A DNA stretch of 64,000 nucleotides from Granulicella sp. S190 (GTDB lineage Bacteria; Acidobacteriota; Terriglobia; Terriglobales; Acidobacteriaceae), in contig NZ_LMUD01000014.1 of NCBI RefSeq assembly GCF_009766095.1, forward strand, positions 573,715-637,714, written 5' to 3'. A model generated the notes under the pieces. It was not told the origin of the DNA, did no database searches, and worked only from the letters and a program-made list of their open reading frames with translations. Within the stretch, counting starts at the first letter, position 1, and each line of letters starts with the position of its first letter. The translations under genes were made by a program, and so were the position numbers. This document shows positions 1 to 64,000 of the stretch, in pieces.

Positions 1-793
1 CACCCTGCTGCGCGCAGATCTGAATGAGCAGGCACTCCCGCAGATCTCTCGACCCCACTCCCACCGGATCGAGATAGTTCACTACCCTTCGCGCCTCGCG
101 AACAGCCGTTAGAAGCGGCCCCATCGTCTCATCCGCTGCTGCCGCAATATCCAGCTCAACGCTCTCCCCAGCCTCTTTCCCGCCGGGCGCCTCCCATAGG
201 TGCGCCAGCCTGCCCTTGGTTCCGCGCTCGAAGGGAATCGGCTCAGACCGGGCAGGCTCGCGCATCTGCATCAGAGCTTCGACCAACTCCTCGTCGCTCG
301 CCGTCAGGTAGCCATTCTCATCGAGATTTCCGATTACCAACTCAGCCGCTGCACGAACCTCCGGGCTCAGGGTCAACGAACCCAGCTGCCACGTCAGATG
401 GTCGCTCAACGTGCCCGGTTGAGACAGGAAATTTTCAAACGAAGGCTTGTCGTACTCCTCAAAGTTCGAGGCCGTACGAAAACCCGGGTCAAGATAGTCC
501 TGAAAATAACTTCCGAAGTCGATCTCATCGAAGGGGTCTTTTTCTACCCGCTCGCTCTCCGCCGCAACGTCTTCCGCAGAGCGCTCCCGATCTCCTTCAA
601 GCCCGGCTCTCTCATCCAGCGAGACGACCGACTCCTCCAACTCTTCCAGCACCGGATTCTCCACCATCTCGGTGTTAATCATCTCCCTCAGCTCAAGCTT
701 GTTCAGCGCCAGCACGCTGACCATCTGCACCAGTCCAGGCGTCAATACCTGTCGTTGTGAGACTTTCAAGTTCAGCTTCGGTTGCAGCAGCAA
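1..793 (-). CDS. rpoN: RNA polymerase sigma-54 factor, N-terminal part (cut by window edge)
   Basis: Sigma-54 directs RNA polymerase to -24/-12 promoters that need an AAA+ activator. About 264 codons are inside the window. The N-terminus reads MLLQPKLNLKVSQRQVLTPG and matches region I, with the motif QVLTPGLVQMVSVLALNKLEL. An acidic region II follows (about residues 45-85), then the start of the core domain (LSDHLTWQLGSL, LDENGYLT). No ATG lies in frame before region I. The reading frame opens at 817, and the likely start is the TTG at 793, with GAGGGG (800-805) six bases upstream. It lies downstream of lptB, the order common in Gram-negative genomes. The identification is firm; the start codon is an inference. 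Confidence 0.93.
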   Translation of the reverse strand, partial: MLLQPKLNLKVSQRQVLTPGLVQMVSVLALNKLELREMINTEMVENPVLEELEESVVSLDERAGLEGDRERSAEDVAAESERVEKDPFDEIDFGSYFQDYLDPGFRTASNFEEYDKPSFENFLSQPGTLSDHLTWQLGSLTLSPEVRAAAELVIGNLDENGYLTASDEELVEALMQMREPARSEPIPFERGTKGRLAHLWEAPGGKEAGESVELDIAAAADETMGPLLTAVREARRVVNYLDPVGVGSRDLRECLLIQICAQQG

Positions 794-1018
794 GTTAAAC
801 CCCTCATCGACCAACAACTAAATTTGCTGTAGAAGCGCCGCTTTGGCACCTCTCGTGCTCATTGTGCAATTAACTACAAACAGAGCGCCATTTTCTGACT
901 TTGCCTCAGTCTACACGCCCCGTCTTCAACTGGCTGTAAGTCTAACCCTATCAAAGGCTGCGCGTGCTGCATCAATAGCATCTTGGTCTTACAACAGAAG
1001 TTGTAAACTTGCGGCCAG

Positions 1019-1747
1019 CTAATCCATGGAGAAGTTTTCACCAAGATAAATCCGCCGCACCTCGGGATCACGCCCCAGTTCCCCCGGTGTTCCCGTCTTA
1101 AAAATCTTCCCCTCGGCGATGATGTACGCGCGATCGGTCACCGATAAAGTCTCCCGCACGTTGTGATCTGTGATCAATACGCCGATCCCACTCTTCTTCA
1201 ATCCGAAGATGATCTCCTGGAGATCCAGCACGGCGATCGGATCGATCCCGGAGAAGGGTTCATCCAGCAGAATGAATGCCGGTTCGATCGCCAGGCAACG
1301 CGCGATCTCCACTCGCCTGCGCTCTCCTCCGCTCAGCGCATACCCTCGCGTCTTTCGCACATGCCCAAGGTTCAGCTGTTCAATCAGCTTCTCTGTACGT
1401 GTGCGACGGCTCTCCCAGCTCAACTGCTGGGCCTCCAGCACCGCCAGAATATTGTCCTGCACCGTCAACTTGCGAAAGACCGAAGGCTCCTGTGGTAGAT
1501 AACTGATGCCGTAGTTCCTTGCCCGTAGATACATTGGCAACCGGCTGATGTCGTGGCCATCGGCCAAAACGCGCCCCGTATCCGGCCGCACCAGACCCAC
1601 GATCATGTAAAAGCTCGTCGTCTTTCCCGCACCATTCGGCCCCAGCAGCCCCACGACCTCGCCCTGCTCGATCTCAAGACTGACACCCTTTACCACCTGG
1701 CGGCCGCCATACGACTTGCCGATCTCCTCCGTCGATAACGTCTTCAT
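1019..1747 (-). CDS. lptB: LPS export ABC transporter ATP-binding protein LptB
   Basis: Cytoplasmic ATPase of the LptB2FG transporter, which drives lipopolysaccharide from the inner membrane towards the outer membrane. The 242 residues have the usual length and all ABC motifs: Walker A GPNGAGKT (36-43), Q-loop Gln86, signature LSGGE (138-142), Walker B FILLDEP (158-164) and H-loop His195. The start ATG overlaps the end of the upstream lptC/lptA gene by four bases (ATGA), so the two are translationally coupled. rpoN follows after about 225 bases. The lptF and lptG permease genes are not in the window. Identification is strong because both motifs and neighbours agree. Confidence 0.97.
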
Positions 1748-4230
1748 TGCTTGTTCTTCACCCGCGTCTCCGTGCGCACTCTCTGCCCTGCGCCACTCTC
1801 TCCTTCATTAGAAACTACGACGTTCTCATCGCCCGCATGGAATCGCAACGACGTACCGGTCACGGTCCCTTGCTGGTCGTCCACAACTTTGGGCAGAGCC
1901 GCCGCCGTCCCGGTCAACACGAACATGCCATCGCTCGCCGTGTACACCACCTGCTCACCACTCGCGCGGCGTCCGGGCTGCTGTATCTCGATATGTCCGC
2001 TCGCCACCACCCGCTCCACGCTGCCGCCCATAAATCCTCCGGCAGCGACAGCCTTCTTCGCTCCATTCGTCACGGCTGCCTGCAGATAAACTACCGCCTG
2101 CTGCCCGCGCATGCTGCCCTCAGCACTATCGACCTGAATCCCGCCCGTAAAGTCAGCCCTGCGCACCTCGTCGGAGTAGACCAGATCCCGGCTGATCACC
2201 CGCACCACGCTGGCCTTCCCGCCCGCGATCTGCTTCCCTGTCTTAGCCGGACTCGCAGCATCCGCCTTCGGATTCAAGCCACTGACCAGCACCGTATGCA
2301 CCGCACCCGGAGCGCCCTGCCCTTCGCCATGCGCCAGCAGTCTCTTCTGCTTCTGCTCAAACTCGATCACCGGAGCATCCACCTGGGATGCACCCTGCCA
2401 CAACCGGGCCGGGCTGCTTCCTGAGCCATAAAACTTCGCTACCTGTGAATCATGTTTCAACTCTGCCCGCGACGCCAGAACATGCACCGGCTCGTCCGTA
2501 CTGCCCGGCTGACGAAAACTCGCCTTCACCGAGCCGTCTGCCGTAGCGTCACCCGTCTGCTGCTCGCTGATCACGCGATCTGCCCACAGCACATTGCTCC
2601 CATCGCTCGCCTGCACATTGCCGGTCAGCGTCGTACGCTCCAGCTCCCCATCGTAGACGGCGCGTTCCGCGGTCACCCGTTCTTCCGTCGGCGCTGCAGA
2701 ATCTCCAGGCTTCTTCACCGGCAGCTCCGTCATCACCACGTGTCCCCGTTCGGTAGCGTTCGCAATCTCATCGGCACCCTGGCCCTTATGCGTGACACCT
2801 GCCGTCACGGGCCGGAAATGTGCCAGCAGAGAGTCTCCAGAGCTCGTCTCAACCACTCCTTTCGCATTAACCCTGCGCATCGACGTATGTCCATCGCCAT
2901 GCAGCTCTGACAGATGATCCGCGTTCCCGACTCGTACAAAGTGTGCGGTCAAAACATCTCCACCCAACGCGCTGCTGGTCGCACCGCCCCCCTTCAACGC
3001 GGGGTCCATTACCTTCAGCCGAGCATCTCCCGTAGCCTTCGCGTCTCGAATCTGCGCCTTCTCTGCCCCCTCTGCTGCAAGCGACAACTCTACCTGCCCC
3101 GCATTCAACTCACGCTCCGACCACGCCTCGCCCGCTGCCTCACTCGCCCGAACCTTCTCGTGCAGATGCACCGCCCCGATCATCACCACATGCTCCGGAC
3201 GGCCAACCTTGTCGAACGCCGCCCGCCCCTCCTTGGCCTCACCCTTCGCCTGTCGCAAGGGTTCATCCGTCGAATACCTCACCCCGCCCAGCATCACCGC
3301 CGACTGCGGTTGACTCTGCGCATTCAACGTCATCTCGCCACGCGGCGCCACCATGGTTCCGCTCGTTCCATTGGTCAGGGTCACGTCGCCCTCAGCCTCC
3401 AGCCGCTGCACCGTTCCATCAGGCCTCAGATGCACTACAACGTTCTTGCCCTGCACCGTCTCTCCAGCGCCGCTCTTCCCACCTACGGCCACGTACTTCG
3501 CCTGGGTCAGCAAAGCTCTCTCGTTCTGCCGGTCCAGCTCTGCCCGCGACGCCGTCAACACCACCGGCCTGTCACGCTCCAACCCATTCACCTTCACGGC
3601 CGAGTGCAACACCACCACGCCCGTATCCGAGTTGTAGTCCGCCCCCACCGCATGCCCCGTCAACCCGCCCGACTCAAACTCGATCTCATTATCCGTCGCA
3701 GCAATCCCCAGCTTCTGCAAAAACACCAGCCCGCTGGTCGTCACATGGATCAGCCGCACATCCTTCTTCTCCTCGGCCTTCCCGCCATGCAGATCCTTCC
3801 CTGCCGCATAGTCCATCTTCGCGTTCGCATCGCTGGCCTCGGGCGCCTGCAGATCGATGTGTACCTCCCCCTCCGCACGAATCACCCCGTTCTTCTGGTC
3901 GTACTCAAACTCTTTCCCGTAGATGCGGTCCGCCCGATCTTCCTTCCGTCCATACAACACGATCCCCACATCGTGCAGCGTCACCTTGCCGTCGGCACGC
4001 TCCACCGCCTTCGCAGCATGAACTGTGTAGATTGTCCGCCCCTGCACCGACTGCGAGTACGTAAACCCGTTCGTCTCCCGTCGAACGTTCACCCCCAGCT
4101 TCTTCGGCAGATTCGTCAGAAACCGGTGCGCCCGGTAGTGGGCATACCCCAGAAAAGCCGCGATCACCATCACGAGCAGGCCCGCACCCACCAGCAACCA
4201 CACTCGCAGCCGTTCTACCGAAACGTTCAT
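1744..4230 (-). CDS. LptC-LptA fusion (LPS transport periplasmic bridge protein)
   Basis: A single 828-residue protein replaces the usual separate LptC (about 190 aa) and LptA (about 180 aa). Residues 10-30 form one membrane anchor ([20 protein letters not shown]). An LptC-like beta region follows (about 40-240, including the [20 protein letters not shown] segment). The rest, up to the C-terminus, is a long series of OstA/LptA-like beta-jellyroll strands (for example [20 protein letters not shown] and [20 protein letters not shown]). The protein would sit in the periplasm and form the LPS-conducting bridge fed by LptB. Its end overlaps lptB by four bases. The start ATG has a short GGGA just upstream. 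The domain assignment is by pattern recognition; the exact LptC/LptA border is not certain. Confidence 0.85.
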
Positions 4231-4427
4231 TCCCTACTATCTTCTCATTCCGGTCACTTCGTGACGTGTATACCGCTTCGCTCGGCGCTCCCGTTGGTCG
4301 CGAACTAGAATTCCGAGCAACGAGCACCACGCGAAGCAATCACGCGCCACGAAGTGGCCACCCTCCGCGCAGGAGGCCCGTCCGGCAGGACACGTCTTCA
4401 ACCATCTAAAAGGTCTAAACTAGAGAT
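4231..4427. repeat. Divergent intergenic region with a cluster of mini-hairpins
   Basis: The region between the divergent lptC/lptA gene and the 4428 gene holds at least four very short inverted repeats: GTCAC-ttc-GTGAC (4253-4265), GCCAC-gaa-GTGGC (4346-4358), CCTCC-gcgca-GGAGG (4362-4376) and GTCC-ggca-GGAC (4380-4391). The first two have complementary loops (ttc and gaa). The last three are nearly back to back. Function is unknown; RNA structure or a dispersed genomic spacer element are possible. Confidence 0.5.
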
Positions 4428-5132
4428 ATGGCCGATCAGCTTTACCTTAGTCTCTGGTTTCCCAACTTCCGCTTCGACACCCTCCCTGCGACCATGGTCT
4501 CGGTGATGCGCCAGTTCGCCCTCATCAGCGGAGAAAAGCGCGTAGTGGCAGCCAGCGTCTACCCCATCAGCTTCACCGAAGCCCCGACCTACCAGCGGAT
4601 CTACGTTAATGACGACCGTGCCGAAGAAAATCTGGATACCTCCGGCTCCATCATTGAAAACGCCGTCGCCGAGGCCACCGAGCAGCTCCACGACGACATG
4701 GCCTATGAGTTCGAAATGCGCTGGAAGCTCTGGTCGCCCGAACTCAACCCAACCCCGATCAACCTGGACATCGATTCCGACAACGACATCGACCCCGAGT
4801 ACGAGTCCGCTGCGCTTGATACGCTCTGGAAGCTCCAACCCGCCACCGTCCGCATCCTGGGCTTCGGCCCCCAATTTGACGACTCCAGCTTCGATCAGAA
4901 CGGCCACATTCGCATCGACTTCGGCCTCGATACGCCATGGCTCGCCGAAACTCTCGAAGACGAGCAGCTCGACGAAGACGCCACCAAACACATTCAGCAA
5001 AATGTCGAGATGCTCTTGGCCTTTACCCTCTCGGTAGAAAAAAACTGCGGCATCAGCAGCCGCCTGCTCTGGACCGAGTCCGGCGAACCCCTCGCTCAGA
5101 AGCTGATCGACCGCCTCCAGCGCGTCAACTAG
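4428..5132 (+). CDS. Conserved-looking hypothetical protein (234 aa, acidic)
   Basis: I do not recognise this 234-residue protein. It has no signal peptide or membrane segment and is strongly acidic, with clusters such as DIDSDNDIDPEYES (about 113-126) and LEDEQLDEDATKH. The composition suggests a soluble cytosolic protein. A long helical C-terminus (HIQQNVEMLLAFTLSVEKN) is predicted by eye. The first residues (MADQLYLSLWFPNF) begin directly at the first ATG of the frame. The codon pattern (C/G-rich third positions) fits its neighbours, so it is very likely a real gene. It is transcribed away from the lpt operon and probably alone. The function is unknown. Confidence 0.75.
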   Translation: MADQLYLSLWFPNFRFDTLPATMVSVMRQFALISGEKRVVAASVYPISFTEAPTYQRIYVNDDRAEENLDTSGSIIENAVAEATEQLHDDMAYEFEMRWKLWSPELNPTPINLDIDSDNDIDPEYESAALDTLWKLQPATVRILGFGPQFDDSSFDQNGHIRIDFGLDTPWLAETLEDEQLDEDATKHIQQNVEMLLAFTLSVEKNCGISSRLLWTESGEPLAQKLIDRLQRVN

Positions 5133-5225
5133 CGCCATCTAGTAGTTGGCGTAGAGTCTGCCATGCCCCTTTGTCTGTCACTCCCGAAGAGTCTGCGGGT
5201 TGCCTTCAACCCAGACAAATCTGCG

Positions 5226-6392
5226 CTAGCTCTCAGCCGTCGCAGACTCACTCTGCGCAATCTTTGCCACCGCCGCAGCCTTCGCCTCTTTTCGCAGCCT
5301 CGTCTCGCGTAGTGCCACCCACATCAACCCCGCAAAGGTCAGCATCAAGACCCCGTAAGCCCGCGTTCCATGCAGCTGCGAAGCATCTTCATACAGCAGC
5401 GTCAGCCCCACAAACACAAAGAACACATGCGCGCAGAACACCTGCAGCGAAGCCTTCCCCAGCGTCAGAAACGGCTCCACCGAGATCAGCCGTATCAGAT
5501 ATCGCCGAAACCAGTAACAAATGATCAAAAACGCCGCTAGATTGACCACCCGCATCGGCCCGATCTGCCACTTGTCCAGCCCTATTCCCAACGACTCCTG
5601 GGTCAGCATCGGCCCCAGCCAGTTATGCCGCACCCCAAGAAAAAAAAGACACACCGCCCCGCAACCAGCCACGGCATATCCCGGAATCCGCTTCAGTGGC
5701 ATCTCTCCCTGCGCGCTCTTCGCGCTAAGCCATAGCCCCGCAATCCACACCCCCTGCCATGCGAACAGGTTGAACGCGCCTGTCTGCTGCAGCGGAATCG
5801 GCAGGTGCGTCACGCGCACCACCCAGGCGTGCACCAGCTCTCTCAGCCCGAACTGCGCTCCGACCCACAGCGCCGCGCTTCCGCCAAGCACCCACCGCCA
5901 GCCGTAGCGCACACCCACCGCCAGCGCAATCGGCGACAAAAACAGGAACAGGACATACATCGGCAGAATATCCAGCAGCGGAGGGCAGTAGATCAGCAGC
6001 ACGCCACCTAGAATCGCGACCTTCGGATGAGCAAGATAAAAGTTGATCAGGTTGTAGATCGCCGGCCTGTGCGTCTTCGCCGCAAACTCGGCCGCAATGG
6101 TAAACGCGAACGCCAGCATCAGCAGGTGGTAGCCATAGATCTTCAGCGTCCGCCGCCATAGCTTCACAATCACGCCCCGCACGCCTGCCATCGCGTCTCG
6201 CAGATACACCTGGCTCACCAGCATCGCGGACAGGAAGACAAACCCCTCCGCTGACGACACAAACCCGGCCGGCTGATTCACAAAGTCGCTGAAGTGTGTT
6301 GGCATGTGGGTGAACGTCATCCACACCAGGAACAGCCCGCGCAGCGCATCCAGCTCCGGTCTCCTCTGCATCTTTGGGCTGCTAAGCGTCAC
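5226..6392 (-). CDS. OpgC-type acyltransferase-like membrane protein
   Basis: This 388-residue integral membrane protein has about ten hydrophobic segments. The N-terminal motif RRPELDALRGLFLVWMTFTH followed by SSAEGFVFLSAMLVSQVYLRD is the hallmark of the OpgC_C family (E. coli OpgC adds succinyl groups to periplasmic glucans). LDILPMYVLFLFLSPIAL (about 141-158) and GKASLQVFCAHVFFVFV near the C-terminus are also typical. The substrate in this organism is unknown; a cell-envelope or exopolysaccharide glycan is likely. The last 30 residues are a charged cytosolic tail (LRKEAKAAAVAKIAQSE). The gene stands alone on the minus strand, convergent with the 4428 gene. The start at 6392 (MTLSSPKMQ) could instead be Met8. 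Confidence 0.85.
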   Translation of the reverse strand: MTLSSPKMQRRPELDALRGLFLVWMTFTHMPTHFSDFVNQPAGFVSSAEGFVFLSAMLVSQVYLRDAMAGVRGVIVKLWRRTLKIYGYHLLMLAFAFTIAAEFAAKTHRPAIYNLINFYLAHPKVAILGGVLLIYCPPLLDILPMYVLFLFLSPIALAVGVRYGWRWVLGGSAALWVGAQFGLRELVHAWVVRVTHLPIPLQQTGAFNLFAWQGVWIAGLWLSAKSAQGEMPLKRIPGYAVAGCGAVCLFFLGVRHNWLGPMLTQESLGIGLDKWQIGPMRVVNLAAFLIICYWFRRYLIRLISVEPFLTLGKASLQVFCAHVFFVFVGLTLLYEDASQLHGTRAYGVLMLTFAGLMWVALRETRLRKEAKAAAVAKIAQSESATAES

Positions 6393-6704
6393 CAGACCCC
6401 CATCCCTTAGAGCGCCCCTTCAGTGTATCGGCACTCCAAACGACTCTCGTCACGCCACACCGTCTCTGAGTTCGCCAGACCGAGACTCGTGCGCAGTGCG
6501 TTCCTTTTATCATCCTGTTCTTCCACTTCAAATGAGACGCGCAAATAGCGCATTCGCACCCTTCTCCTCCGCACTCAAAGTAAATTTCCTTATCCGTTGC
6601 AAGAAATACGAAATGACAAAAATGAGACATCAAAGAGACTTGAAGGAGGAAAAGGAGGGAATTTTCACTCAAAAACTGTGTTCTATCTGCAGGAGAAATT
6701 TGTA
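6393..6704. other. Divergent intergenic region (about 310 bp)
   Basis: This is the shared upstream region of the OpgC-type gene (minus) and the small secreted protein gene (plus). The half next to the secreted-protein gene is A-rich and must hold its promoter and leader, including a purine-rich tract near 6640-6660 (gaaggaggaaaaggaggga) and the ribosome binding site AGGAGA at 6691-6696. An open frame from 6597 runs into the gene, but its first 36 codons do not look like a signal peptide. No other gene is seen. Confidence 0.5.
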
Positions 6705-7076
6705 ATGCGATCAACACTCAAGAATCTCGTACTGGCATTTGCCGCTCTTACAACCGCCACTTCGTTTGCCGAGAATGTGCGTGCGTATGTTCCATTCAGC
6801 TTCAACGTCAAAGCACAGGTGTTTCCAGCCGGCTACTACGACGTCACGTTGGACCCGCCCCACAGCTTTATCAGCCTGGTCAGCGAAAAAGACTCAACTA
6901 AATTCTTCACCATGGCCACTGGATCGGCAGAAAAACGCACCGCTGAAACCGTACTGCACTTCACCGTCACCGGCACAGACCATTGCCTGAATACCATTCA
7001 AATGGGACAGCGACTCACTCTTAATGTCGCCTGTCGCACGCCCAGCCGCGACATCATCACCGTGCAGGGCCACTAA
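6705..7076 (+). CDS. Small secreted protein with signal peptide
   Basis: A 123-residue exported protein. The start is the ATG at 6705, because AGGAGA lies eight bases upstream and the first residues form a clear signal peptide (MRSTLKNLVLAFAALTTATSFAEN). An upstream in-frame ATG at 6597 would bury this signal. The mature part (VRAYVPFSFNVKAQVFPAGYYDVTLD) is predicted beta-rich. It contains two Cys (in DHCLNT and NVACRTP) that could form a disulfide. Short secreted beta proteins beginning with an 'xVPFxFxVxxxxxPAGxYxV' pattern are frequent in acidobacteria. The molecular role is unknown. A strong hairpin terminator follows at 7101. Confidence 0.8.
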   Translation: MRSTLKNLVLAFAALTTATSFAENVRAYVPFSFNVKAQVFPAGYYDVTLDPPHSFISLVSEKDSTKFFTMATGSAEKRTAETVLHFTVTGTDHCLNTIQMGQRLTLNVACRTPSRDIITVQGH

Positions 7077-7100
7077 GAAGACACCAACAAGAAGCACGTG

Positions 7101-7140
7101 GCGGCCTCATTGCGGAAGCAGCAATGAGGCCGCTTCTCTT
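7101..7140 (+). terminator. Rho-independent terminator after the secreted protein gene
   Basis: A perfect 13-bp stem (7101-7113 with 7121-7133, GCGGCCTCATTGC / GCAATGAGGCCGC) is followed by a pyrimidine-rich tail (ttctcttta). It begins 24 bases after the stop codon of the 6705 gene. Confidence 0.75.
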
Positions 7141-7235
7141 TACGAACTTCATCGAAATCTCTTATGCCTTCTTTACGAAGGCGGTGCTGAAATAGGACAA
7201 GTCGGCAAGAACAAAGGCCGACAGGAGAGAGTTCG

Positions 7236-7460
7236 ATGAACACCTTTCGCACCCGCAGACCGCTTCTCGTAAACGCCACGCAGTGCCTCCACCCCACGCT
7301 TATCCTCACCGACTCTGGCCAGCGCAAAGCCTATCCCGGCGACTGGATCATCGAAGGCGAAAACCGCGAGCGCTACATCGTCGACAACACGTTCTTCCAG
7401 CGCACCTTCGCCCCCATCCCGTGGGAGTCCTCCAGCGAAGGCCGCCACTACGGCAGCTAA
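7236..7460 (+). CDS. Small hypothetical protein with a PGDWII motif
   Basis: A 74-residue protein beginning at an ATG with AGGAGAG upstream (7222-7228). The core PGDWIIEGENRERYIVDNTF followed by FQRTFAPI resembles, from memory, small phage-type proteins of unknown function with a 'PGDWIIxGxxGExYxxxxxxFxxTY' pattern. There is no membrane segment or signal peptide. No other phage gene lies nearby, so this may be a domesticated relative or a convergent small beta domain. It is probably its own transcription unit between the terminator at 7101 and the acetyltransferase at 7549. Confidence 0.7.
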   Translation: MNTFRTRRPLLVNATQCLHPTLILTDSGQRKAYPGDWIIEGENRERYIVDNTFFQRTFAPIPWESSSEGRHYGS

Positions 7461-7548
7461 ACGCCGCCAGCCCCGCCACAACCCTGAACCTAAACTCAAC
7501 CAACAGCCCGGTCTTCGCGACTAACCAAAGAGAAAAGCGCAGTGTCCT

Positions 7549-8226
7549 ATGGCATTGTCCCAGATACTAGAACCCCCCTCATCTCCGTTCCCACCCTCGC
7601 TGACACACTCACTAACAGCCTCATTTCTTCACTCTGACTCGCCAGCGCGGCCTCTCCCCGCAACTCCCCGCAGCAACCTCAAAACCATCTTCCTGCGAAC
7701 GCGCAAGGCGCAGTTGCAGGACACCCACGCGATCCATCAACTCATTAACAGCCTCTCGCACGATGGAACGCTCCTGCCCCGCTCCCACGCCGAGATCTGC
7801 GCCAACATCAACACCTTCACCATCGTCGAAACCCATACCCACCAGTTCCTCGGCTGCGCCGCACTCCACGTCTACGGCCAGCACCTCGCCGAGATTCGCT
7901 CTATCGTCGTACGCCCCGACATCAAAGGCCACGGAGCCGGTGGTCTGCTCGTCAAGGCCCTCATGCACCAGGCCAAATCACGCGGCATCCAGTGCGTCTC
8001 CCTCTTCACCCGCATCCCCGGCTTCTTCGAGCACTTCCACTTTCGCGTTGCCGGCCGCCAGGCCTTCCCCGACAAGGTGTTCAAAGACTGCAGGCACTGC
8101 GCTCGCCGCCACGCCTGCGACGAGACCGCCATGGCCTTTGGCCAGCTTCCCACCGCACGAGATCTGCAGCAGGTCGAACACTTCCTGCCTCCCCAGGAAT
8201 CAGGGCTGGTACAACTTCAGCTCTGA
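7549..8226 (+). CDS. GNAT N-acetyltransferase, ArgA-like
   Basis: A 225-residue protein with a GNAT acetyltransferase domain from about residue 45. The acetyl-CoA binding segment is IRSIVVRPDIKGHGAGGLLV (about 123-142), which carries the R/Q-x-x-G-x-G/A signature as KGHGAG. The segment after it (GIQCVSLFTRIPGFFEHFHF) and the C-terminal FKDCRHCARRHACDETAMA match short ArgA-type N-acetylglutamate synthases, which have several Cys here. It probably acetylates glutamate, the first step of arginine synthesis, but no arg genes are adjacent. The first 45 residues are Pro/Ser-rich and unlike the family, so the true start may be internal. No strong ribosome binding site is seen at 7549. Confidence 0.75.
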   Translation: MALSQILEPPSSPFPPSLTHSLTASFLHSDSPARPLPATPRSNLKTIFLRTRKAQLQDTHAIHQLINSLSHDGTLLPRSHAEICANINTFTIVETHTHQFLGCAALHVYGQHLAEIRSIVVRPDIKGHGAGGLLVKALMHQAKSRGIQCVSLFTRIPGFFEHFHFRVAGRQAFPDKVFKDCRHCARRHACDETAMAFGQLPTARDLQQVEHFLPPQESGLVQLQL

Positions 8227-8437
8227 AACATGACCAGGAAGTGTCATCCAAGGCACCACCTTCGCACGTTACTCTTGCTGCCAACGGTTTCGCCATGCAT
8301 GATGACGAACACGTAGCAGCAACGAATCAGCGTCTCACATCACCATAGTAGGTTGAAGGCGCATCTCCATTGCAGTTGAAGGAGCAATTTGCCCTAAAGT
8401 CCCCGGAAGCCAGCGACACCTCGCCCAGGAAAACATG

Positions 8438-8614
8438 ATGAACTACATCGAATCGAAACAGATCGCACCGACCTTTCAATCCAACTTTCGCGCAGAAGAT
8501 GGCCTGCATTCCCGCAGCCGCTGGAGCAGCTTCTGCGAAGGAGTCCTCATCCCGCTGGGCTCCCTCTTCGCCGTGTTCCTCTTCATGCTCGGCGCAATGC
8601 TGATCCTGTCCTAG
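8438..8614 (+). CDS. Small single-pass membrane protein
   Basis: A 58-residue ORF whose ATG at 8438 has AGGA (8427-8430) seven bases upstream; another ATG at 8435 is in frame. The N-terminal 35 residues are polar (NYIESKQIAPTFQSNF, then EDGLHSRSRW). The last 20 form one hydrophobic segment (VLIPLGSLFAVFLFMLGAML), giving a C-tail-anchored topology. The stop TAG (8612-8614) shares the palindrome CTAG with the stop of glyS on the other strand. I do not recognise the family. Its support is the ribosome binding site and the clear membrane segment. Confidence 0.6.
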   Translation: MNYIESKQIAPTFQSNFRAEDGLHSRSRWSSFCEGVLIPLGSLFAVFLFMLGAMLILS

Positions 8615-10716
8615 CCCGCGACCACGATCTCCGAGAAGTCCGCGATCCTCGAAAACTCCCCGAAGACATTGTTGACAAGAGAGAGACGGCTCGCACGAAC
8701 GTCAATCTGATCCGTAAGCACCATCACGGTATCAAAGAACTCCCGAAGCAGTGGCCCGAACTTCGCTATATCGATAAGCGCACCCTCATAATCCCCTCCC
8801 GCCGCCAAATTCTCGATTTCAGGCGCTCGAAGTCGTAACTCCTCATAAAGCGCAATCTCTGAAGAATCGAATAATTTTCCAGGTGCCGAAGGTATTTCAT
8901 ATCCCTTCTCCTTTGCCTGCGCAAGGATGTTCTTCATCCGCTTGAATGCCGAAGCAACTTCTGCAAAGCCCTCGCCGCGACGAACCGCCGTCACCGCCTC
9001 TGCACGCGCCACGGCATCCCGCACATCGTCAGAGCCTGTCGCGAGCACTGCCTTGACCACGTCATAAGCCTGTCCCCGCGCTTCGCGCAGATAGAAGTCG
9101 AGTCGCTCCGCAAAAAAATCTCGTACCTTTGCAACCACCGCAGGATCGAAGCTCCCGCTCTCCGCAACTTCGCTCAGCTTCAACGGAAGCGCCATCTCCG
9201 TCTCCGCCAGAATCTTCACAATCCCATTCGCCGCCCTGCGTAGCGCGAACGGATCCTTCGAGCCGGTTGGCTCCAGTCCCAACCCAAACATCCCCGCGAT
9301 CGTATCCGCCTTATCCGCAATCGCGAGCAGCGCGCCCTCCACCGTCCGCGGTACAGAGTCATCCATCGACTCCGGCTTGTACTGGTCATAGATAGCATCG
9401 CCGACAGCGGCAGGGAATCCCTGCGAACGCGCGTACAGTCCGCCCACCACACCCTGCAGCTCCGTAAACTCCTTCACTAACTCGGCAGTCAAATCCGCCT
9501 TCGCAAGTAAAGCCGCTTGATCCAAGGCCGCCACATCGACCGCCACGCCATGCTTTGCAACAATCCCGGCAAGTCCGGCCGCTACCTTCCGCACCCGCTC
9601 CGTCTTCTTTTCATAACTCCCAAGATCCTTCTGGAACGTCACGTTCTCCAGCAGCTTTACCCGCTCCACCAGCGGCACTCGCTGATCGAACTCCCAGAAG
9701 AACCTCGCATCATTAAACCGCGCTCTCAGCACCCGTTCATTGCCATGCCGAATCACCGCCACACCCGCCTCATCGGCCTCGGTATTCAACACCGCCAAAA
9801 AATGAGGAGCCAGCTTGCCTTCCTTATCCTCCACCGCAAAGTAGCTCTGGTGATCCCGCATCACCGTCACCAGAACCTCCTCAGGCAACGCCAGGTACTC
9901 GCTCTCGAACCCGCCCAGCAACACCGAAGGCCACTCCGTCAACTGCGTCAGCTTGTCCACCAGCGCATGATCCTCGCGCCATCGCAGCCCCGACCCCGTG
10001 GGATCACCAGCCCGCGTCACCTTGTCCAAAGCCTTGCGAATCCTCTGCCGCCGCACCTCCACATCCGCGACCACAAACCCACCCAGCAGCGCATCTTCAT
10101 AGTCAGCGGGAGCGTTCAGAGCGATCTCCTGCTCCCCAAACAACACCCGATGTCCATGCGTAACACTTCCAGCTACATATCCACCAAACTCCACCTGCAC
10201 CGTCTCGGCGCCCAGCATCGCCACCATCCAACGCACCGGCCTTACAAACCTCTCCGGCCGCCCCTCACGCCAGTACATATTTTTCGCCCAGTAGATCCCC
10301 GCAAGCTCCTTAGGCATCTCCGCCGCGATCACCTCCGCAGCACCACGCCCTACCTTCACCGAAGTCGCCGCAAGATACTCTCCCTTTGCGTTCGTAATCG
10401 TCTTCAGCGCCGCAACTTCAACTCCAGCCTTCTTCGCAAACGCCACCGCCGCAGGTGTAGCCACACCATCCTTGTAAGCTACCTTCACCGAAGGCCCCAC
10501 CAGCTCCTCGGCCACATCCTGCTGCTGCTCCGCAACACCCGCGACCCAAACCGCCAACCTCCTCGGCGTCGCAAAGCTCTTAGACACAGCACCCGACTCC
10601 ACCAGCCGCTCGCGCTCGAGCATCTTCACCACGCGCTGCTCCAACTCCGCCTGCGCGCCTGCAATCATTCGTGCCGGAACCTCTTCCAACCCAATCTCAA
10701 ACAAAAAATCAGCCAT
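8611..10716 (-). CDS. glyS: Glycine--tRNA ligase beta subunit
   Basis: Beta subunit of the alpha2-beta2 glycyl-tRNA synthetase, which charges tRNA-Gly with glycine in the cytosol. The 701 residues are full length for the family. The N-terminus MADFLFEIGLEEVPARMI, the internal VRPVRWMVAMLG, FGGYVAGSVTHGHR and the DHQSYFAVEDKEGKLAPHFL segments are typical. The anticodon-binding-like C-terminal part includes FAEVASAFKRMKNILAQA. It begins five bases after the glyQ stop, so the two subunits are co-translated from one operon. Its stop overlaps the converging small membrane gene by four bases. Confidence 0.97.
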   Translation of the reverse strand: MADFLFEIGLEEVPARMIAGAQAELEQRVVKMLERERLVESGAVSKSFATPRRLAVWVAGVAEQQQDVAEELVGPSVKVAYKDGVATPAAVAFAKKAGVEVAALKTITNAKGEYLAATSVKVGRGAAEVIAAEMPKELAGIYWAKNMYWREGRPERFVRPVRWMVAMLGAETVQVEFGGYVAGSVTHGHRVLFGEQEIALNAPADYEDALLGGFVVADVEVRRQRIRKALDKVTRAGDPTGSGLRWREDHALVDKLTQLTEWPSVLLGGFESEYLALPEEVLVTVMRDHQSYFAVEDKEGKLAPHFLAVLNTEADEAGVAVIRHGNERVLRARFNDARFFWEFDQRVPLVERVKLLENVTFQKDLGSYEKKTERVRKVAAGLAGIVAKHGVAVDVAALDQAALLAKADLTAELVKEFTELQGVVGGLYARSQGFPAAVGDAIYDQYKPESMDDSVPRTVEGALLAIADKADTIAGMFGLGLEPTGSKDPFALRRAANGIVKILAETEMALPLKLSEVAESGSFDPAVVAKVRDFFAERLDFYLREARGQAYDVVKAVLATGSDDVRDAVARAEAVTAVRRGEGFAEVASAFKRMKNILAQAKEKGYEIPSAPGKLFDSSEIALYEELRLRAPEIENLAAGGDYEGALIDIAKFGPLLREFFDTVMVLTDQIDVRASRLSLVNNVFGEFSRIADFSEIVVAG

Positions 10717-10721
10717 GTCTT

Positions 10722-11732
10722 CTACCGAACCTCTACTTCCGCTGCACTCGTTGTCTGTCGCAGCTGCAACGCCTCACCCTGCGCCGCATACGCCTTCGCC
10801 AGTCCCACCACCAGTGTCCGAATCCGCGCCATCACACCGACGCGCTCCGTCACGGAGATCGCTCCCCGCGCATCGAGCAGGTTAAACATATGCGAGCACT
10901 TCAACGCCAGCTCATAGGCCCCCAGCACCGGAAACCGCTTCACTGTTAGCTCATCCATCTTCGCGAACTCCTTGAAGTCGTCACGAAATCCAGCCTTCTC
11001 CAAAAGAGCCTTGCACTCGGCCTCATACAAATTCAAATGCTCCCAAAGCTTCCCCACATCCGCATAGTCGAAGCTGTAAGCCGAAAACTGCTCCTCCTCG
11101 GCCAGACGCATCTCCCCATACGTCACTTCGCGCCCGGTGTCAGGCTCGACCGCCCAGACGATGTCATAGATCGAATCGACATCCTGCAAAAACCCGGCGA
11201 TCCGCTCCAGCCCATACGTAATCTCTCCGCAGATCGGATCCAGATCCATCCCGCCGCACTGCTGAAAGTAAGTGAACTGCGTAATCTCCAGCCCATCCAG
11301 CATCACCTGCCAGCCAACGCCCCACGCGCCGCCCACCGGCCACTCCCAGTTGTCCTCTTCAAACTTGATGTCATGTTCCTTCAGGTCGATCCCAATCGCC
11401 ACCAGCGACTCGAGATACATCTCTTGAATCCGCACCGGTGGCGGCTTCAGAATCACCTGCAGCTGCGTATGCCGAAACAGCCGGTTCGGATTCTCTCCAT
11501 ACCGTCCATCCGCCGGCCTGCGCGAGGGCTGCGCATACGCGATCCTCACCGGCTTCGGCCCCAGCACGCGCAAAAACGTATCCGGCGACATCGTTCCCGC
11601 GCCTACCTCAACATCGTAAGACTGCTGCAACACGCAACCCCTATCCGCCCAAAACCGCTGTAGCGTAAACAACAGCTCCTGAAACGTCAGCGCGCGCTTC
11701 TTCCCAGCAACCTCAGAAACCGATCCAGTCAT
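10722..11732 (-). CDS. glyQ: Glycine--tRNA ligase alpha subunit
   Basis: Catalytic alpha subunit of bacterial heterotetrameric glycyl-tRNA synthetase. Motifs seen are [56 protein letters not shown] and ITYGLERIA near the C-terminal third. The chosen start is the ATG at 11732 ([16 protein letters not shown]), with GAGAGAG just upstream. The frame is open for 26 more codons upstream, but those residues do not fit the family, and 336 aa is already a little longer than usual. It is first in an operon with glyS. Confidence 0.96.
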
Positions 11733-11842
11733 ATCTCTCTCTTCAATCCGGCAATCCCTCGATTCTAACCGTTCACCCCCATAACTCCCACGACACAGCC
11801 CAGCGCCCACTTAATTGACATACGCGCGGAACACTCTGTCTT

Positions 11843-12934
11843 TCACTGAGGCGTCGTAAGTAGGTGGCGGCTTCCCACCTCCGGAGCCAGTGAAGGATCC
11901 GTGTGCACCGTCGTAGGATCTCCCATCACCTTCGCATCAGCGATCGGAACCGAGATCCCGGTAGGTCGGATAAACGCGTTGCTCTTGTCGATTGTGACCG
12001 TCAACTCATGCCTTCCCTGGGTCGAGTTATACGGACGGGGAAACTCAACAATGTAGCGACCACGAACCAAAGACACAAACTGCGGCAGCTTTTTTTCAAC
12101 ACTCGCTCTATTCACCGTTAGCACCATGCCCCCGCTAAGTTCACATATCGAATCGAATGCGCTCACAGAGTCTCTGCCTTGCGAAAAAACGTGCATAGGA
12201 TCATTCGGGACATAGTTCATGCCAAAGATCGCCACCCCCGAGCTCTGCGCAAACACCCTCACGTCGTTCCATCGATGAGTACTCCCTTTATCGCTCCCGT
12301 CCGTTATCGCCAGAATCACGCGTCTCCCCGGCACGCCGGATAGCTGGTCAGTGAGAAACGCCAGAGCATCCCAAAGAGGCACCTCCTGCTTACACTTCGT
12401 GCCGTGTCTGTCCTCTCCTCGATCTGTCCACGGCTTCAAAGCCCCTGCCACTTGCAGCTTCAGCCTCTCAGGCGTGGCCGGACTATCGACCGTGGATCGA
12501 GTGAAGTTACAGTCCAGCGCATACACGGTCACATGGTCCTGCGGACGCAAAGACGTCGGCGCCAGCGCAGCAATGGCGCGCTTCAACTGCGGCATCAGCT
12601 CCTCTTCCGGCCCGCTCGTATCCAGCAGGATCGCCAGCGAAATCGGATCATCCCCCTCTACCCGTACATGCGAAGCCTTGAACGGAGGCCCTCCATCGAA
12701 GGTGACGCTAAATCTGCTGCTCGCAATCGGCCCGATCGTCTGGCGTCGGGAACCCAGCACCAACACCGGGATCTGGACCGTATTCGCATAGACGTGCAGC
12801 GTCGGAATCCCTTGATCCTGTGCCGCCATCAACCGTCCGCCCGATCCATCCACCATGCCGGTACCAAGTAGGCATGCAAAGACCAGTCGATAAATATTCT
12901 TCCAACACCACGCAAAGAAGCTCTGCTGCATCAT
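11843..12934 (-). CDS. Secreted acidobacterial VWFA-related protein
   Basis: About 363 residues with an N-terminal signal or anchor (AWCWKNIYRLVFACLLGTGM). A von Willebrand A-type fold follows, of the variant repeatedly found in acidobacteria (TIGR03436-like). ISLAILLDTSGPEEEL is the degenerate MIDAS strand (D-T-S-G instead of D-x-S-x-S), and RRVILAITDGSDKGSTHRWN is the second metal-site loop. Such proteins are exported and of unknown role, perhaps in adhesion or protein-protein contacts. The start at the double ATG 12934/12931 is preceded by GCGGGG; the frame continues upstream to 12961. It lies alone downstream of nothing obvious, 110 bp from glyQ. Confidence 0.8.
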   Translation of the reverse strand: MMQQSFFAWCWKNIYRLVFACLLGTGMVDGSGGRLMAAQDQGIPTLHVYANTVQIPVLVLGSRRQTIGPIASSRFSVTFDGGPPFKASHVRVEGDDPISLAILLDTSGPEEELMPQLKRAIAALAPTSLRPQDHVTVYALDCNFTRSTVDSPATPERLKLQVAGALKPWTDRGEDRHGTKCKQEVPLWDALAFLTDQLSGVPGRRVILAITDGSDKGSTHRWNDVRVFAQSSGVAIFGMNYVPNDPMHVFSQGRDSVSAFDSICELSGGMVLTVNRASVEKKLPQFVSLVRGRYIVEFPRPYNSTQGRHELTVTIDKSNAFIRPTGISVPIADAKVMGDPTTVHTDPSLAPEVGSRHLLTTPQ

Positions 12935-13209
12935 CCCCGCAGTATGCCAGAACTCTGCCACGACGGCTATCCATCACATCACGCTGCTATCTTCACGCCT
13001 CTCTCAAATGCCGTCCGCTCCTGTTCGATCTCCTCCTCGTGCACTTCGCCTTATCTTTCACCTCCGGCTTCTTAGCTGTACTCCAGGCCGAACTCACTAT
13101 TTTTTTCCATGAAATTTTCACTCTCTTCTGCCTAAGTGTAGATATTTCAGGCACCTACTTCCCCAGGCCGCCCAAAAACCCTACTATCAATTAGGAGAAT
13201 TCATCACCC

Positions 13210-13980
13210 ATGAACACCACTGGCAATACCATTCTCATCACCGGCGGCGGCTCCGGCATCGGCCGCGGCCTCGCAGAGGCCTTCCACAAACTCGGCAACC
13301 ACGTCATCATCGCCGGCCGTCGCAAACAACTCCTCGACGAGACCGTCGCCGCCAATCCCGGCATGTCATCCGCCGTACTCGACATCGACAACGCCGCAAG
13401 CATCCGCGCCTTCGCCGCCAAGCTCATAACCGACTTTCCCACCCTCAACGCCGTCATCCACAGCGCCGGCATCATGCGCTTCGAGAACCTCCTCGCCCAA
13501 CCCGAAGATCTCGTCGACGCCGAGGCCATCGTCACCACCAATCTCCTCGGCACCATCCGCCTCACCGCGGCCCTGCTCCCTCACTTCCAAAAGCAGCCCC
13601 ACGCCGCCATCCTTACCGTCACCTCTATCCTTGCCTTCTTGCCCCTCGCCATGGCGCCCACCTACAACGCCACCAAGGCCGCCATCCACTCCTACACCGA
13701 ATCCCTGCGCCACCAACTCAAATCCACCAACATACAGGTCCTCGAAATCATCCCTCCCTACGTCCAGACCGAGCTCACAGGCAGTCACCAGGTATCAGAC
13801 CCGCGCGCCATGCCCCTCGCCGACTACCTCAACGAAACCATGCAAATCTTCAAAACCCAACCCAACGCCACCGAGATCCTGGTCGAACGCGGCAAGCCCA
13901 TGCGCTTCGCCCAACAAAACGGCCCGGAAAAATACGCCGCCTTCTTCATCCAGTTCAACGACGCCATGTCGTCGCATTAA
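13210..13980 (+). CDS. SDR-family oxidoreductase (DltE-like)
   Basis: A short-chain dehydrogenase/reductase of 256 residues. The N-terminal NAD(P)-binding motif is ITGGGSGIGRGLAEAF (about 10-25). NAGIM-like HSAGIMRFENLL follows near residue 80-95. The active site has Ser in TVTSILAF and the Tyr-x3-Lys motif in TYNATKAAIHSYTESLRHQL. NAGRRKQLLDE-type specificity (AGRRKQLL after beta2) suggests NADPH. The substrate is unknown; the closest look-alike by pattern is DltE. AGGAG lies at 13192-13196, a slightly long 13 bases from the ATG. A bidirectional terminator follows. Confidence 0.88.
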   Translation: MNTTGNTILITGGGSGIGRGLAEAFHKLGNHVIIAGRRKQLLDETVAANPGMSSAVLDIDNAASIRAFAAKLITDFPTLNAVIHSAGIMRFENLLAQPEDLVDAEAIVTTNLLGTIRLTAALLPHFQKQPHAAILTVTSILAFLPLAMAPTYNATKAAIHSYTESLRHQLKSTNIQVLEIIPPYVQTELTGSHQVSDPRAMPLADYLNETMQIFKTQPNATEILVERGKPMRFAQQNGPEKYAAFFIQFNDAMSSH

Positions 13981-13987
13981 ACCCAAA

Positions 13988-14026
13988 AGCCAGTCCTACG
14001 CCGTACACGCATAGGACTGGCTCTTT
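13988..14026. terminator. Bidirectional terminator between the SDR and permease genes
   Basis: An 11-bp perfect stem (13988-13998 AGCCAGTCCTA with 14012-14022 TAGGACTGGCT) has CTTT on the plus side and TTTTGGGTTT on the minus side. It sits between two converging genes and can serve both. Confidence 0.8.
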
Positions 14027-14043
14027 CAAATCTGCAGAGCGAG

Positions 14044-15132
14044 CTAAGAGACAGGCAACCGCATCATCACAAATCCGGCCGCGCATCCCAGCAGCGCAAC
14101 CGCACCTGCAAGCTGCGCACTGGTCTTCCACCCCAGCTGCTTTCCCAAAGCCGTAAGCGAATAGAGACTCACCGGACCCAGCGTGCACAGCAGCGCCGCG
14201 ACATAAGGCAGCGGCACACCGGCGTGGTAGAGCACATACGCAATGCCGACATCGAGCGCCATCGGCACCGGTAGCAGCGTACCCAGAATCGCCACCCCAA
14301 TCACACCCAGCACCGATACCGGAACATGCGTCCCATAGGCCGGAATCAGCTCAGCCGCCATCGCACCCGTCACTGCGGCCAGCAGCATCCACGGCAACGT
14401 CAACAGCGTCAGCCGCAACAGATTCCGCAGGTACGTCCCACAAAACGCAATCAGCCTCGGTCCCAGCTCCTGCGCCGCAACCGGAACCCCAATACTCTTC
14501 ACCACCAGCTTGTTCTCCGCGACCAGCCACGGCAGTGCAATCAGCAACAGCACCGGCACCACCACGCGCATCGCAGCCAGCGGGAGCGGAAACAGAACAA
14601 AAGCCATCGCCACCACGACAGGATTGAAGCTGGGAGAGCTGATCATCGCAGCTACCGTCAGTCGCGTGCTCGCCCCACCCACCAGCAGACTCTGACCCAC
14701 AGGAGTCGCGCAGTTCGTACACACTCCCAGCGGCGCACCCGCCACCGCCCCGCACAGCACATTTCCCGCAGCGGACGAGAACCGCTTCGGTGTACCCACC
14801 CCAACCAGCAGCGTCATCATCGCCGCGCCAAACGGCAGCGCAAAGTACATCCCAAACCGATTCGTGTAGAGCCAGTTCACACTCGTCCGCAAAACTCTCG
14901 TCGGTGCCGGCATCGCGGGCGTCACCTTCAGCAACGTGTCGAACGAGATCGGCCCCGCAACCTTAATCGCCGTTCCTGCATGCATCTTTTTCAGCAGCGC
15001 CGGATACCTCTGCTGGCTCCAGAAGATCATCACAGCACCAACCGCGATCAGCAGAGCCAGCGATATCTCAAGCGACCGCGGTGACGAAGCGGGACCCGCG
15101 AACTTGGGACGTACCATCCTGGTTGTGCTCAT
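14044..15132 (-). CDS. Predicted permease (ArsP / SO_0444-like)
   Basis: A 362-residue membrane protein with about nine or ten hydrophobic segments. The conserved site GVCTNCATPVGQSLLVGGAS (around residue 135-155) carries the Cys-x-x-Cys seen in permeases of the ArsP/DUF318 superfamily, which export metals or organoarsenicals. The second half repeats the fold (LGTLLPVPMALDVG with an acidic residue in the membrane). A metal or metalloid efflux role is likely but the substrate cannot be told from sequence. There is no ArsR-type regulator beside it. The gene ends just before the shared terminator and begins about 70 bp from recO. Confidence 0.65.
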   Translation of the reverse strand: MSTTRMVRPKFAGPASSPRSLEISLALLIAVGAVMIFWSQQRYPALLKKMHAGTAIKVAGPISFDTLLKVTPAMPAPTRVLRTSVNWLYTNRFGMYFALPFGAAMMTLLVGVGTPKRFSSAAGNVLCGAVAGAPLGVCTNCATPVGQSLLVGGASTRLTVAAMISSPSFNPVVVAMAFVLFPLPLAAMRVVVPVLLLIALPWLVAENKLVVKSIGVPVAAQELGPRLIAFCGTYLRNLLRLTLLTLPWMLLAAVTGAMAAELIPAYGTHVPVSVLGVIGVAILGTLLPVPMALDVGIAYVLYHAGVPLPYVAALLCTLGPVSLYSLTALGKQLGWKTSAQLAGAVALLGCAAGFVMMRLPVS

Positions 15133-15204
15133 AAGAGGCCCAAGTCTACTTCACACTCGGTGCCATCGAACATCCATCAATAGGTTGAGGCACAAAACGT
15201 CAGC

Positions 15205-15942
15205 CTAAGCTCTGCCGAGCGCCCTCGCGCTCACCAATCGCCGCTCCAGATGCCGCTCCAGCGTCTCCACGGCAAACCTCCGCAAATCCGCCGCCCGCCC
15301 CTTCGGCCACTCCTCCTTCGCCAGCTCCCCCACCGTCCCGCGAAACATCCTCACCGCCTCGCCAACGGACTCCGCCGGCAACGCCACGCTCCCGCTTCGC
15401 CTGTCATCCACGCAGGTCACCCCATCGCTCGTACCCGAATACCAAACCGTTTCACTCCGCAAATCCAGCCCACACACCACGCAGTGGCCAAGCTCCGGCA
15501 TCCACCCCATCAGCCTGCTCATCCACAGCGAAAAATAAGTCACCGGCATCCACACCCGGCCCACCTGTATCTGATCCAACACCGCCAGCACCAGCCGAAA
15601 CACCGCGTCCTCCGGAGCCTGCTCCGGCAGCGCTTCCTCCACAACCTCGGCTAAAAACTGCAGCGCTGCCGTCCGCGCATAATCGATCGGCCTTGAGAGC
15701 GGCGAACTCAAAATCTCAAATGCATCCAGCCGCACCAGCTCCTGCTTCGGTCTCTCCGCATAGGTCGCCCGCACATACGTCATCGGCTCCAGCGCCCCGC
15801 CAAATCTACGCCGCGAACGCATCGCATGACGAGCCACCCCCTTCACTCGTCCCTGCTCCCGCGTAAACAGGCTCACCAGCAGGTCCGCCTCCTGGAACGG
15901 CCACACCCGCAACACGATCGCCTCTCCCTGCCGCTCTGTCAT
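15205..15942 (-). CDS. recO: DNA repair protein RecO
   Basis: RecO acts with RecF and RecR to load RecA onto gapped DNA and to anneal strands. The 245 residues have the family layout: an N-terminal OB fold (GEAIVLRVWPFQEADLLVSL, then TREQGRVKGVARHAMRSRRR, about 5-45), a helical middle, and a Cys cluster (CVVCGLDL about 150-157, then VTCVDD). The fourth zinc ligand of the classical finger is not evident, which is common in the family. It stands with no other repair gene, upstream of the permease on the same strand. Confidence 0.93.
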   Translation of the reverse strand: MTERQGEAIVLRVWPFQEADLLVSLFTREQGRVKGVARHAMRSRRRFGGALEPMTYVRATYAERPKQELVRLDAFEILSSPLSRPIDYARTAALQFLAEVVEEALPEQAPEDAVFRLVLAVLDQIQVGRVWMPVTYFSLWMSRLMGWMPELGHCVVCGLDLRSETVWYSGTSDGVTCVDDRRSGSVALPAESVGEAVRMFRGTVGELAKEEWPKGRAADLRRFAVETLERHLERRLVSARALGRA

Positions 15943-16003
15943 CTCTCCCAGACTAATCCACCTAAAGCATCCAGGCCGAGCCGCTCATTTAGGCTTGAAC
16001 CCC

Positions 16004-16038
16004 AAAAGAAAAACGCGCAGCCCTTAGGCCACGCGCGT
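16004..16038 (-). terminator. Terminator after the ferredoxin gene
   Basis: On the minus strand a GC-rich stem (ACGCGC at 16038-16033 pairing with GCGCGT at 16018-16013, extended by internal GGCC/GGGC pairing) is followed by TTTTTCTTTT. It lies just after the ferredoxin stop codon at 16059. Confidence 0.75.
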
Positions 16039-16058
16039 CTCTCGAACCACTGAAAAAA

Positions 16059-16319
16059 TTACCGCCCGAAGTGAGCCGCATTCTTCGTCTGATACTCCGC
16101 CCACTTCTCCGGCAGGTCATCACCGGCATAGATCGCCGACACCGGGCAAACCGGCACGCACGCGCCGCAGTCAATGCACTCCACAGGATCGATGAACAGC
16201 TGAACCGCATCGCTATATCCGTTCTCGTCCTTCTTCGGGTGGATACAATCTACCGGGCAGGCATCCACGCAAGCCGAATCCTTCGTTCCGATGCATGGTT
16301 CCGCAATCACATAGGCCAT
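16059..16319 (-). CDS. Ferredoxin, two-cluster bacterial type
   Basis: A small 86-residue cytosolic electron carrier. The N-terminal cluster ligands are C9, C17 and C21 in EPCIGTKDSACVDACPVDCI (only eight residues lie between the first two Cys). The classical C-x2-C-x2-C-x3-CP motif follows in ECIDCGACVPVCPVSAI. The pattern fits 7Fe/8Fe ferredoxins of the FdxA type ([3Fe-4S] plus [4Fe-4S]). It forms a single-gene unit with its own terminator. The redox partner is unknown. Confidence 0.93.
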   Translation of the reverse strand: MAYVIAEPCIGTKDSACVDACPVDCIHPKKDENGYSDAVQLFIDPVECIDCGACVPVCPVSAIYAGDDLPEKWAEYQTKNAAHFGR

Positions 16320-16522
16320 CTCAAAAATCTCCCTTATCCACGTCTAAAGTCGTCGCCTAAATTCGCCGCGCAAAACTAAGCTTGTGACTCGATTTTAGCA
16401 GCACAACCGCACTCCTTCGCAACTCGCGGGGTTGTGTCATGAAGACCACTTAGGCCTCATTCCGCCGCAATCTCTCGCTCTGCTCCCGCATTCTTGCTGT
16501 AAGAATTGCGGAATATCCTCCC

Positions 16523-17407
16523 CTACTTCGCAGCCGCCCGCCGCGCCGCAAACTCCGCCGGAGAAGGAATCGCCCCCAGCTCCCTGCCCGCAAACATCTC
16601 CGTAAACAGGTGCACCATCTCGCCGTGGATCAATCCATTCGTCCCCAGCGTCTCTCGGCTGTCCAGCGTAAACTTCCCGCCATCGAAGTGGCTCATCGTC
16701 CCACCGGCCTCTTCCACCATCAGGTAGCCCGCCGAGGTATCCCAGGGATTCAGATTGAACTCCCAGAACCCATCCAGCCGCCCTGCAGCCACATACGCCA
16801 GGTCCAGCGCCGCGCTCCCGGCACGTCTCACCCCATGCGACCGCAGCGTGATCTCGTTATAGAAGTGGACGTTCGGACTCTCGTGCCGCTTCTTGCTCGG
16901 AAACCCAGTAGCCGTCAGCGACTCCTGCAGCGTCGCAATCTTCGACACCGCGATCTTCCGTTGATTCAGCCACGCGCCCTTACCCCGCTCCGCCGAAAAC
17001 ATCTCATCCCGCAGCGGATCGTAGATCACCCCGGCAACCATCTCTCCATCCGCATCCGCCGCCAGCCCCGCCGCACGTCTCTCCAGACCCAGCACCACGC
17101 AGAACGCCGGAAACCCGTGCGCAAAATTAGTCGTTCCATCCAACGGATCCACATACCACCGGTACTCGCTGTCCAACCCGCTCCGCGTTCCCTCTTCGCC
17201 ATACACTCCATGCGAAGGAAACGCAGCCTTCAGCTTCTCCACAATCAACTGCTCGCTGGCACGGTCCGCCTCGGTCACCAGGTCCACATCGCCCTTGTAC
17301 TCGGTCGCCACGCCCTTGGCATAAAACCCACGCAGCAGCGCCCCCGCCTGCCGCGCAATTCCCTCAGCCACGTGCGCAAAATCGAACTTCTTCACCATCC
17401 CCATCAC
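16523..17407 (-). CDS. suhB: Inositol monophosphatase family protein
   Basis: A Mg2+-dependent, lithium-sensitive type phosphatase of 294 residues. The metal-binding motifs are all present: GEEG (about 71-74), WYVDPLDGTTNFAHGF (about 84-99, with Asp-Pro-Leu-Asp-Gly-Thr) and the C-terminal WDTSAGYLMVEEAGG. The substrate is probably inositol-1-phosphate or a related sugar phosphate; SuhB-type proteins also act in rRNA antitermination in E. coli, which cannot be inferred here. The tail (ELGAIPSPAEFAARRAAAK) is longer than in the classical enzyme. The first codons MMGMVKK offer alternative starts at 17404 and 17398. Confidence 0.9.
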   Translation of the reverse strand: MMGMVKKFDFAHVAEGIARQAGALLRGFYAKGVATEYKGDVDLVTEADRASEQLIVEKLKAAFPSHGVYGEEGTRSGLDSEYRWYVDPLDGTTNFAHGFPAFCVVLGLERRAAGLAADADGEMVAGVIYDPLRDEMFSAERGKGAWLNQRKIAVSKIATLQESLTATGFPSKKRHESPNVHFYNEITLRSHGVRRAGSAALDLAYVAAGRLDGFWEFNLNPWDTSAGYLMVEEAGGTMSHFDGGKFTLDSRETLGTNGLIHGEMVHLFTEMFAGRELGAIPSPAEFAARRAAAK

Positions 17408-17532
17408 AACACCTCATCTTCCACCCTAGCACCAGCCGCCACTTCGAACCGCCGCCAGTGCTATCGTTGTCCTCCAGAGTATCCTTGTGTCCCGCTGAGC
17501 CTGCTCAAACTCCATCTCCCCAGAGGTCCGTC

Positions 17533-17808
17533 TTGCCAAAGTTTTTGATCGAACGCGACATCCCCGGCGCGGGTCACTTCACGCGCGAGCAGCTCATCGC
17601 CATCTCTGAAAGCTCCTGCCGAACCCTCCGCGGCATCGACCCCGAAGTGCAATGGCTCACCTCCTTCGTCACCGCCGACAAGATCTTCTGCATTTACATC
17701 GCGCCTGACGAAGAGATCATCCGCCGCCACGCCTTCGAAGGCGGCTTCCCCGCCAACGTCATCACCCTCATCCACAACGTAGTCGATCCAAGCTATGCCG
17801 ATGCGTGA
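17533..17808 (+). CDS. DUF4242 family small protein
   Basis: A 91-residue protein with the ferredoxin-like DUF4242 pattern: FLIERDIPGAGHFTREQL at the start, QWLTSFVTADKIFCIYIAP in the middle, and HAFEGGFPANVITLIHNVVD at the end. Some family members have been described as metal-binding. The start is taken as TTG at 17533, with AGAGG (17522-17526) upstream, because the homologous region begins exactly there. The 25 upstream codons from the ATG at 17458 are Ser/Pro-rich and do not fit. The gene is convergent with the frameshifted gene that ends at 17812. Confidence 0.8.
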   Translation: MPKFLIERDIPGAGHFTREQLIAISESSCRTLRGIDPEVQWLTSFVTADKIFCIYIAPDEEIIRRHAFEGGFPANVITLIHNVVDPSYADA

Positions 17809-17811
17809 CCC

Positions 17812-18766
17812 TCATTTTTGTGATTCATATGCCTTCAGTTGCATAAGCTGCGAGGCCTGCGAAGGCACGGCCAGTTGCCCCCGCAAAGCATCCGACACTA
17901 ACTCGCGGTCATAAGGCTCCTGCGTCCACTCATGTTTTGCATCACCTGAGTATTGCGTCCCAAACACTTGCTTTTGACCGACCTTCCAGAGATACCGATC
18001 CAGAGTAGCCGCGGCGATCCAAGTAGCGGTCGTTTCTCCCTTGGACACCGCCGCGACCGCCAGGGTATGAGCCAGGAGATAATCGTCCGGCGTATCTCCG
18101 TGCTGAAACACGACAGCCGCCTCTTCGAAGTCCTTGCCCGTATGTAGCGAACCGACGGCCAGCAGCTTCCGTGTCTGCTCTCGCCGCTCTGCGTCAGTCT
18201 TATTCACCATCTCCCAATCGACCTTCGCCACCGTCCGAACGCGTTGATCCTCCTTCGAGATCGCCTCCATTTCGGCGTTCGAAACATCCGAGTCGCGTGC
18301 GGTATAAAGCCGGTTGGGCTCCCAATCCAACGCCACCGTCGCTCCAACTCCGACTCGTTCAAACAAATCAGGCTCCTCTATATCTTCCGCAGGAAGACCA
18401 TCAGACATCACCGTCGCCCGAGCCCCATCCAGCCGCATCACATAGGCGTCCACGTCCTTCGGGTCGTCGACGTTCTGAACGGTAAAGTGCAAAGCCCCAT
18501 CAACCATCCGAAGCTGAGACACCCTGTCCTTCCGCACGCCCCCCGCGCATATTCGCAAACCCATAACCATTGCTTGAAAATTGCGCCGGTCGATCCCTGC
18601 TGCCGCGCAAACTCTCGCCATCCTGCACCAAACGCAGAACGAATATATTGCGCGCTCCCAACCGCAACGCCCACGTCCCGGCAAAGTCCTTCATCTCAGT
18701 CGCATGGGCGACGGACGGCACAAAGAGGAATACCGCAATCAAAAACTGCATCCCACATCTAAGCAT
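17812..18766 (-). pseudogene. Secreted protein with DUF6624-like C-terminus, broken by a single-base frameshift
   Basis: Two overlapping frames join into one sensible protein. The 5' part (from 18766) gives a signal peptide (MQFLIAVFLFVPSVAHATEM) and a lipocalin-like start (DFAGTWALRLGARNIFVLRL). The 3' part, in the other frame, continues as VRKDRVSQLRMVDGALHFTV. It ends in a DUF6624-like helical domain with the KEDQRVR and QKQVFGTQYSG motifs. The break lies at a run of six G (plus-strand C 18539-18544). Removing one G restores the chain from NMRGG into VRKD. It may be a real mutation, a sequencing or assembly error, or slippage-dependent expression. It precedes no operon partner; the second VWFA gene lies five bases upstream. 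Confidence 0.75.
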
Positions 18767-18771
18767 TGTCT

Positions 18772-19830
18772 TTACCTCGCATCCGCGTAGTACCCCGCCC
18801 TGTACCGCAGGTCATACTTCCCCTTCAGCTCCGGATCCGTCATCCTCACCTTGATCTGCCGGTAGGAAGTATCCGTACCCCGCCGCGGCGCGTAGTACCC
18901 CAGCAGATACTGCGTCCTCAGGTCATCCGACACATGCGCAAACGCGGGCTCCAGATCCTTCGGGTCCACCACGTAGTAGTACTTCCCCCCCGTATCCTCG
19001 GCCATCTGGATCAGAGCATGCTCCCCGCCCGTATTCCTCCCCGCATCCGCATAGATCGGCACAATAATGATCGAGTACACCATCGCGCCCGCCCTCTGCG
19101 CCTGCTCCAGCGCCTGCGTGTATCGCGACCCCTTCACCGTATCCCCGCCATCGGTGATCAGCACAATCACCCGCCTCCGCCCATTCGCCGCCGAGGTCGC
19201 CGCCAGCCGGTCCGACGCCAGGTAGATCGCGTCATACAACGCCGTCGCATCACCACGCTGAATCTCATTCAGACCACTCTGAATCCGTCGCTTGTCATTC
19301 GTAAACGGCACCAGCTCCCGCACCAGGTCGGAGAACTCCATCAGATCAAGCTCATCCTGCTCCCGCAGCAGCGCCTGCACAAAGTGCTTCGCCGCCTCCT
19401 TCTCCAGCCTCTCGTTGGTCAACACGCTCTCGCTCGCATCCACGGCCAGCACGATCGACAGCGGCGACGTAGCCTCCTTCTCGAAGATCGCGATCTTCTG
19501 CACCTTCCCATCTTCAAGAATCTGAAAATCGTCCCGCCCCAGCCCCCCCACTGGAGACCCCTTCGCGTCCACCACGTTCAACGCGATATTCACCAGCCGC
19601 GTCTCCACCTTGATCGTAGGAAACCCGCCCGTAGGAGAGCCACCCGCAGCAGAACCCGCCTTGTTCCCACCCGTCTGCGGATTCACCGCCGGGGGATTCT
19701 GCACATCATCCGGACCCTTCGGAGCCTGCGCGCCCACCGTCGGAGGAGGCTCTCGCACCACCGGAGCCTGCGCAAGCAGATCCCCCAGCGCCAGTACCAA
19801 CCCAACCATGACCCCGACCAGCACTCTCAC
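18772..19830 (-). CDS. Secreted acidobacterial VWFA-related protein
   Basis: A 352-residue exported protein. Residues 1-21 form a signal peptide ending LLAQ. Residues 22-70 are Pro/Gly-rich linker. From about residue 74 runs the acidobacterial VWFA unit. It has the preceding strand TRLVNIALNVVDAKG and GRDDFQILEDGK, then the MIDAS motif LAVDASESV (D-x-S-x-S intact), the GDATALYDAIYLAS Thr loop and VIVLITDGGD. The C-terminus (LLGYYAPRRGTDTSYRQIKV, then YRAGYYA) is also typical. The start ATG overlaps the moaE stop by four bases, so the gene is coupled to molybdopterin synthase genes with no obvious functional link. Confidence 0.88.
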   Translation of the reverse strand: MRVLVGVMVGLVLALGDLLAQAPVVREPPPTVGAQAPKGPDDVQNPPAVNPQTGGNKAGSAAGGSPTGGFPTIKVETRLVNIALNVVDAKGSPVGGLGRDDFQILEDGKVQKIAIFEKEATSPLSIVLAVDASESVLTNERLEKEAAKHFVQALLREQDELDLMEFSDLVRELVPFTNDKRRIQSGLNEIQRGDATALYDAIYLASDRLAATSAANGRRRVIVLITDGGDTVKGSRYTQALEQAQRAGAMVYSIIIVPIYADAGRNTGGEHALIQMAEDTGGKYYYVVDPKDLEPAFAHVSDDLRTQYLLGYYAPRRGTDTSYRQIKVRMTDPELKGKYDLRYRAGYYADAR

Positions 19831-20480
19831 CGACCGCCTCCACCCTCGACCTTCGCCACAGAACCGGGTGCCCCAGCTCTCGATTTTGAGATGTGGGCCT
19901 CGTCCGAACCGGGGTCCCCGACGAGCGCCTTTGCTCGTGGGGGTGGAGAAGGACGACCGCTCTCCTCCCCCAATCCGCCCTTCAGTTCAAAGGCAACACC
20001 GCGAGAAGAGTTCTCCGTCTCGCTAACTCGCTGCTCACTCGATCCGCCAACCCGCTGCTCTTCAGGAAACGGCTCCCCATCCGCCCAGATCGCCCCATCC
20101 ACAAACTGCTCCTTCTTCCAGATCGGCACCGTCTTCTTCAACGTATCGATCAACCATCTGCAAGCCTCGAACCCCGCCCCCCGATGCGCCGAAGCCACCA
20201 CGATCAACACACTCGTCTCGCCCACCACCAGCCGTCCCAGCCGATGCACCATCGCAACATCTCGCACCCCAAACCGCTCCACCGCCTCACCCGCAAGCCC
20301 CTGCATCTTCTCCAGCGCCATCTCACGATACGCCTCATAGTCCAGATACAGCGTCTTCCGCCCCCGCGTATTGTTCCGCACAATCCCGTCGAAGACACAC
20401 ACGGCGCCATCCTCGCCGGCCTTGATCTCCGCAACAATCTCCGCCGCCGGAATCACCTCATCTGTAATCTCAACCCGCAT
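19827..20480 (-). CDS. moaE: Molybdopterin synthase catalytic subunit MoaE with a C-terminal extension
   Basis: MoaE with MoaD converts cyclic pyranopterin monophosphate to molybdopterin. The core is residues 1-142: VCVFDGIVRNNTRGRKTLYL, YEAYREMALEKM, MVHRLGRLVVGE and VPIWKKEQFVDGAIWADG carry the conserved Arg, His and Lys positions. The family normally ends here at about 140-150 aa. This protein adds 75 low-complexity residues rich in Gly, Ser, Glu and Pro. The DNA for that tail contains a dispersed hairpin repeat at 19866-19897, so the tail probably arose by insertion or read-through of intergenic sequence. The start is ATG 20480, one base after the moaD stop. Confidence 0.92.
   Translation of the reverse strand: MRVEITDEVIPAAEIVAEIKAGEDGAVCVFDGIVRNNTRGRKTLYLDYEAYREMALEKMQGLAGEAVERFGVRDVAMVHRLGRLVVGETSVLIVVASAHRGAGFEACRWLIDTLKKTVPIWKKEQFVDGAIWADGEPFPEEQRVGGSSEQRVSETENSSRGVAFELKGGLGEESGRPSPPPRAKALVGDPGSDEAHISKSRAGAPGSVAKVEGGGGR
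19866..19897. repeat. Dispersed hairpin repeat, copy 1 (inside moaE tail)
   Basis: A 32-bp element beginning GGGTGCCCCA and ending GAGATGTGGG, with stem CCCA..TCTC / GAGA..TGGG around a gatttt loop. It matches the copy at 28574-28605 at 30 of 32 positions in the same orientation. Here it is translated as part of the moaE C-terminal extension. Confidence 0.8.
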
Positions 20481-20481
20481 C

Positions 20482-20733
20482 CTAGCCCTCAACCCCGCCA
20501 CTCACCGGCGGCAACAAAGCCACCTCGTCCCCATCCTTCAGCAGATCACCCGCCCGTGAGTATTCCTGATTGACCGCCACCGCCAAAGCGTCCCAGACCG
20601 AAGTCGCGATCAACCCACGGTGAAGCGTCAGCAGATCAGCCACGGACGAACCCTCAGCCAGTTCCATCTCTACATGGTCATGCCCGAACAGGTCCTTCAA
20701 AACGCCAAAATAAAGCACACGAACCCGCATCAA
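20482..20733 (-). CDS. moaD: Molybdopterin synthase sulfur-carrier subunit MoaD with extra C-terminal residues
   Basis: A ubiquitin-fold sulfur carrier of 83 residues: VRVLYFGVLKDLFGHDHVEM at the start and GDLLKDGDEVALLPPVSGG near the end. In the family the Gly-Gly is the very C-terminus, because the last Gly is adenylated and thiocarboxylated. Here the frame continues with three more residues (Val-Glu-Gly) before the stop. Either a protease trims the tail or the chemistry differs. The gene lies one base upstream of moaE. The start could be Met1 or Met2 (20733 or 20730). Confidence 0.9.
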   Translation of the reverse strand: MMRVRVLYFGVLKDLFGHDHVEMELAEGSSVADLLTLHRGLIATSVWDALAVAVNQEYSRAGDLLKDGDEVALLPPVSGGVEG

Positions 20734-20914
20734 GACAGAATACGCGACCCTGAGCCTTTGACTCCTTCCGGCTCAAACCGGTAGTCACTCCGATAGCGAT
20801 CCACACCAACCGGGAAAACAAGCTCCCGTAAGAATCAACCTGGACCTCTTCCTCCCTGAACAAACGGCCAATTCCATACTTTACGGCCGTACTCATCTTG
20901 CTAAGATCTCTCCT

Positions 20915-20949
20915 TAAAAACACTCTGGCCCGGTAATCCGGGCCAGAGT
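20915..20949 (-). terminator. Terminator after the TPR protein gene
   Basis: On the minus strand a perfect 12-bp stem (ACTCTGGCCCGG / CCGGGCCAGAGT, 20949-20938 with 20933-20922) with a four-base loop is followed by GTTTTTAAGG. It lies 20 bases after the stop of the gene ending at 20972. Confidence 0.85.
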
Positions 20950-20971
20950 ATCGTTTCCAGGACAATAGCGT

Positions 20972-22717
20972 TTAGGAAACCTTATTGACGGCACGCTTCG
21001 CCACAAAAGCCCGTGCATATACGACCTCAGGGCGCTTTGTCCGATCCCCTCCCTTGGTCACCTTCAAAAGCAGCGTGTAATCACTCAGAGCTTCCTCTGG
21101 TTTACCTGCTGCCTCAGCCGCTCGACCCGCATGATAGAGCGCATTGAACCGGTTAGGGCTCAATTTCAGCGCAGTGCGGTATTGAATCAGTGCTTCCGCG
21201 GGACGGTTTTCAGCCATCAGCATATCCCCATACATCTCACGTGCCGGGATGTCGACCTCAGCCTGGCCGACGCGGTCCTGACTATCCGCAGCCGCGCTCA
21301 GTTCCTGCAACGCCTGCGCGTCCTGTTTGTGAGCAAAACTCTGCCACGCCTTGATGGTCCCCTGCGCCACAATAATTTCTGCACCAATTGGACTGCCTTC
21401 TTTTGCCGTCGCATCTGCTATCTGTGCGGCTGCTGTTGCTGCACGATCGGCGGCCGCAGCGTCGTGAAGATGGCCAGCGGCGATGGCCTGCGCCCAATAG
21501 CGGAAATATTTGGCCGAAACGACCGCATGGGCCGGCTCTGGAATGGAGAGAACAGCCTTCCAGTCGTGCATCTCCAGGAAGTAGATGCTCGGGAACTCTA
21601 CCTCAAAGTACGTCGCATACATCGCCATCCCGTCGTTCTCGATTCCAGGCAGAGTGTGAAGATGCTCGACCGTCGGCTCGATAACATCCAGCGTGCGCTT
21701 CGCCTCCGCATCATCACCTTGCTGCAGATACGCATACAGGAGAAACTCTTGTGCGTGCATCTGATGTCCGATGCCGTCCTGATGGTTCTTCTCAGCCAAC
21801 TCTGAGGCCCGTACCGAAGCCACATTCGAGTCGATATCCTCCTGCCACATTCCAAGCCGTGCAAAGATATGCCCCGGCATGTGCAGAGCATGGGCCGACG
21901 ACGGTGCAATGGCAGCATACTTCTCTGCCGCCGGCAGGCCTTCGAGAGCAAACTGCGGGCTGTCGCAGGTATGAATGATGTAGTGTGCAAACCCAGGATG
22001 ATCCGGATGCGCCTCAAACTCCGGTTCGAGGATCGCAAGGGCCTTCCGCGAATCCCCTGCAGGATCCTGTCTTCCGACGCTGGCAGCCAGCCCTAGCCCA
22101 TAGAAAGCCGCTGCCTCCACATCGTCAGGATAGGCCGTATGCAAAGCGCCCATCGCGTCGTCATACGCATGCAGCGCCCTTTCATTCTCTGATGGATCGG
22201 CGTGCAGATACCCGCTCAGGGCAGCAATATACCGTCGCTCCCGGTCTGTCTTCACGTTCAAAGCCGTGGCCTTATCAATCTCCACGATGCCAGCCTTGCG
22301 CCGCTCCTCCGGCATCCCATCCCAGAACGGACGCCACTCCGTCATCGCCAGCCCCCACTGCGCCATCGCACACTGCGGATCGGTCGTCGCGACTGCCTGA
22401 AACTGCTTCCGAGCCTCTTCGTACCAAAACGAGTGCATCAGTGCGATGCCCCGCTCAAAAGGAGCCTGCGTTGAAGCCGCGCAGGAGATCGGCATATGGA
22501 TCGAACCGAACTTCTCGATAGCGGCATTCGCGTCGCCACCCTCAGCTCCGTGATGCTGATGTTGACCCATAAGGGCAGTAGAGCTAGCCATCAGACTCAA
22601 AAGCGAAAGCTTAGTGAAGAACTTCATCGGCAAGCTGACAAGCGAAACCGGAATATTGCTAGGGATTCTGCGTCGCCGAGCGACAGACCAGAAATTAGTG
22701 AAACACTCGACAAACAT
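20972..22717 (-). CDS. Exported tetratricopeptide-repeat protein
   Basis: About 581 residues. A signal peptide lies before GQHQHHG (MKFFTKLSLLSLMASSTALM). The mature protein is all-helical with TPR-like repeats: ALMHSFWYEEARKQFQAVAT, CAMAQWGLAMTEW, AAAFYGLGLAA, ALIQYRTALKLSPNRFNALY. The motif HALHMPGHIFARLGMWQEDI is typical of a family of periplasmic TPR proteins without known function. The start at 22717 is preferred because GGAGAG lies four bases upstream. This gives a long, Arg-rich signal n-region; ATG 22627 would give a normal-length signal but has no visible ribosome binding site. The gene ends in a strong terminator. Confidence 0.82.
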   Translation of the reverse strand: MFVECFTNFWSVARRRRIPSNIPVSLVSLPMKFFTKLSLLSLMASSTALMGQHQHHGAEGGDANAAIEKFGSIHMPISCAASTQAPFERGIALMHSFWYEEARKQFQAVATTDPQCAMAQWGLAMTEWRPFWDGMPEERRKAGIVEIDKATALNVKTDRERRYIAALSGYLHADPSENERALHAYDDAMGALHTAYPDDVEAAAFYGLGLAASVGRQDPAGDSRKALAILEPEFEAHPDHPGFAHYIIHTCDSPQFALEGLPAAEKYAAIAPSSAHALHMPGHIFARLGMWQEDIDSNVASVRASELAEKNHQDGIGHQMHAQEFLLYAYLQQGDDAEAKRTLDVIEPTVEHLHTLPGIENDGMAMYATYFEVEFPSIYFLEMHDWKAVLSIPEPAHAVVSAKYFRYWAQAIAAGHLHDAAAADRAATAAAQIADATAKEGSPIGAEIIVAQGTIKAWQSFAHKQDAQALQELSAAADSQDRVGQAEVDIPAREMYGDMLMAENRPAEALIQYRTALKLSPNRFNALYHAGRAAEAAGKPEEALSDYTLLLKVTKGGDRTKRPEVVYARAFVAKRAVNKVS

Positions 22718-23072
22718 CTTCTCTCCAACTGGGAATTCCAAATCTCATGCCGTTTGACTTCTGCGCCAGGAAAACAACAACCGCGACAAAAGTTTCTCTA
22801 TCTAGTCATCTTTATTAAGAAACACTCAAGAATAGCTTTTATTCCCTATGCTTTTGCATCGAGATATTACATATCATACTAGGTTTACCCAAACCCCTAC
22901 CGCAATCGGAACAACACCAGGAACCGCTGACGCATACCCTCGAACTTCATAGACGTTCAGCACACCATAGATAAGCAAGCGACGCGATGCACCTTCTCCC
23001 GCATCCTCGGCATCACCCCCGCCGAATACATCCACCGCTTCAAACGCCCCATTAAAACCTAGCGCATCTCTA
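22718..23072. other. Intergenic region with a degraded AraC-type remnant
   Basis: This 355-bp stretch between the TPR gene and the DUF6321 gene (both on the minus strand) has an A/T-rich half (22740-22880), which probably holds the TPR gene promoter. Its other half contains a short plus-strand remnant described separately (22931-23062). No intact gene is seen. Confidence 0.5.
22931..23062 (+). pseudogene. Remnant of the C-terminus of an AraC-family regulator
   Basis: The plus-strand frame ending at the stop 23060-23062 reads CTFSRILGITPAEYIHRFKR before its last residues. That is the pattern of the last helix of AraC/XylS DNA-binding domains (F-x-R-x-x-G-x-T-P-x-x-Y-x-x-x-F). Only about 20 residues match; upstream the frame meets a stop at 22928-22930, and no second HTH helix is visible. 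It appears to be the end of a lost regulator gene. The match is short, so confidence is moderate. Confidence 0.4.
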
Positions 23073-23456
23073 TTAAACCTTCGCTGTCTTCTCCTTCGCC
23101 GCATGGTACTTCTCCAACAGCTTCCGTCCCTTCGCAGCCAGCTTCTTGGCCGCAGCCTCAGTCTTCGGCACCGCCTCACCCCAGGCATGAGCGCTCAACG
23201 CTAACCGCGTCGGCTCTCCATCCTTCACCATCGGCCCTCGCGGATGCGTAAAGTGCCTCGTCAAAAACGAGCCCTTCCTCCGCATCTTCTCCGGAGTATC
23301 CGCCTTCCCCTTCACTCCGGGCTTCAAATTCGCCCCCTCGGTCGTCTTGTAAAACTCCCGCCCAGCAGCCGTAAGCCCTCCCTCAGGATCCTTACCCTTT
23401 GCAGGCATCGACTTAGCCCCAGTCTTCTTCCCCGTCATTTTCTTCGCAGTGGCCAT
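23073..23456 (-). CDS. DUF6321 family small basic protein
   Basis: A 127-residue Lys/Ala-rich protein. The central conserved block GLTAAGREFYKTTEGANLKP, then GKADTPEKMRRKGSFLTRHF, fits a small family of unknown function (DUF6321). The N-terminus (MATAKKMTGKKTGAKSMPAK) and the C-terminus (AAKKLAAKGRKLLEKYHAAK) are Lys-rich and resemble histone-H1-like or nucleic-acid-binding tails. DNA or RNA binding is therefore possible but unproven. The start is ATG 23456, with GGAGGTGGAGG directly upstream; a GTG at 23465 is an alternative. Confidence 0.8.
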   Translation of the reverse strand: MATAKKMTGKKTGAKSMPAKGKDPEGGLTAAGREFYKTTEGANLKPGVKGKADTPEKMRRKGSFLTRHFTHPRGPMVKDGEPTRLALSAHAWGEAVPKTEAAAKKLAAKGRKLLEKYHAAKEKTAKV

Positions 23457-23841
23457 CTCCTCCACCTCCCATCCCTAGGATCCATGCCGCCCACGGCAAG
23501 GTAGTACAGCCCAACTCTCGAATTCCCCCCTTCCTTCATCCGCTCAAAGACAAGCCCTTGACAATTCACCCAGCGCAATCGGTTACGATTTCCGCAGCAA
23601 TCAGGCTCCGAAACAAAATGCACTTCGCGCACAAGAAACTCTCTGAAGTGCTTTTCTATTTCTCCAATAGCTGATATATAAAGTTCAGTCCTTTCCTCAT
23701 TCAACAAAAATTCACAAGCGACAGCTCCTGAGCTCCCGTCGCTTGGCTGCTGTCTCTTCAGCACCATCGGCACCAAAACCGATTCGCGAACGCACATACA
23801 TTAGTCGATCAGTCGCTTCAGAAACTTTTTTGGAGGCAGCT
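23457..23841. other. Intergenic region upstream of the TonB receptor
   Basis: This 385-bp region separates the divergent DUF6321 and TonB-receptor genes. It is lower in GC than the genes. It must hold both promoters. GGAGG at 23831-23835 is the ribosome binding site of the receptor. No RNA gene or repeat is recognised. A minus-strand frame crosses it (see rejected items). Confidence 0.5.
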
Positions 23842-26800
23842 ATGAGCAGACGTATCTATGCAACCGCTCTCATCGTGTTGTTGGCAGTTCTTACCGCCAC
23901 CGCATTCGCGCAAAACGCCACCACCTCACTCCGCGGAGTCGTAAAAGATCCCTCCGGAGCAGTCATGGCCAACGCCACCATCACCCTGCTTGACAACGCC
24001 ACCGCACAAAGCTTCTCCACAACCTCCAAATCAAGCGGCGAGTACCAGCTGCTGCAGATTCCTCCCGCCAAGTACACCATCTCGGTCTCAGCTGCCGGGT
24101 TCGGTAATCAAACCAAGGTCGCCGAGCTTCTCGTCAACCAGCCTGCCACCGTCAACTTTGTACTCTCACTGCAATCCTCCAACGAGATCGTCAACGTCTC
24201 CGCAGAGGCCCAGACCCTCAATATCACCGATGCCTCCCTCGGAAACTCCACTAGCAACGCCACCATTCAGGCCCTGCCCAGTGAAACCCGCAACGTCCCC
24301 GACTTGCTCAGCCTCCAGCCCGGCGTCTTCTTCCTGCCTCCGCCGTCCAACCCCCAGCTTCAGGACAGCCGCAGCGGCGCAGTCAACGGCGGCCGCTCCG
24401 ACCAGGGCAACATCACCCTCGACGGCGTCGACGACAACGACCAGGTCAACGGCTTCGCCTTCTTCGGCGTCCTCCGCCAGACCCAGGACTCCATCGAAGA
24501 GTTCCGCGTAACCACCGGTATCGCCAACGCAGACTCTGGCCGCTCCTCCGGCGCTCAGGTCTCCCTCGTCACCAAATCCGGCACCAACAAATTCCACGGT
24601 GCGGCCTACGAGTACAACCGCCCCACCATCACCGTTGCCAACGACTTCTTCAACAAGCAGGCTCAACTCAACGCAGGCGAACCCAACCGCCCCGGCAAGC
24701 TCATCCGCAACATCTTCGGTGGCGACCTCGGCGGCCCCATCATCAAAGACAAGCTCTTCTTCTTCGCCAACTATGAGGGTCAGCGCCAGGCCGAAAGCGC
24801 ACAGGTTGTCCGCACCGTTCCCACGGCACTCTATCAGCAGGGCATCCTGCAATATACCGGCTCGGGCGGCGAGACCGTCGCACTCACGCCAGCCCAGGTC
24901 GCAACTCTCGATGCAGGCTGCACGGTCTGCAACACCGCCGCCTATGCCCCTGGGCCGGGACCAAACCCCAACGCCCTCGGCTACTTCAACTCCGAGCCCG
25001 CGGCGAACGGCTTCAACGCCGGCGACGGCCTCAACACCGGCTCCTTCTCGTTCGCCTCACCCAACCCCAAGACACTCAACACAACCATCGTCCGCTTCGA
25101 CTATCTGCCGTCTCAAAAACATCGGCTCTTCGTCCGCGGAAACCTGCAAAAAGATACGACGGGTGGAGAAGAACAGTTTCCCGGTCAGGGCCCCTCTTTT
25201 TCGCTCATAGATAACAGCAAGGGAATCACCGTTGGCGACACCTGGTCCATCTCTGCCACCATGGTCAACGACATCCGCTACGGGTACATCCGGCAGGGCT
25301 CCGGCAACTCAGGCGTCGGCACCGGAGACTACGTAGACTTCCGCTATCTCGACTTCGCGACCTCCGAGGCGCGCAGCATCATCGTCAGCGTTCCCGTCAA
25401 CAACATCATCGACAACTTCAACTGGACCAAAGGCAAACACAGTATCCAGATCGGCGGAAACTGGCGCTTGGTCCATCAAAATCGCTCCTCCAACGTCAAC
25501 TCCTTCAACTCCGGAACATCGAATCCCTCCTGGCTTGGAGGCTCTCCGCCGGATCCCTCCACTCTGGGCCTGGATACCGTCAGCGACGGCTTCTCTTCTT
25601 CCTTCGTCCAAGCCTATGCCAACCTCGTCGGCGTCATCCCCGAGGTCACCAATCTCTACAACTACGCCGTCAGCAGTCCAACCACAGGTACCCTCCTCGC
25701 CGATGGCGCTCCCATCGACAGACACTTCAAAGCCAACGAATACGAGTACTACGTACAGGACGCCTGGCGTCCCGCCCCAAACCTGACTCTCACCTTCGGT
25801 CTGCGTCACACCATCCTTCAAACACCTTGGGAGACCAAAGGCCAGCAGGTCGCCCCAACCATCGATACTCACGCCTGGTTTACGCAGCGCGAAGTTGCCG
25901 CGCTCCAGGGACAAATCTCTGAGCCTGATCTCACCTTCGCCCCCAGCGGACCCTTCTACAACCAGCCCGGCCTCTGGGCAAAGTCGAAGAACAACATCGC
26001 ACCCCGCTTTGCACTCGCCTACTCGCCCAATGCCAGGACCTCCATCCGCGCTGGCGTTGGCATCTACTACGACCACTACGGCCAGGGCCTGATCAACACC
26101 TTCGACCAGAACGGAGCCTACGGACTCTCATCCTCCGTCTCCAATCCCGCCAGCACCTACAACGTCGAGAACTCGCCACGCTTCACCGACCGTCGCACCC
26201 TTCCCTTCACCAACGGAACCGCACCGCCCACCCAGACCTTTCCCTTCACTCCTGCAGAAGGCAACTTCGCCATCACCTGGGGCCTCGACAGCAAGCTCAA
26301 GACGCCTTACTCCGAGGCATTCGACTTCTCTGTTCAGCGAGAGCTCCCCGGCGGCTTCACAATCGAAACCGCCTACGTCGGCAGGCTCGGCCGCCATCTG
26401 CTGCAAAGCCAGGACCTCACCCAACCCGTAGACTTCGTCGATCCGCAAGGTGGAGGTGACTACTACACCGCTGGCGGCCAGCTTTCAGCGTTGGTCGATC
26501 AGAACGGTGGAAACCCCGCTGCCACCGTCCAGCCCATTGCGTACTTCGAACATCTCTTCCCCTACTTGGCTGGCAACGACTATCCAGGCGAAAGCGCGAC
26601 CCAGGCCATCTATACCAACGAGTGGGCTCCCTTCCGCACCAATCTCGGAGCGACCTCTGCTCTCGCAGATATCGACTTCTTCTGCTTCAACGGGACCCTC
26701 GGCGTTCCCTACAACTGTCCCGCCGACCATCAGTCCCGCTTCTGGCAGGATCAGTTCTCCTCCCTCTATGCCCTCACCACCATCGGCATGAGCTACTACA

Positions 26801-27579
26801 ACGCCGGCCAGATCACCCTTCGCCATCCCATGAGCCACGGTCTTCAGGCTGACATCAGTTACACCTACTCCCGCTCCATCGACTTCGGCTCTGATACAGA
26901 ACGCAGCACGGAGTTCTCCAACGGAGTCGCCTTCGGCAACAGCAGCATCATCAACACCTGGAAGCCCTCGCTCAACCGAGGCGTCTCCGACTTCGACACC
27001 ACCCATCTCCTCACCGTGGACTACGTCTACCTGCTCCCCTTCGGAAAGGGTGCATCCTTTCTCTCCAGTGCGGGAAACCTGGTCAACGCCTTCATCGGCG
27101 GCTGGCAGCTCTCCGGGATTCTCCGCGCCACCAGCGGCCTGCCCTTCACCCTCGGCGAACCCGGGTGGACCACCGACTGGCAGCAGGGCGGCTACGGCAT
27201 CGTCACCGGAAAGGTCAAAGTACACAAACACTTTGATCAGAACGGAAACCCACAGTTCTTCGCCGACCCTGACGCCATCAACAGCGGTATCAGCACAGGA
27301 GGACCAATCCGCCTGCCCTATCCGGGCGAGGTGGGTCAGCGCAACAACTTTCGTGGCGACGGCGTCTTCGATCTCGACTCGGGCCTATCGAAGCGCTGGT
27401 CTCTCGGCGACTATGGTGGCCTCAAATTCGCCTGGGAGGTCTACAACGCCACCAACACAGTGCGCTTCGATGTCCCCATGAATCTCCAGTCTCAGTTGAC
27501 CAGCGGAACTCTCGGAGTCTCTAACACTCTGCTAGGCACTCCCCGTCGTATGCAGTTCTCCTTGCGTTACGACTTCTAA
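23842..27579 (+). CDS. Oar-like TonB-dependent receptor with carboxypeptidase-regulatory domain
   Basis: An outer-membrane protein of 1245 residues. Residues 1-24 are a signal peptide (RIYATALIVLLAVLTATAFA). Residues 25-110 are a carboxypeptidase-regulatory-like beta domain (TTSLRGVVKDPSGAVMANAT, SGEYQLLQIPPAKYTISVSA). A plug domain follows (NGGRSDQGNITLDGVDDNDQ, SIEEFRVTT). The C-terminal beta-barrel ends in an aromatic residue (MQFSLRYDF), as barrel proteins do. Large acidobacterial receptors of this type are thought to import complex ligands such as glycans or siderophores, or to act in adhesion; the ligand is unknown. The start ATG has GGAGG seven bases upstream. A strong terminator follows. 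No adjacent TonB or ExbBD genes. Confidence 0.92.
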   Translation: MSRRIYATALIVLLAVLTATAFAQNATTSLRGVVKDPSGAVMANATITLLDNATAQSFSTTSKSSGEYQLLQIPPAKYTISVSAAGFGNQTKVAELLVNQPATVNFVLSLQSSNEIVNVSAEAQTLNITDASLGNSTSNATIQALPSETRNVPDLLSLQPGVFFLPPPSNPQLQDSRSGAVNGGRSDQGNITLDGVDDNDQVNGFAFFGVLRQTQDSIEEFRVTTGIANADSGRSSGAQVSLVTKSGTNKFHGAAYEYNRPTITVANDFFNKQAQLNAGEPNRPGKLIRNIFGGDLGGPIIKDKLFFFANYEGQRQAESAQVVRTVPTALYQQGILQYTGSGGETVALTPAQVATLDAGCTVCNTAAYAPGPGPNPNALGYFNSEPAANGFNAGDGLNTGSFSFASPNPKTLNTTIVRFDYLPSQKHRLFVRGNLQKDTTGGEEQFPGQGPSFSLIDNSKGITVGDTWSISATMVNDIRYGYIRQGSGNSGVGTGDYVDFRYLDFATSEARSIIVSVPVNNIIDNFNWTKGKHSIQIGGNWRLVHQNRSSNVNSFNSGTSNPSWLGGSPPDPSTLGLDTVSDGFSSSFVQAYANLVGVIPEVTNLYNYAVSSPTTGTLLADGAPIDRHFKANEYEYYVQDAWRPAPNLTLTFGLRHTILQTPWETKGQQVAPTIDTHAWFTQREVAALQGQISEPDLTFAPSGPFYNQPGLWAKSKNNIAPRFALAYSPNARTSIRAGVGIYYDHYGQGLINTFDQNGAYGLSSSVSNPASTYNVENSPRFTDRRTLPFTNGTAPPTQTFPFTPAEGNFAITWGLDSKLKTPYSEAFDFSVQRELPGGFTIETAYVGRLGRHLLQSQDLTQPVDFVDPQGGGDYYTAGGQLSALVDQNGGNPAATVQPIAYFEHLFPYLAGNDYPGESATQAIYTNEWAPFRTNLGATSALADIDFFCFNGTLGVPYNCPADHQSRFWQDQFSSLYALTTIGMSYYNAGQITLRHPMSHGLQADISYTYSRSIDFGSDTERSTEFSNGVAFGNSSIINTWKPSLNRGVSDFDTTHLLTVDYVYLLPFGKGASFLSSAGNLVNAFIGGWQLSGILRATSGLPFTLGEPGWTTDWQQGGYGIVTGKVKVHKHFDQNGNPQFFADPDAINSGISTGGPIRLPYPGEVGQRNNFRGDGVFDLDSGLSKRWSLGDYGGLKFAWEVYNATNTVRFDVPMNLQSQLTSGTLGVSNTLLGTPRRMQFSLRYDF

Positions 27580-27584
27580 CCAAC

Positions 27585-27622
27585 AAGCGGCGCAGGCAGA
27601 ATCAAATCCGCCTGCGCCGCTT
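27585..27622 (+). terminator. Terminator after the TonB receptor gene
   Basis: A perfect 13-bp stem (27585-27597 AAGCGGCGCAGGC with 27610-27622 GCCTGCGCCGCTT) begins six bases after the stop codon. The trailing T-run is weak (TT), so it may also act as a 3' stabiliser. Confidence 0.7.
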
Positions 27623-27647
27623 CACAACCCAACGCCTCAACGCGCCG

Positions 27648-27856
27648 TCAAGCTGTAGAAGGCATAAGCGTCGGTGCTTCCAGCACGGTTGTCGACTCCA
27701 CTCCGCTGGCCAGGCGAGTGATCGTCAGCACAGTTACATTGTCATCCTGACCGAAGACTACAGCCGCTTCCGTGGCCTGCTTCGCATCGGGCCTCGTTGC
27801 GACCAGTCGCTGCAGACGTTCGAAGCCGAAGAGTTCCCCGGTGGAGTTACGCGGAC
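27648..27856 (-). pseudogene. Remnant of a SpoIIE/PP2C-type phosphatase C-terminus
   Basis: The minus-strand frame ending at 27648 reads RNSTGELFGFERLQRLV, then EAAVVFGQDDNVTVLTITRL, and a short tail. This is the usual end of bacterial PP2C/SpoIIE serine phosphatases (ELFGFER; G-Q-x-D-D-x-T-V-L metal-site motif). Just upstream of the match the frame meets a stop (TAA), and none of the rest of the domain is present. It is therefore a decayed gene end, about 68 codons long. It lies between the TonB receptor terminator and the GNAT gene. Confidence 0.7.
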
Positions 27857-27939
27857 GGAGACGGGAAGATTACTGACGTGGCAGCAAGGGAAACACCCAT
27901 CCACAGAGCCCACTATCGAACGTCAGCTTCGCTGGTACT

Positions 27940-28464
27940 TCAAAGTATCCTTCGCCAGACGCGATCGTCATCGACGCGGTCGCCCAGCCTGAAGGTGCAG
28001 CGCCCAACCTCAGAAAAACCATGTCGGCTGTAAAAGCGCTTCGCCCGTGCGTTGTGGTCAAACACCGTCAGATAGATCTCGGACGCACCGTCAGCACGCG
28101 CTGTGTCGAGCGCCCAGTTCATAAGTCTTTCAGCGACGCCTTGCCCTTGCCAGCGACTGAGGACGTAGATCTGCTGCAGCTCGACCGCCCCCGGCTGCGG
28201 CTCGGGCGCTGAAGCCCTCAGAGGGGAAAGCTTCACGTAGCCGATGAGCTGATCTCCAATCGCGGCAACCTGCCAGCGAACCGAAGGATCGCAGAGATCA
28301 CTCTCCATCGCGCCCCCGGGTCCGTAAGCTTCATCGAGAAATTGCTCAAACGGAACCGGATCATACAGAGGAGCAAACGTGTCCGAAAACGCCCTTCGCG
28401 CCATCGCGCCAAGAGCAGAAGCGGCATCTTTCGTCGGCGTGAAGTAATGAAGGATCTCGTTCAT
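27940..28464 (-). CDS. GNAT family N-acetyltransferase
   Basis: A 174-residue acetyltransferase. The acetyl-CoA site is LQQIYVLSRWQGQGVAERLM (about 96-115, with the RWQGQGVA version of Q/R-x-x-G-x-G/A). It is followed by EIYLTVFDHNARAKRFYSRH (about 130-149) and GFSEVGRCTFRLGDRVDDD, typical of the C-terminal half. The pattern resembles small-molecule or protein N-terminal acetylating GNATs; the substrate is unknown. GAGGAG lies just upstream of the ATG. The gene is not in an operon. Confidence 0.88.
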   Translation of the reverse strand: MNEILHYFTPTKDAASALGAMARRAFSDTFAPLYDPVPFEQFLDEAYGPGGAMESDLCDPSVRWQVAAIGDQLIGYVKLSPLRASAPEPQPGAVELQQIYVLSRWQGQGVAERLMNWALDTARADGASEIYLTVFDHNARAKRFYSRHGFSEVGRCTFRLGDRVDDDRVWRRIL

Positions 28465-28573
28465 CGTCTGCTCCTCAACATACTAAAGACCAACTCGTTT
28501 ACTTCACGACTCACGAAACAGGCGTGCACCAACTAATACGAGAACAAATGCCGGCCGCACGAGAAATAATGCA

Positions 28574-28605
28574 GGGTGCCCCATATCTCGATTTTGAGAT
28601 GTGGG
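28574..28605. repeat. Dispersed hairpin repeat, copy 2 (intergenic)
   Basis: A 32-bp element beginning GGGTGCCCCA and ending GAGATGTGGG, with stem CCCATATCTC / GAGATGTGGG around GATTTT. It lies in the 240-bp gap between the GNAT gene and the DUF488 gene and is 30/32 identical to the copy inside moaE (19866-19897). It is followed by a second small hairpin (TTCGTGC-gaa-GCACGA). Confidence 0.8.
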
Positions 28606-28706
28606 TATTCGTGCGAAGCACGAGCCGCCGTCCATTCCATAAGAGAAAGATAAACGCAACTCTCAATCCCAGAATCAGCTAACCTCAACGCCCCCACAAA
28701 AACACT

Positions 28707-29252
28707 TCACTCAAACAACCGCCCAACCTCTGCACCTCCGGGATACCACACCCTCCCGTCCTCCACCCTCGCAAACTCCGTCATCTGATGCTCCCGCCGC
28801 GAGCTCCCACCCGCCGCAGTAACAAAGACATCCTCCACCATCCCGCCACGAGCCAGCACCGCATCGCCAATCAGCGAACGGTGACAGCGCCACGGCACCG
28901 CCTCCGCGCACATCACCACCGTCGCCTCCAGATCCGGCAGCCCCATCAACCAATCGATCTCTCGCGCAAACTCCGGCATCTGCATGTAGTCCGCATATCC
29001 GCGAAAGCTCTCGTTCCGCCACCCGGTATTCACACTGTCCCTCTGCGCCTTCCTGCGTCCACCCAGCCCAACCCGCCACACCCCGCCGATTCCAACCCCG
29101 TCCAGCGAACGAAACAGACTCTCCTGCCCAAACTGCGGATACCTCTTCGACCCCGGATATCGCCTCACGTCAACCAGCCTCGAGCACCCGTTGTCGTTCA
29201 GAGTCTGCAGAAACACCTCGAGGCTCAACGTCGAGTGCCCAATCGTCATCAT
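28707..29252 (-). CDS. DUF488 domain-containing protein
   Basis: A cytosolic protein of about 181 residues with the DUF488 pattern: MTIGHSTLSLEVFLQTL at the start, LVDVRRYPGSKRYPQFGQES, and the Cys motif MCAEAVPWRCHRSLIGDAV (about 110-130, C-A-E-x-x-x-x-x-C-H-R). The family is widespread and of unknown function. The start at the double ATG 29252/29249 is chosen because the conserved TIGHS begins there; an ATG at 29279 adds nine hydrophobic residues that are not typical. It lies downstream of lon, separated by a terminator and a CA-rich repeat. Confidence 0.88.
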   Translation of the reverse strand: MMTIGHSTLSLEVFLQTLNDNGCSRLVDVRRYPGSKRYPQFGQESLFRSLDGVGIGGVWRVGLGGRRKAQRDSVNTGWRNESFRGYADYMQMPEFAREIDWLMGLPDLEATVVMCAEAVPWRCHRSLIGDAVLARGGMVEDVFVTAAGGSSRREHQMTEFARVEDGRVWYPGGAEVGRLFE

Positions 29253-29340
29253 CGCCCGCACCGCCAAAATAAAGTTCAAAACCCTGTCACTTTTTTAGAA
29301 GCCCAAAACATCGTTGCTTAGCCACCACATCAGCCACGCA

Positions 29341-29438
29341 AACCACCACGCCTACACCACCAAAACACCACGTCAAAACACGAACATTTCGCAAAAACCC
29401 CAACAAAAACACCACTCCACCACAACAGAAAAAACTCT
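29341..29438. repeat. CA-rich dispersed repeat, copy A (lon-DUF488 gap)
   Basis: About 98 bp, C/A-rich on the plus strand, containing CACCACGCCTACACCACC and AAAACACCACGTC, then CAAAAACCCC. It aligns along its whole length with 53684-53783 (copy B) with few differences and one or two small gaps. On the minus strand, which is the direction of the flanking genes, it is a GGTGTTTT-rich RNA. No coding function is evident. Confidence 0.7.
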
Positions 29439-29446
29439 ACTCATAA

Positions 29447-29486
29447 AACGAAAAAACGGGCGGCCCGGCAACCGCCGAACCGCCCG
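29447..29486 (-). terminator. Terminator after lon
   Basis: On the minus strand a stem CGGGCGG / CCGCCCG (29486-29480 with 29463-29457) is followed by TTTTTTCGTTTT. It sits directly after the lon stop codon at 29503. Confidence 0.8.
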
Positions 29487-29502
29487 CCTGAACTCCATCA
29501 AC

Positions 29503-31953
29503 CTACACGACAGCCTGCAGAACCTCTTCCCGAACCGCTTCGTCCTGGACCTTCTCACGCTGCGTCTTCGGCAGCGCAACCGCCAGCACGTCTTCAATTC
29601 GGGTAGCGTAGTGAAGCGTCACACCTTCAATCTGATCCGGCGTTAAGTCCTCATCTACCTGCTGCTTACAGTCTCGCGGCAGAATCACGTCCCGCACGCC
29701 GGCACGCTTCGCCGCAAGGAACTTCTCCTTTATTCCGCCCACCGGCAACACGTTGCCGCTCAGCGTAATCTCGCCCGTCATCGCCGTCAGCGGATGCACC
29801 GGCGTATCCGTCAACAGACTCACCAGCGCAGTCGCCATCGTCACACCGGCCGATGGACCATCCTTCGGAATCGCCCCTGCAGGCACATGAATATGCAGGT
29901 CCATCTCCTTGGTAAAGTCTTCATCGAGCCCTAACGACGCGGCATTCGAGCGCACCCACGTCAACGCGGCCTGCATGCTCTCCTTCATCACATCACCGAT
30001 CTGACCAGTGATCGTGAAGCCGCCTTTGCCCTTCATGCGGTTCGCTTCGATGAACAAAACATCGCCGCCCGCCGGCGTCCACGCTAGTCCTACTGCAACG
30101 CCAGACCGCTTCGTACGCTCCGCAATCTCAGTATCCACGCGGACTTTAATGCCACCAAGGAACTCGTGAACGACCTCAGGAGTAATCACAACCTTCTCCG
30201 TCTGCCCCTCAGCCATCTTGCGCGCAACCTTGCGGCAAACAGTACCGATCTGCTGTTCAAGCTTACGAACACCAGCCTCACGCGTGTAGTGCCGCGCGAT
30301 CAGATGAACGCTCTCCTTCGGAAACTCAATCTGCTCTTCCGTAATGCCGTTCTCTTTGATCTGCCGCGGAATAAGGTATTTGATGGCGATATTCACCTTC
30401 TCCTCTTCCGTATAACCCGTCAGTTCAATGATCTCCATACGATCCAGCAACGGCCCGGGGATCGTATCCAGCTGGTTCGCCGTGCAGATAAACAGCACCT
30501 TGCTCAAGTCAAACGGCTGATCGAGATAGTTGTCGCGGAACGTATTGTTCTGCTCCGGATCAAGCGTCTCCAGCAGCGCACTCGCAGGATCGCCTCTGAA
30601 ATCGCGGCCCAGCTTGTCGATCTCATCCAGCATGAACACCGGGTCCTTCACCTCAACCCGCTTCAGATGCTGAATGATCTGCCCTGGCAGTGCACCGATA
30701 TACGTTCTTCGATGCCCGCGAATCTCCGCCTCGTCATGCATGCCACCCAGCGAGATGCGCGAGAACTTGCGATCCAGCGCCTTCGCAATCGACCTCCCGA
30801 GCGAGGTCTTGCCCACGCCGGGAGGCCCAACGAAGCAAAGGATCGGCCCCTTCATATCCGGTTTCAAACGCCTCACCGAAAGGTAGTCGAGAATGCGATC
30901 CTTCACCTTCTTCAAGCCATAGTGATCCTCATCGAGAATCCCCTTCGCCTTCAGAATATCCACCTCGCCCGAAGAGGTCTTCCCCCACGGCAGAACCGCC
31001 AGCCACTCCACATAGTTTCGCGTCAGCGAATAGTCCGCAGCAGCAGGATTCATTCGGCTCAGACGCCCCAGTTCCTTCAGTGCATCCTTCTTCACATCCT
31101 CCGGCATGCCAGCGGTCTCGATCTTCTCCTTCAGCTCCGCGATGTCTTTCTGGGTATCGTCCTGGTCGCCAAGCTCCTTCTGAATCGCCTTCAACTGCTC
31201 GCGCAGGTAGTAGTCCCGCTGCGATGACTGAACCGAATCCTGAACCTCGGTTTGGATCTTGTTGCGCAGTTGCTGTACCTCAAGCTCCTTCGCAAGGTGC
31301 TTGTTGATGCGCTCCAGTCGAGCCGATACATCCGGCGTCTCCAGCAGCTCCTGCTTATCGCTGGTCGTCAGGAAAGGGAGAGAAGAAGCAATGAAGTCCG
31401 CCAATCTGCCCGGCTCGTCAATATTGATCGCAATCGTCTGCAGGTCATCGCTCAAAGTCGGAGAGGAGGTCACAATCTGCTGAAACTGACTCACCACATT
31501 TCGCTGCAACGCCTCAGCCTCAGGGCTCTGCTGCGGCTCTACATCAGGAATCGCCACATACTCCGCCATCATAAACGGCGTCAGCTGGGCAAACTCGCCA
31601 ACGTGCACCCGTTCATTGCCCTCGGTAAACACAAACAGGCTCTGGTTCGGCATCTTGACGACCTTGTGCACGGTCGCCCGCGTACCCGTAGCGAACAGGT
31701 CCGCGGCCACGGGAGAGTCCTGCCGAGCATCCCGCTGGGCCACCACCAGGATGGTCTTTTCTTCACCCAGCGATTGGATCAGCTGGATCGAACTCTCACG
31801 CCCTACCGTCAAAGGCAGCACCGCATGAGGAAATAGAACCGTATCCCGCACAGGCAAAACGGGGATTGGCCGGCGGTCCGAAGCTTCAGCACCACCCTCT
31901 TCAGTATTTTTTGAGGCTGTCGGTTGAATCACACTTACAAAATCATTCGGCAT
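29503..31953 (-). CDS. lon: ATP-dependent protease Lon
   Basis: Lon unfolds and degrades damaged and regulatory proteins in the cytosol. The 816 residues have the full LonA layout: N-terminal substrate domain (RPIPVLPVRDTVLFPHAVLP), a coiled-coil (KELGDQDDTQKDIAELKEKI), and an AAA+ domain with Walker A GPPGVGKT and Walker B FMLDEIDK. The protease domain has catalytic Ser701 in PKDGPSAG and Lys742 in GGIKEK. The start at ATG 31953 is chosen for AGAGGT upstream; the frame is open to 32019. The gene ends with a terminator. No heat-shock operator such as CIRCE was recognised upstream. Confidence 0.97.
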   Translation of the reverse strand: MPNDFVSVIQPTASKNTEEGGAEASDRRPIPVLPVRDTVLFPHAVLPLTVGRESSIQLIQSLGEEKTILVVAQRDARQDSPVAADLFATGTRATVHKVVKMPNQSLFVFTEGNERVHVGEFAQLTPFMMAEYVAIPDVEPQQSPEAEALQRNVVSQFQQIVTSSPTLSDDLQTIAINIDEPGRLADFIASSLPFLTTSDKQELLETPDVSARLERINKHLAKELEVQQLRNKIQTEVQDSVQSSQRDYYLREQLKAIQKELGDQDDTQKDIAELKEKIETAGMPEDVKKDALKELGRLSRMNPAAADYSLTRNYVEWLAVLPWGKTSSGEVDILKAKGILDEDHYGLKKVKDRILDYLSVRRLKPDMKGPILCFVGPPGVGKTSLGRSIAKALDRKFSRISLGGMHDEAEIRGHRRTYIGALPGQIIQHLKRVEVKDPVFMLDEIDKLGRDFRGDPASALLETLDPEQNNTFRDNYLDQPFDLSKVLFICTANQLDTIPGPLLDRMEIIELTGYTEEEKVNIAIKYLIPRQIKENGITEEQIEFPKESVHLIARHYTREAGVRKLEQQIGTVCRKVARKMAEGQTEKVVITPEVVHEFLGGIKVRVDTEIAERTKRSGVAVGLAWTPAGGDVLFIEANRMKGKGGFTITGQIGDVMKESMQAALTWVRSNAASLGLDEDFTKEMDLHIHVPAGAIPKDGPSAGVTMATALVSLLTDTPVHPLTAMTGEITLSGNVLPVGGIKEKFLAAKRAGVRDVILPRDCKQQVDEDLTPDQIEGVTLHYATRIEDVLAVALPKTQREKVQDEAVREEVLQAVV

Positions 31954-32271
31954 TGAGTGTACCTCTATCAGATTATCCACTATTCGATGCAGCAAGTCCT
32001 GCTTCGGTCGCAAATCCACCCTCCCCTCTCAAATCACCCGTTCGTTCTTTCCTGTCATCGGCCATAACTCCTTTTCCATCAGTAAATAGCCCGCTAGGAT
32101 TCGCTGGATGAGGTCACACTGGAAGAGATCAGCTTCCTTCGGCTCACTGACCACTTTCCGCAAGGTCGCGTAAACACAAGTACCGTACCGGGCATCCTAC
32201 GCCTTCATCCGTGAGCTTGCCACTTCCCGCTCGAATCTCCAGCAAGACATCAACAGCCCATTCCCGGCTGC
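31954..32271. other. Intergenic region between pheA and lon
   Basis: A 318-bp gap on the minus strand between the pheA stop and the lon start. The pheA stop codon lies in a small hairpin (GCTGC-atag-GCAGC). The rest must contain the lon promoter, but I could not pick a convincing one. No gene, repeat or RNA is recognised. Confidence 0.4.
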
Positions 32272-33102
32272 CTATGCAGCCCGATAGTGTCCCAGCACCT
32301 TCACCATTCGGCAATGTCCGCGCAGGGCACTGAGAGCGGCCTCAGGCTTCTCCACCGTATCGAAGCGCACATCAACGTAAAAGACGTACTCCCAGGGACT
32401 CCCTGGCACCGGTCTGGATTCGATCTTGGTCAGATCAACCCCGGCGTCTGCCAACCGCTGCAGCGCCGCCACCAGGGTGCCCGGACGATGATCAATGGCA
32501 AATGCCAGGCTCATCTTGTTCGCATCCCTTATATCCAGCACCTGCGAAGCGTCGCCATCGCGCCGCACGAGGTGAAATCTCGTGTAGTTCTCCGCATGAT
32601 CTTCCACGCCTGCCACCAGAACCTCAGCCCCATACTGTGTTGCAGCAAGCACAGGAGCGATCCCGGCTACATCCCGTAAACCCGCTTCCATCAGGTGCTT
32701 CACGCTACCCGCAGTGTCATAAAAAGGAACAACCTCAAACGCGGGATGCGCAGCCAGATATCTCCGGCACTGGGACAACGCCACCGGATGGGACATCACC
32801 CTCCGCACCTCACCGAGCTTCACCCCAGGCATCGCAATCACATTGTGCCGAATCCGTAGCAGACTCTCGCGCTCGATGTGCACCGGCAGATCAAGCAACA
32901 GATCGTAGTGTTCCGCCACTGACCCATGCAGGCTGTTTTCAATCGGCAATACTGCCCCATCGACTTCATAGGCAATCACTTTGGCAAGAACCTGAGCCGA
33001 AACTGTACACGCGATGATCTCCAGATCGTGATGGTTGCCTAGCATCTCGACAGTCGCCATATGACTGTTTGAACCCAACTCCCCCTGAATCGCGACCTTC
33101 AA
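32272..33102 (-). CDS. pheA: Prephenate dehydratase
   Basis: Converts prephenate to phenylpyruvate, the committed step to phenylalanine. The 276 residues hold a periplasmic-binding-like catalytic region (KVAIQGELGSNSHMATVEML at the N-terminus, VLPIENSLHGSV about 52-63). The catalytic T-R-F motif is in NYTRFHLV (about 172-179). A C-terminal ACT regulatory domain follows (FAIDHRPGTLVAALQRLADA, then the Phe-binding motif KIESRPVPGSPWEYVFYVD). No chorismate mutase domain is fused. The start is TTG 33102, with AAGGGG six bases upstream, overlapped by the stop of a 13-codon upstream ORF, so initiation may be coupled to it. Confidence 0.95.
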   Translation of the reverse strand: MKVAIQGELGSNSHMATVEMLGNHHDLEIIACTVSAQVLAKVIAYEVDGAVLPIENSLHGSVAEHYDLLLDLPVHIERESLLRIRHNVIAMPGVKLGEVRRVMSHPVALSQCRRYLAAHPAFEVVPFYDTAGSVKHLMEAGLRDVAGIAPVLAATQYGAEVLVAGVEDHAENYTRFHLVRRDGDASQVLDIRDANKMSLAFAIDHRPGTLVAALQRLADAGVDLTKIESRPVPGSPWEYVFYVDVRFDTVEKPEAALSALRGHCRMVKVLGHYRAA

Positions 33103-33140
33103 TCGACACCCCTTATCCAGATCCCATATTTTATTCCCAT
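33099..33140 (-). CDS. Possible 13-residue upstream ORF coupled to pheA
   Basis: An ATG at 33140 with an excellent ribosome binding site (GGGAGG, 33152-33147, spacing six) opens a 13-codon frame reading MGIKYGIWIRGVD. Its TGA stop (33101-33099) overlaps the TTG start of pheA. The peptide holds one Tyr and one Trp but no Phe. It may set translation of pheA by coupling. It could also be chance; no terminator-like hairpin lies between it and pheA. Confidence 0.35.
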   Translation of the reverse strand: MGIKYGIWIRGVD

Positions 33141-33252
33141 TGGCAACCTCCCTGGCGAACCTGGCAACTTATCTCAAGAAGGGCCACAGTCGTTGAATGC
33201 CATCACAGCGAACCGGGGAAATTAAATCCGGCAATCGTTTTAGGAGAACGAA

Positions 33253-33402
33253 ATGCTTTGGACGATCACCATTATTCTCTTCATCCTCTGGGTCGTTGGA
33301 CTCGTGAGCAGCTACACCCTCGGTGGATGGATTCACATTCTTTTGGTCCTTGCCATCATCGTGCTCATCTTCAACTTGCTCTCCGGTAGACGAGCACTCT
33401 AA
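33253..33402 (+). CDS. Lmo0937-family small membrane protein
   Basis: A 49-residue protein with two hydrophobic segments (ITIILFILWVVGLVSSYTLG and WIHILLVLAIIVLIFNLLSG) joined by a Gly-Gly turn. This is the pattern of the Lmo0937 family of small membrane proteins, of unknown function, often found beside stress genes. The ATG has AGGAG (33242-33246) upstream. The CsbD-like gene follows 51 bp downstream on the same strand, which suggests a common envelope or stress role. Confidence 0.85.
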   Translation: MLWTITIILFILWVVGLVSSYTLGGWIHILLVLAIIVLIFNLLSGRRAL

Positions 33403-33453
33403 CAACGACGTACTCAACCGCAGCCCTCCCGTTTTACCCATGGAAGGAGCAAT

Positions 33454-33789
33454 ATGAACACCGAAAAAGTAGAAGGAAAGTTCGACCAGGTCGCAGGCAA
33501 GATTAAACAAAGCGTTGGCGAAGCTGTCGGCAATCAGAAGCTCGCTAACTCAGGAGTAGCTGATCAGGTAAAAGGTGCAGCTAAGGAGACATGGGGCCAC
33601 GCCAAAGACGCAGCCTCTGCAGCTAATGACGATGCAAGAGCACGTGCTGATGTCAGAAGCGAAGACTATAAGGTCCGCGCCGAAGACACCGCACACAATA
33701 TGCGCGAGAAGATTGCAAACACAGCGCAAAACGTAAAAGACAGTGTGAACGAGAAGCTGGATAACTTCAAGCGCGAGCATAAGAGCTAA
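33454..33789 (+). CDS. CsbD-family stress protein
   Basis: A 111-residue, highly charged, helical protein. The N-terminal 60 residues fit CsbD: MNTEKVEGKFDQVAGKIKQS, VGEAVGNQKLANSGVADQVK, GAAKETWGHAKDAA. The second half (DYKVRAEDTAHNMREKIANT, AQNVKDSVNEKLDNFKREHK) extends it with an LEA-like amphipathic repeat. CsbD proteins are general-stress induced and of unknown mechanism. GGAAGGAGC lies just before the ATG (33443-33451). A bidirectional terminator follows. Confidence 0.9.
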   Translation: MNTEKVEGKFDQVAGKIKQSVGEAVGNQKLANSGVADQVKGAAKETWGHAKDAASAANDDARARADVRSEDYKVRAEDTAHNMREKIANTAQNVKDSVNEKLDNFKREHKS

Positions 33790-33811
33790 ACCGAAGTAGC
33801 GCGCTCTACAG

Positions 33812-33840
33812 AAAAGCCCGCCTCGAGGCGGGCTTTTCTA
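33812..33840. terminator. Bidirectional terminator between csbD-like and UbiA-like genes
   Basis: A perfect palindrome AAAAGCCCGCCTCGAGGCGGGCTTTT (as 13-bp arms around 33824/33825) has T-runs on both strands. It overlaps the stop codon of the converging UbiA-like gene at 33838. Confidence 0.9.
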
Positions 33841-34704
33841 CGGATGCAGCAGCACATCAGCCGCAACGAACCCGAAGAACACTACCGAGATCACTCCATT
33901 CAGAGTAAAAAACGCCGCATTCATCCGCGACAGATCCTTCGGCGAGATAATCGAGTGTTCATATAGCAGCAGAATCGCGACCAATCCGACGCCCAATCCG
34001 GCGATTCTTCCTAGCCCAAATAACTCCATCAACCAGCAGAGCAGAAGCAACATCCCCAGGTGCATCGCGCGAGCAATCCAGAAAGCCGTTGCAATGCCGA
34101 AGGCCTGCGGCACGCTATTCAGTCCAGCCTTGCGGTCATGTTCGAAGTCCTGACACGCATACAGCACATCAAAGCCTCCCACCCACAACAGCACCGCTGC
34201 CGTCAGCACCACAATCCTTAGATCGAGCGACCCTCTCACCGCGATCCACGCAGCAGACGGAGCAATCCCCAACGCCAGCCCCAGAACCAGGTGCGACCAC
34301 CGCGTCACGCGCTTCATATAGCTGTAGGCCAACACCACCACCAGCGCAACGGGAGCAAGCTCCAGCGTCAGCCGGTTCAGCATCGCTGCGCCCACCACAA
34401 ACAGCGCCATTGCCGCCACGACAAACGCAGCAACAAAGCCGCTGCTCAGCGTACCCACCGGCAAAGCCCGCATCGCTGTTCTAGGATTCGCCGCATCCAA
34501 CCTGGCATCTGCGAGCCGATTGAAAGCCATCGCCGCAGACCGCGCCGCCACCATGCAGACGATGATCCATCCCAACACCCGCAGCTTCGGCCAGCCCCCC
34601 GCAGCCAATACCGCGCCCGTCAGCGCAAACGGCAGCGCAAACACCGAATGCTCCCACTTAATCATCTCAAGTGTTACAACCGTACTCTTCCACAACGATG
34701 CCAT
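33838..34704 (-). CDS. UbiA-like polyprenyltransferase
   Basis: An integral membrane prenyltransferase of 288 residues with about eight or nine membrane segments. The two Asp-rich motifs that bind Mg-diphosphate are AFNRLADARLDAANPRT (about 68-84) and ACQDFEHDRKAGLNSVP (about 182-198). It transfers a polyprenyl chain to an aromatic quinone precursor. The pattern is of the '4-hydroxybenzoate polyprenyltransferase, other' type, which in many menaquinone makers serves the futalosine pathway (MqnP). The start is ATG 34704 (MASLWKSTVVTLEMIKWEHS), with AGAGAG upstream; the frame is open to 34812 and would overlap the BON-domain gene. Confidence 0.85.
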   Translation of the reverse strand: MASLWKSTVVTLEMIKWEHSVFALPFALTGAVLAAGGWPKLRVLGWIIVCMVAARSAAMAFNRLADARLDAANPRTAMRALPVGTLSSGFVAAFVVAAMALFVVGAAMLNRLTLELAPVALVVVLAYSYMKRVTRWSHLVLGLALGIAPSAAWIAVRGSLDLRIVVLTAAVLLWVGGFDVLYACQDFEHDRKAGLNSVPQAFGIATAFWIARAMHLGMLLLLCWLMELFGLGRIAGLGVGLVAILLLYEHSIISPKDLSRMNAAFFTLNGVISVVFFGFVAADVLLHP

Positions 34705-34771
34705 CTCTCTATCGTAAAAGAGTTGGGCTGCGCCGACCTCCCCACCAAAGCACAAATCTGAAAAAGCAGCT

Positions 34772-35578
34772 TTATTTGTCCGATTTCTCCGCCGTACCAC
34801 CAACGACCTCAAGGTTATTCACTACCTTGAAGACCCCCGAAACAGTATTCGCCCGAATATTCGCTACATCTTTATCCGATTGGCTGTCCACGACCCCCGA
34901 CAGCGTCACATTGCCGTTTACCACGGTAATCCGAATAGGTTTCGCCGGATCGATCGCATATTTATTCAACTGCGGAAACCCATAGATCGACCGCGCCTCC
35001 GCCAGCCGAATCCGGTCATCCATCGGCGACACCGGAGCCACCTCCACATTGTCGATCACGTCCTTGACGCCTGCATAATTCTCCACCAGGCTAAGTGCGG
35101 AATCCTTATCTGTCGGTCCGTATGCCGCTCCACCAAGAGTGACGACTCCCTTCTCCACGCCAATCGTAAACGCATTGAACGCCGTCGTTCCATACCCCAC
35201 GCGGTCGTAAGCCAGCTTCTCCGCCAGCTTGTTCCGCAACGTCACATCGTCGACCTCGGGTCCCGCCACCTCAATCTGATTCTCGACGCCCTTCACATTC
35301 TTTCGGTGATGCGCGCGATCATCCGCATCCAGCTTCGCGCTGTACAGATCCACCGTTCCCGTCAGCGTCACCACACCACCCTGCACAGAACTCTTCACGT
35401 CCTTGAATCTCTTGTTATCCAGCGCCTTCGTCACATCCGTCTGGATCTGCGCATCGTTCGGCCCTGATCCCACATTCGCCGCCGCTGCCTGCGCCAGACC
35501 ACTCGCTGTCCCGCCCAACATTACCAGCCCGGAAAACCCCAATAGACCAACGCACACCAGATTCCTAGCTCTGTTCAT
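34772..35578 (-). CDS. Periplasmic protein with three BON domains
   Basis: A 268-residue exported protein. The signal peptide is MNRARNLVCVGLLGFSGLVM and on to Ala-rich residues near 33. Three BON-type alpha/beta repeats follow: DAQIQTDVTKALDNKRFKDV to GVENQIEVAG (about 42-106), DVTLRNKLAEKL to DVIDNVEVAP, and a third half ending GVFKVVNNLEVVGG. Each has the V-x-x-G-x-V-x-L-x-G strand (GGVVTLTGTVD, KGVVTLGGAAYG, GNVTLSGVVDS). BON domains bind lipid or envelope surfaces and are common in osmotic or envelope stress proteins such as OsmY. Confidence 0.9.
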   Translation of the reverse strand: MNRARNLVCVGLLGFSGLVMLGGTASGLAQAAAANVGSGPNDAQIQTDVTKALDNKRFKDVKSSVQGGVVTLTGTVDLYSAKLDADDRAHHRKNVKGVENQIEVAGPEVDDVTLRNKLAEKLAYDRVGYGTTAFNAFTIGVEKGVVTLGGAAYGPTDKDSALSLVENYAGVKDVIDNVEVAPVSPMDDRIRLAEARSIYGFPQLNKYAIDPAKPIRITVVNGNVTLSGVVDSQSDKDVANIRANTVSGVFKVVNNLEVVGGTAEKSDK

Positions 35579-35656
35579 ACTCTTCCTCCGAAGATGTAAG
35601 CATCACTGCAATCAGCCCTGTTGTCATCGAGTACGATGCACTTCCGCCTGGGCACG

Positions 35657-38600
35657 CTATCGATATCTCTTCCGCAGCTTATACACAATGCTGAAGACGC
35701 CCGATTCGTCGCGTCCGATCACAATCGAATTATCGTGGTTCAAGTCATACTGCACCTGGATCAGTTGCTGTGCCGACGTATTCACGTTCGTCGCAAACGT
35801 AGCCGTAATCTGCCGCGACAGCTGCTGCTGCACTGTAATTCTGGCCGACGACCCGCCCAGCGTACCTACGAACGCCGGGTCGATCTTCACGCTGCCCACG
35901 CCAAACAGCTTCTCCACCCGGTTGCTCACCGTAGCGTTCAACGCGCCGCCAAGTAATGCGCTCGTCGTTGGATCGGTCCCCTGTTGCACCTGCCGTTCCT
36001 GATACAGCTGCGCCTCTTCCTGCGTCCGCCCCAGCGCCAGCAGCGCAAACACGTCCGACTCACTCAGCGGCGGCTCCGACCGGTACGTCGGCTTCAGATT
36101 CGTCGAAGTTCCATGCAAGCCAATCGTAATGTCGTAGTTCTCCACCTGCGCCGTAGCGTCCAGATCAATGATCGGATCGATCCGCACCGGATTCGTAAAG
36201 TAGATCTCCCCACGCTGCAGTTGATACTTCGTCCCGGCAAACGTCGCGCTTCCCTCATTGATCTCGATGCGCCCAAGCACCGAAGGCACCGCCGCCGAAC
36301 CGCGAATCTGCAGATCCACCGTCCCCGCAAGCTTCGCGTACGAGTTCTGAAAATCTAGCTGCGGCGCGCTCGTCACATGCACATCCAACCGGATCTTATT
36401 CGCCGGCGAGTTCGGGTCAGGTGGTGGACTTACCCCACCCGCGGAGCCGAACGCCGCAAAGTCGACATCCGCCCCCACGCCAAACCGCGTGATCAAAATC
36501 GTCCCGCTCAACAGTGCGCTATCCGGTCCGCCCTGCAACTTCAGATTCGCATTCGCCGTCGCACTCAGCCCATACAACCGCACCCGCACCACGTCGCCCG
36601 TAGCCGACAAATCCGCATACAAACCATTCTTATAACGAATGAATCCGCCAATCTTAAGCGTGCCTCCGCCGGTCGTCGCCGTCACGTTCTGCACCTGCAG
36701 TCGATCGCCGTTGAAGACCAGTGTCCCGTTCATATTGCTCAACCCATTCGGCACACCATCTACTGCGACATTCACCTTTTCAAACTGCACCTTTCCCGTC
36801 AGCTCAGGGTTCGTCACATGGCCGCCGGCGCCGACGGTGAAATCCACCTTGCCGGTCGAAATAATATCGGAGTCAAACGTGTGCAGCAGGGTCATGCTCA
36901 CGCTTCCGTTCGCGGAGACATCCAGCTTGCCGCCCTTCGGATCCGTCGCTCCAAACAGCTGCGCCGTCCCACTCGCCCGCATATCCGTATCCTGACCGGT
37001 GATATGGACCTGTTCAAGCGTCGCCAACCCGTCGCGCAACCCTACACGCAGCGGCTCGGCTGCCTTCAACTCCACTCCCTGCAGCTTCACATCAACCTGA
37101 CTAAACTCAGCCTCGCCGCTCAACGCCTTCGGAGTCTTCAGCGGTCCGCTCACCGTCGCCATGCCGTTGATCAGGGACTGCGCCTTCACCGTTCCCGGCC
37201 CGAACATCGCCATCGGCTTGCCGATATCCAACCCCGCTACTGTCATCTTCGCCTGCATCTGGTACTCGCCGGTCAACCGCGTCTGCCCTGAAGCCTCCAG
37301 CTTCGCCCCCACCACCGTTGAACTCGCTGTAAAGTACATCACCTCGCCCTGGCTATGCGCCTCCATCATCGCCTCGCCAATCCCCTGCCCCCGATACGAC
37401 ACGCCACTCAACGCAATGTTCGCCTTCAGCCCCGGCTGCGTCAGCGTTCCATTCGCATCCGCAACCAGGTTCACCGTCCCATCCACATCGTTCTTGGCCT
37501 TCTTCACCGTCTCGAACTTCGACAGCAAGATATCGTGCCCTTCGATATGACCATGTAACTTATCGCTGCCCATGTCATATCCGCCGTTCCCGGCAATCTG
37601 CATTCCATGCAGCCTCAGCACGACGTTGCTTGCCTCCACATCCTTTCCCTGCACCGTCAAATCCGCTACAGCCGACTCGTAAGGCTCCCCATAAGCCACG
37701 CCGTTCATCAGTGAAAGATGTCCGCCCCCACTCAAACTCCGCAACGTCCCCACCGCATGTCCATTCAGTGCGACAGCTCCCGTCAAAGAAACCTTCTCCT
37801 GCTGTCCTGCAATCTGCAACACATCCACCACCTGCGCATTCGCTAGCTGAACCTTCGCATCCAGGGCCATCCCGTCATCCCACACATAAGTCGCTACGCC
37901 ACGCCGGGACACCACCTTCCGCGGCGCAATCTTACCCACTAGATTCAGTACCGCCGTCCCGCGTTTGATCGTCGAACTCGCCACCACAACCCCGGTGTTC
38001 GGCGAATACTCTGCATCCGTCACCACCGAATCGATCAGAACATCCGTAGTCCCCAGCGCAAACTCCGCATTCGTCGCCTGCAGATGTCCCTTCACATCCA
38101 GATCCGCAATCTTTCCCTTCGCCATTCCATTGAACTGCATCGCCCCATGCAGTACCACTGGAATCGCAGCCGTCCCCTTCTTTCCATTCCCCTCCAGATC
38201 CAGCGTCGTCAGCAACTGGTTGTACTCCGACAGATCCCGCACTGTCATATCCACCCGCAGGTCCGTCAGCGGATCGCCCTCGTTCACGCCCAGCACTCCC
38301 GAAGCCTCGAAGTTAGTCGCTGGCATCTGCAGCGAAATCTGCTGAATCCGCACCGTCTCATTGCGCCCCGTGTAATGTGCCAGCGTCTGACCCGTCACTG
38401 GCACATCATTCAACGCCCCGCGTCGTTTCACTCCAGTCGGCGCAAACGTCAGATTGCCATCGACCTCCACGGTATCGGAAATATCCTTCGCCGGGCCGCC
38501 CCACTCCACCTTCACCGGTCCGCTCACAGCCGTATCGAACCCCAGGTCGCCATAGTCCACCGGCGCCGTCACATCCATAATCGTTCGTAACGGAATCTTC

Positions 38601-40054
38601 GAAACCGTTGCAGTCAGGTAAGCATGCGCCACCTGCACCTGCGGCACCTTCACCGACTCTGTAATCGGCTCCTTTGCTCCAATCGCCTTGGCGGTCGTAT
38701 TCGTCGTTGCCACTGCGGCCCTCGTCGTCGACGAGCTTAGCGCCACGTCCTGCGACGGTACTTCGCCCAGCCAGTTCGCAATTCGAAGCTCTCCTGCAGC
38801 GCTCCCGCCACCAGGCAGATATCCCGTCAGCGCCGTCAATAAAAGTTCCGTCGGCGTCACATGCAGCGTCGCTCCACCATCCACATCATGCAGCCGCACA
38901 TGCTCGTCTCTGTACGCAGCCTTATGGATCTTCGCCGTTCCCGCCAGCAGATATCCGGCCACACAATCCGGATCCGGTGGCAGAGGTTTCAGTGGCACCG
39001 TCGTTTCTTTAGGATGACTCCGCCGCCAGAACGGCGGATGCTTCTGCGCAACCGCAGGCGACGTCGCACAGTTGTGACCGTTCAAATCCAGGTCCACCGT
39101 CCCCGCGTTCAAACCATCCACATCCGCAAGCACCGAAACCTGCTTTACATCGAGCGTCCCATTCACCTTTGCCTGCCACTCCGGCTTGGCAAAGTGACGG
39201 AAGCTCCCGGTAGCATCCAGCTTGGAACTTTTACCGCTGGTGAACTCAAATTTCTTCAACTCCACCGCATCCCGCCCCAGATCCACACCCAAACTCAGAG
39301 ACGACTGGGCCTCTACCTGCTTCCCCATCTTCGTTCGCAGATCCTTCAGGTCCACCGTCGCGCCATACTGATCCGTCGCAGCAAGATAGTGCACCTGCGC
39401 ATCGAGATCCCGCGCTGCCAAGTTGAAAGGAATCGCCCGATTATTCAGGAGCGCCACGCCATTCGAAAGCACCACCTCCTGCGCCTTCAGATCCAGCAGT
39501 GTATCCGTAACCGAAGTCTTGCTCGTGCTCGGATGCTTCGGCACGGGCTGGTTCGTCTTCCCGTCTTTATCTACGATCAAGTGGAACTGCGGACGCTCTA
39601 CTCCCAGGTAGTTCAACCGCACATGCGACGAGATTCCACTTCCAGTCACGTGCGTGAAGAAATCGAAGATCTGCACGCGAAGCAGAACCTTGTCCACGGC
39701 GATGTAAGGTGCCTCACCGGGACCCTCTAGTCCGTGAATCATCAGTCCATCTGCCTCAACCGCGAGGTGCCACAGGTCGAAGCTGATCTTCGCCAACTCC
39801 ACCCGCCCGCCCGTCGCATCCTCCAGAACTTTCACGACCTCCTTCCCCACCCTCCGATTGAAGTCGTTCGTCTTCGAGTACCATGCAAACGCGCCGAACA
39901 ACACAAGCACCAACACCAGCAGCACAAGCACGGTCCAGCCAATCCAGATCATCATCTGCTTGGCCAGCGACCGCTTCACCTTTGCGATCTCGCCCGCGAC
40001 CTTCGCCTCTAACTCATCCTTCTTCTCGTGAAGTCTCTTCTCCAGGTCGCTCAT
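35657..40054 (-). CDS. tamB: TamB-like translocation and assembly module protein
   Basis: A very large (1465 aa) protein. An N-terminal charged helix (LEKRLHEKKDELEAKVAGEI) precedes one membrane segment (about 34-58, IWIGWTVLVLLVLVLVLFGA). AsmA-like and repetitive beta strands fill the long middle. The C-terminal TamB (DUF490) domain has PTYRSEPPLSESDVFALLAL and ends LRKRYR. TamB-type proteins span the periplasm as a hydrophobic groove, moving phospholipids or helping insert outer-membrane proteins with an Omp85 partner. That partner is encoded upstream in the same operon. The start ATG overlaps the end of the SurA-like gene by four bases. Confidence 0.92.
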   Translation of the reverse strand: MSDLEKRLHEKKDELEAKVAGEIAKVKRSLAKQMMIWIGWTVLVLLVLVLVLFGAFAWYSKTNDFNRRVGKEVVKVLEDATGGRVELAKISFDLWHLAVEADGLMIHGLEGPGEAPYIAVDKVLLRVQIFDFFTHVTGSGISSHVRLNYLGVERPQFHLIVDKDGKTNQPVPKHPSTSKTSVTDTLLDLKAQEVVLSNGVALLNNRAIPFNLAARDLDAQVHYLAATDQYGATVDLKDLRTKMGKQVEAQSSLSLGVDLGRDAVELKKFEFTSGKSSKLDATGSFRHFAKPEWQAKVNGTLDVKQVSVLADVDGLNAGTVDLDLNGHNCATSPAVAQKHPPFWRRSHPKETTVPLKPLPPDPDCVAGYLLAGTAKIHKAAYRDEHVRLHDVDGGATLHVTPTELLLTALTGYLPGGGSAAGELRIANWLGEVPSQDVALSSSTTRAAVATTNTTAKAIGAKEPITESVKVPQVQVAHAYLTATVSKIPLRTIMDVTAPVDYGDLGFDTAVSGPVKVEWGGPAKDISDTVEVDGNLTFAPTGVKRRGALNDVPVTGQTLAHYTGRNETVRIQQISLQMPATNFEASGVLGVNEGDPLTDLRVDMTVRDLSEYNQLLTTLDLEGNGKKGTAAIPVVLHGAMQFNGMAKGKIADLDVKGHLQATNAEFALGTTDVLIDSVVTDAEYSPNTGVVVASSTIKRGTAVLNLVGKIAPRKVVSRRGVATYVWDDGMALDAKVQLANAQVVDVLQIAGQQEKVSLTGAVALNGHAVGTLRSLSGGGHLSLMNGVAYGEPYESAVADLTVQGKDVEASNVVLRLHGMQIAGNGGYDMGSDKLHGHIEGHDILLSKFETVKKAKNDVDGTVNLVADANGTLTQPGLKANIALSGVSYRGQGIGEAMMEAHSQGEVMYFTASSTVVGAKLEASGQTRLTGEYQMQAKMTVAGLDIGKPMAMFGPGTVKAQSLINGMATVSGPLKTPKALSGEAEFSQVDVKLQGVELKAAEPLRVGLRDGLATLEQVHITGQDTDMRASGTAQLFGATDPKGGKLDVSANGSVSMTLLHTFDSDIISTGKVDFTVGAGGHVTNPELTGKVQFEKVNVAVDGVPNGLSNMNGTLVFNGDRLQVQNVTATTGGGTLKIGGFIRYKNGLYADLSATGDVVRVRLYGLSATANANLKLQGGPDSALLSGTILITRFGVGADVDFAAFGSAGGVSPPPDPNSPANKIRLDVHVTSAPQLDFQNSYAKLAGTVDLQIRGSAAVPSVLGRIEINEGSATFAGTKYQLQRGEIYFTNPVRIDPIIDLDATAQVENYDITIGLHGTSTNLKPTYRSEPPLSESDVFALLALGRTQEEAQLYQERQVQQGTDPTTSALLGGALNATVSNRVEKLFGVGSVKIDPAFVGTLGGSSARITVQQQLSRQITATFATNVNTSAQQLIQVQYDLNHDNSIVIGRDESGVFSIVYKLRKRYR

Positions 40055-40827
40055 GGCGCCACCTCACCCGGAGTCATGACCTTCACGCTTCCCTGCACCC
40101 GCAGCGACTTCAGCCAGTCCACCAGCAGCGCTCCCACCTGCTGCTGCAACAGCACCTCTTCAATCCTCTTCGAGATCGTATCCAGCTTTGGCGGAGCCAC
40201 ATTCTTCTTCGTGTACTCCGGCAGCATCTTCGTCTCGTAGAACTCCTTGATCTCAGCATCCGAGATCTTTATCCCATTCCTGAAACGCACCTCGATAAAC
40301 TTCAGCAACACCATCCGCTGCCGCCACCGCTCGCGAAACTCCTCCTCCGTAAACCCGTGGCTCGCCAGAAACTTCGTCCATCCCTCATCGGTCGCACATT
40401 GAAACTGCTGCTTGCAATCCGGGATATCTTTTCGCAGCATCGCCAACTGATCATCCAGCTCCTTATCCGAGACCGCATCCTCCGGCTCGAGCGCTGACTG
40501 CTGCAGAATTAAAGCCCGATCGATCAACCGTTCAATCGTCTTATCTCGCGAGCGATCGGCCGCCGTCCGACGGTAAGGTTGAATCTCTTCAAACCGCCTC
40601 TCCTCATCGACGTCGCTCTCCAGAATCACATCGCCATTCACCACTGCAACCAATCGATCCAGTTCCACCCCTTGCCGCGAAGTGGTATCGATGGAAGAAT
40701 TCGCGCTCCCAGCCTGTGGAGCCGCGATCTGCTGAGCAGCCGCCCCCACAGGCCCCCACGCGAGCACCAACACAGCCGCACCTGGCAACAACCACCGCGT
40801 CATCGAGTTGTGCGTCATCCAGCGCAT
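40051..40827 (-). CDS. SurA-like periplasmic chaperone without a PPIase domain
   Basis: A 258-residue exported protein. The signal peptide is about residues 10-31 (MTRWLLPGAAVLVLAWGPVG then AAAQQ). The SurA N-terminal chaperone region follows (LDRLVAVVNGDVILESDVDE, about 55-74). A helical body comes next (LIDRALILQQSALEPEDAVS, ERWRQRMVLLKFIEVRFRNG). The last 50 residues match the C-terminal helix that completes the SurA core (EEVLLQQQVGALLVDWLKSL). No parvulin-type PPIase domain is present between them. It lies directly after the Omp85 gene and overlaps the TamB-like gene, so it probably guides client proteins to that machinery. Confidence 0.85.
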   Translation of the reverse strand: MRWMTHNSMTRWLLPGAAVLVLAWGPVGAAAQQIAAPQAGSANSSIDTTSRQGVELDRLVAVVNGDVILESDVDEERRFEEIQPYRRTAADRSRDKTIERLIDRALILQQSALEPEDAVSDKELDDQLAMLRKDIPDCKQQFQCATDEGWTKFLASHGFTEEEFRERWRQRMVLLKFIEVRFRNGIKISDAEIKEFYETKMLPEYTKKNVAPPKLDTISKRIEEVLLQQQVGALLVDWLKSLRVQGSVKVMTPGEVAP

Positions 40828-43800
40828 CTAGAAGCTCTCACCGATACTGAAGAAGAAGTTGAAGTGCGAAGCCTGACCCTCATGCGGAGGGTTGTTGTTG
40901 AAGTCGTAAATAATCGGATACACCGGAGGATTCAGGTTATAGCTGAAGTCCACGCGAATCGGCCCAACCGGCGTCTTGTAGCGCGCGCCCAATCCCACAG
41001 CATGCGAAAAATAATTGAAGTTGCAAGTCCCGATACTCCCCGACACATTCGCGCAGGTTGATTTATTCGGCTGATTGAATCGCGTAAAGCTGGGAAACAT
41101 ATCCTTCGCATTCTGAAACACGTTCCCCATATCGTGAAAGATCACGAAGCTCACGCTGTTGCCCACAAGCGGCAGCGTCTGCGCCGGCAGCCTCAGCTCG
41201 AACGTATTTACGAACGCCGCAGACCCGCCTACCGGAAAGCCCGTCTGCAAATCCCGCGGCCCGGCCCCGTTGATCGGAAATCCGCGATGCGAGTTCGCCC
41301 CGCCCGCATACAGCCGCTCCGGCAGTGGAATAGCACTGCAACTTGGGTTAGTTGTCAGTAGGCCCCCAACGCAAGCAGCATTACCAATATTCGGATTCGA
41401 CCCCGAAGCCCTCTCATATCCAATCCGCGTCTCTCTCGCAAACACGTACTTCTGCTTGCCAAACTGGTAGTACGTCGAATTCGTCCCATCCAGCTTCCAG
41501 AAGTCCGTCTGCGATCCAAACCTCGATGACGCCACAAACGTCTGCAGCGTCGAGTAAGACCCCTTCACCGCATCCAGCGGCCCCGGCGACCGCGTATCGT
41601 GAAACCACGTCACCCCCGGCCCACCCACGCGCACCGGCTGAGACAACAGCGGAATCAAATCCGCAGACACCTGCAGGCTGTTCGGATCCACCTTCACCCG
41701 GCGATAGAGAAAGTCATAAATAAACGTGTCCCTGCGTCGAAACTTCTCCGTAACCCGAAAGTCCCCTTGCAGCGTCGAAGCTTCGAACGTCGTAATGTCC
41801 TGCACATTGGAGTAGCCGCCCGAGATCGCCGCGCTGAAGTTCTTACTCCCGCGCAGATGCGGATTCTGCAGCGTCAAAATCGCAACCTGCTCCAGCAAAC
41901 CGTACGTCGTGTGCAGCGTCAGCGAATCCTCACTTCCCCTCAGGTTGATCCTCGACACATCCAGCGATACTCGTGGGCTCACGCCCGGTTTGCCCTCCGG
42001 AGACAGTTGGTTGCAGGGAAAGGTCAGTCCAAGCTGAATACACGACGCCTCGGAGATCGTGCCTGCCTGCGGTGTCCCCAGCGCCGCTTCGAACCCAAAC
42101 CCGTACGTCACATTCCACCGTTTAGCCTCCGTCACCTGCAACACCACGTTCTTCTGCGGAGCGTCGCCCACCGGATTCTGCACCGCCGCCACCACCTCGT
42201 TGAACAGCGCAATGTTGTAAAGATTTCTCTGCGTCTGCAGCAGCGCCGTCTGGTCCAGCGGATCACCCGCATGCACCAGAATCTGCGACTCCACCACGCT
42301 GGGCCTCGTCTTCTCCACCCCGGACAGCAGCACCCGGTTGACGAACACCTGCTGCCCCTCCGTCACATTCAGCGACACATCCGTCTTATCCGCGTCCGCC
42401 GCCTCCTTCGTCTGCTTCAGCTCAACCTTCACCTGGTCAAACCCATGGGCAAGGTAGTACTGCAGCACCGTATCGCGATCACCCGAAACCGTCACCAGCG
42501 AAAACGGCTGCCCTGGCTGCGCATTCATCAACCCGCGCACATCCTGCGTCCGGCTCGCATCCACACCCTCCAGATCCACCTTGCCAAACTTCTGCTGTGG
42601 CCCTTCGACAATGGTGTAGGTCACGGCGATCTCACCCGCCTTCAGCGGCTTTCCGTTCTTCGCGGTCGTAACATCCTTCACATCGGTGGTCACCTTCGCC
42701 TCATCGAAGCCATTCGCCCGATAAAGCGCCTGGATCGCACCCACATCTGCCGACACCAGCGCCGGGCTATACCGGCCGCTTCGTTGATAGGCATTCGCCT
42801 TCTGTACTCTCATCCGCTCAAACAGCAGATCATTCGAGAAGTACTTATTGCCCTTCAAGTCCACATCAATCACCTTGTGCTTCAGCCCACGATCCACCGT
42901 GAACACCACCTGCTCCGCCGTCGTCCCGCTGCCCACCACCCTCACATCCACCTTCGAGTCGAAGAACCCCTGTTGCTGCTCGAAATCGCGTATGTTGAAC
43001 ACGCCCTCGTTCAAAAGATCGTTATCGATCGTTCCCTCTTCGAAGATCGGAACCAGCAGGTGCAGGCGGCTGGTTCCAATCTTCGCCCCCTCCACCGACA
43101 CCTTCACCTCAGGTCCCTGGTTCGCGTGGAACTCATAGTCCACCTTGTCACGTGCATCGTCATACGTCTGCTTCTGCAGCGTAACGGTCGCCTCTAACCG
43201 GTTCTTCTTCTGATAAAGCTTGCGCAGTCGGTCCAGCGCATTGCTCGTCGTATCCCGCCGGATCTTGCTGTTCTCCTTCAGCTTCGACCTCTTGCGAAAC
43301 TCCTCAGGCGTCAGCCCCGTATCGTCGCCTACCAGCTTGATCTCGCCAACTCGTGCCTGCGGCCCAATGGAAACCGTATAGGTTACATTCACCTGGTCGC
43401 CCGCCGTGTCGACCTCGGACTTCACCGACACCTTCGGCTCGTAGTACCCCTGCTGCTGCAGAATCTCCTTGATCCCGGCCGTTCCCGCGGCAATCTGAGC
43501 ATCGGCAAACGCGGTTCCCGGCGAAAGCTTCGTCGCAAACTCCAGCAAGGAAGTCAGCCTCTCAATCTTGACTCCGGCAATCGTCACTCGCCCTACATAG
43601 AACCGCGCCGCCCCAGCGAAGATCAGCGTCACCTGGTCGCCCTGCCGAATTCCACGAACCGAGATATCCCGGTATCGTCCGCTCGCGTAGAGCCGCCGCA
43701 AGCTCGACCGCACCTGCTCAGGATCCAGTGGCGCTCCCGCCTTCTGCGTCAACTCCTTCGGCAGCGTGTCCGTCGCATCAAATGTCACGCCCTCGAATAA

Positions 43801-44121
43801 GATCTTCTCGACGATTAGCCCCTTCCACTGCCACACACTGTTCGTCAGACCAGCGTTCTTCTCAACAGACGCGTCCGTCGCACTCTCACCCTTCTCAGTC
43901 TGCTGGCCTTCTGCCGAAGCTGCGGTAGCCGCCGAAGCAGCTGCGGTGGGCGGCGGCGCCGAAGGGACTGCAGGCGTGGAAGCCGCCGGCACCCCTTGCC
44001 CCAAAACCAATGGTCCCCACACCAGGAGTCCTAGCCACAGCGCCGCGCAACAACCGCACCTCATCCAGCGTGGTATCCGCGCGCGACCTCGAAGCACCTG
44101 ACCCAAAAAACCACCCATCAT
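40828..44121 (-). CDS. Omp85-family outer-membrane assembly protein (BamA/TamA-like)
   Basis: A 1097-residue outer-membrane protein. The N-terminus has an Arg-rich start and a hydrophobic segment (CCAALWLGLLVWGPLVLGQG), then an Ala/Pro/Thr linker to about residue 90. Residues of about 100-690 hold a series of POTRA-like repeats (VEKILFEGVTFDATDTLPKE, GRVTIAGVKIERL, GPQARVGEIKLVG, FGKVDLEGVDASRTQDVRGL, VFVNRVLLSGVEKTRPSVVE), more than the five of BamA. The C-terminal 400 residues are the beta-barrel with the barrel motif YAGGANSHRGFPINGAGPRD and the final phenylalanine (FFFSIGESF). It heads a three-gene operon with the SurA-like and TamB-like genes. Confidence 0.92.
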   Translation of the reverse strand: MMGGFLGQVLRGRARIPRWMRCGCCAALWLGLLVWGPLVLGQGVPAASTPAVPSAPPPTAAASAATAASAEGQQTEKGESATDASVEKNAGLTNSVWQWKGLIVEKILFEGVTFDATDTLPKELTQKAGAPLDPEQVRSSLRRLYASGRYRDISVRGIRQGDQVTLIFAGAARFYVGRVTIAGVKIERLTSLLEFATKLSPGTAFADAQIAAGTAGIKEILQQQGYYEPKVSVKSEVDTAGDQVNVTYTVSIGPQARVGEIKLVGDDTGLTPEEFRKRSKLKENSKIRRDTTSNALDRLRKLYQKKNRLEATVTLQKQTYDDARDKVDYEFHANQGPEVKVSVEGAKIGTSRLHLLVPIFEEGTIDNDLLNEGVFNIRDFEQQQGFFDSKVDVRVVGSGTTAEQVVFTVDRGLKHKVIDVDLKGNKYFSNDLLFERMRVQKANAYQRSGRYSPALVSADVGAIQALYRANGFDEAKVTTDVKDVTTAKNGKPLKAGEIAVTYTIVEGPQQKFGKVDLEGVDASRTQDVRGLMNAQPGQPFSLVTVSGDRDTVLQYYLAHGFDQVKVELKQTKEAADADKTDVSLNVTEGQQVFVNRVLLSGVEKTRPSVVESQILVHAGDPLDQTALLQTQRNLYNIALFNEVVAAVQNPVGDAPQKNVVLQVTEAKRWNVTYGFGFEAALGTPQAGTISEASCIQLGLTFPCNQLSPEGKPGVSPRVSLDVSRINLRGSEDSLTLHTTYGLLEQVAILTLQNPHLRGSKNFSAAISGGYSNVQDITTFEASTLQGDFRVTEKFRRRDTFIYDFLYRRVKVDPNSLQVSADLIPLLSQPVRVGGPGVTWFHDTRSPGPLDAVKGSYSTLQTFVASSRFGSQTDFWKLDGTNSTYYQFGKQKYVFARETRIGYERASGSNPNIGNAACVGGLLTTNPSCSAIPLPERLYAGGANSHRGFPINGAGPRDLQTGFPVGGSAAFVNTFELRLPAQTLPLVGNSVSFVIFHDMGNVFQNAKDMFPSFTRFNQPNKSTCANVSGSIGTCNFNYFSHAVGLGARYKTPVGPIRVDFSYNLNPPVYPIIYDFNNNPPHEGQASHFNFFFSIGESF

Positions 44122-44310
44122 TCCTTATCTAATTTGAGGAGCCCAGCAAGTCTTTCACGACACACCACGAATCCGCATCCAGGCCGAACCACGCCGCCAG
44201 TTAGTCTCCGTAAGATGCCGAAAACCCCTGATTCGTCAACCCGTTCCCTACGCATCCGTCCTTCCCTATACTACGAAATAGCCGCTTCTTTAGACGGCAC
44301 GATCTTCATC

Positions 44311-45498
44311 ATGTCAAAGCCTCCCGCATCCCCCTCCGAAGAACCGGCGACACGCACCCGCCTCGGCACCCCCGGCGAGCAATCCCCGATCTCCGCCCCG
44401 GCAGCTTCAACCGCTCCAGATCCCATCCCCGATCAAGAACGATACTCCCGCCAGATCCTCTTCCCCGGCATCGGAGCCACCGGCCAGCATCTCCTCGCCT
44501 CCGCTCACGTCGCCATCATCGGCGTCGGAGCCACCGGAGCCGCCACCGCCTCCCTCCTCGCACGCGCCGGAGTCGGCACCCTCACCCTCATCGACCGCGA
44601 CTTCGTCGAACACTCCAACCTCCAGCGCCAGATCCTCTTCGACGAAGCCGACGCCCGCGATGCCCTCCCTAAAGCCGAAGCCGCCCGCCGCAAGATCGCC
44701 CTCTTCAACTCCGCCATCACGGTACACTCTCACATCGCGGATCTCGTCCCCGCCAACATCCACGAGCTCCTCGCAGCCGCTCACCTCGTCCTCGACGCCA
44801 CCGACAACTTCGAAACCCGCTACCTCCTCAACGACTACTGCGTCCAGCACTCCAAACCCTGGATCTACGCTGCCGCCATCGGCGCCTACGCCGCCACTAT
44901 GAACATCCTCCCCCGCCACACCAAGGCCAGTACCGACAACTGGCATCCGACCGCCTGTCTCGCCTGCATCTTCCCCAAGCCGCCCACCGGCCCTGTAGAG
45001 ACCTGTGACACCGCCGGCATCCTCTCCACCGCCGTCAACCTCGCAGCCTCGCTCCAGGCCACCGAAGCCCTCAAGTTCCTCACCCGCCAATCTCACCTCA
45101 TGCGCCGAACCCTCCTCTCTTTCGATCTCTGGTCTCTCGAAGGCAACGGCAACTTAGCACGCAGCGAGATCAGCACCGCCAAACCCGACCCATCCTGCAC
45201 CGTCTGCGGTCAGCGAATCTTCACTCACCTCGCCGGCGAGGGCCGCCCCCACATCACCCTCTGCGGCCGTAACTCCGTCCAGATCCACGAGCACCACCGC
45301 CCCGTCGACTTCGCCGCCATGCGAGACCGCCTCACCCCCCACGCCGACATTCACGACGTCCGCTTCAACGATCTCCTCCTCCGCTTCAAACGCGGCCCCC
45401 ACACCTTCACCCTCTTCCCAGATGGCCGCGCGCTCATCCAGGGCACCACCGACATCACCCTTGCGCGCTCTCTCTACGCCCGCTTCATAGGCTCATAA
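44311..45498 (+). CDS. ThiF/MoeB-family adenylyltransferase
   Basis: An E1-like enzyme that adenylates the C-terminal Gly of a ubiquitin-like sulfur carrier. About 395 residues. After a Pro/Ser/Thr-rich leader come RYSRQILFPGIGATGQHLLA, the nucleotide motif IIGVGATGAATASLLARAGV, DRDFVEHSNLQRQILFDEAD and DATDNFETRYLLNDYC. A Zn site is made by CLACIFP and CTVCGQ. VETCDTAGILSTAVNLAASL is the conserved block before the crossover helix. The last 90 residues are a ubiquitin-like MoaD/ThiS-type tail rather than a rhodanese. It may activate the MoaD at 20482 or ThiS. The start is uncertain (44134, 44215 or 44311); 44311 is preferred as the upstream part is not family-like. Confidence 0.85.
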   Translation: MSKPPASPSEEPATRTRLGTPGEQSPISAPAASTAPDPIPDQERYSRQILFPGIGATGQHLLASAHVAIIGVGATGAATASLLARAGVGTLTLIDRDFVEHSNLQRQILFDEADARDALPKAEAARRKIALFNSAITVHSHIADLVPANIHELLAAAHLVLDATDNFETRYLLNDYCVQHSKPWIYAAAIGAYAATMNILPRHTKASTDNWHPTACLACIFPKPPTGPVETCDTAGILSTAVNLAASLQATEALKFLTRQSHLMRRTLLSFDLWSLEGNGNLARSEISTAKPDPSCTVCGQRIFTHLAGEGRPHITLCGRNSVQIHEHHRPVDFAAMRDRLTPHADIHDVRFNDLLLRFKRGPHTFTLFPDGRALIQGTTDITLARSLYARFIGS

Positions 45499-45665
45499 AC
45501 GAGGTCAAGGCCGACAAATCCATACAGATCGCAGCCCGTCCACACAAACAACCCTTTCCACCTGTGATCCATCTGATTGATCTACGACCATTTCTTCCGT
45601 TTGCGGTAGGCTCGAAGCAGGCGAAAACTTAACGGTGACCCATTAATTTAGTCCGGAGTCTAGCT

Positions 45666-46328
45666 ATGGACGTCCAAGGCCAACAAATGACCCAATCAGC
45701 ACCGACCCCAGGCGTCTTCAAACGCAACCCCCCCATCGCGGGAGAAGCAGAAGCCATTGAAGCGGCAAAGAACGGAGACGCAGAGGCTTTTTCCAAGCTC
45801 TACGCACTCCACAAACGCCGCGTTTACACCCTATGCCTCCGCATGCTCGGCAACGTCTCTGAAGCCGAAGACATGACCCAGGAGGCTTTCCTCCACCTCT
45901 TCCGCAAGATCGGCAGCTTCCGCGGAGAGTCCGCTTTCTCCACCTGGCTTCACCGTCTCACTGTCAATCTGGTCCTTATGCACCTTCGCAAGAAGGGACT
46001 CAACCTCGTCTCCCTAGAAGAGACCATCAACCCTTCAGAAGAAGACGCGCCAAAACGCGACTTCGGCAGCCGCGACCTTGCGCTCACCGGCTCGGTCGAC
46101 CGCGTAGCTCTCGAGCGCGCCGTCGCCTCTTTACCTCCCGGCTATCGCATGGTCTTCGTCCTCCACGATGTCGAAGGCTTCGAACACAACGAGATCGCCA
46201 CCATGCTCGAGTGCTCCACCGGCAACAGCAAGTCGCAGCTTCACAAGGCCCGGCTCAAGCTCCGCGAACTCCTCCGCCAGCCTGACCCAATCGCCCAGCC
46301 AAATGGCCTCAAGGAGGTGGCGGTATGA
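45666..46328 (+). CDS. ECF-type RNA polymerase sigma factor
   Basis: A sigma-70 family factor of 220 residues. Region 2 spans about 34-105 ([60 protein letters not shown]). Region 4 spans about 141-205 ([55 protein letters not shown]). There is no region 1 or 3, which puts it in the ECF group (RpoE/SigW-like). The start ATG has GGAG upstream (45655-45658). It overlaps the next gene by four bases (ATGA). The partner is probably its regulator, and the pair probably responds to envelope or other stress; the signal is unknown. Confidence 0.93.
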
Positions 46329-46633
46329 CTGAATTTCAATCGCTCGACTTCGACAAGATGACCCCAGCCGACTTCGAGCAATATCTGCCTGAGTTCTTCT
46401 CCAACGGCGACGGCCACGTCAGCAACGATCCGCGCCTCCAAACCTTCCTCAGGAACAACCCCGACTGCGCCGCTCTCGTCCGCGACCTCGAAGCCATCGC
46501 TGACCAGGCCCGCAGCCTCTTCGAACCCACCGAAGATCAGGATCCAAGCGACGCCGTCTGGAGCAACATCCAGAACAAGCTGAAACAGGATTTAGGCGGC
46601 GAAGACGAACTTCCCATCCCCCAAACTGTATAA
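46325..46633 (+). CDS. Small acidic protein coupled to the ECF sigma factor (possible anti-sigma factor)
   Basis: A 102-residue, strongly acidic protein beginning inside the sigma factor stop codon. It has no membrane segment and no His-x3-Cys-x2-Cys zinc motif of classical ZAS anti-sigma domains. A helical core ([40 protein letters not shown]) still has a lone Cys in a position like that of the ZAS fold. The arrangement, size and coupling make a soluble anti-sigma factor the likeliest role; this is an inference. A terminator follows. Confidence 0.6.
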
Positions 46634-46655
46634 CAAACCTACGAATGCAAATAGC

Positions 46656-46692
46656 CCAGCCTTCGCACTCTCATCGTGAAGGCTGGACTGTT
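46656..46692 (+). terminator. Terminator after the sigma-factor operon
   Basis: A 9-bp stem (CCAGCCTTC 46656-46664 with GAAGGCTGG 46678-46686) is followed by ACTGTTT. It lies 22 bases after the stop codon of the 46325 gene. Confidence 0.65.
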
Positions 46693-46791
46693 TCGAGTCA
46701 CCGATCTAACCGCCACCGAAGGCTACCTTACCCTCCATAAAAGCATCTCGAACACCCCAACACCGTCATTTAGAACACCCATAAAGAATTC

Positions 46792-46855
46792 GTCATCTCG
46801 ACCGAAGCGACGGACAGTCTCATCGTCCGTCGCGCAGTGGAGAGACCCCCGCATT
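46792..46855. repeat. Probable dispersed element with a perfect 9-bp hairpin
   Basis: The sequence from GTCATCTCGACCGAAG to GTGGAGAGACCCCC contains the perfect stem GCGACGGAC (46807-46815) / GTCCGTCGC (46825-46833). I recall similar sequence motifs scattered in acidobacterial intergenic regions; only one copy is visible here. It lies between two transcription units. Confidence 0.5.
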
Positions 46856-46928
46856 CAGTCTTTGTTCTTGCCAACCGTCCGTTCGTCAACCCCTCCCAAC
46901 CCTCTATTCGTCAATCCGTCCCAACCCC

Positions 46929-46957
46929 TTGCAATACCCCAAACACGCGTGTATCGT
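46929..46957 (+). promoter_or_regulatory. Candidate promoter of the aroK leader
   Basis: TTGCAA (46929-46934) and TATCGT (46952-46957) are separated by 17 bases and each match four of six positions of the sigma-70 consensus. Transcription would start about seven bases later, near 46964, only about three bases before the ATG of the leader peptide, which has no ribosome binding site. The transcript would be nearly leaderless. Confidence 0.45.
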
Positions 46958-46966
46958 CTTACCAGC

Positions 46967-47062
46967 ATGTCGAGCCGCTTCCAGTTCGCTTTTTTTACCT
47001 ACTCCTATTGGCGCCACCCAGCGGCCAGTGGAGTCCTCGCATGCATCTCTGAAAACACCTAA
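46967..47062 (+). CDS. Putative aromatic-rich leader peptide of aroK
   Basis: A 31-codon ORF: MSSRFQFAFFTYSYWRHPAA, then SGVLACISENT. Residues 5-15 hold four Phe, two Tyr and one Trp. It ends in a stop (47060-47062) that lies in the loop of a perfect hairpin (TCTCTGAA 47046-47053 / TTCAGAGA 47068-47075), followed by a terminator-like hairpin (47089-47117), and then by aroK, an aromatic-biosynthesis gene. This is the design of an amino-acid attenuator. It has no ribosome binding site and would be translated from a leaderless message. I know no described case for this gene. Function is inferred. Confidence 0.6.
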   Translation: MSSRFQFAFFTYSYWRHPAASGVLACISENT

Positions 47063-47125
47063 CAACCTTCAGAGACTTCGATCTTCCCGAGCCGCAACCC
47101 ACACCAGGTTGCGGCTCTTTCATTT
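47046..47125 (+). promoter_or_regulatory. Putative attenuator upstream of aroK
   Basis: Two hairpins in tandem: TCTCTGAA / TTCAGAGA (47046-47053 with 47068-47075, 14-base loop containing the leader stop codon), and an 11-bp GC-rich perfect stem GAGCCGCAACC / GGTTGCGGCTC (47089-47099 with 47107-47117) followed by TTTCATTT, a plausible intrinsic terminator. It is 31 bases from the aroK start. A clear alternative antiterminator pairing was not found by eye. Confidence 0.6.
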
Positions 47126-47147
47126 CTGCAGTTCTCAAGGAGAGGCA

Positions 47148-47759
47148 ATGACCACCATCGAACCCAAGACTGAATCCGGCAAAGAGACCCGGAAAGAAAC
47201 CAAGACCGCACCGACCATAGCACTCCCTGTCGGGCTCAAACGCATCGTCCTCACCGGCTTCATGGGCGCGGGCAAATCCACCATCGGCCGTCTCCTCGCC
47301 GCACGCCTCGGCTGGAACTTCCTCGACCTCGATACTCACCTCGAAGCCCGCACCAACGCCACCATCCCCCAGCTCTTCGAGCAGCACGGCGAAGCCCGCT
47401 TCCGCCGCTTGGAGTCCACCGCCCTCGCCTCTGCCCTCGGCTACAGCAACATCGTCCTCGCCCTCGGCGGCGGAACCCCCGAGGACCTCACCAACCGCCT
47501 CCTCCTCGAACAAACCCCCGCCACCTTCACCATCTTCCTCGACGCACCGTTCCCCACGCTCTTCGACCGCTGCATGTTGCAGGACATCGCTCGTCCCGTC
47601 CTCACCGATCCCGATGCCGCCCAGCTCCGCTTTGAGCGACGCCACCCCCTCTACCGCCGCCTCGCTGGTCTCACCATCGAGACCGCCGACCAGACCCCAG
47701 ATCAGACCGCAGATCAGGCCATCGAGGCGCTCCTCGCAGCCGGCCTACTCAAATCGTGA
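47148..47759 (+). CDS. aroK: Shikimate kinase
   Basis: Phosphorylates shikimate at the 3-OH in the shikimate pathway to aromatic amino acids. The 203 residues have a 30-residue Lys/Thr-rich N-terminal extension. The kinase core then shows Walker A GFMGAGKST (about 37-45), the shikimate-binding FLDLDTHLEAR (about 58-68), ALGGGTPED and the lid region with RPVL. The start is ATG 47148, preceded by AGGAGAG at 47138-47144. The frame is open upstream to 46929, but that part overlaps the putative leader region and is not kinase-like. Expression is probably controlled by the attenuator just upstream. Confidence 0.94.
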   Translation: MTTIEPKTESGKETRKETKTAPTIALPVGLKRIVLTGFMGAGKSTIGRLLAARLGWNFLDLDTHLEARTNATIPQLFEQHGEARFRRLESTALASALGYSNIVLALGGGTPEDLTNRLLLEQTPATFTIFLDAPFPTLFDRCMLQDIARPVLTDPDAAQLRFERRHPLYRRLAGLTIETADQTPDQTADQAIEALLAAGLLKS

Positions 47760-47902
47760 CCACTCCCCGCCAATCTGTAACCAAAGAGGGAACGAATAAA
47801 GGGTTCACGAGCACCGAGTAGAACCAAACTCCGCACTTTCGCTCCTAGGCAGTGGAAGCGCACACTATCTGCATCTCAACGTCAGCACCCAGGAGAACCC
47901 GG

Positions 47903-48955
47903 CTGACCAACCCCGCGCCCGACGACCTCACTCCCTACGAGAAAAAAAGCCGCGCGCAGTTCCGCGGCAATATTCTCTTCTTCTTCGCCGTCATTCTCCT
48001 GCTCGCCCTCGCCTGGACCCTCCAAAAAGAGCTTCTGATCCTCTACGTCAGTGCTCTCTTCGCAGTTGTCCTCATGCCTGCGGTCACCCGCATCCGGCAG
48101 TTGAAGCTTCGCGGCTACCACCCCTCTCGCGGCGTGGCCATCGTCATCCTCATCGCAGCCGTAGCGTTAGTTCTCGGAGTATTCTTCACCACCGGCCTCC
48201 CACCTGTTCTACGCGATCTCCGCAACTTCTCCGCCGACCTCCCCCAGCGAATTCCCGAGGTCGTCGCCCGCATCAAGAAGTTGCCCCTAGCCGACAAGTT
48301 CGGCATCGACTCCCTCGCCCAGCGCGCCGCTGGAGCCTTCGACGCCACCGCTGGATATCTCTTCACCTCGCTCCCCCTCTGGCTCTCCCACATCTTCGAC
48401 ATCCTCACCGCCACCTTCCTCTGTATCTACTTCATGCTCGAAGGCGAGCACGCCTACCAGTTCTTCCTCTCTCTCTTCCCCAGTTCCGAACGCCACCGTC
48501 TCGACTCGACCCTGAAAAAAGCCGAGCGCAAGGTCAGCAAGTGGCTCCTCGGTCAGGGCCTCCTCATGCTTGTCCTCGGCGTCTCGAGCACCATCGTCTT
48601 CGGTCTCCTCCACGTCCGCTACTTTCTCCTCCTGGGCTTCCTCATGGGCCTCTTCAACATCATCCCCATCGCTGGCGGAGTCATCACTATCGTCATCGCT
48701 GCCGGGGTCGCCGCACTCGACTCCTGGACCAAGATGGCCGGCGTCCTCATCTTCTACGCCATCTACATCAACGTCGAAAACGCCGTCCTCACTCCGCGCA
48801 TCATGCGCTCCAGCGTCAACCTCATGGGCCTCACCGTCCTCGTAGCCCTGCTTTTAGGAACAGCTCTCGCCGGCATCGTCGGCGCCCTCGTCTCGGTCCC
48901 CACCGCCGCCCTCATCACCGTCCTTCTGGAGGAGTACGCTGTACAGAAAGACTGA
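47903..48955 (+). CDS. AI-2E / PerM family transporter
   Basis: A polytopic membrane protein of about 350 residues with the AI-2E (PerM) pattern: two N-terminal membrane segments (GNILFFFAVILLLALAWTLQ; LILYVSALFAVVLMPAVTRI), a central amphipathic region, and five or so C-terminal segments. The latter include LGVSSTIVFGLLHVRYFLLL, FLMGLFNIIPIAGGVITIVI and NAVLTPRIMRSSVNLMGLTV. The family is linked to export of signal molecules or Na+/H+ exchange; the substrate is not known. The frame starts at a GTG (47852). The only good ribosome binding site (AGGAG 47891-47895) is seven bases before a CTG at 47903, which suggests a CTG start. Confidence 0.85.
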   Translation: MTNPAPDDLTPYEKKSRAQFRGNILFFFAVILLLALAWTLQKELLILYVSALFAVVLMPAVTRIRQLKLRGYHPSRGVAIVILIAAVALVLGVFFTTGLPPVLRDLRNFSADLPQRIPEVVARIKKLPLADKFGIDSLAQRAAGAFDATAGYLFTSLPLWLSHIFDILTATFLCIYFMLEGEHAYQFFLSLFPSSERHRLDSTLKKAERKVSKWLLGQGLLMLVLGVSSTIVFGLLHVRYFLLLGFLMGLFNIIPIAGGVITIVIAAGVAALDSWTKMAGVLIFYAIYINVENAVLTPRIMRSSVNLMGLTVLVALLLGTALAGIVGALVSVPTAALITVLLEEYAVQKD

Positions 48956-49100
48956 ACGAGCCATCGGCCGTGACTGGAGACACTTACCATCGCCGCCACG
49001 CATCCCCACCTCCATCAACGCTTACGAACCCGACCCTCACAGCACCTCGCTAAATTCAGCTTTTTAACCTTCTGAAAATCAATCACCCTTTGCTATCCTC

Positions 49101-49706
49101 ATGCCAGTGTCCGATCTAAAGTTTGCACAACCCGCTCGACGTAACCTGCTGGCACCGGTCCTACTGGCGTTTCTGATCCTTGGCATCACTCTTGCCCTCG
49201 TCATGCGCTTCACCCCGCGCAGAACAGCGGAGATGGATATCCTCCACACCACCGTCTACCCCGCCCACACCGTCTTCAAAGGCGAATCCATCCTCGTCGG
49301 CCACGACCAGGCCCAGGACGATCTCTACGTCCTCACCACCCTCCGCGTCACCGACGGCCTTCACCTCCCGCTCTTCCTCAAAGACTTCACCGCCACCCTC
49401 ACCACCGGCGACGGCCAGGAGTTCACCACCAGCGCCGTCGAAAAAGACGACTTCACCAATCTCTACACCTCCTTCCCCGCCCTCAAGCCCCTCGCCTCCG
49501 ACCCTCTCCTCCGCGAGACCATGATTAACCCCGGCCAATCCGCTCAGGGCATGATTCTCCTCCACTTCCCCGTCTCCCAAACCGTCTGGGATCACCGCCG
49601 CACCGCCGTCCTCAACGTCGACCTCTACCACCAGGGCCAACAGGGCGTCATGATCAGCCGCGCCAGCGAAGCCATCCCCTCACACTCCTCAAAGCTCGCC
49701 AACTAG
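49101..49706 (+). CDS. Membrane-anchored hypothetical protein
   Basis: A 201-residue protein with one N-terminal membrane segment (about 16-36, LLAPVLLAFLILGITLALVM). A periplasmic beta-rich domain follows (YPAHTVFKGESILVGHDQAQ; DLYVLTTLRVTDGLHLPLFL; RTAVLNVDLYHQGQQ). I do not recognise the family. The Type-II membrane anchor and strand pattern suggest a periplasmic binding or scaffold role. It lies between the PerM-type transporter and rsmE on the same strand; separate promoters are possible as the gaps are 145 and 48 bp. It is not secreted by a cleavable signal. Confidence 0.75.
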   Translation: MPVSDLKFAQPARRNLLAPVLLAFLILGITLALVMRFTPRRTAEMDILHTTVYPAHTVFKGESILVGHDQAQDDLYVLTTLRVTDGLHLPLFLKDFTATLTTGDGQEFTTSAVEKDDFTNLYTSFPALKPLASDPLLRETMINPGQSAQGMILLHFPVSQTVWDHRRTAVLNVDLYHQGQQGVMISRASEAIPSHSSKLAN

Positions 49707-49754
49707 CTCAGAGCGCTCCCACACCGAACTCAAACTAAACCGTAAACTGAAGTT

Positions 49755-50573
49755 ATGACCCGCCGCCGCTGGATCGCCGACACCTGGACCGACACCACCG
49801 CCACCCTTACCGGAGACCAGGCCGCCCACCTCGCCCGCGTCCTCCGAGCCGAAGCCGGCCAGGTCTACGACGTCGTCTCCAACGGCTTCCTCCACCGGGC
49901 CGAGATCACCCGCGTCACCGCCGGAGCCGGCGATCAAGATTACGAAGTCCTCTTCACCCTCCACGAAGAGCTCGAATCCGACGCCGCCCTTCCCCTCCAT
50001 CTCCTCCTAGCCGTCTTCAAGTTTGACCACATGGAGTGGGCCATCGAAAAAGCCACCGAACTAGGCATCGCAAAGATCACACCCATCCTCGCCCGTCGCA
50101 CCGAAAAACACCTCGCCCAATCCGCTCTCAAGCGCTCCGAACGCTGGCGACGCATCGCCCTCGAAGCCTCCAAGCAATCCCGCCGCACCGATATCCCCGA
50201 CATCGCCGATCCCATCCCTCTCAAACAAGCTCTCGAACAGGAACACTCCCTAATCCGCATCCTGCTAAGCGAAACCGAGCAATCCCTCACCCTCGCCTCA
50301 GCGCTCGACAACTCAAACCCAAGCGCAAACGATTGGAAGACATGCCGGGTACCCCATCCATCGCAGCCTTATCGCGATGAGTGGGAGGAACAATCTTCCA
50401 TCACCAGCATCACCCACGCTATCGCCATCGGCCCCGAAGGCGGCTGGACTCCCGAAGAGATGTCTCTCTTCACTCAACATCAATGGCAGCCCGTAACCCT
50501 CGGCCCCCGCATCCTCCGCGCCGAAACCGCCGCCATCGCCGCCATCGCCATCGCTTCCACGCATCTCCACTAG
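49755..50573 (+). CDS. rsmE: 16S rRNA (uracil-1498-N3)-methyltransferase RsmE
   Basis: SPOUT-class enzyme that methylates U1498 of 16S rRNA using S-adenosylmethionine. About 272 residues. The N-terminal PUA-like part has TRRRWIADTWTDTTATLTGD and HLARVLRAEAGQVYDVVSNG. The SPOUT part has MEWAIEKATELGIAKITPIL, RRTEKHLAQSALKRSERWRR, IALEASKQSRRTDIPDI, and near the end AIAIGPEGGWTPEEMSLFTQ, LGPRILRAETAAIAAIAIAS, which form the knot and bind the cofactor. The start at ATG 49755 is the first in frame and fits the family. A bidirectional terminator follows. Confidence 0.95.
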   Translation: MTRRRWIADTWTDTTATLTGDQAAHLARVLRAEAGQVYDVVSNGFLHRAEITRVTAGAGDQDYEVLFTLHEELESDAALPLHLLLAVFKFDHMEWAIEKATELGIAKITPILARRTEKHLAQSALKRSERWRRIALEASKQSRRTDIPDIADPIPLKQALEQEHSLIRILLSETEQSLTLASALDNSNPSANDWKTCRVPHPSQPYRDEWEEQSSITSITHAIAIGPEGGWTPEEMSLFTQHQWQPVTLGPRILRAETAAIAAIAIASTHLH

Positions 50574-50579
50574 CGCAAC

Positions 50580-50615
50580 AGGCTGCCCGAAAAGAGAAGT
50601 TACTTCGGGCAGCCT
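50580..50615. terminator. Bidirectional terminator between rsmE and the barrel protein
   Basis: An inverted repeat (AGGCTGCCCGAA from 50580, TTCGGGCAGCCT ending 50615) with a 12-base loop. On the plus side it is followed by CTCACTTTTATTT. It serves converging genes. Confidence 0.8.
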
Positions 50616-50622
50616 CTCACTT

Positions 50623-51285
50623 TTATTTGAAGAGGTTAAACGTAATCCCAGCCTTGGCGACAAAGCTGTTATTCCAGTTGCCATTGTCCTGATTCGTCGC
50701 CATATACTCTCCCGGTACCAACTGCAACGCCAACCTCCGCGAGATCTTATAGTCCAACCCGATCCCACCGATCGCCGCCGGATTCCAGTCCGCTACTCCA
50801 CCGCCCTGTTGTGTCGTCCGAATCTCTCCACCCTCAAGAAACACGAACGGCGTCACCTTCGATCTCGGTGCAAACGTAAACCGTGGTCCCGCAGCCATCA
50901 GTACCTGGTTCGTCCCATCAGCAATCGAACGCGTATACAGACCCGAGAACTCCGCCTGCAGCCCAACATACTTGGTGAAGTTCACCTCCGGAACCGCCGA
51001 CCACCCCATCTGACTTCGACTGGCGCCCTGCAGATCCTGCGCGTACCGGTATACGTAGCTCACGGTAAACGAACCAACCGGCGTGTCCTTCCGCGGCTTC
51101 GCAAACAGTCCGCGGCTAAAGAAACCATCCTTACCCTCCGAGGTCTGCGGAGAGCTCTGAATCGAAGCTGCCGGCGCTGCAACCTCTCCGACCGTGCTGG
51201 ACACTGACGAACTGGCGATCTCTGGACTCTGGGAATAAAGCGCAGCAGGAAAGACGATTAGGGCGATAAAACAGATTTTAAGCAT
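50623..51285 (-). CDS. Outer-membrane beta-barrel-like protein
   Basis: A 220-residue exported protein. The signal peptide is about residues 1-18 (MLKICFIALIVFPAALYS). A Ser/Ala-rich linker leads to about residue 60. The rest is alternating-hydrophobic beta strands with small-barrel character: VGSFTVSYVYRYAQDLQG, YVGLQAEFSGLYTRSIADG, VTPFVFLEGGEIRT, AAIGGIGLDYKISRRLALQL. It ends with strand VAKAGITFNLFK, close to a barrel C-terminal motif. It resembles acyloxyacyl-hydrolase/OmpW-sized small barrels; the specific function is unknown. It is convergent with rsmE. Confidence 0.75.
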   Translation of the reverse strand: MLKICFIALIVFPAALYSQSPEIASSSVSSTVGEVAAPAASIQSSPQTSEGKDGFFSRGLFAKPRKDTPVGSFTVSYVYRYAQDLQGASRSQMGWSAVPEVNFTKYVGLQAEFSGLYTRSIADGTNQVLMAAGPRFTFAPRSKVTPFVFLEGGEIRTTQQGGGVADWNPAAIGGIGLDYKISRRLALQLVPGEYMATNQDNGNWNNSFVAKAGITFNLFK

Positions 51286-51446
51286 GGTTCTCCTAAGGCC
51301 GCCAAAGGCGGAGTTTGCTGTAAACGTTGGTACATATTGATTTAGAGACTATTCCCTCTAGCTGAATAGATGTCGTTAGCACCCGCAACGTTGCGCGAAA
51401 ACCAACCCGGTCTCAGCAGAAATCTCTAAATCCGGACACTCGTCGC

Positions 51447-51480
51447 AAAGAAAATGCCTGGGCTATAGCCCAGGCATCTC
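51447..51480 (-). terminator. Terminator after dnaJ
   Basis: On the minus strand the perfect palindrome ATGCCTGGGCTATAGCCCAGGCAT (arms meeting near 51466) is followed by TTTTCTTT. It lies 40 bases after the dnaJ stop. Confidence 0.85.
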
Positions 51481-51519
51481 CCCATCGCACACTAGCTCGC
51501 TCACCGGCTGCGTCGCTGA

Positions 51520-52671
51520 CTAGCTGAAAATATCCTTCACCTTCTCAAACAGCCCACGCGACGTCGGCGTATTCTCCACCACCATCGTCTCGCTCAACTG
51601 CTTCAGTAACTCTCGCTGTTGCTTATTCAGCTTGCCCGGCGTCTGCACTCGAATCTCCACAATCAAATCGCCCTTGCCATGCAAGTTCAGATGCGGCACA
51701 CCCTTACCCTTCAGCTTAAAGGCCTTCCCGCTCTGCGTTCCTTCGGGCACCTTGATCGTAGCCGCACCCTCAAGCGTCTGAATCTCCAGCTCTGTTCCCA
51801 ACGCCGCCTGCGGAAACGAGATCGGCATCACGCAGTGCAGATCATCCCCATCACGCTCGAAGAACTTATGCGCCTTCACGCTCAGCACCACGTACAGATC
51901 CCCGGCAGGTCCGGCAAACTTGCCCGCCTCGCCCTCGCCCGAGTAACGAATCCGCGTATCCTGCTCCACGCCCGCCGGCACCTTCACCATAATCGTGTGC
52001 TCTCTCGTCACCCGCGTCTCACCCTTGCACGTCTGGCACGGATCAACAATCAACGTCCCCGTCCCTCCGCACACCGAGCAGGTACGCGCCACCGAAAAGA
52101 ACCCCTGCTGAAATCTCTGCTGTCCGCGGCCGCCGCACTGCGTACAGGTCACCGGAGCCTTACCCTTAGCCGCGCCTGAGCCCCTGCAATCGATGCAGGT
52201 CTCCATGCGCCGAATGGTAATCTCCTTCTCCTTGCCGAAGACCGCCTCCTCGAACTCAAGCTTCATGTCGTACCGCAGATCGCGCCCGCGCTGCACCCGC
52301 GAACTCTGCTGCCGGCCATTGCCGCCCATGTTGAACATCTCACCGAAAAGATCGCCGAAGATGTCCCCCAGGTCTTGCGCATTGCCGCTGAACCCGCCGC
52401 CGCCAAACGGACCACCCGCCCCGCCGCCGTTCTGAAACGCAGCATGTCCATACCGGTCATACGCCGCGCGCTTCTCCGCGTCGCTCAACACCGAGTAGGC
52501 CTCGCCGCACTCCTTGAACTTCTCCTCCGCAGAGGGATCGTCCGGGTTCCGGTCCGGGTGATACTGCATCGCAAGCTTGCGATAAGCGGTCTTCAACTCC
52601 TGGTCGCTCGCATCCCGCGAAACACTCAATACTTCGTAGTAGTCAACCTTCGTCACGTTTGCCGTCGCCAT
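51520..52671 (-). CDS. dnaJ: Chaperone protein DnaJ
   Basis: Co-chaperone that stimulates DnaK ATPase and binds unfolded clients. The 383 residues have all class I parts. The J domain (about 7-72) shows [20 protein letters not shown] and [16 protein letters not shown] with HPD. A Gly/Phe-rich linker follows ([20 protein letters not shown]). The zinc domain has four C-x2-C-x-G repeats ([32 protein letters not shown]). Two substrate-binding beta domains come next ([33 protein letters not shown]). It follows grpE and hrcA on the same strand, a heat-shock cluster that lacks dnaK. A poor ribosome binding site (TTTTTAAGAAC) precedes the ATG. Confidence 0.96.
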
Positions 52672-52708
52672 GTTCTTAAAAATCGCTTTCTAATCTCTCT
52701 TGCTTTTG

Positions 52709-52835
52709 TACTTGCTGCTGCACTCGCACTTGCTGTTGCCTGTTCTTTTGTTGTCATCCCGTAGGGATCTGCGGTTGCACTTGCTGTTGCACTCGCACTT
52801 GTCTGCTCTTTTGTTGTCATCCTGTAGGGATCTGC
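52709..52835. repeat. Tandem repeat of about 55-65 bp (two units) upstream of dnaJ
   Basis: Two imperfect copies beginning about 52709 and 52779, each reading ACTTGCTG..TGCACTCGCACTTG, then TTCTTTTGTTGTCATC or CTCTTTTGTTGTCATC, then TAGGGATCTGC. The second copy lacks several bases. Each ends with a TCC(C/T)GTAGGGA hairpin. It lies in the 224-bp gap between grpE and dnaJ. Translated on the minus strand it gives Thr/Ala/Ser-rich repeats, but no good start is present and it is better seen as noncoding. Confidence 0.6.
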
Positions 52836-52895
52836 TTCAGTCGTCCAAAAAACAAGACAGGCCTGCCAGCCAACAGCAAGCCCGCCCTTCAATCC

Positions 52896-53465
52896 CTAAT
52901 CCGTAACCTGATCCGGATTCGCCGCAATCCTCACCAGCGCCGGCCGCAACAGCTTCTCGCGGATCTTGTATCCGCGCCGAATCTCCTCCAGAACCTGATG
53001 GTCCGGGAACTCCTTCGTTTCGATGCTTCCCAACGCCTCGTGGATTCGAGGGTCGAACTGCGCCCCAACGGTCTCAACCGCCTGCACATTCAACCCCTTC
53101 AGCGCGTCTTCCATCTGCTTCAGGATTAACTCCACACCGCCGCGAAGCTGCTCCGCCGTCCCATTCGCCTTCAGCGCAAGCTGAAAGTTATCCATCACGC
53201 CCAGAAACGGCTCCACGGTACTCGAAACCGTGTAATCCCGCGAATCCGCCCGCTCCTTCGCCTCGCGCTTCCGCGCATTGTCGAACTCGGCCTGCAGCCG
53301 TGCCAACCGGTCCAGCAGCTGATCCCGTTCGCCCTTCACCTGCTCCAGCTCAGCCTGTACGGGACTCATCTCGCTAATCGGCTCAACCTCAGAACCCACA
53401 GCCACCTCCGGGTCAACAACTCCCTGCCCGTTCATCTCATCCTGCATCTCTTTAGAACTCCTCAT
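52896..53465 (-). CDS. grpE: Nucleotide exchange factor GrpE
   Basis: Releases ADP from DnaK. About 189 residues. After an acidic N-terminus (DPEVAVGSEVEPISEMSPVQ) comes the long coiled-coil (ELEQVKGERDQLLDRLARLQ, AEFDNARKREAKERADSRDY, about 44-88). The beta-wing domain follows (FLGVMDNFQLALKANGTAEQ; GVELILKQMEDALKGLNVQA; GAQFDPRIHEALGSIETKEF; GYKIREKLLRPALVRIA). The start at ATG 53465 (MRSSKEMQDEMNG) has AGAGGT upstream. The frame is open further up to 53528, but the extra residues are unlike the family. It lies between hrcA and dnaJ; gaps of 324 and 224 bp suggest separate processing or promoters. Confidence 0.93.
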   Translation of the reverse strand: MRSSKEMQDEMNGQGVVDPEVAVGSEVEPISEMSPVQAELEQVKGERDQLLDRLARLQAEFDNARKREAKERADSRDYTVSSTVEPFLGVMDNFQLALKANGTAEQLRGGVELILKQMEDALKGLNVQAVETVGAQFDPRIHEALGSIETKEFPDHQVLEEIRRGYKIREKLLRPALVRIAANPDQVTD

Positions 53466-53789
53466 AGTGCTACCTCTTCTATTGTTGCCCATCCGGGCCC
53501 ATCGCGCGAACTGCTCCTTCGCGTTCACCTCGAAAATCCTCTGCCTGCTCTTCCGGCCCCGAGCGTCCTCTCAACAAACTTCAAAATCCCACCTCAATCA
53601 CAGCCGCAAAAATAAATCCTCAAATGGTGGCGCATCTTTAGTGGCTCGAAAAATGACGTCCAAAACACCACATCCACCACACAAAGCACCACGCTTACAC
53701 CACCAAAACACCACGTCCAAACACCGCACTTTCTCAAAAACCCCAGCAAAAACCGCACTCCACCACGTCCAGAAAAAAACTCCACAAAT
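53466..53789. other. Intergenic region between hrcA and grpE with CA-rich repeat
   Basis: A 324-bp gap on the minus strand between the hrcA stop and the grpE start. It holds the CA-rich repeat copy B (53684-53783). The grpE-side half is mixed sequence. No CIRCE operator or convincing promoter was found. Confidence 0.5.
53684..53783. repeat. CA-rich dispersed repeat, copy B (hrcA-grpE gap)
   Basis: About 100 bp on the plus strand: CACCACGCTTACACCACC and AAAACACCACGTCC, CAAAAACCCCAGCAAAAACC, ending AGAAAAAAACTCC. It aligns with copy A at 29341-29438. Both copies are transcribed in the same sense by their neighbours, both proteostasis genes (lon; hrcA/grpE). Confidence 0.7.
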
Positions 53790-54866
53790 TCAATCCACGG
53801 GATGCAGCATCCGGTCGAAGACCTGCGCGATATAACTCACAGCGTTCATCGTGTTCTCATAATGCATCCGCTTCGGCCCAATCACTCCCACCGTCCCGCG
53901 ACTCTCCCCGCCCATCCGCGCCGGCGCTGCAATCAGCACAAGCCCTGCCATCTCAGGCGCTTGCTCCTCTAAATCAAACACCACGCGAACGCTCTCCTGT
54001 CGCGCATCGATGTACGCATTTAACAGCTCCACCAGCCGCTGCTTCGCCTCGAGCGCCGTCAAAACCTCGCGTAGCCGTTCGCTATCCTCTTGAGAACCAA
54101 CAAGATTCGCCACCCCATCCACATAAACCGTCTGCACCGGCACCCCGCTCTCCGGCACCGTCTTCACCCAAAGCTGCTGCACAGAGTTCAGCAATCGCTG
54201 ATACTCGCTCTTCTCCCTCTCCACCAGCCGGGCGATCTCTGCCCGTACCCGCTCCACGCTCCATCCACGAAAGTTCTCATTCAGGAAGTTCGCCGCAACT
54301 TCTAACTCCCTCAGTGTCAGGTCTTTATCAAGCGCCAGTACCCGGTCCCGCACCAGCCCGCTCCGCGTCACCACCACCGCCAGCACGCGAGCCGGAGCCA
54401 GCCGCGAAAAGTGCACATGCTCCAGCATGTCCCCATCCGCCGCAGCCGCAATCGCCACGCCCACACCGCTCGAAAGCGTAGCCAGCACATGCGAAGTACG
54501 CTCCAGCACCGCTTGAGTCCCCGCAACTCCAACAAAACTAAGATCGATCTGTGATCTTGACCGCGCCGACAACCGGGCGGCATCGACCCGCGGATTCACC
54601 CCGCCGCTCAACTGCTCCACGAACATTCGAAAAGCTCGCGCCGTCGGCACTCGCCCCGCCGAAGTATGTGGCTGCTCCAAGAGCCCCGCATCGGCTAGCT
54701 CCGCCATCTCATTCCGCACCGTAGCTGGACTAAGCCCAGAGCTTTCACCAGTTTGCAGACGCGCTATCGTACCCGAACCTACTGGCTCGCCTGTCTCAAT
54801 GTAGCTTTCAATTATGGCCGTCAGAATAGCTCTCTGCCGCGCCGTGACCCGCTCCGCATCCGCCAT
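53790..54866 (-). CDS. hrcA: Heat-inducible transcription repressor HrcA
   Basis: Represses heat-shock operons by binding CIRCE operators, with GroEL as a helper. The 358 residues have the N-terminal winged-helix domain (ARQRAILTAIIESYIETGEP; GLSPATVRNEMAELADAGLL, about 8-60) and the GAF-like regulatory and dimerisation region (LAVVVTRSGLVRDRVLALDK; LVEKAKNEY-like REKSEYQRLL). Near the end is GGESRGTVGVIGPKRMHYEN followed by ISYIAQVFDRML-like SYIAQVFDRML, which is diagnostic. The start ATG 54866 has GGAGGAAC upstream; a GTG lies 12 bases before. No CIRCE consensus could be recognised in this window's own heat-shock gene upstream regions. Confidence 0.95.
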   Translation of the reverse strand: MADAERVTARQRAILTAIIESYIETGEPVGSGTIARLQTGESSGLSPATVRNEMAELADAGLLEQPHTSAGRVPTARAFRMFVEQLSGGVNPRVDAARLSARSRSQIDLSFVGVAGTQAVLERTSHVLATLSSGVGVAIAAAADGDMLEHVHFSRLAPARVLAVVVTRSGLVRDRVLALDKDLTLRELEVAANFLNENFRGWSVERVRAEIARLVEREKSEYQRLLNSVQQLWVKTVPESGVPVQTVYVDGVANLVGSQEDSERLREVLTALEAKQRLVELLNAYIDARQESVRVVFDLEEQAPEMAGLVLIAAPARMGGESRGTVGVIGPKRMHYENTMNAVSYIAQVFDRMLHPVD

Positions 54867-54952
54867 TCGTTCCTCCACACCTTAACTCTACGCCAGCCGT
54901 CAATAACCCCATCACGCTAACACTTCAACCCCCAAAGAAGGGCATTCTGCCC

Positions 54953-55786
54953 TCAGGAGATCTCCAAGACATCCTCGCTCTTTGCACCAATCTCCTTCGC
55001 CTTTTCCGCCACCTTCGCCGCTATCTCATAGAAACTCCTGGCCAACTTGGAGTCCGGCCCTGCCAGCGACACGGGCAAACCCTTGTCTCCTCCTTCGCGA
55101 ATCTGCGGATCCAGCTCCACCCCACCCAGAAACTCCAGCCCGAACTGCGCCGCAGTCCGCTCCGTCCCTCCAGCACCAAATACATCAATCACTTGGCCAT
55201 CGGGCAGAGTCATCTGCGACATGTTCTCTACCATGCCGATAATCTCCACCTTCACCTGGTGAAACATCTCCAGCGCCTTCCGAGCGTCCTGCAACGCCAC
55301 ACCCGAACCGGTAGAAACCACAACCGCCCCAGTCAAAGGCACCGTCTGCACCAGCGAGATCACCACATCCCCTGTCCCTGGAGGTAGATCGATAATCAGA
55401 AAATCCAGCTCTCCCCACTCCACTTGCTGCAGAAATTGTCGGATAATCTGGTGCAACATCGGCCCACGCATCACCATAGGCTTATCGCCCGGAGAGATCA
55501 GCCCCACCGAAATAAACTTCACGCCATGCGACAGGATCGGCTCAATCCTGTTCTCCCCCACAATATTCGGCTGCCGCGAAACACCGAGCATCATCGGCAC
55601 GTTCGGACCATAGATATCCGCATCGATCAGACCCACCCTGTATCCCAGCTTCCCCAGCGAAACCGCCAGATTCACCGCAACCGTCGTCTTCCCTACCCCG
55701 CCCTTACCACTACCAACCGCCACAACGTGCGCCACTCCCGGCAGCGCCTGCGGCCCCTGCGGTGCTCCTGCTCCCATATGTCCCAT
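54953..55786 (-). CDS. mrp: Mrp/NBP35-family P-loop ATPase (Fe-S carrier type)
   Basis: Assists Fe-S cluster delivery. The 277-residue protein has the deviant Walker A GSGKGGVGKTTVAVNLAVSL (about 27-46), Walker A-prime DADIYGPNVPMMLG (about 56-69), and FLIIDLPPGTGDVVISLVQT (about 129-148). The usual C-x2-C (in NMSxxxCxxC) that holds the cluster is absent: after VENMSQMT comes LPDGQVIDVFGAGGTERT. The N-terminal MIP18/DUF59 domain of longer Mrp proteins is also missing. It may therefore use a different cluster ligand or have lost that role. AGGAGA precedes the start. It lies 167 bp from hrcA, divergent from nothing; a thioesterase follows upstream. Confidence 0.92.
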   Translation of the reverse strand: MGHMGAGAPQGPQALPGVAHVVAVGSGKGGVGKTTVAVNLAVSLGKLGYRVGLIDADIYGPNVPMMLGVSRQPNIVGENRIEPILSHGVKFISVGLISPGDKPMVMRGPMLHQIIRQFLQQVEWGELDFLIIDLPPGTGDVVISLVQTVPLTGAVVVSTGSGVALQDARKALEMFHQVKVEIIGMVENMSQMTLPDGQVIDVFGAGGTERTAAQFGLEFLGGVELDPQIREGGDKGLPVSLAGPDSKLARSFYEIAAKVAEKAKEIGAKSEDVLEIS

Positions 55787-55843
55787 GACTTTCTCCTGTC
55801 GATTCCGTATCGTTTCGTATGCAGCGAAGAGGCGGGCTACAAG

Positions 55844-56365
55844 TTAGACATGCCAGCCAGCGCCCAAAGCAAGCCGCATCTCTTTCTTTCTTTGCGTCTC
55901 TCCTCCGCGCATCTCCCGCCGTCGCCCCGCATCCTCAAACCTGCGCTTTTGATGCTCTGTTTCCGGCACTACCTGCGGGACCACCAACCTGTTTCCCTCC
56001 CGATCGACCGCTACAAAGGTGAGGTAAGCAGAAGAAACATGCCGCAGATGCTGCTCGCGTACATCCTCCACCATCACGCGAACCCCAACTTCCATAGACG
56101 TCCGGAACGCCCGATTCACACTGGCTTTCAAGATCAGCAGCTCCCCAACCTTGACCGGGGCCACAAAATCCAGGTGATCCATCGAGGCCGTTACAGTGAT
56201 CGCCCGGGCATGTCGGCTAGCGGCCATCGCGCCCACCAGGTCGATATACTGCATCAAGCGGCCGCCAAACAAATTTCCCAACGCATTCGAGTCCGTCGGA
56301 AATACAATCTCACTGCGCTCCGACTGCGACTCAGCCACTGTCCGTTCCGAAACCAAATCGCTCAT
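55844..56365 (-). CDS. Acyl-CoA thioesterase (hotdog fold)
   Basis: A cytosolic thioesterase of about 173 residues of the hotdog YciA/BACH type. It shows IVFPTDSNALGNLFGGRLMQ (about 20-39), which has the Asn/Gly catalytic loop and the G-G-R-L motif. ITVTASMDHLDFVAPVKVGE, LLILKASVNRAFRTSMEVGV and SSAYLTFVAVDREGNRLVVP follow as the central sheet. It hydrolyses acyl-CoA to free acids. The last 30 residues (Arg/Glu-rich) are an extension. The start at ATG 56365 has TAGGA directly upstream; the frame is open to 56440 with unlike residues. No operon with mrp is evident. Confidence 0.88.
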   Translation of the reverse strand: MSDLVSERTVAESQSERSEIVFPTDSNALGNLFGGRLMQYIDLVGAMAASRHARAITVTASMDHLDFVAPVKVGELLILKASVNRAFRTSMEVGVRVMVEDVREQHLRHVSSAYLTFVAVDREGNRLVVPQVVPETEHQKRRFEDAGRRREMRGGETQRKKEMRLALGAGWHV

Positions 56366-56518
56366 TCCTACAAGTCTAAATCGGCGCAAAGCTGCGTGCC
56401 GAAGACCAGCCGCCGCACCCCCAAGCCAACAGCACCTCACTCAATAGAATCAACCCGCCATACGCGAATCAACCTCTCAAACTTGCCAATCCAGCCCTAA
56501 ACACCGCACCATCGATCT

Positions 56519-56830
56519 ATGGACAAGATCGCCGCCCTTACCGAAATCCTTACCGCCGACCCTACCAACGCCTTCGCCCGCTACGGTCTTGCGATGGAGC
56601 ACATTAGCCAGGGGCGAATCGACACCGCACTCGCTGAGTTCACCACGCTTATCCAGCACAGTCCCGATTACGTTCCCGCTTACCAGATGTCGGCTCAGAC
56701 TCTGGCCAAGCTAGGTCGCACCCAAGAGGCTCTTGACCGCCTACATCAGGGCATCGCCACTGCCAACCGCACCAACAATCAGCACGCCCTCGCCGAAATG
56801 GAAGCGCTTCGCGACGACCTTTCTACTTAA
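56519..56830 (+). CDS. Small tetratricopeptide-repeat protein
   Basis: A 103-residue all-helical protein with about two and a half TPR units: LTEILTADPTNAFARYGLAM, EHISQGRIDTALAEFTTLIQ, HSPDYVPAYQMSAQTLAKLG, RTQEALDRLHQGIATANRTN. No signal peptide or membrane segment. It is probably a cytosolic protein-binding adaptor. It lies 109 bp before the AAA+ gene on the same strand and may serve that module. The start ATG at 56519 has no strong ribosome binding site. Confidence 0.82.
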   Translation: MDKIAALTEILTADPTNAFARYGLAMEHISQGRIDTALAEFTTLIQHSPDYVPAYQMSAQTLAKLGRTQEALDRLHQGIATANRTNNQHALAEMEALRDDLST

Positions 56831-56939
56831 AACCTAGCCACAATCGCGATGCACTGTTCACACTGAAAATTCAAGGCCCTTTGTTTCAACTGCACTTCCA
56901 TCCGAACCCTTCATCGCCGCCAAACATCTATACTTAGAC

Positions 56940-58475
56940 ATGGCGACCACACTCCCGACCACCTTAGGTTCTCTTCGCGCCAGCGAATTCACTCCAGCAC
57001 GCCTCGCCCGGAGCGTCAAAGATGAGCTACGTGAAAATCTTATCGCCAAGCTGCGCAGCTCTGCGAAGACCAAGGCTCCGCTCTTCCCTGGCATCGTTGG
57101 GTATGAGGATACGGTCGTGCCTCAGATCGTTAACGCCGTCCTCTCGAAACACAACTTCATTCTTCTAGGACTACGCGGTCAAGCTAAATCCCGCATCCTA
57201 CGCTCGCTTACCACGTTGCTTGACCCTCACTGCCCTTATATTGCTGGCTCCGAGATCCGGGATAATCCCTATGCCCCCATCTCCAAGTTCAGCCGGGATC
57301 TGATCACGAAGATGGGTGACGAAACGCCCATCGCATGGATGACACCCGACGACCGCTTCGTTGAAAAACTCGCCACTCCCGATGTCACCGTGGCCGATCT
57401 CGTCGGGGACATCGACCCCATCAAGGCCGCGCGCAGCAACCAGGATCTGGGCAGCGAGCTTACCATGCACTATGGTCTGCTGCCTCGTGCAAACCGCGGT
57501 ATCTTCGCTATCAACGAGGTTCCCGACCTCGCCGGAAAGATTCAAGTTGCTCTTTTCAACATCATGCAGGAAGGCGACGTCCAGATTAAAGGCTACCCTG
57601 TTCGCCTGCCGCTTGATGTAGCCATCGTCTTCTCTGCCAATCCCGAGGACTATACCGCGCGCGGCAAGATCGTCACTCCTCTTAAAGACCGCATCGGAAG
57701 CGAGATCCGCACGCACTATCCCGAAGAAGTAGAAGAAGGCATCACCATCACCGCTCAGGAAGCATGGTCCAACCGCCCATCCTCCAAGATCGAAATCCCC
57801 CACTACATTCGCCAGATCGTGGAACAAATCGCCTTCACCGCGCGCGAAGATAAAAAAGTAGACAAGCGCAGCGGCGTCTCCCAGCGCCTCCCAATCAGCA
57901 CCATGGAGCTAGTTGTCTCGAACGCGGAGCGCCGTGCCCTTCTTCACGACGAAGCCGTCGCCGTCCCACGTGTGGGCGACATCTACACCGCTTTGCCGGG
58001 CATCAGCGGCAAAATCGAACTCGAGTACGAAGGCGAAATGCGCGGAGCCGACACGGTTATTCGCGAGATTATTCGCCAGTCTGTCGCCACTGTCTTCGAC
58101 AAATACTTTGCCGCTACCAACACCCAGCAGATCGAGCAATGGTTCAACCTCGGCGGTACCGTGCAGCTCAACGATGCCCAACCTTCCATCGGTTCGCTGG
58201 AAGAGTTAAAGCAGATTCAAGGTCTCATTGAAAAGCTCTCGCCTCTCGAAATTAACTCCAAGTCCAAACCAGAGATAGCCGTGAGCGCTGCAGAGTTTCT
58301 CCTCGAGGGAATGTACGCTCACAAACGCCTCAGCCGCACAGAAGAGCGCGCCTTCAGTGCAGCTGAGAAGAAATCCCGCAACGACCAGGCATCGCAGTAC
58401 GCAGAAAAGCTGCGGGAACGAGAGAGCGAACGCGACGACTATGCAAAAAATCGAACGCGACGAGGCTTTAACTAA
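56940..58475 (+). CDS. AAA+ ATPase, magnesium-chelatase ChlI-like
   Basis: A 511-residue cytosolic MoxR/chelatase-type AAA+ protein. Walker A is LGLRGQAKSRILRSL (about 81-95, G-x-x-G-x-x-K-S with Gln-Ala before Lys). Walker B and its glutamate are RGIFAINEVPDL (about 189-200). Sensor 1 is VIVFSANPEDYTARGKIVTP. The C-terminal part is a helical lid with an unusual charged tail (AEKKSRNDQASQYAEKLRER). This class works with a VWA partner to insert metals or remodel complexes; such a partner is encoded at 58968. A hairpin and a small exported protein gene lie between. Confidence 0.88.
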   Translation: MATTLPTTLGSLRASEFTPARLARSVKDELRENLIAKLRSSAKTKAPLFPGIVGYEDTVVPQIVNAVLSKHNFILLGLRGQAKSRILRSLTTLLDPHCPYIAGSEIRDNPYAPISKFSRDLITKMGDETPIAWMTPDDRFVEKLATPDVTVADLVGDIDPIKAARSNQDLGSELTMHYGLLPRANRGIFAINEVPDLAGKIQVALFNIMQEGDVQIKGYPVRLPLDVAIVFSANPEDYTARGKIVTPLKDRIGSEIRTHYPEEVEEGITITAQEAWSNRPSSKIEIPHYIRQIVEQIAFTAREDKKVDKRSGVSQRLPISTMELVVSNAERRALLHDEAVAVPRVGDIYTALPGISGKIELEYEGEMRGADTVIREIIRQSVATVFDKYFAATNTQQIEQWFNLGGTVQLNDAQPSIGSLEELKQIQGLIEKLSPLEINSKSKPEIAVSAAEFLLEGMYAHKRLSRTEERAFSAAEKKSRNDQASQYAEKLRERESERDDYAKNRTRRGFN

Positions 58476-58501
58476 AAGGCGATGATGCAATCATCTTGAA
58501 A

Positions 58502-58520
58502 GAGTGCCTAAGAGGCACTC
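58502..58520. other. Short hairpin between the AAA+ gene and the next gene
   Basis: GAGTGCCT (58502-58509), AAG, AGGCACTC (58513-58520): a perfect 8-bp stem, 26 bases after the AAA+ stop and followed by TCCTTACG, without a T-run. It may be a weak terminator or an RNA-processing site that sets relative expression of the module. Confidence 0.5.
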
Positions 58521-58538
58521 TCCTTACGTCAAAACACT

Positions 58539-58958
58539 ATGCTATTGACCTCCACCCTCGCGCTTCTAACACTTGCGGTCCCACCGGAAAAGCCACGCCC
58601 TCATCTACCTGCCGAGCAACTCAACGATATCGCCACGATCCTGGCCCATGACGAAGGCTGGCCACTCGGCAATCCCGACTACACTCTTGATCCTATGAAG
58701 CCTGACACCGATGACGGCTTCGACAGCATCGGCATCTATAAAAAAGCGCATCTCGTCCGCATGTACTCAGTCGACCGCACCACTGGGGAGGTCGTCGACT
58801 TCCTACGCGGCTGCCAAATCTTTCGGTTCGACGATATCAAGGGCTTCCAGGCAAAAATCAAAGAGCAATCGCATATGCCCGCTCTCACTGACAAACAGCT
58901 GGCAGCGAAGGCTGGCTGCCGCCAACTCACTGTCGTTAATACCCGCTGGGTCCACTAG
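58539..58958 (+). CDS. Small probably exported protein in the AAA+/VWA module
   Basis: A 139-residue protein. The first 16 residues (MLLTSTLALLTLAVPP) look like a short signal peptide. The rest is polar, with an acidic patch (TLDPMKPDTDDGFDS) and two Cys far apart (in RGCQIFRF and KAGCRQL). I do not recognise the family. It lies between the AAA+ gene and the VWA gene, so it is probably in the same operon; the position suggests a substrate or partner of that module. No clear ribosome binding site precedes the ATG at 58539. Confidence 0.65.
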   Translation: MLLTSTLALLTLAVPPEKPRPHLPAEQLNDIATILAHDEGWPLGNPDYTLDPMKPDTDDGFDSIGIYKKAHLVRMYSVDRTTGEVVDFLRGCQIFRFDDIKGFQAKIKEQSHMPALTDKQLAAKAGCRQLTVVNTRWVH

Positions 58959-58967
58959 GTCGATACT

Positions 58968-60212
58968 ATGAAGCGCATTCGATACACAAAATTCACCGGA
59001 GATCTTGCCTCCTCCTTCGGACTCGAAGACCTCATGCAGGCGCTCTCGGACTTCCTGCTCGACTCCGGCTTTCAGGACCCTCTGTCGCGCTTCCAGGAGT
59101 TCGATGGCGACCAAACCATGGACAACCTCCGCGAGGCTATCAAGCAAGCACTCGAATCTGGCGAGCTCTTCGATGACGAAGCGCAAGAAAAATTTGAAGC
59201 GCTCTCCGAGGATCAAGTCGAAGAGCTCATCGATCAGATCATCCAGAAGATGCAGGAGCAGAACTTCATCAATGCGGAGCTGCCCGAGCAAGGCCAAGGC
59301 CAACAAGGCGATGGCAACGGAGAAGCGCGCTTCGAAGTTACCGATAAGGGCATGGACTTCCTCGGATATAAAGCCCTCCGCGAACTTCTCGGGCCTTTGG
59401 GAAAATCCAACCTCGGCCGCCATGACACCCGCCATGAGGCTTCAGGCGTCGAAACCAACGGCAGCAGCAAACTCTACGAGTTCGGCGACACCCTCAATCT
59501 CGACATCACTGCCACGCTCTCCAGTGTCTTCGCTCGCGAAGGACTCGCGACCGCTATCGAAGGTGAAGAGCATGCGCCGCTCAACATCTACCACTCCGAT
59601 ATCCACGTCCATCAATCCGACTATCAATCCTCGTGCGCAACCGTAGTCCTGCTCGACTGCTCTCACTCGATGATTCTTTATGGCGAAGACCGCTTCACGC
59701 CAGCGAAACGCGTCGCAATGGCCCTCTCGCATCTCATTCGCACCCAGTTCCCCGGCGACACCCTCAACCTCGTTCTCTTCCACGATACCGCCGAAGAGAT
59801 ACCGATCTCGCAACTCCCTCGCGTCAAGGTAGGTCCGCACTACACCAACACCCGCGAAGGCCTCCGCATGGCGCAGCGAATTCTCGCTCGTCAAAATAAA
59901 GATATGAAGCAGATCGTTATGATCACAGACGGCAAACCCTCGGCGCTCACTCTGCCTGATGGCCGTATCTATAAGAACGCCTTCGGCCTCGACCCACTCG
60001 TTATCTCCGAGACGCTCGAAGAGGTCAGTCGCTGCAAGCGATCGAACATCATGATTAACACCTTTATGCTCGCCAGCGACTTCTCTCTGATGCAATTCGT
60101 GCAGAAGATCAGCGCTATGTGCCGCGGCAAAGCTTACTTCACCACGCCGGAGAATCTCGGCAACTACCTTTTAATGGACTTCATGTCTCGCCGCATGAAG
60201 ACTGTTCACTAG
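58968..60212 (+). CDS. VWA-domain protein of a MoxR/chelatase-type module
   Basis: A 414-residue protein beginning with an acidic helical region (about 1-130; EGELLDDEAQEKF-type motif ESGELFDDEAQEKFEALSED, QVEELIDQIIQKMQEQNFIN). The VWA domain is about residues 215-400. Its MIDAS is VVLLDCSHSMILYGEDRFTP (D-x-S-x-S), and the other site loops are LVLFHDTAEEI and IVMITDGKPSALTLPDGRIY. It resembles ChlD/CoxE-type partners of chelatase-like AAA+ ATPases. Such pairs mature metalloenzymes or fold other complexes. The target here is unknown. The start is 9 bp after the small exported protein gene. Confidence 0.88.
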   Translation: MKRIRYTKFTGDLASSFGLEDLMQALSDFLLDSGFQDPLSRFQEFDGDQTMDNLREAIKQALESGELFDDEAQEKFEALSEDQVEELIDQIIQKMQEQNFINAELPEQGQGQQGDGNGEARFEVTDKGMDFLGYKALRELLGPLGKSNLGRHDTRHEASGVETNGSSKLYEFGDTLNLDITATLSSVFAREGLATAIEGEEHAPLNIYHSDIHVHQSDYQSSCATVVLLDCSHSMILYGEDRFTPAKRVAMALSHLIRTQFPGDTLNLVLFHDTAEEIPISQLPRVKVGPHYTNTREGLRMAQRILARQNKDMKQIVMITDGKPSALTLPDGRIYKNAFGLDPLVISETLEEVSRCKRSNIMINTFMLASDFSLMQFVQKISAMCRGKAYFTTPENLGNYLLMDFMSRRMKTVH

Positions 60213-60253
60213 GTTCAGCGAATCATTCCCGCAAAACTGGGAGTGTGGCAGAT

Positions 60254-61885
60254 CTAATTCTTCCCGCCGCTCTTGTCTGCTACGTCTTTCTCCCCTGAGT
60301 GCCGAAGATCAAGCCCGAACTTCGGAGCCGACTTCGTTCCGCTTATCTTCACCGGAATCTCTGCGCCTGCGCCATTTTTCTTGAAGAACGGGTCCACCGG
60401 TTTCAGCAAGATCGACTTCCAGCGCGATGCCACCATCTGCGAGATCTTCGCATCCGTTCGCACCTTGCCCGCGAACTCAAACCGCTCTCCGTCGAGCGAG
60501 TACTCTCCGGCCAACGCTACGGTCGCTCCGGGAAGTGAATAATCCAATTTACTAAAATTCAGCTTCCCTTCTTCCATGACAAACTGTCCCACCATCCGCG
60601 ACTGCACATCGGCGGCGCCTGGCTTTGCAGCCTTAGGATCACCCTGAGCGCGGAGGCTCAACATATCCACCTTGTCCTCCACCGCAGGATTAGTGAAATG
60701 AATCTGTGTCAAGGTAAATCCACTCTTCAATCCAATCTTCTTGGACACACTCTCGGGGCCCGGACGAATGTGCAACTTCGTCTTTATCTGAATGCGCCCG
60801 GTCATCACAACGGGTGTTGTCTTCACCGCGAGTTGTAAAAAGTCTTGAATCTGGCCCGAGGACACGTTCACATCAAGATCGATGATGTGCCCCTTCCCCT
60901 TCACGTTGATCACGGCCCCGCTGCACGTGAACTTCGATCCACCTAACCGCGCCTCTACCGGCTGCAAATAAGTATCACCGCTCGTCCCGTCGACAATTGC
61001 GTGAAACTTCGTATGCAGAGGTACGCCATAGTTAGCTGTATCCAACGAGAAATTTGGCGTCTCGGTCGTCCCATCCACAATGATCTTATTCAGCTGTCCG
61101 CTAAACTCACCGACAGAAGATAGTATCCCGCCAATTCCATTGATCGTATTTAGATCCACGTGATCGAACGTATACTTTCCTGTCACAGTCGAGTCGCCTG
61201 GACTCTCGTTATTCCAAGGCCCGAAGGTCCCCGTCGCATGGATATCGCCCCTTGGGATAGCGTTCACTAGCGTCGCGTCGTATTTCCACGATGCATCCGG
61301 CCCGACGTTTCGCATCACGATATGGCTTAACTCAAAATCTTTCGGATCTTTATCCGGCTTGCTCGTCCCGATAATCAGCTTCGAATCATCGAACACAATC
61401 TCATCCACCAACATTTTGATTTTGCCAAGATGGCGCTGCCCTTTTGGTACCTGCTGCCGCATCTCCCGAGGTGGGATATGAATCGCCATTCCTTGTACAT
61501 GTACCGTGCCCACATGCATCGGCTTTACAAATAGTCCCAATAGATTCGCACGAAACGAAAATCGTCCCAGCGATATCAGGGGATCTGTATCTCCAGCCTC
61601 GACTACTTCGTCTACAGGATAGATTCGAAGTCCTTCGCCAGAGACTTCAAGTCCCTTCAGAACCGAAACGGAGAGCTTATCCAGTTCAACCTTGCTATCA
61701 AAGCGGGTACTGAGTGTCTCAATGACGCGACCTTTTAAAATAGGCACAGCTCGATGCACCGTCACCTCACCGATCACGGCAAGAATCACAACAGCCAGCA
61801 GCAACGAGACAGAGATCCAGCCCCACACTCCCCGCCTCCTCGATCTTCCTGAACCTGTCGTCCGTTCTTGTATCTCTTCGGTCAC
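60254..61885 (-). CDS. AsmA-like protein
   Basis: A 543-residue protein. The charged N-terminus (MTEEIQERTTGSGRSRRRGV) precedes one membrane segment (about 20-42, WGWISVSLLLAVVILAVIGE). The AsmA/DUF748 start FDSKVELDKLSVSVLKGLEV and GEGLRIYPV follow at about 62-90. The rest is beta-rich with VDHVDLNTINGIGG-type motifs (FDHVDLNTINGIGGILSSVG) and LKSGFTLTQIHFTNPAVEDK. AsmA-like proteins bridge the periplasm and affect lipid transport and outer-membrane protein assembly. It is convergent with the VWA gene and unlinked to the BamA/TamB operon. Class is firm; function is inferred. Confidence 0.82.
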   Translation of the reverse strand: MTEEIQERTTGSGRSRRRGVWGWISVSLLLAVVILAVIGEVTVHRAVPILKGRVIETLSTRFDSKVELDKLSVSVLKGLEVSGEGLRIYPVDEVVEAGDTDPLISLGRFSFRANLLGLFVKPMHVGTVHVQGMAIHIPPREMRQQVPKGQRHLGKIKMLVDEIVFDDSKLIIGTSKPDKDPKDFELSHIVMRNVGPDASWKYDATLVNAIPRGDIHATGTFGPWNNESPGDSTVTGKYTFDHVDLNTINGIGGILSSVGEFSGQLNKIIVDGTTETPNFSLDTANYGVPLHTKFHAIVDGTSGDTYLQPVEARLGGSKFTCSGAVINVKGKGHIIDLDVNVSSGQIQDFLQLAVKTTPVVMTGRIQIKTKLHIRPGPESVSKKIGLKSGFTLTQIHFTNPAVEDKVDMLSLRAQGDPKAAKPGAADVQSRMVGQFVMEEGKLNFSKLDYSLPGATVALAGEYSLDGERFEFAGKVRTDAKISQMVASRWKSILLKPVDPFFKKNGAGAEIPVKISGTKSAPKFGLDLRHSGEKDVADKSGGKN

Positions 61886-61980
61886 AATCTTTCACTGATT
61901 TGTTGGATGCTAATAACACCGCACGCGTTCCCTAGAACAACCAGATGCAAAAGTTTTGTTGAATGCCTTTGACTGATTTG

Positions 61981-62547
61981 CTACAAACTGGGCTTTCTTC
62001 CGCCGCGTTCTCGCCAAAGCCGATACAGTCCCCAAGCGGCGATAGAACAATTGTCCACAATCGTCCCATTAAGGATCATTCCTTCAAACTCCTCGACTCG
62101 CACACGCCGCACTACAAGATCGCTCTCCTCTACGTCCGGATCGGCCACCCCCACTGTCAATCCCTCCGCAAGAAAAACATGCTGCTTCTGATTCATCACG
62201 CCATATGCAATCTGTAGAGTTGACAGGTGTGTCATCTTCTCTGCGGTCAGCCCTGTCTCTTCCTTCAACTCTCCCCGGGCAAGATCCTCCGGCACCACCT
62301 CAGCCACCTCCCACCCGCCCTGGGGGAACTCCGGGTACCGCCCTCCGACGGTATACCGAAACTGCTCGACCAGATACACAAACTCACCCTCAGCCCCCGT
62401 CTCGAGAGGGATCACAATACACGCTGGATCTTTATCGACCACTCCATAGATCCCTCGCTTACCATTCGCCCGCTCGATCACATCTTCCCGCACACTCGTC
62501 CACGGATTTCTATAGACCTCACGGCTGCTGATCGTCTTGATCGTCAC
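61981..62547 (-). CDS. NUDIX hydrolase, ADP-ribose pyrophosphatase type
   Basis: A 188-residue cytosolic NUDIX enzyme. The NUDIX box lies near 95-117: GGWEVAEVVPEDLARGELKE, with the E-x-x-x-x-x-x-R-E-L-x-E-E pattern completed as ELKEETGLTAEKM. VYLVEQFRYTVGGRYPEFPQ before it is typical of ADP-ribose pyrophosphatases, and the C-terminal half (FLAEGLTVGVADPDVEESDL) fits as well. It probably hydrolyses ADP-ribose or another nucleoside diphosphate linked to X. The start is GTG 62547, with GGAGGG upstream. This leaves a 19-bp gap to the previous gene; an ORF reaching to 62616 would overlap it. Confidence 0.9.
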   Translation of the reverse strand: MTIKTISSREVYRNPWTSVREDVIERANGKRGIYGVVDKDPACIVIPLETGAEGEFVYLVEQFRYTVGGRYPEFPQGGWEVAEVVPEDLARGELKEETGLTAEKMTHLSTLQIAYGVMNQKQHVFLAEGLTVGVADPDVEESDLVVRRVRVEEFEGMILNGTIVDNCSIAAWGLYRLWRERGGRKPSL

Positions 62548-62566
62548 AATCCCTCCATCGCCGTCA

Positions 62567-64000
62567 CTACTCAGGAACTGAAAACTCCAGGTGCGAGGGA
62601 TACTTCTCCGAACCATAGATCGAAATGGTCTGCTCCTGATAAGCCCCTGCGGGAGCGCTCATAATGTTCGGAACAAATGTCTGTGGATTCCTGTCATACA
62701 GCGGGAACCAGCTCGACTGAACCTCAACCATAATCTTGTGTCCCTTCAAAAAAGTGTGATCCGCTCCGTGCAAGCTCCACTTGTATTCGGCTACCTTGTT
62801 CGGAGCCAACGCCTCTGGATTCTCAAAGCTCTTCCCATATCTTCCGCGAAAGATCTCATCCACAATCATCAGCTGATACCCTGCCATCGGCGCCGGCGCA
62901 TCGTCGGGATAAACATCGATCAGCTTGATGATAAAATCACCATCAGTGCCCGTCGTCGCAGCAAACAGATCCGCAACCACATCACCCGTGACGGTGACAT
63001 CCTTCTCCAGCACCGGCGTTGAAAAATTAGCTAAATCCTTCCGCCCGCTGACAAACCGCTGATCTTCCACCAGCCACGTTCGCCATTTGGATCCGTCCCC
63101 ATACGTCGCCTGTATAGGACGGTTGCGATAGGGCACAGGATTCTCAGGGTCCGCTACATAAGACCCCGCTACAGCCTGTTGACTCTGCGCAGGCGGCGCA
63201 AAGCTCAACGCCTTATCCTTGTTCAGATATAAACTTGCCGGCTTGAATCCCACCTTGGGAGGCCACGAGTCGTATCGCTTCCACTCGTTCACGCCCGTTC
63301 GAAAGCTTGCTGTATCCTTCAGCTCAAAGCCCGGCTTGTCCTTGAGATACTTTTCAAAGAAGGGAGCCTCAATCGTCTTCCGATACTCTTCGCCCGTGGC
63401 CTGTCCGAAGTCTACTTGGCCGAGCGTGCGTCCGTAACCACCCCACCCACCGTGATTCCATGGCCCCAATACCAGGAATACCTCGTGCGTCGTATCATGC
63501 GGTTTCAGTGCAGCGTACTCCGCCTGTGTCCCCCACATATCCTCTTGATCCCACCATCCGCCAACTTCCAGCGTCGGAACCTCCACCTTCGTCAGATGTT
63601 TTTGTACCGCCATGTCCTGCCAGAACTTTGTGTACGAAGGCTGCGTCAAAAACACCTTCGCAGTCGGGAGATTCTCCATCTTCGCCGCGGCTGCCGCCCC
63701 TGCAAAGTTCCGGTTGTGCAGAAAGAAATCAAACGTGTCCTCTTTGCTCTGCACCCGTGCATCGGTCTTCTGCCCCTCTAGCTGCTGGACGTAGTCAAAC
63801 CCATATGTCTCGCGGAACGCCCCATTGTGGAAGAAGTCATCCCCCATCCACACATCGGTCATCGGAGCCTGCGGACTTACTGCCTTCACCGCCGGATGCG
63901 CATCGATTCCCGCGCTCATCGCGAGGAACCCTGGATACGACACCCCGAAAACTCCTATCTTGCCATCGTTATTCGGAACATTCTTAAGCAGCCAGTCGAT
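62567..64000 (-). CDS. CocE/NonD-type alpha/beta hydrolase (cut at right edge)
   Basis: The visible 477 codons lack the N-terminus. The nucleophile is Ser in GVFGVSYPGFLAMSAGIDAH, the G-x-S-Y-x-G pattern of the X-prolyl-dipeptidyl aminopeptidase / CocE family. PLVPWNHGG-like LGPWNHGGWGGYGRTLGQVD carries the catalytic His. GGWWDQEDMWGTQAEYAALK carries the Asp region. The C-terminal third is a jelly-roll domain (SWFPLYDRNPQTFVPNIMSA). Members hydrolyse acylated antibiotics or peptides (glutaryl-7-ACA acylase, cocaine esterase). The substrate is unknown. Its stop is 19 bp before the NUDIX gene, so the two may share a transcript. Confidence 0.9.
   Translation of the reverse strand: MDWLLKNVPNNDGKIGVFGVSYPGFLAMSAGIDAHPAVKAVSPQAPMTDVWMGDDFFHNGAFRETYGFDYVQQLEGQKTDARVQSKEDTFDFFLHNRNFAGAAAAAKMENLPTAKVFLTQPSYTKFWQDMAVQKHLTKVEVPTLEVGGWWDQEDMWGTQAEYAALKPHDTTHEVFLVLGPWNHGGWGGYGRTLGQVDFGQATGEEYRKTIEAPFFEKYLKDKPGFELKDTASFRTGVNEWKRYDSWPPKVGFKPASLYLNKDKALSFAPPAQSQQAVAGSYVADPENPVPYRNRPIQATYGDGSKWRTWLVEDQRFVSGRKDLANFSTPVLEKDVTVTGDVVADLFAATTGTDGDFIIKLIDVYPDDAPAPMAGYQLMIVDEIFRGRYGKSFENPEALAPNKVAEYKWSLHGADHTFLKGHKIMVEVQSSWFPLYDRNPQTFVPNIMSAPAGAYQEQTISIYGSEKYPSHLEFSVPE

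Follow-up and report, generated by a model that had tools for sequence, protein, structure and literature searches.

The region upstream of the shikimate kinase gene aroK in Granulicella sp. S190 very probably contains a ribosome-mediated transcription attenuator: a ribosome delayed on the aromatic codons of a short leader peptide would let an antiterminator form and thereby turn aroK on. Ribosome-mediated attenuation is a classical mechanism. By comparison of sequences, the leader element is real and conserved; the attenuation mechanism is proposed with high confidence, and from codon content together with modelling we infer that the leader senses the charging of Phe, Tyr and Trp tRNAs. An attenuator had been suggested in an initial annotation of this DNA, and that interpretation is supported by the aromatic block, reading frame, promoter spacing and terminator kept in relatives and by the antiterminator described below. 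The reach of the family is wider than the single aroK attenuator first claimed. Sequence and folding provide a leader ORF rich in end-product codons, an intrinsic terminator and a mutually exclusive antiterminator; that a ribosome on the regulatory codons frees the antiterminator, and a ribosome at the stop codon does not, is seen in an equilibrium model only.

The stretch analysed here (the window) comprises 64,000 nucleotides of a 5.05-Mb genome that is 99.8% complete. All elements of the aroK leader lie on its forward strand. The putative leader promoter TTGCAA-17-TATCGT (46929-46957; TTGCAA at 46929-46934, TATCGT at 46952-46957) is separated by 9 nt from the ATG at 46967. A generic sigma-70 scan returned no promoter upstream of the aroK leader, and the two boxes rest on sequence and comparison. 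The ATG opens a probably leaderless ORF of 31 codons plus TAA (46967-47062), supported by its translation and by homologues. Its product, MSSRFQFAFFTYSYWRHPAASGVLACISENT, carries the aromatic residues F5, F7, F9, F10, Y12, Y14 and W15, and the predicted sensing block F9 F10 T Y12 S Y14 W15 (46991-47011) is defined by the modelled A-site positions that release region 2 of the RNA. The stop codon TAA (47060-47062) sits within the loop of a perfect 8-bp predicted hairpin (47046-47053/47068-47075). It is followed by a predicted intrinsic terminator (47089-47125), which is supported by sequence, folding and relatives and has an 11-bp stem (arms 47089-47099/47107-47117), a 7-nt loop and the T-rich tail TTTCATTTCT, interrupted in the window as TTTCATTT. 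The aroK gene (47148-47759; Pfam SKI, E 8.8e-40) starts 30 nt past the terminator stem and has its own Shine-Dalgarno sequence AAGGAGAGG at 47137-47145; AroK also matches NCBIfam shikimate kinase models, with scores under their curated cut-offs. The promoter boxes and start codon, the 31-codon ORF with seven aromatics within residues 5-15, the stop codon in the hairpin loop and the GC-rich 11-bp terminator ahead of aroK had all been pointed out in the initial annotation, and sequence, translation and fold bear them out. The leader RNA folds 4.8 SD better than its dinucleotide shuffles, none of which (0/200) equals it.

Searched with AroK, 60 of 61 genomes had a match, and the same genus accounts for 37 (its own included). 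The loci fetched were those of the best 30 AroK matches, all from the same genus and again including its own; the nearest named relatives by AroK are Edaphobacter lichenicola strains (77-82% identical), so that the genus is probably Edaphobacter or one near it. A homologous leader ORF is present directly upstream of aroK in 30/30 of these loci, once with a GTG start. The distances from ATG to the TGG codon are 36, 39, 42, 45, 48, 51 or 57 nt, each divisible by three, as the starts had been picked in frame, and the distances from TGG to the following CTCT(G/A), measured in 27 of the 30 leaders, cover all three classes modulo 3. Thus the reading frame holds as far as the aromatic codons but not beyond, where it is the RNA and not the peptide that is conserved. 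The terminator stem is present in the aligned genus set, and four of its pairs have both partners replaced in at least one sequence. The CTCTGA/TCAGAG portion of the 47046-47075 hairpin is kept in most same-genus aroK leaders, and by eye this hairpin is weaker or missing in many other leaders of the aligned set. The comparison upstream of aroK that was suggested earlier as a check shows that relatives keep the aromatic block and its frame, as well as the promoter spacing and the terminator.

The family extends beyond aroK. A covariance model trained on the 30 aroK leaders only (R1) detected a second copy of the leader in the same genome, upstream of trpB-trpA-aroF-tyrA (E 7.1e-16), with the leader peptide MIFQSSRISFIPRYWRTIAASVE; own-genome matches at E above 0.07 were left out. 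The first gene of this operon is PALP by Pfam and is named trpB after its neighbour trpA. At E up to 0.1, R1 matched 111 of 250 genomes and 39 of 79 genera of the taxonomic family, including some terminator-only chance matches. A second model (R2) was built from 49 leaders; its E-values are rough, and its training members are matched by construction. It matched 113 of 299 genomes of the class (E up to 0.01), where each of the 28 same-genus genomes carries a pair of matches of E 6e-10 or better. In the phylum, at E up to 1e-4, it matched 40 of 396 genomes, of which six lie outside the class. The breadth of the R1 and R2 searches was Acidobacteriota. The downstream gene was looked at for five of the six out-of-class matches (all except that in G839): chorismate mutase or prephenate dehydratase lies downstream in G593, G552, G674 and G681, and none of the tested aromatic genes in G708.

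An aromatic gene follows on the same strand in 94 of 100 distinct model-found loci that were classified, these being mostly top matches rather than a random draw, with repeats of counted loci left out. In the other loci (L123, L124, L146, L149, L150 and L151) no tested gene was found; they match at E 1.3e-5 or worse and were not counted as members. With the 30 aroK loci, the total comes to 124 leaders in 110 genomes, and the first downstream gene is aroK in 61, trpB in 21, aroF in 21, chorismate mutase in 19 and prephenate dehydratase in 2, as identified by a domain check for ten proteins and by tblastn for the rest. The initial view of aroK as a lone, unusual target gives way to one attenuator family that serves about five types of operon. 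On the sequence evidence, this family probably controls trpB-trpA-aroF-tyrA in Granulicella sp. S190, and aroF or chorismate mutase/prephenate dehydratase operons in other Acidobacteriota. No aromatic leader peptide was seen upstream of the prephenate dehydratase gene of the window (32272-33102, minus strand), which may lie outside the attenuator regulon, and no such leader was seen for two further DAHP_synth_1-family genes (L184 on C35, L186 on C42); the third DAHP_synth_1-family copy, in the trpB operon (C1), sits behind the leader. A 60-residue ORF upstream of L184, with 4 aromatics in 11 residues, was judged unrelated.

The initial annotation had reported no clear antiterminator; one is now found, formed by 47021-47039 with 47079-47095. 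Region 1 (47001-47014) overlaps the Tyr/Trp codons and is predicted from the fold, its covariation being seen only in other family members. Region 2 (47021-47034), supported by the fold, the duplex and the ribosome model, is the 3' side of hairpin 1 and overlaps the 5' strand of the antiterminator (47021-47039; duplex and folding). Region 3 (47079-47095; duplex and permutation) is the 3' strand of the antiterminator and includes part of the terminator 5' arm. Region 2 can thus pair either with region 1 or with region 3 and its part of the terminator 5' arm; these pairings exclude each other and covary across the family. The antiterminator duplex of the window has 13 bp and -15.5 kcal/mol. The 47046-47075 hairpin is predicted to be nested inside the antiterminator; as an antiterminator itself it was rejected, having no base shared with the terminator.

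Pairing of regions 2 and 3 was compared with that of partners swapped between leaders, using 72 non-redundant leaders of 123 (L145 is lacking from this set, as its contig begins inside the leader). The native duplexes have a mean of -20.78 kcal/mol vs -17.86 kcal/mol for swapped partners (sd 0.30; n=72), and 0 of 20,000 permutations were as low as native, relatedness staying in. By class, 0 of 20,000 were as low for aroK, 0 for aroF and 1 for chorismate mutase; for trpB leaders alone the permutation was non-significant (1598/20,000). A smaller set (69 non-redundant leaders of 119), in which region 3 was shorter in several, gave 0/20,000 overall and 4005/20,000 for trpB. Fewer than four of the last five bases of region 3 are paired in 3 of the 72 duplexes (L020, L030 and L147), the core of L147 being mislocated there. 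Distant members have antiterminators of other sequence, the stretches being picked by eye: in L121, GAGUGGCGUUGGCC pairs with GGCCAGCCCACUC over 14 bp; in L147, CUCGGGUGCG lies within a 12-bp duplex with CGCCCCCGAG; L122 likewise has 14 bp and L148 12 bp. Outlying antiterminators are weaker (L144, 8 bp, -13.6; L145, 9 bp).

Hairpin 1 of the leaders of other operons is often formed by CCGCUACUGG...CCAGUAGCGG over Arg-Tyr-Trp codons. Covariation was scored in 19 hairpins of 23 bases, all distinct and in the Arg-codon register (five more leaders are letter-identical); L126 and L147, of 23 bases in another register, and all hairpins of other lengths were left out, and the set contains no same-genus aroK leader. 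In these 19 sequences 95.8% of cells are paired and both partners have changed in 6 of 10 pairs; none of 500 shuffles attains the covariation score. The same-genus aroK leaders have hairpin 1 in a shifted register, and the helix finder, applied to 72 leaders (the 69 plus L082, L112 and L138), misplaces it there; RNAalifold recovered only five hairpin 1 pairs in these leaders, none changed on both sides. As to covariation in the hairpins, proposed at the outset as a check, the terminator has its four pairs changed on both sides, and hairpin 1 has compensated pairs in other family members and none among same-genus aroK leaders.

The switch was modelled by folding the leader up to the terminator 5' arm, at equilibrium rather than kinetically, with pairing blocked as far as 10 nt past the A-site codon. 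For the window, the modelled antiterminator probability is 0.41-0.44 with the ribosome at codons 2-8, 0.95-1.00 at F9-Y14, 0.79 at W15 and 0.76-0.79 at R16-H17; it then falls to 0.00-0.06 from codon 23 and to 0.00 at the stop, and is 0.51 without a ribosome. For the trpB copy the values are 0.42-0.70 at codons 2-9, 1.00 at F10-Y14, 0.79 at W15 and 0.04 at the stop. Over the 72 leaders, the modelled median is 0.00 at the stop and 0.68 without a ribosome, which may leave room for basal read-through. The modelled permissive zones contain 288 aromatic codons vs 190.1 (sd 8.8) for shuffled residues; at least one aromatic codon falls in the zone in 68 of 72 leaders and none in 4, and 4 of 72 leaders keep a modelled probability of 0.5 or more at the stop codon.

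We propose that the transcription start lies only a few bases from the ATG, giving a leaderless leader mRNA. When charged tRNAs are plentiful, the ribosome would reach the stop codon inside the 47046-47075 hairpin; no antiterminator would then form, and transcription would end at about 47118-47125. With Phe-, Tyr- or Trp-tRNA in short supply, a ribosome waiting on F9-W15 would cover region 1, so that region 2 could pair with 47079-47095 and RNA polymerase could enter aroK.

A leaderless start is likely for the aroK and trpB leaders, since their sequences have close -10 boxes and few AGGA/GGAG motifs precede leader starts. In 50 of 72 leaders (shuffle mean 9.8) the end of a TANNNT box falls 4-13 nt ahead of the leader start, and 44 also have an upstream TTG (shuffle mean 0.65). 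By class, the -10 box is present in 23/27 aroK, 13/13 trpB, 11/19 aroF and 3/12 chorismate mutase leaders, and its distance to the ATG is mostly 8-10 nt in aroK and trpB leaders. AGGA or GGAG lies ahead of the leader start in 6/72 leaders; the same motifs with any start codon occur within 260 nt past the terminator in 68/72. Of the 72 leaders examined, 23 lack the promoter pattern TTG-18..21-TANNNT; in 48 of the other 49 the first ATG after it is in frame with the aromatic block, a test independent of the start choice. The aromatic fraction of the first 22 codons over the 72 leaders averages 0.291 in frame 0 vs 0.056 and 0.083 in the other frames, a contrast partly built in because starts were chosen for at least 3 aromatic residues; it is 0.069 in six proteins of the window.

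The codon content of the leaders varies with the operon. Among non-redundant leaders, Trp occurs within the first 24 residues in 27/27 aroK, 13/13 trpB, 17/19 aroF, 1/12 chorismate mutase and 1/1 prephenate dehydratase leaders (aroK plus trpB vs chorismate mutase, Fisher p 2e-10, relatedness uncorrected). Chorismate mutase and prephenate dehydratase act in the supply of Phe and Tyr, and the aroK and DAHP synthase steps are needed for Phe, Tyr and Trp alike. The presence or absence of Trp codons matches the products of the pathway branch that each operon serves. The Phe codon is TTT in 152 of 227 cases in leaders vs 6 of 71 in six window genes, and this poorer codon may sharpen the response. 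Phe before Thr/Ser is encoded by TTT in 96 of 105 cases, and TTT is invariant across 49 aligned leaders at this position, where none of the helices modelled needs it. The tetranucleotide TTTA at the recurrent Phe-Thr/Ser position (46994-46997 in the window) is nearly invariant.

With some reserve, we favour the broader reading that one ancient attenuator family provides the aromatic-amino-acid control of much of Acidobacteriota, as a leaderless pan-aromatic gauge (F-T-x-R-Y-W) copied to aroK, trpBA-aroF-tyrA, aroF and chorismate mutase/prephenate dehydratase operons, with the mix of F, Y and W tuned to their products. If so, a shortage of any aromatic amino acid would open the common pathway at its shikimate kinase and DAHP synthase steps. 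The candidate regulon of this major soil phylum, with five operon types and covarying RNA switches, is now testable; it joins multi-amino-acid sensing with an apparently leaderless start and places likely control on shikimate kinase.

The recurrent F-T/S-x-x-Y-W order, which goes beyond mere aromatic richness, and the preference for TTT before Thr/Ser that no modelled helix explains would both suit a nascent-chain arrest peptide, F-[T/S]-x-[R/C/S]-Y-W, that stalls its ribosome when it senses a free small molecule (aromatic amino acid or pathway intermediate) rather than through a shortage of charged tRNA. We consider such a peptide unlikely. Its aromatic content shifts by operon (Trp in 1/12 chorismate mutase leaders and 40/40 aroK and trpB leaders), the Arg codon belongs to hairpin 1 in most leaders of other operons, and the order of residues drifts widely (MSTRYYYWPSFTYRFPWVGSG, MKRRSQFAFTYRPDW), which fits codon counting and not one motif.

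Less probable still is that the leader is translated and its RNA structure acts on aroK translation or mRNA stability instead of termination. The T tail of the window is imperfect and the Shine-Dalgarno sequence, 20 nt past the stem, is partly in a small local hairpin in the whole-leader fold; yet it lies outside regions 1 to 3 and the terminator, the distance to the downstream gene is variable, and 8 nt with at least 5 T are found around the stem end in 72/72 non-redundant leaders. Finally, short aromatic runs arise randomly in T-rich DNA, and the 2.5 kb scanned contain eight terminator-like sites vs 1.8 expected, as if a constitutive terminator of an upstream unit merely stood beside an unrelated T-rich stretch. 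Such a coincidence is barely credible given the leader in all 30 same-genus loci, its recurrence before other aromatic operons and the covariation.

In the E. coli trpL, pheL and pheST leaders, the regulatory codons lie in region 1, the antiterminator is 2:3 and the terminator 3:4; these leaders are single-amino-acid sensors with a ribosome binding site. The acidobacterial leaders are predicted to share this arrangement of regulatory codons, antiterminator and terminator. In contrast to the E. coli leaders, a Shine-Dalgarno-like motif precedes only 6/72 of them, and the window has a stop-codon hairpin inside the predicted antiterminator. The three E. coli leaders are mentioned in the consulted part of PMC11802643. 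In Corynebacterium glutamicum, according to the consulted portions of PMC11802643 and PMC4046766, the AroR leader has Phe-Tyr-Phe before the aroF DAHP-synthase operon (Neshat et al. 2014), transcription is reported to be higher when ribosomes stall under Phe limitation, and some small ORFs are on leaderless transcripts. The acidobacterial family likewise places an aromatic leader peptide upstream of an aromatic operon. It differs from AroR as described there (F-Y-F, one operon, another phylum), being set apart by description and not by alignment, in that it is a single sequence family which combines F and Y codons, often also W codons, and serves aroK, trpBA, aroF, chorismate mutase and prephenate dehydratase.

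The Sinorhizobium meliloti rnTrpL/peTrpL leader RNA begins at the ATG and has a terminator/antiterminator upstream of a Trp gene, as given in the consulted part of PMC7298713. The leaders described here are similar in their predicted switch, and those of aroK and trpB probably also in starting at the ATG; unlike the 14-residue rhizobial peptide with its Trp codons, they have Phe, Tyr and Trp codons and precede several operons. The Acholeplasma uORFC-13-1 motif, as far as the consulted text of PMC8632094 describes it, is a predicted uORF with at least 1 Phe codon and a terminator before aroF, and it has a ribosome binding site. The likeness is in the Phe-codon uORF and terminator upstream of aroF; the organisms, the ribosome binding site and the criterion of at least 1 Phe codon set that motif apart, and 'Acidobacteri' is absent from the main text of that paper as consulted. 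Among the matches listed in the open-licence literature searched, we found no leader-peptide attenuator in Acidobacteria, none at aroK or shikimate kinase, and no single leader family that reaches from the common pathway into each of its two branches. Precedents in the sources cited are the leaderless trpL RNA of S. meliloti and, in C. glutamicum, the aromatic leader upstream of aroF. Rfam gave no match in the 64-kb window at gathering thresholds, the T-box model included, and at E up to 1 no T-box match was found in six loci; the sole match among them, to an lncRNA family (E 0.044), is unrelated.

Several features of the surrounding DNA were observed in passing. Directly upstream of the leader region, 45666-46633 holds an ECF-type sigma factor gene overlapping a 102-aa ORF for which no family match was found. 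An interspersed repeat (46788-46872), located after the ORF at 46325-46633 and ahead of the aroK leader, has 41 genome matches at 74-100% identity, itself included. A 25-bp tandem repeat of 2.3 copies (46871-46927) ends just before the leader -35 box. A 63-bp tandem repeat, in two copies with 85% matches, is located at 52706-52835.
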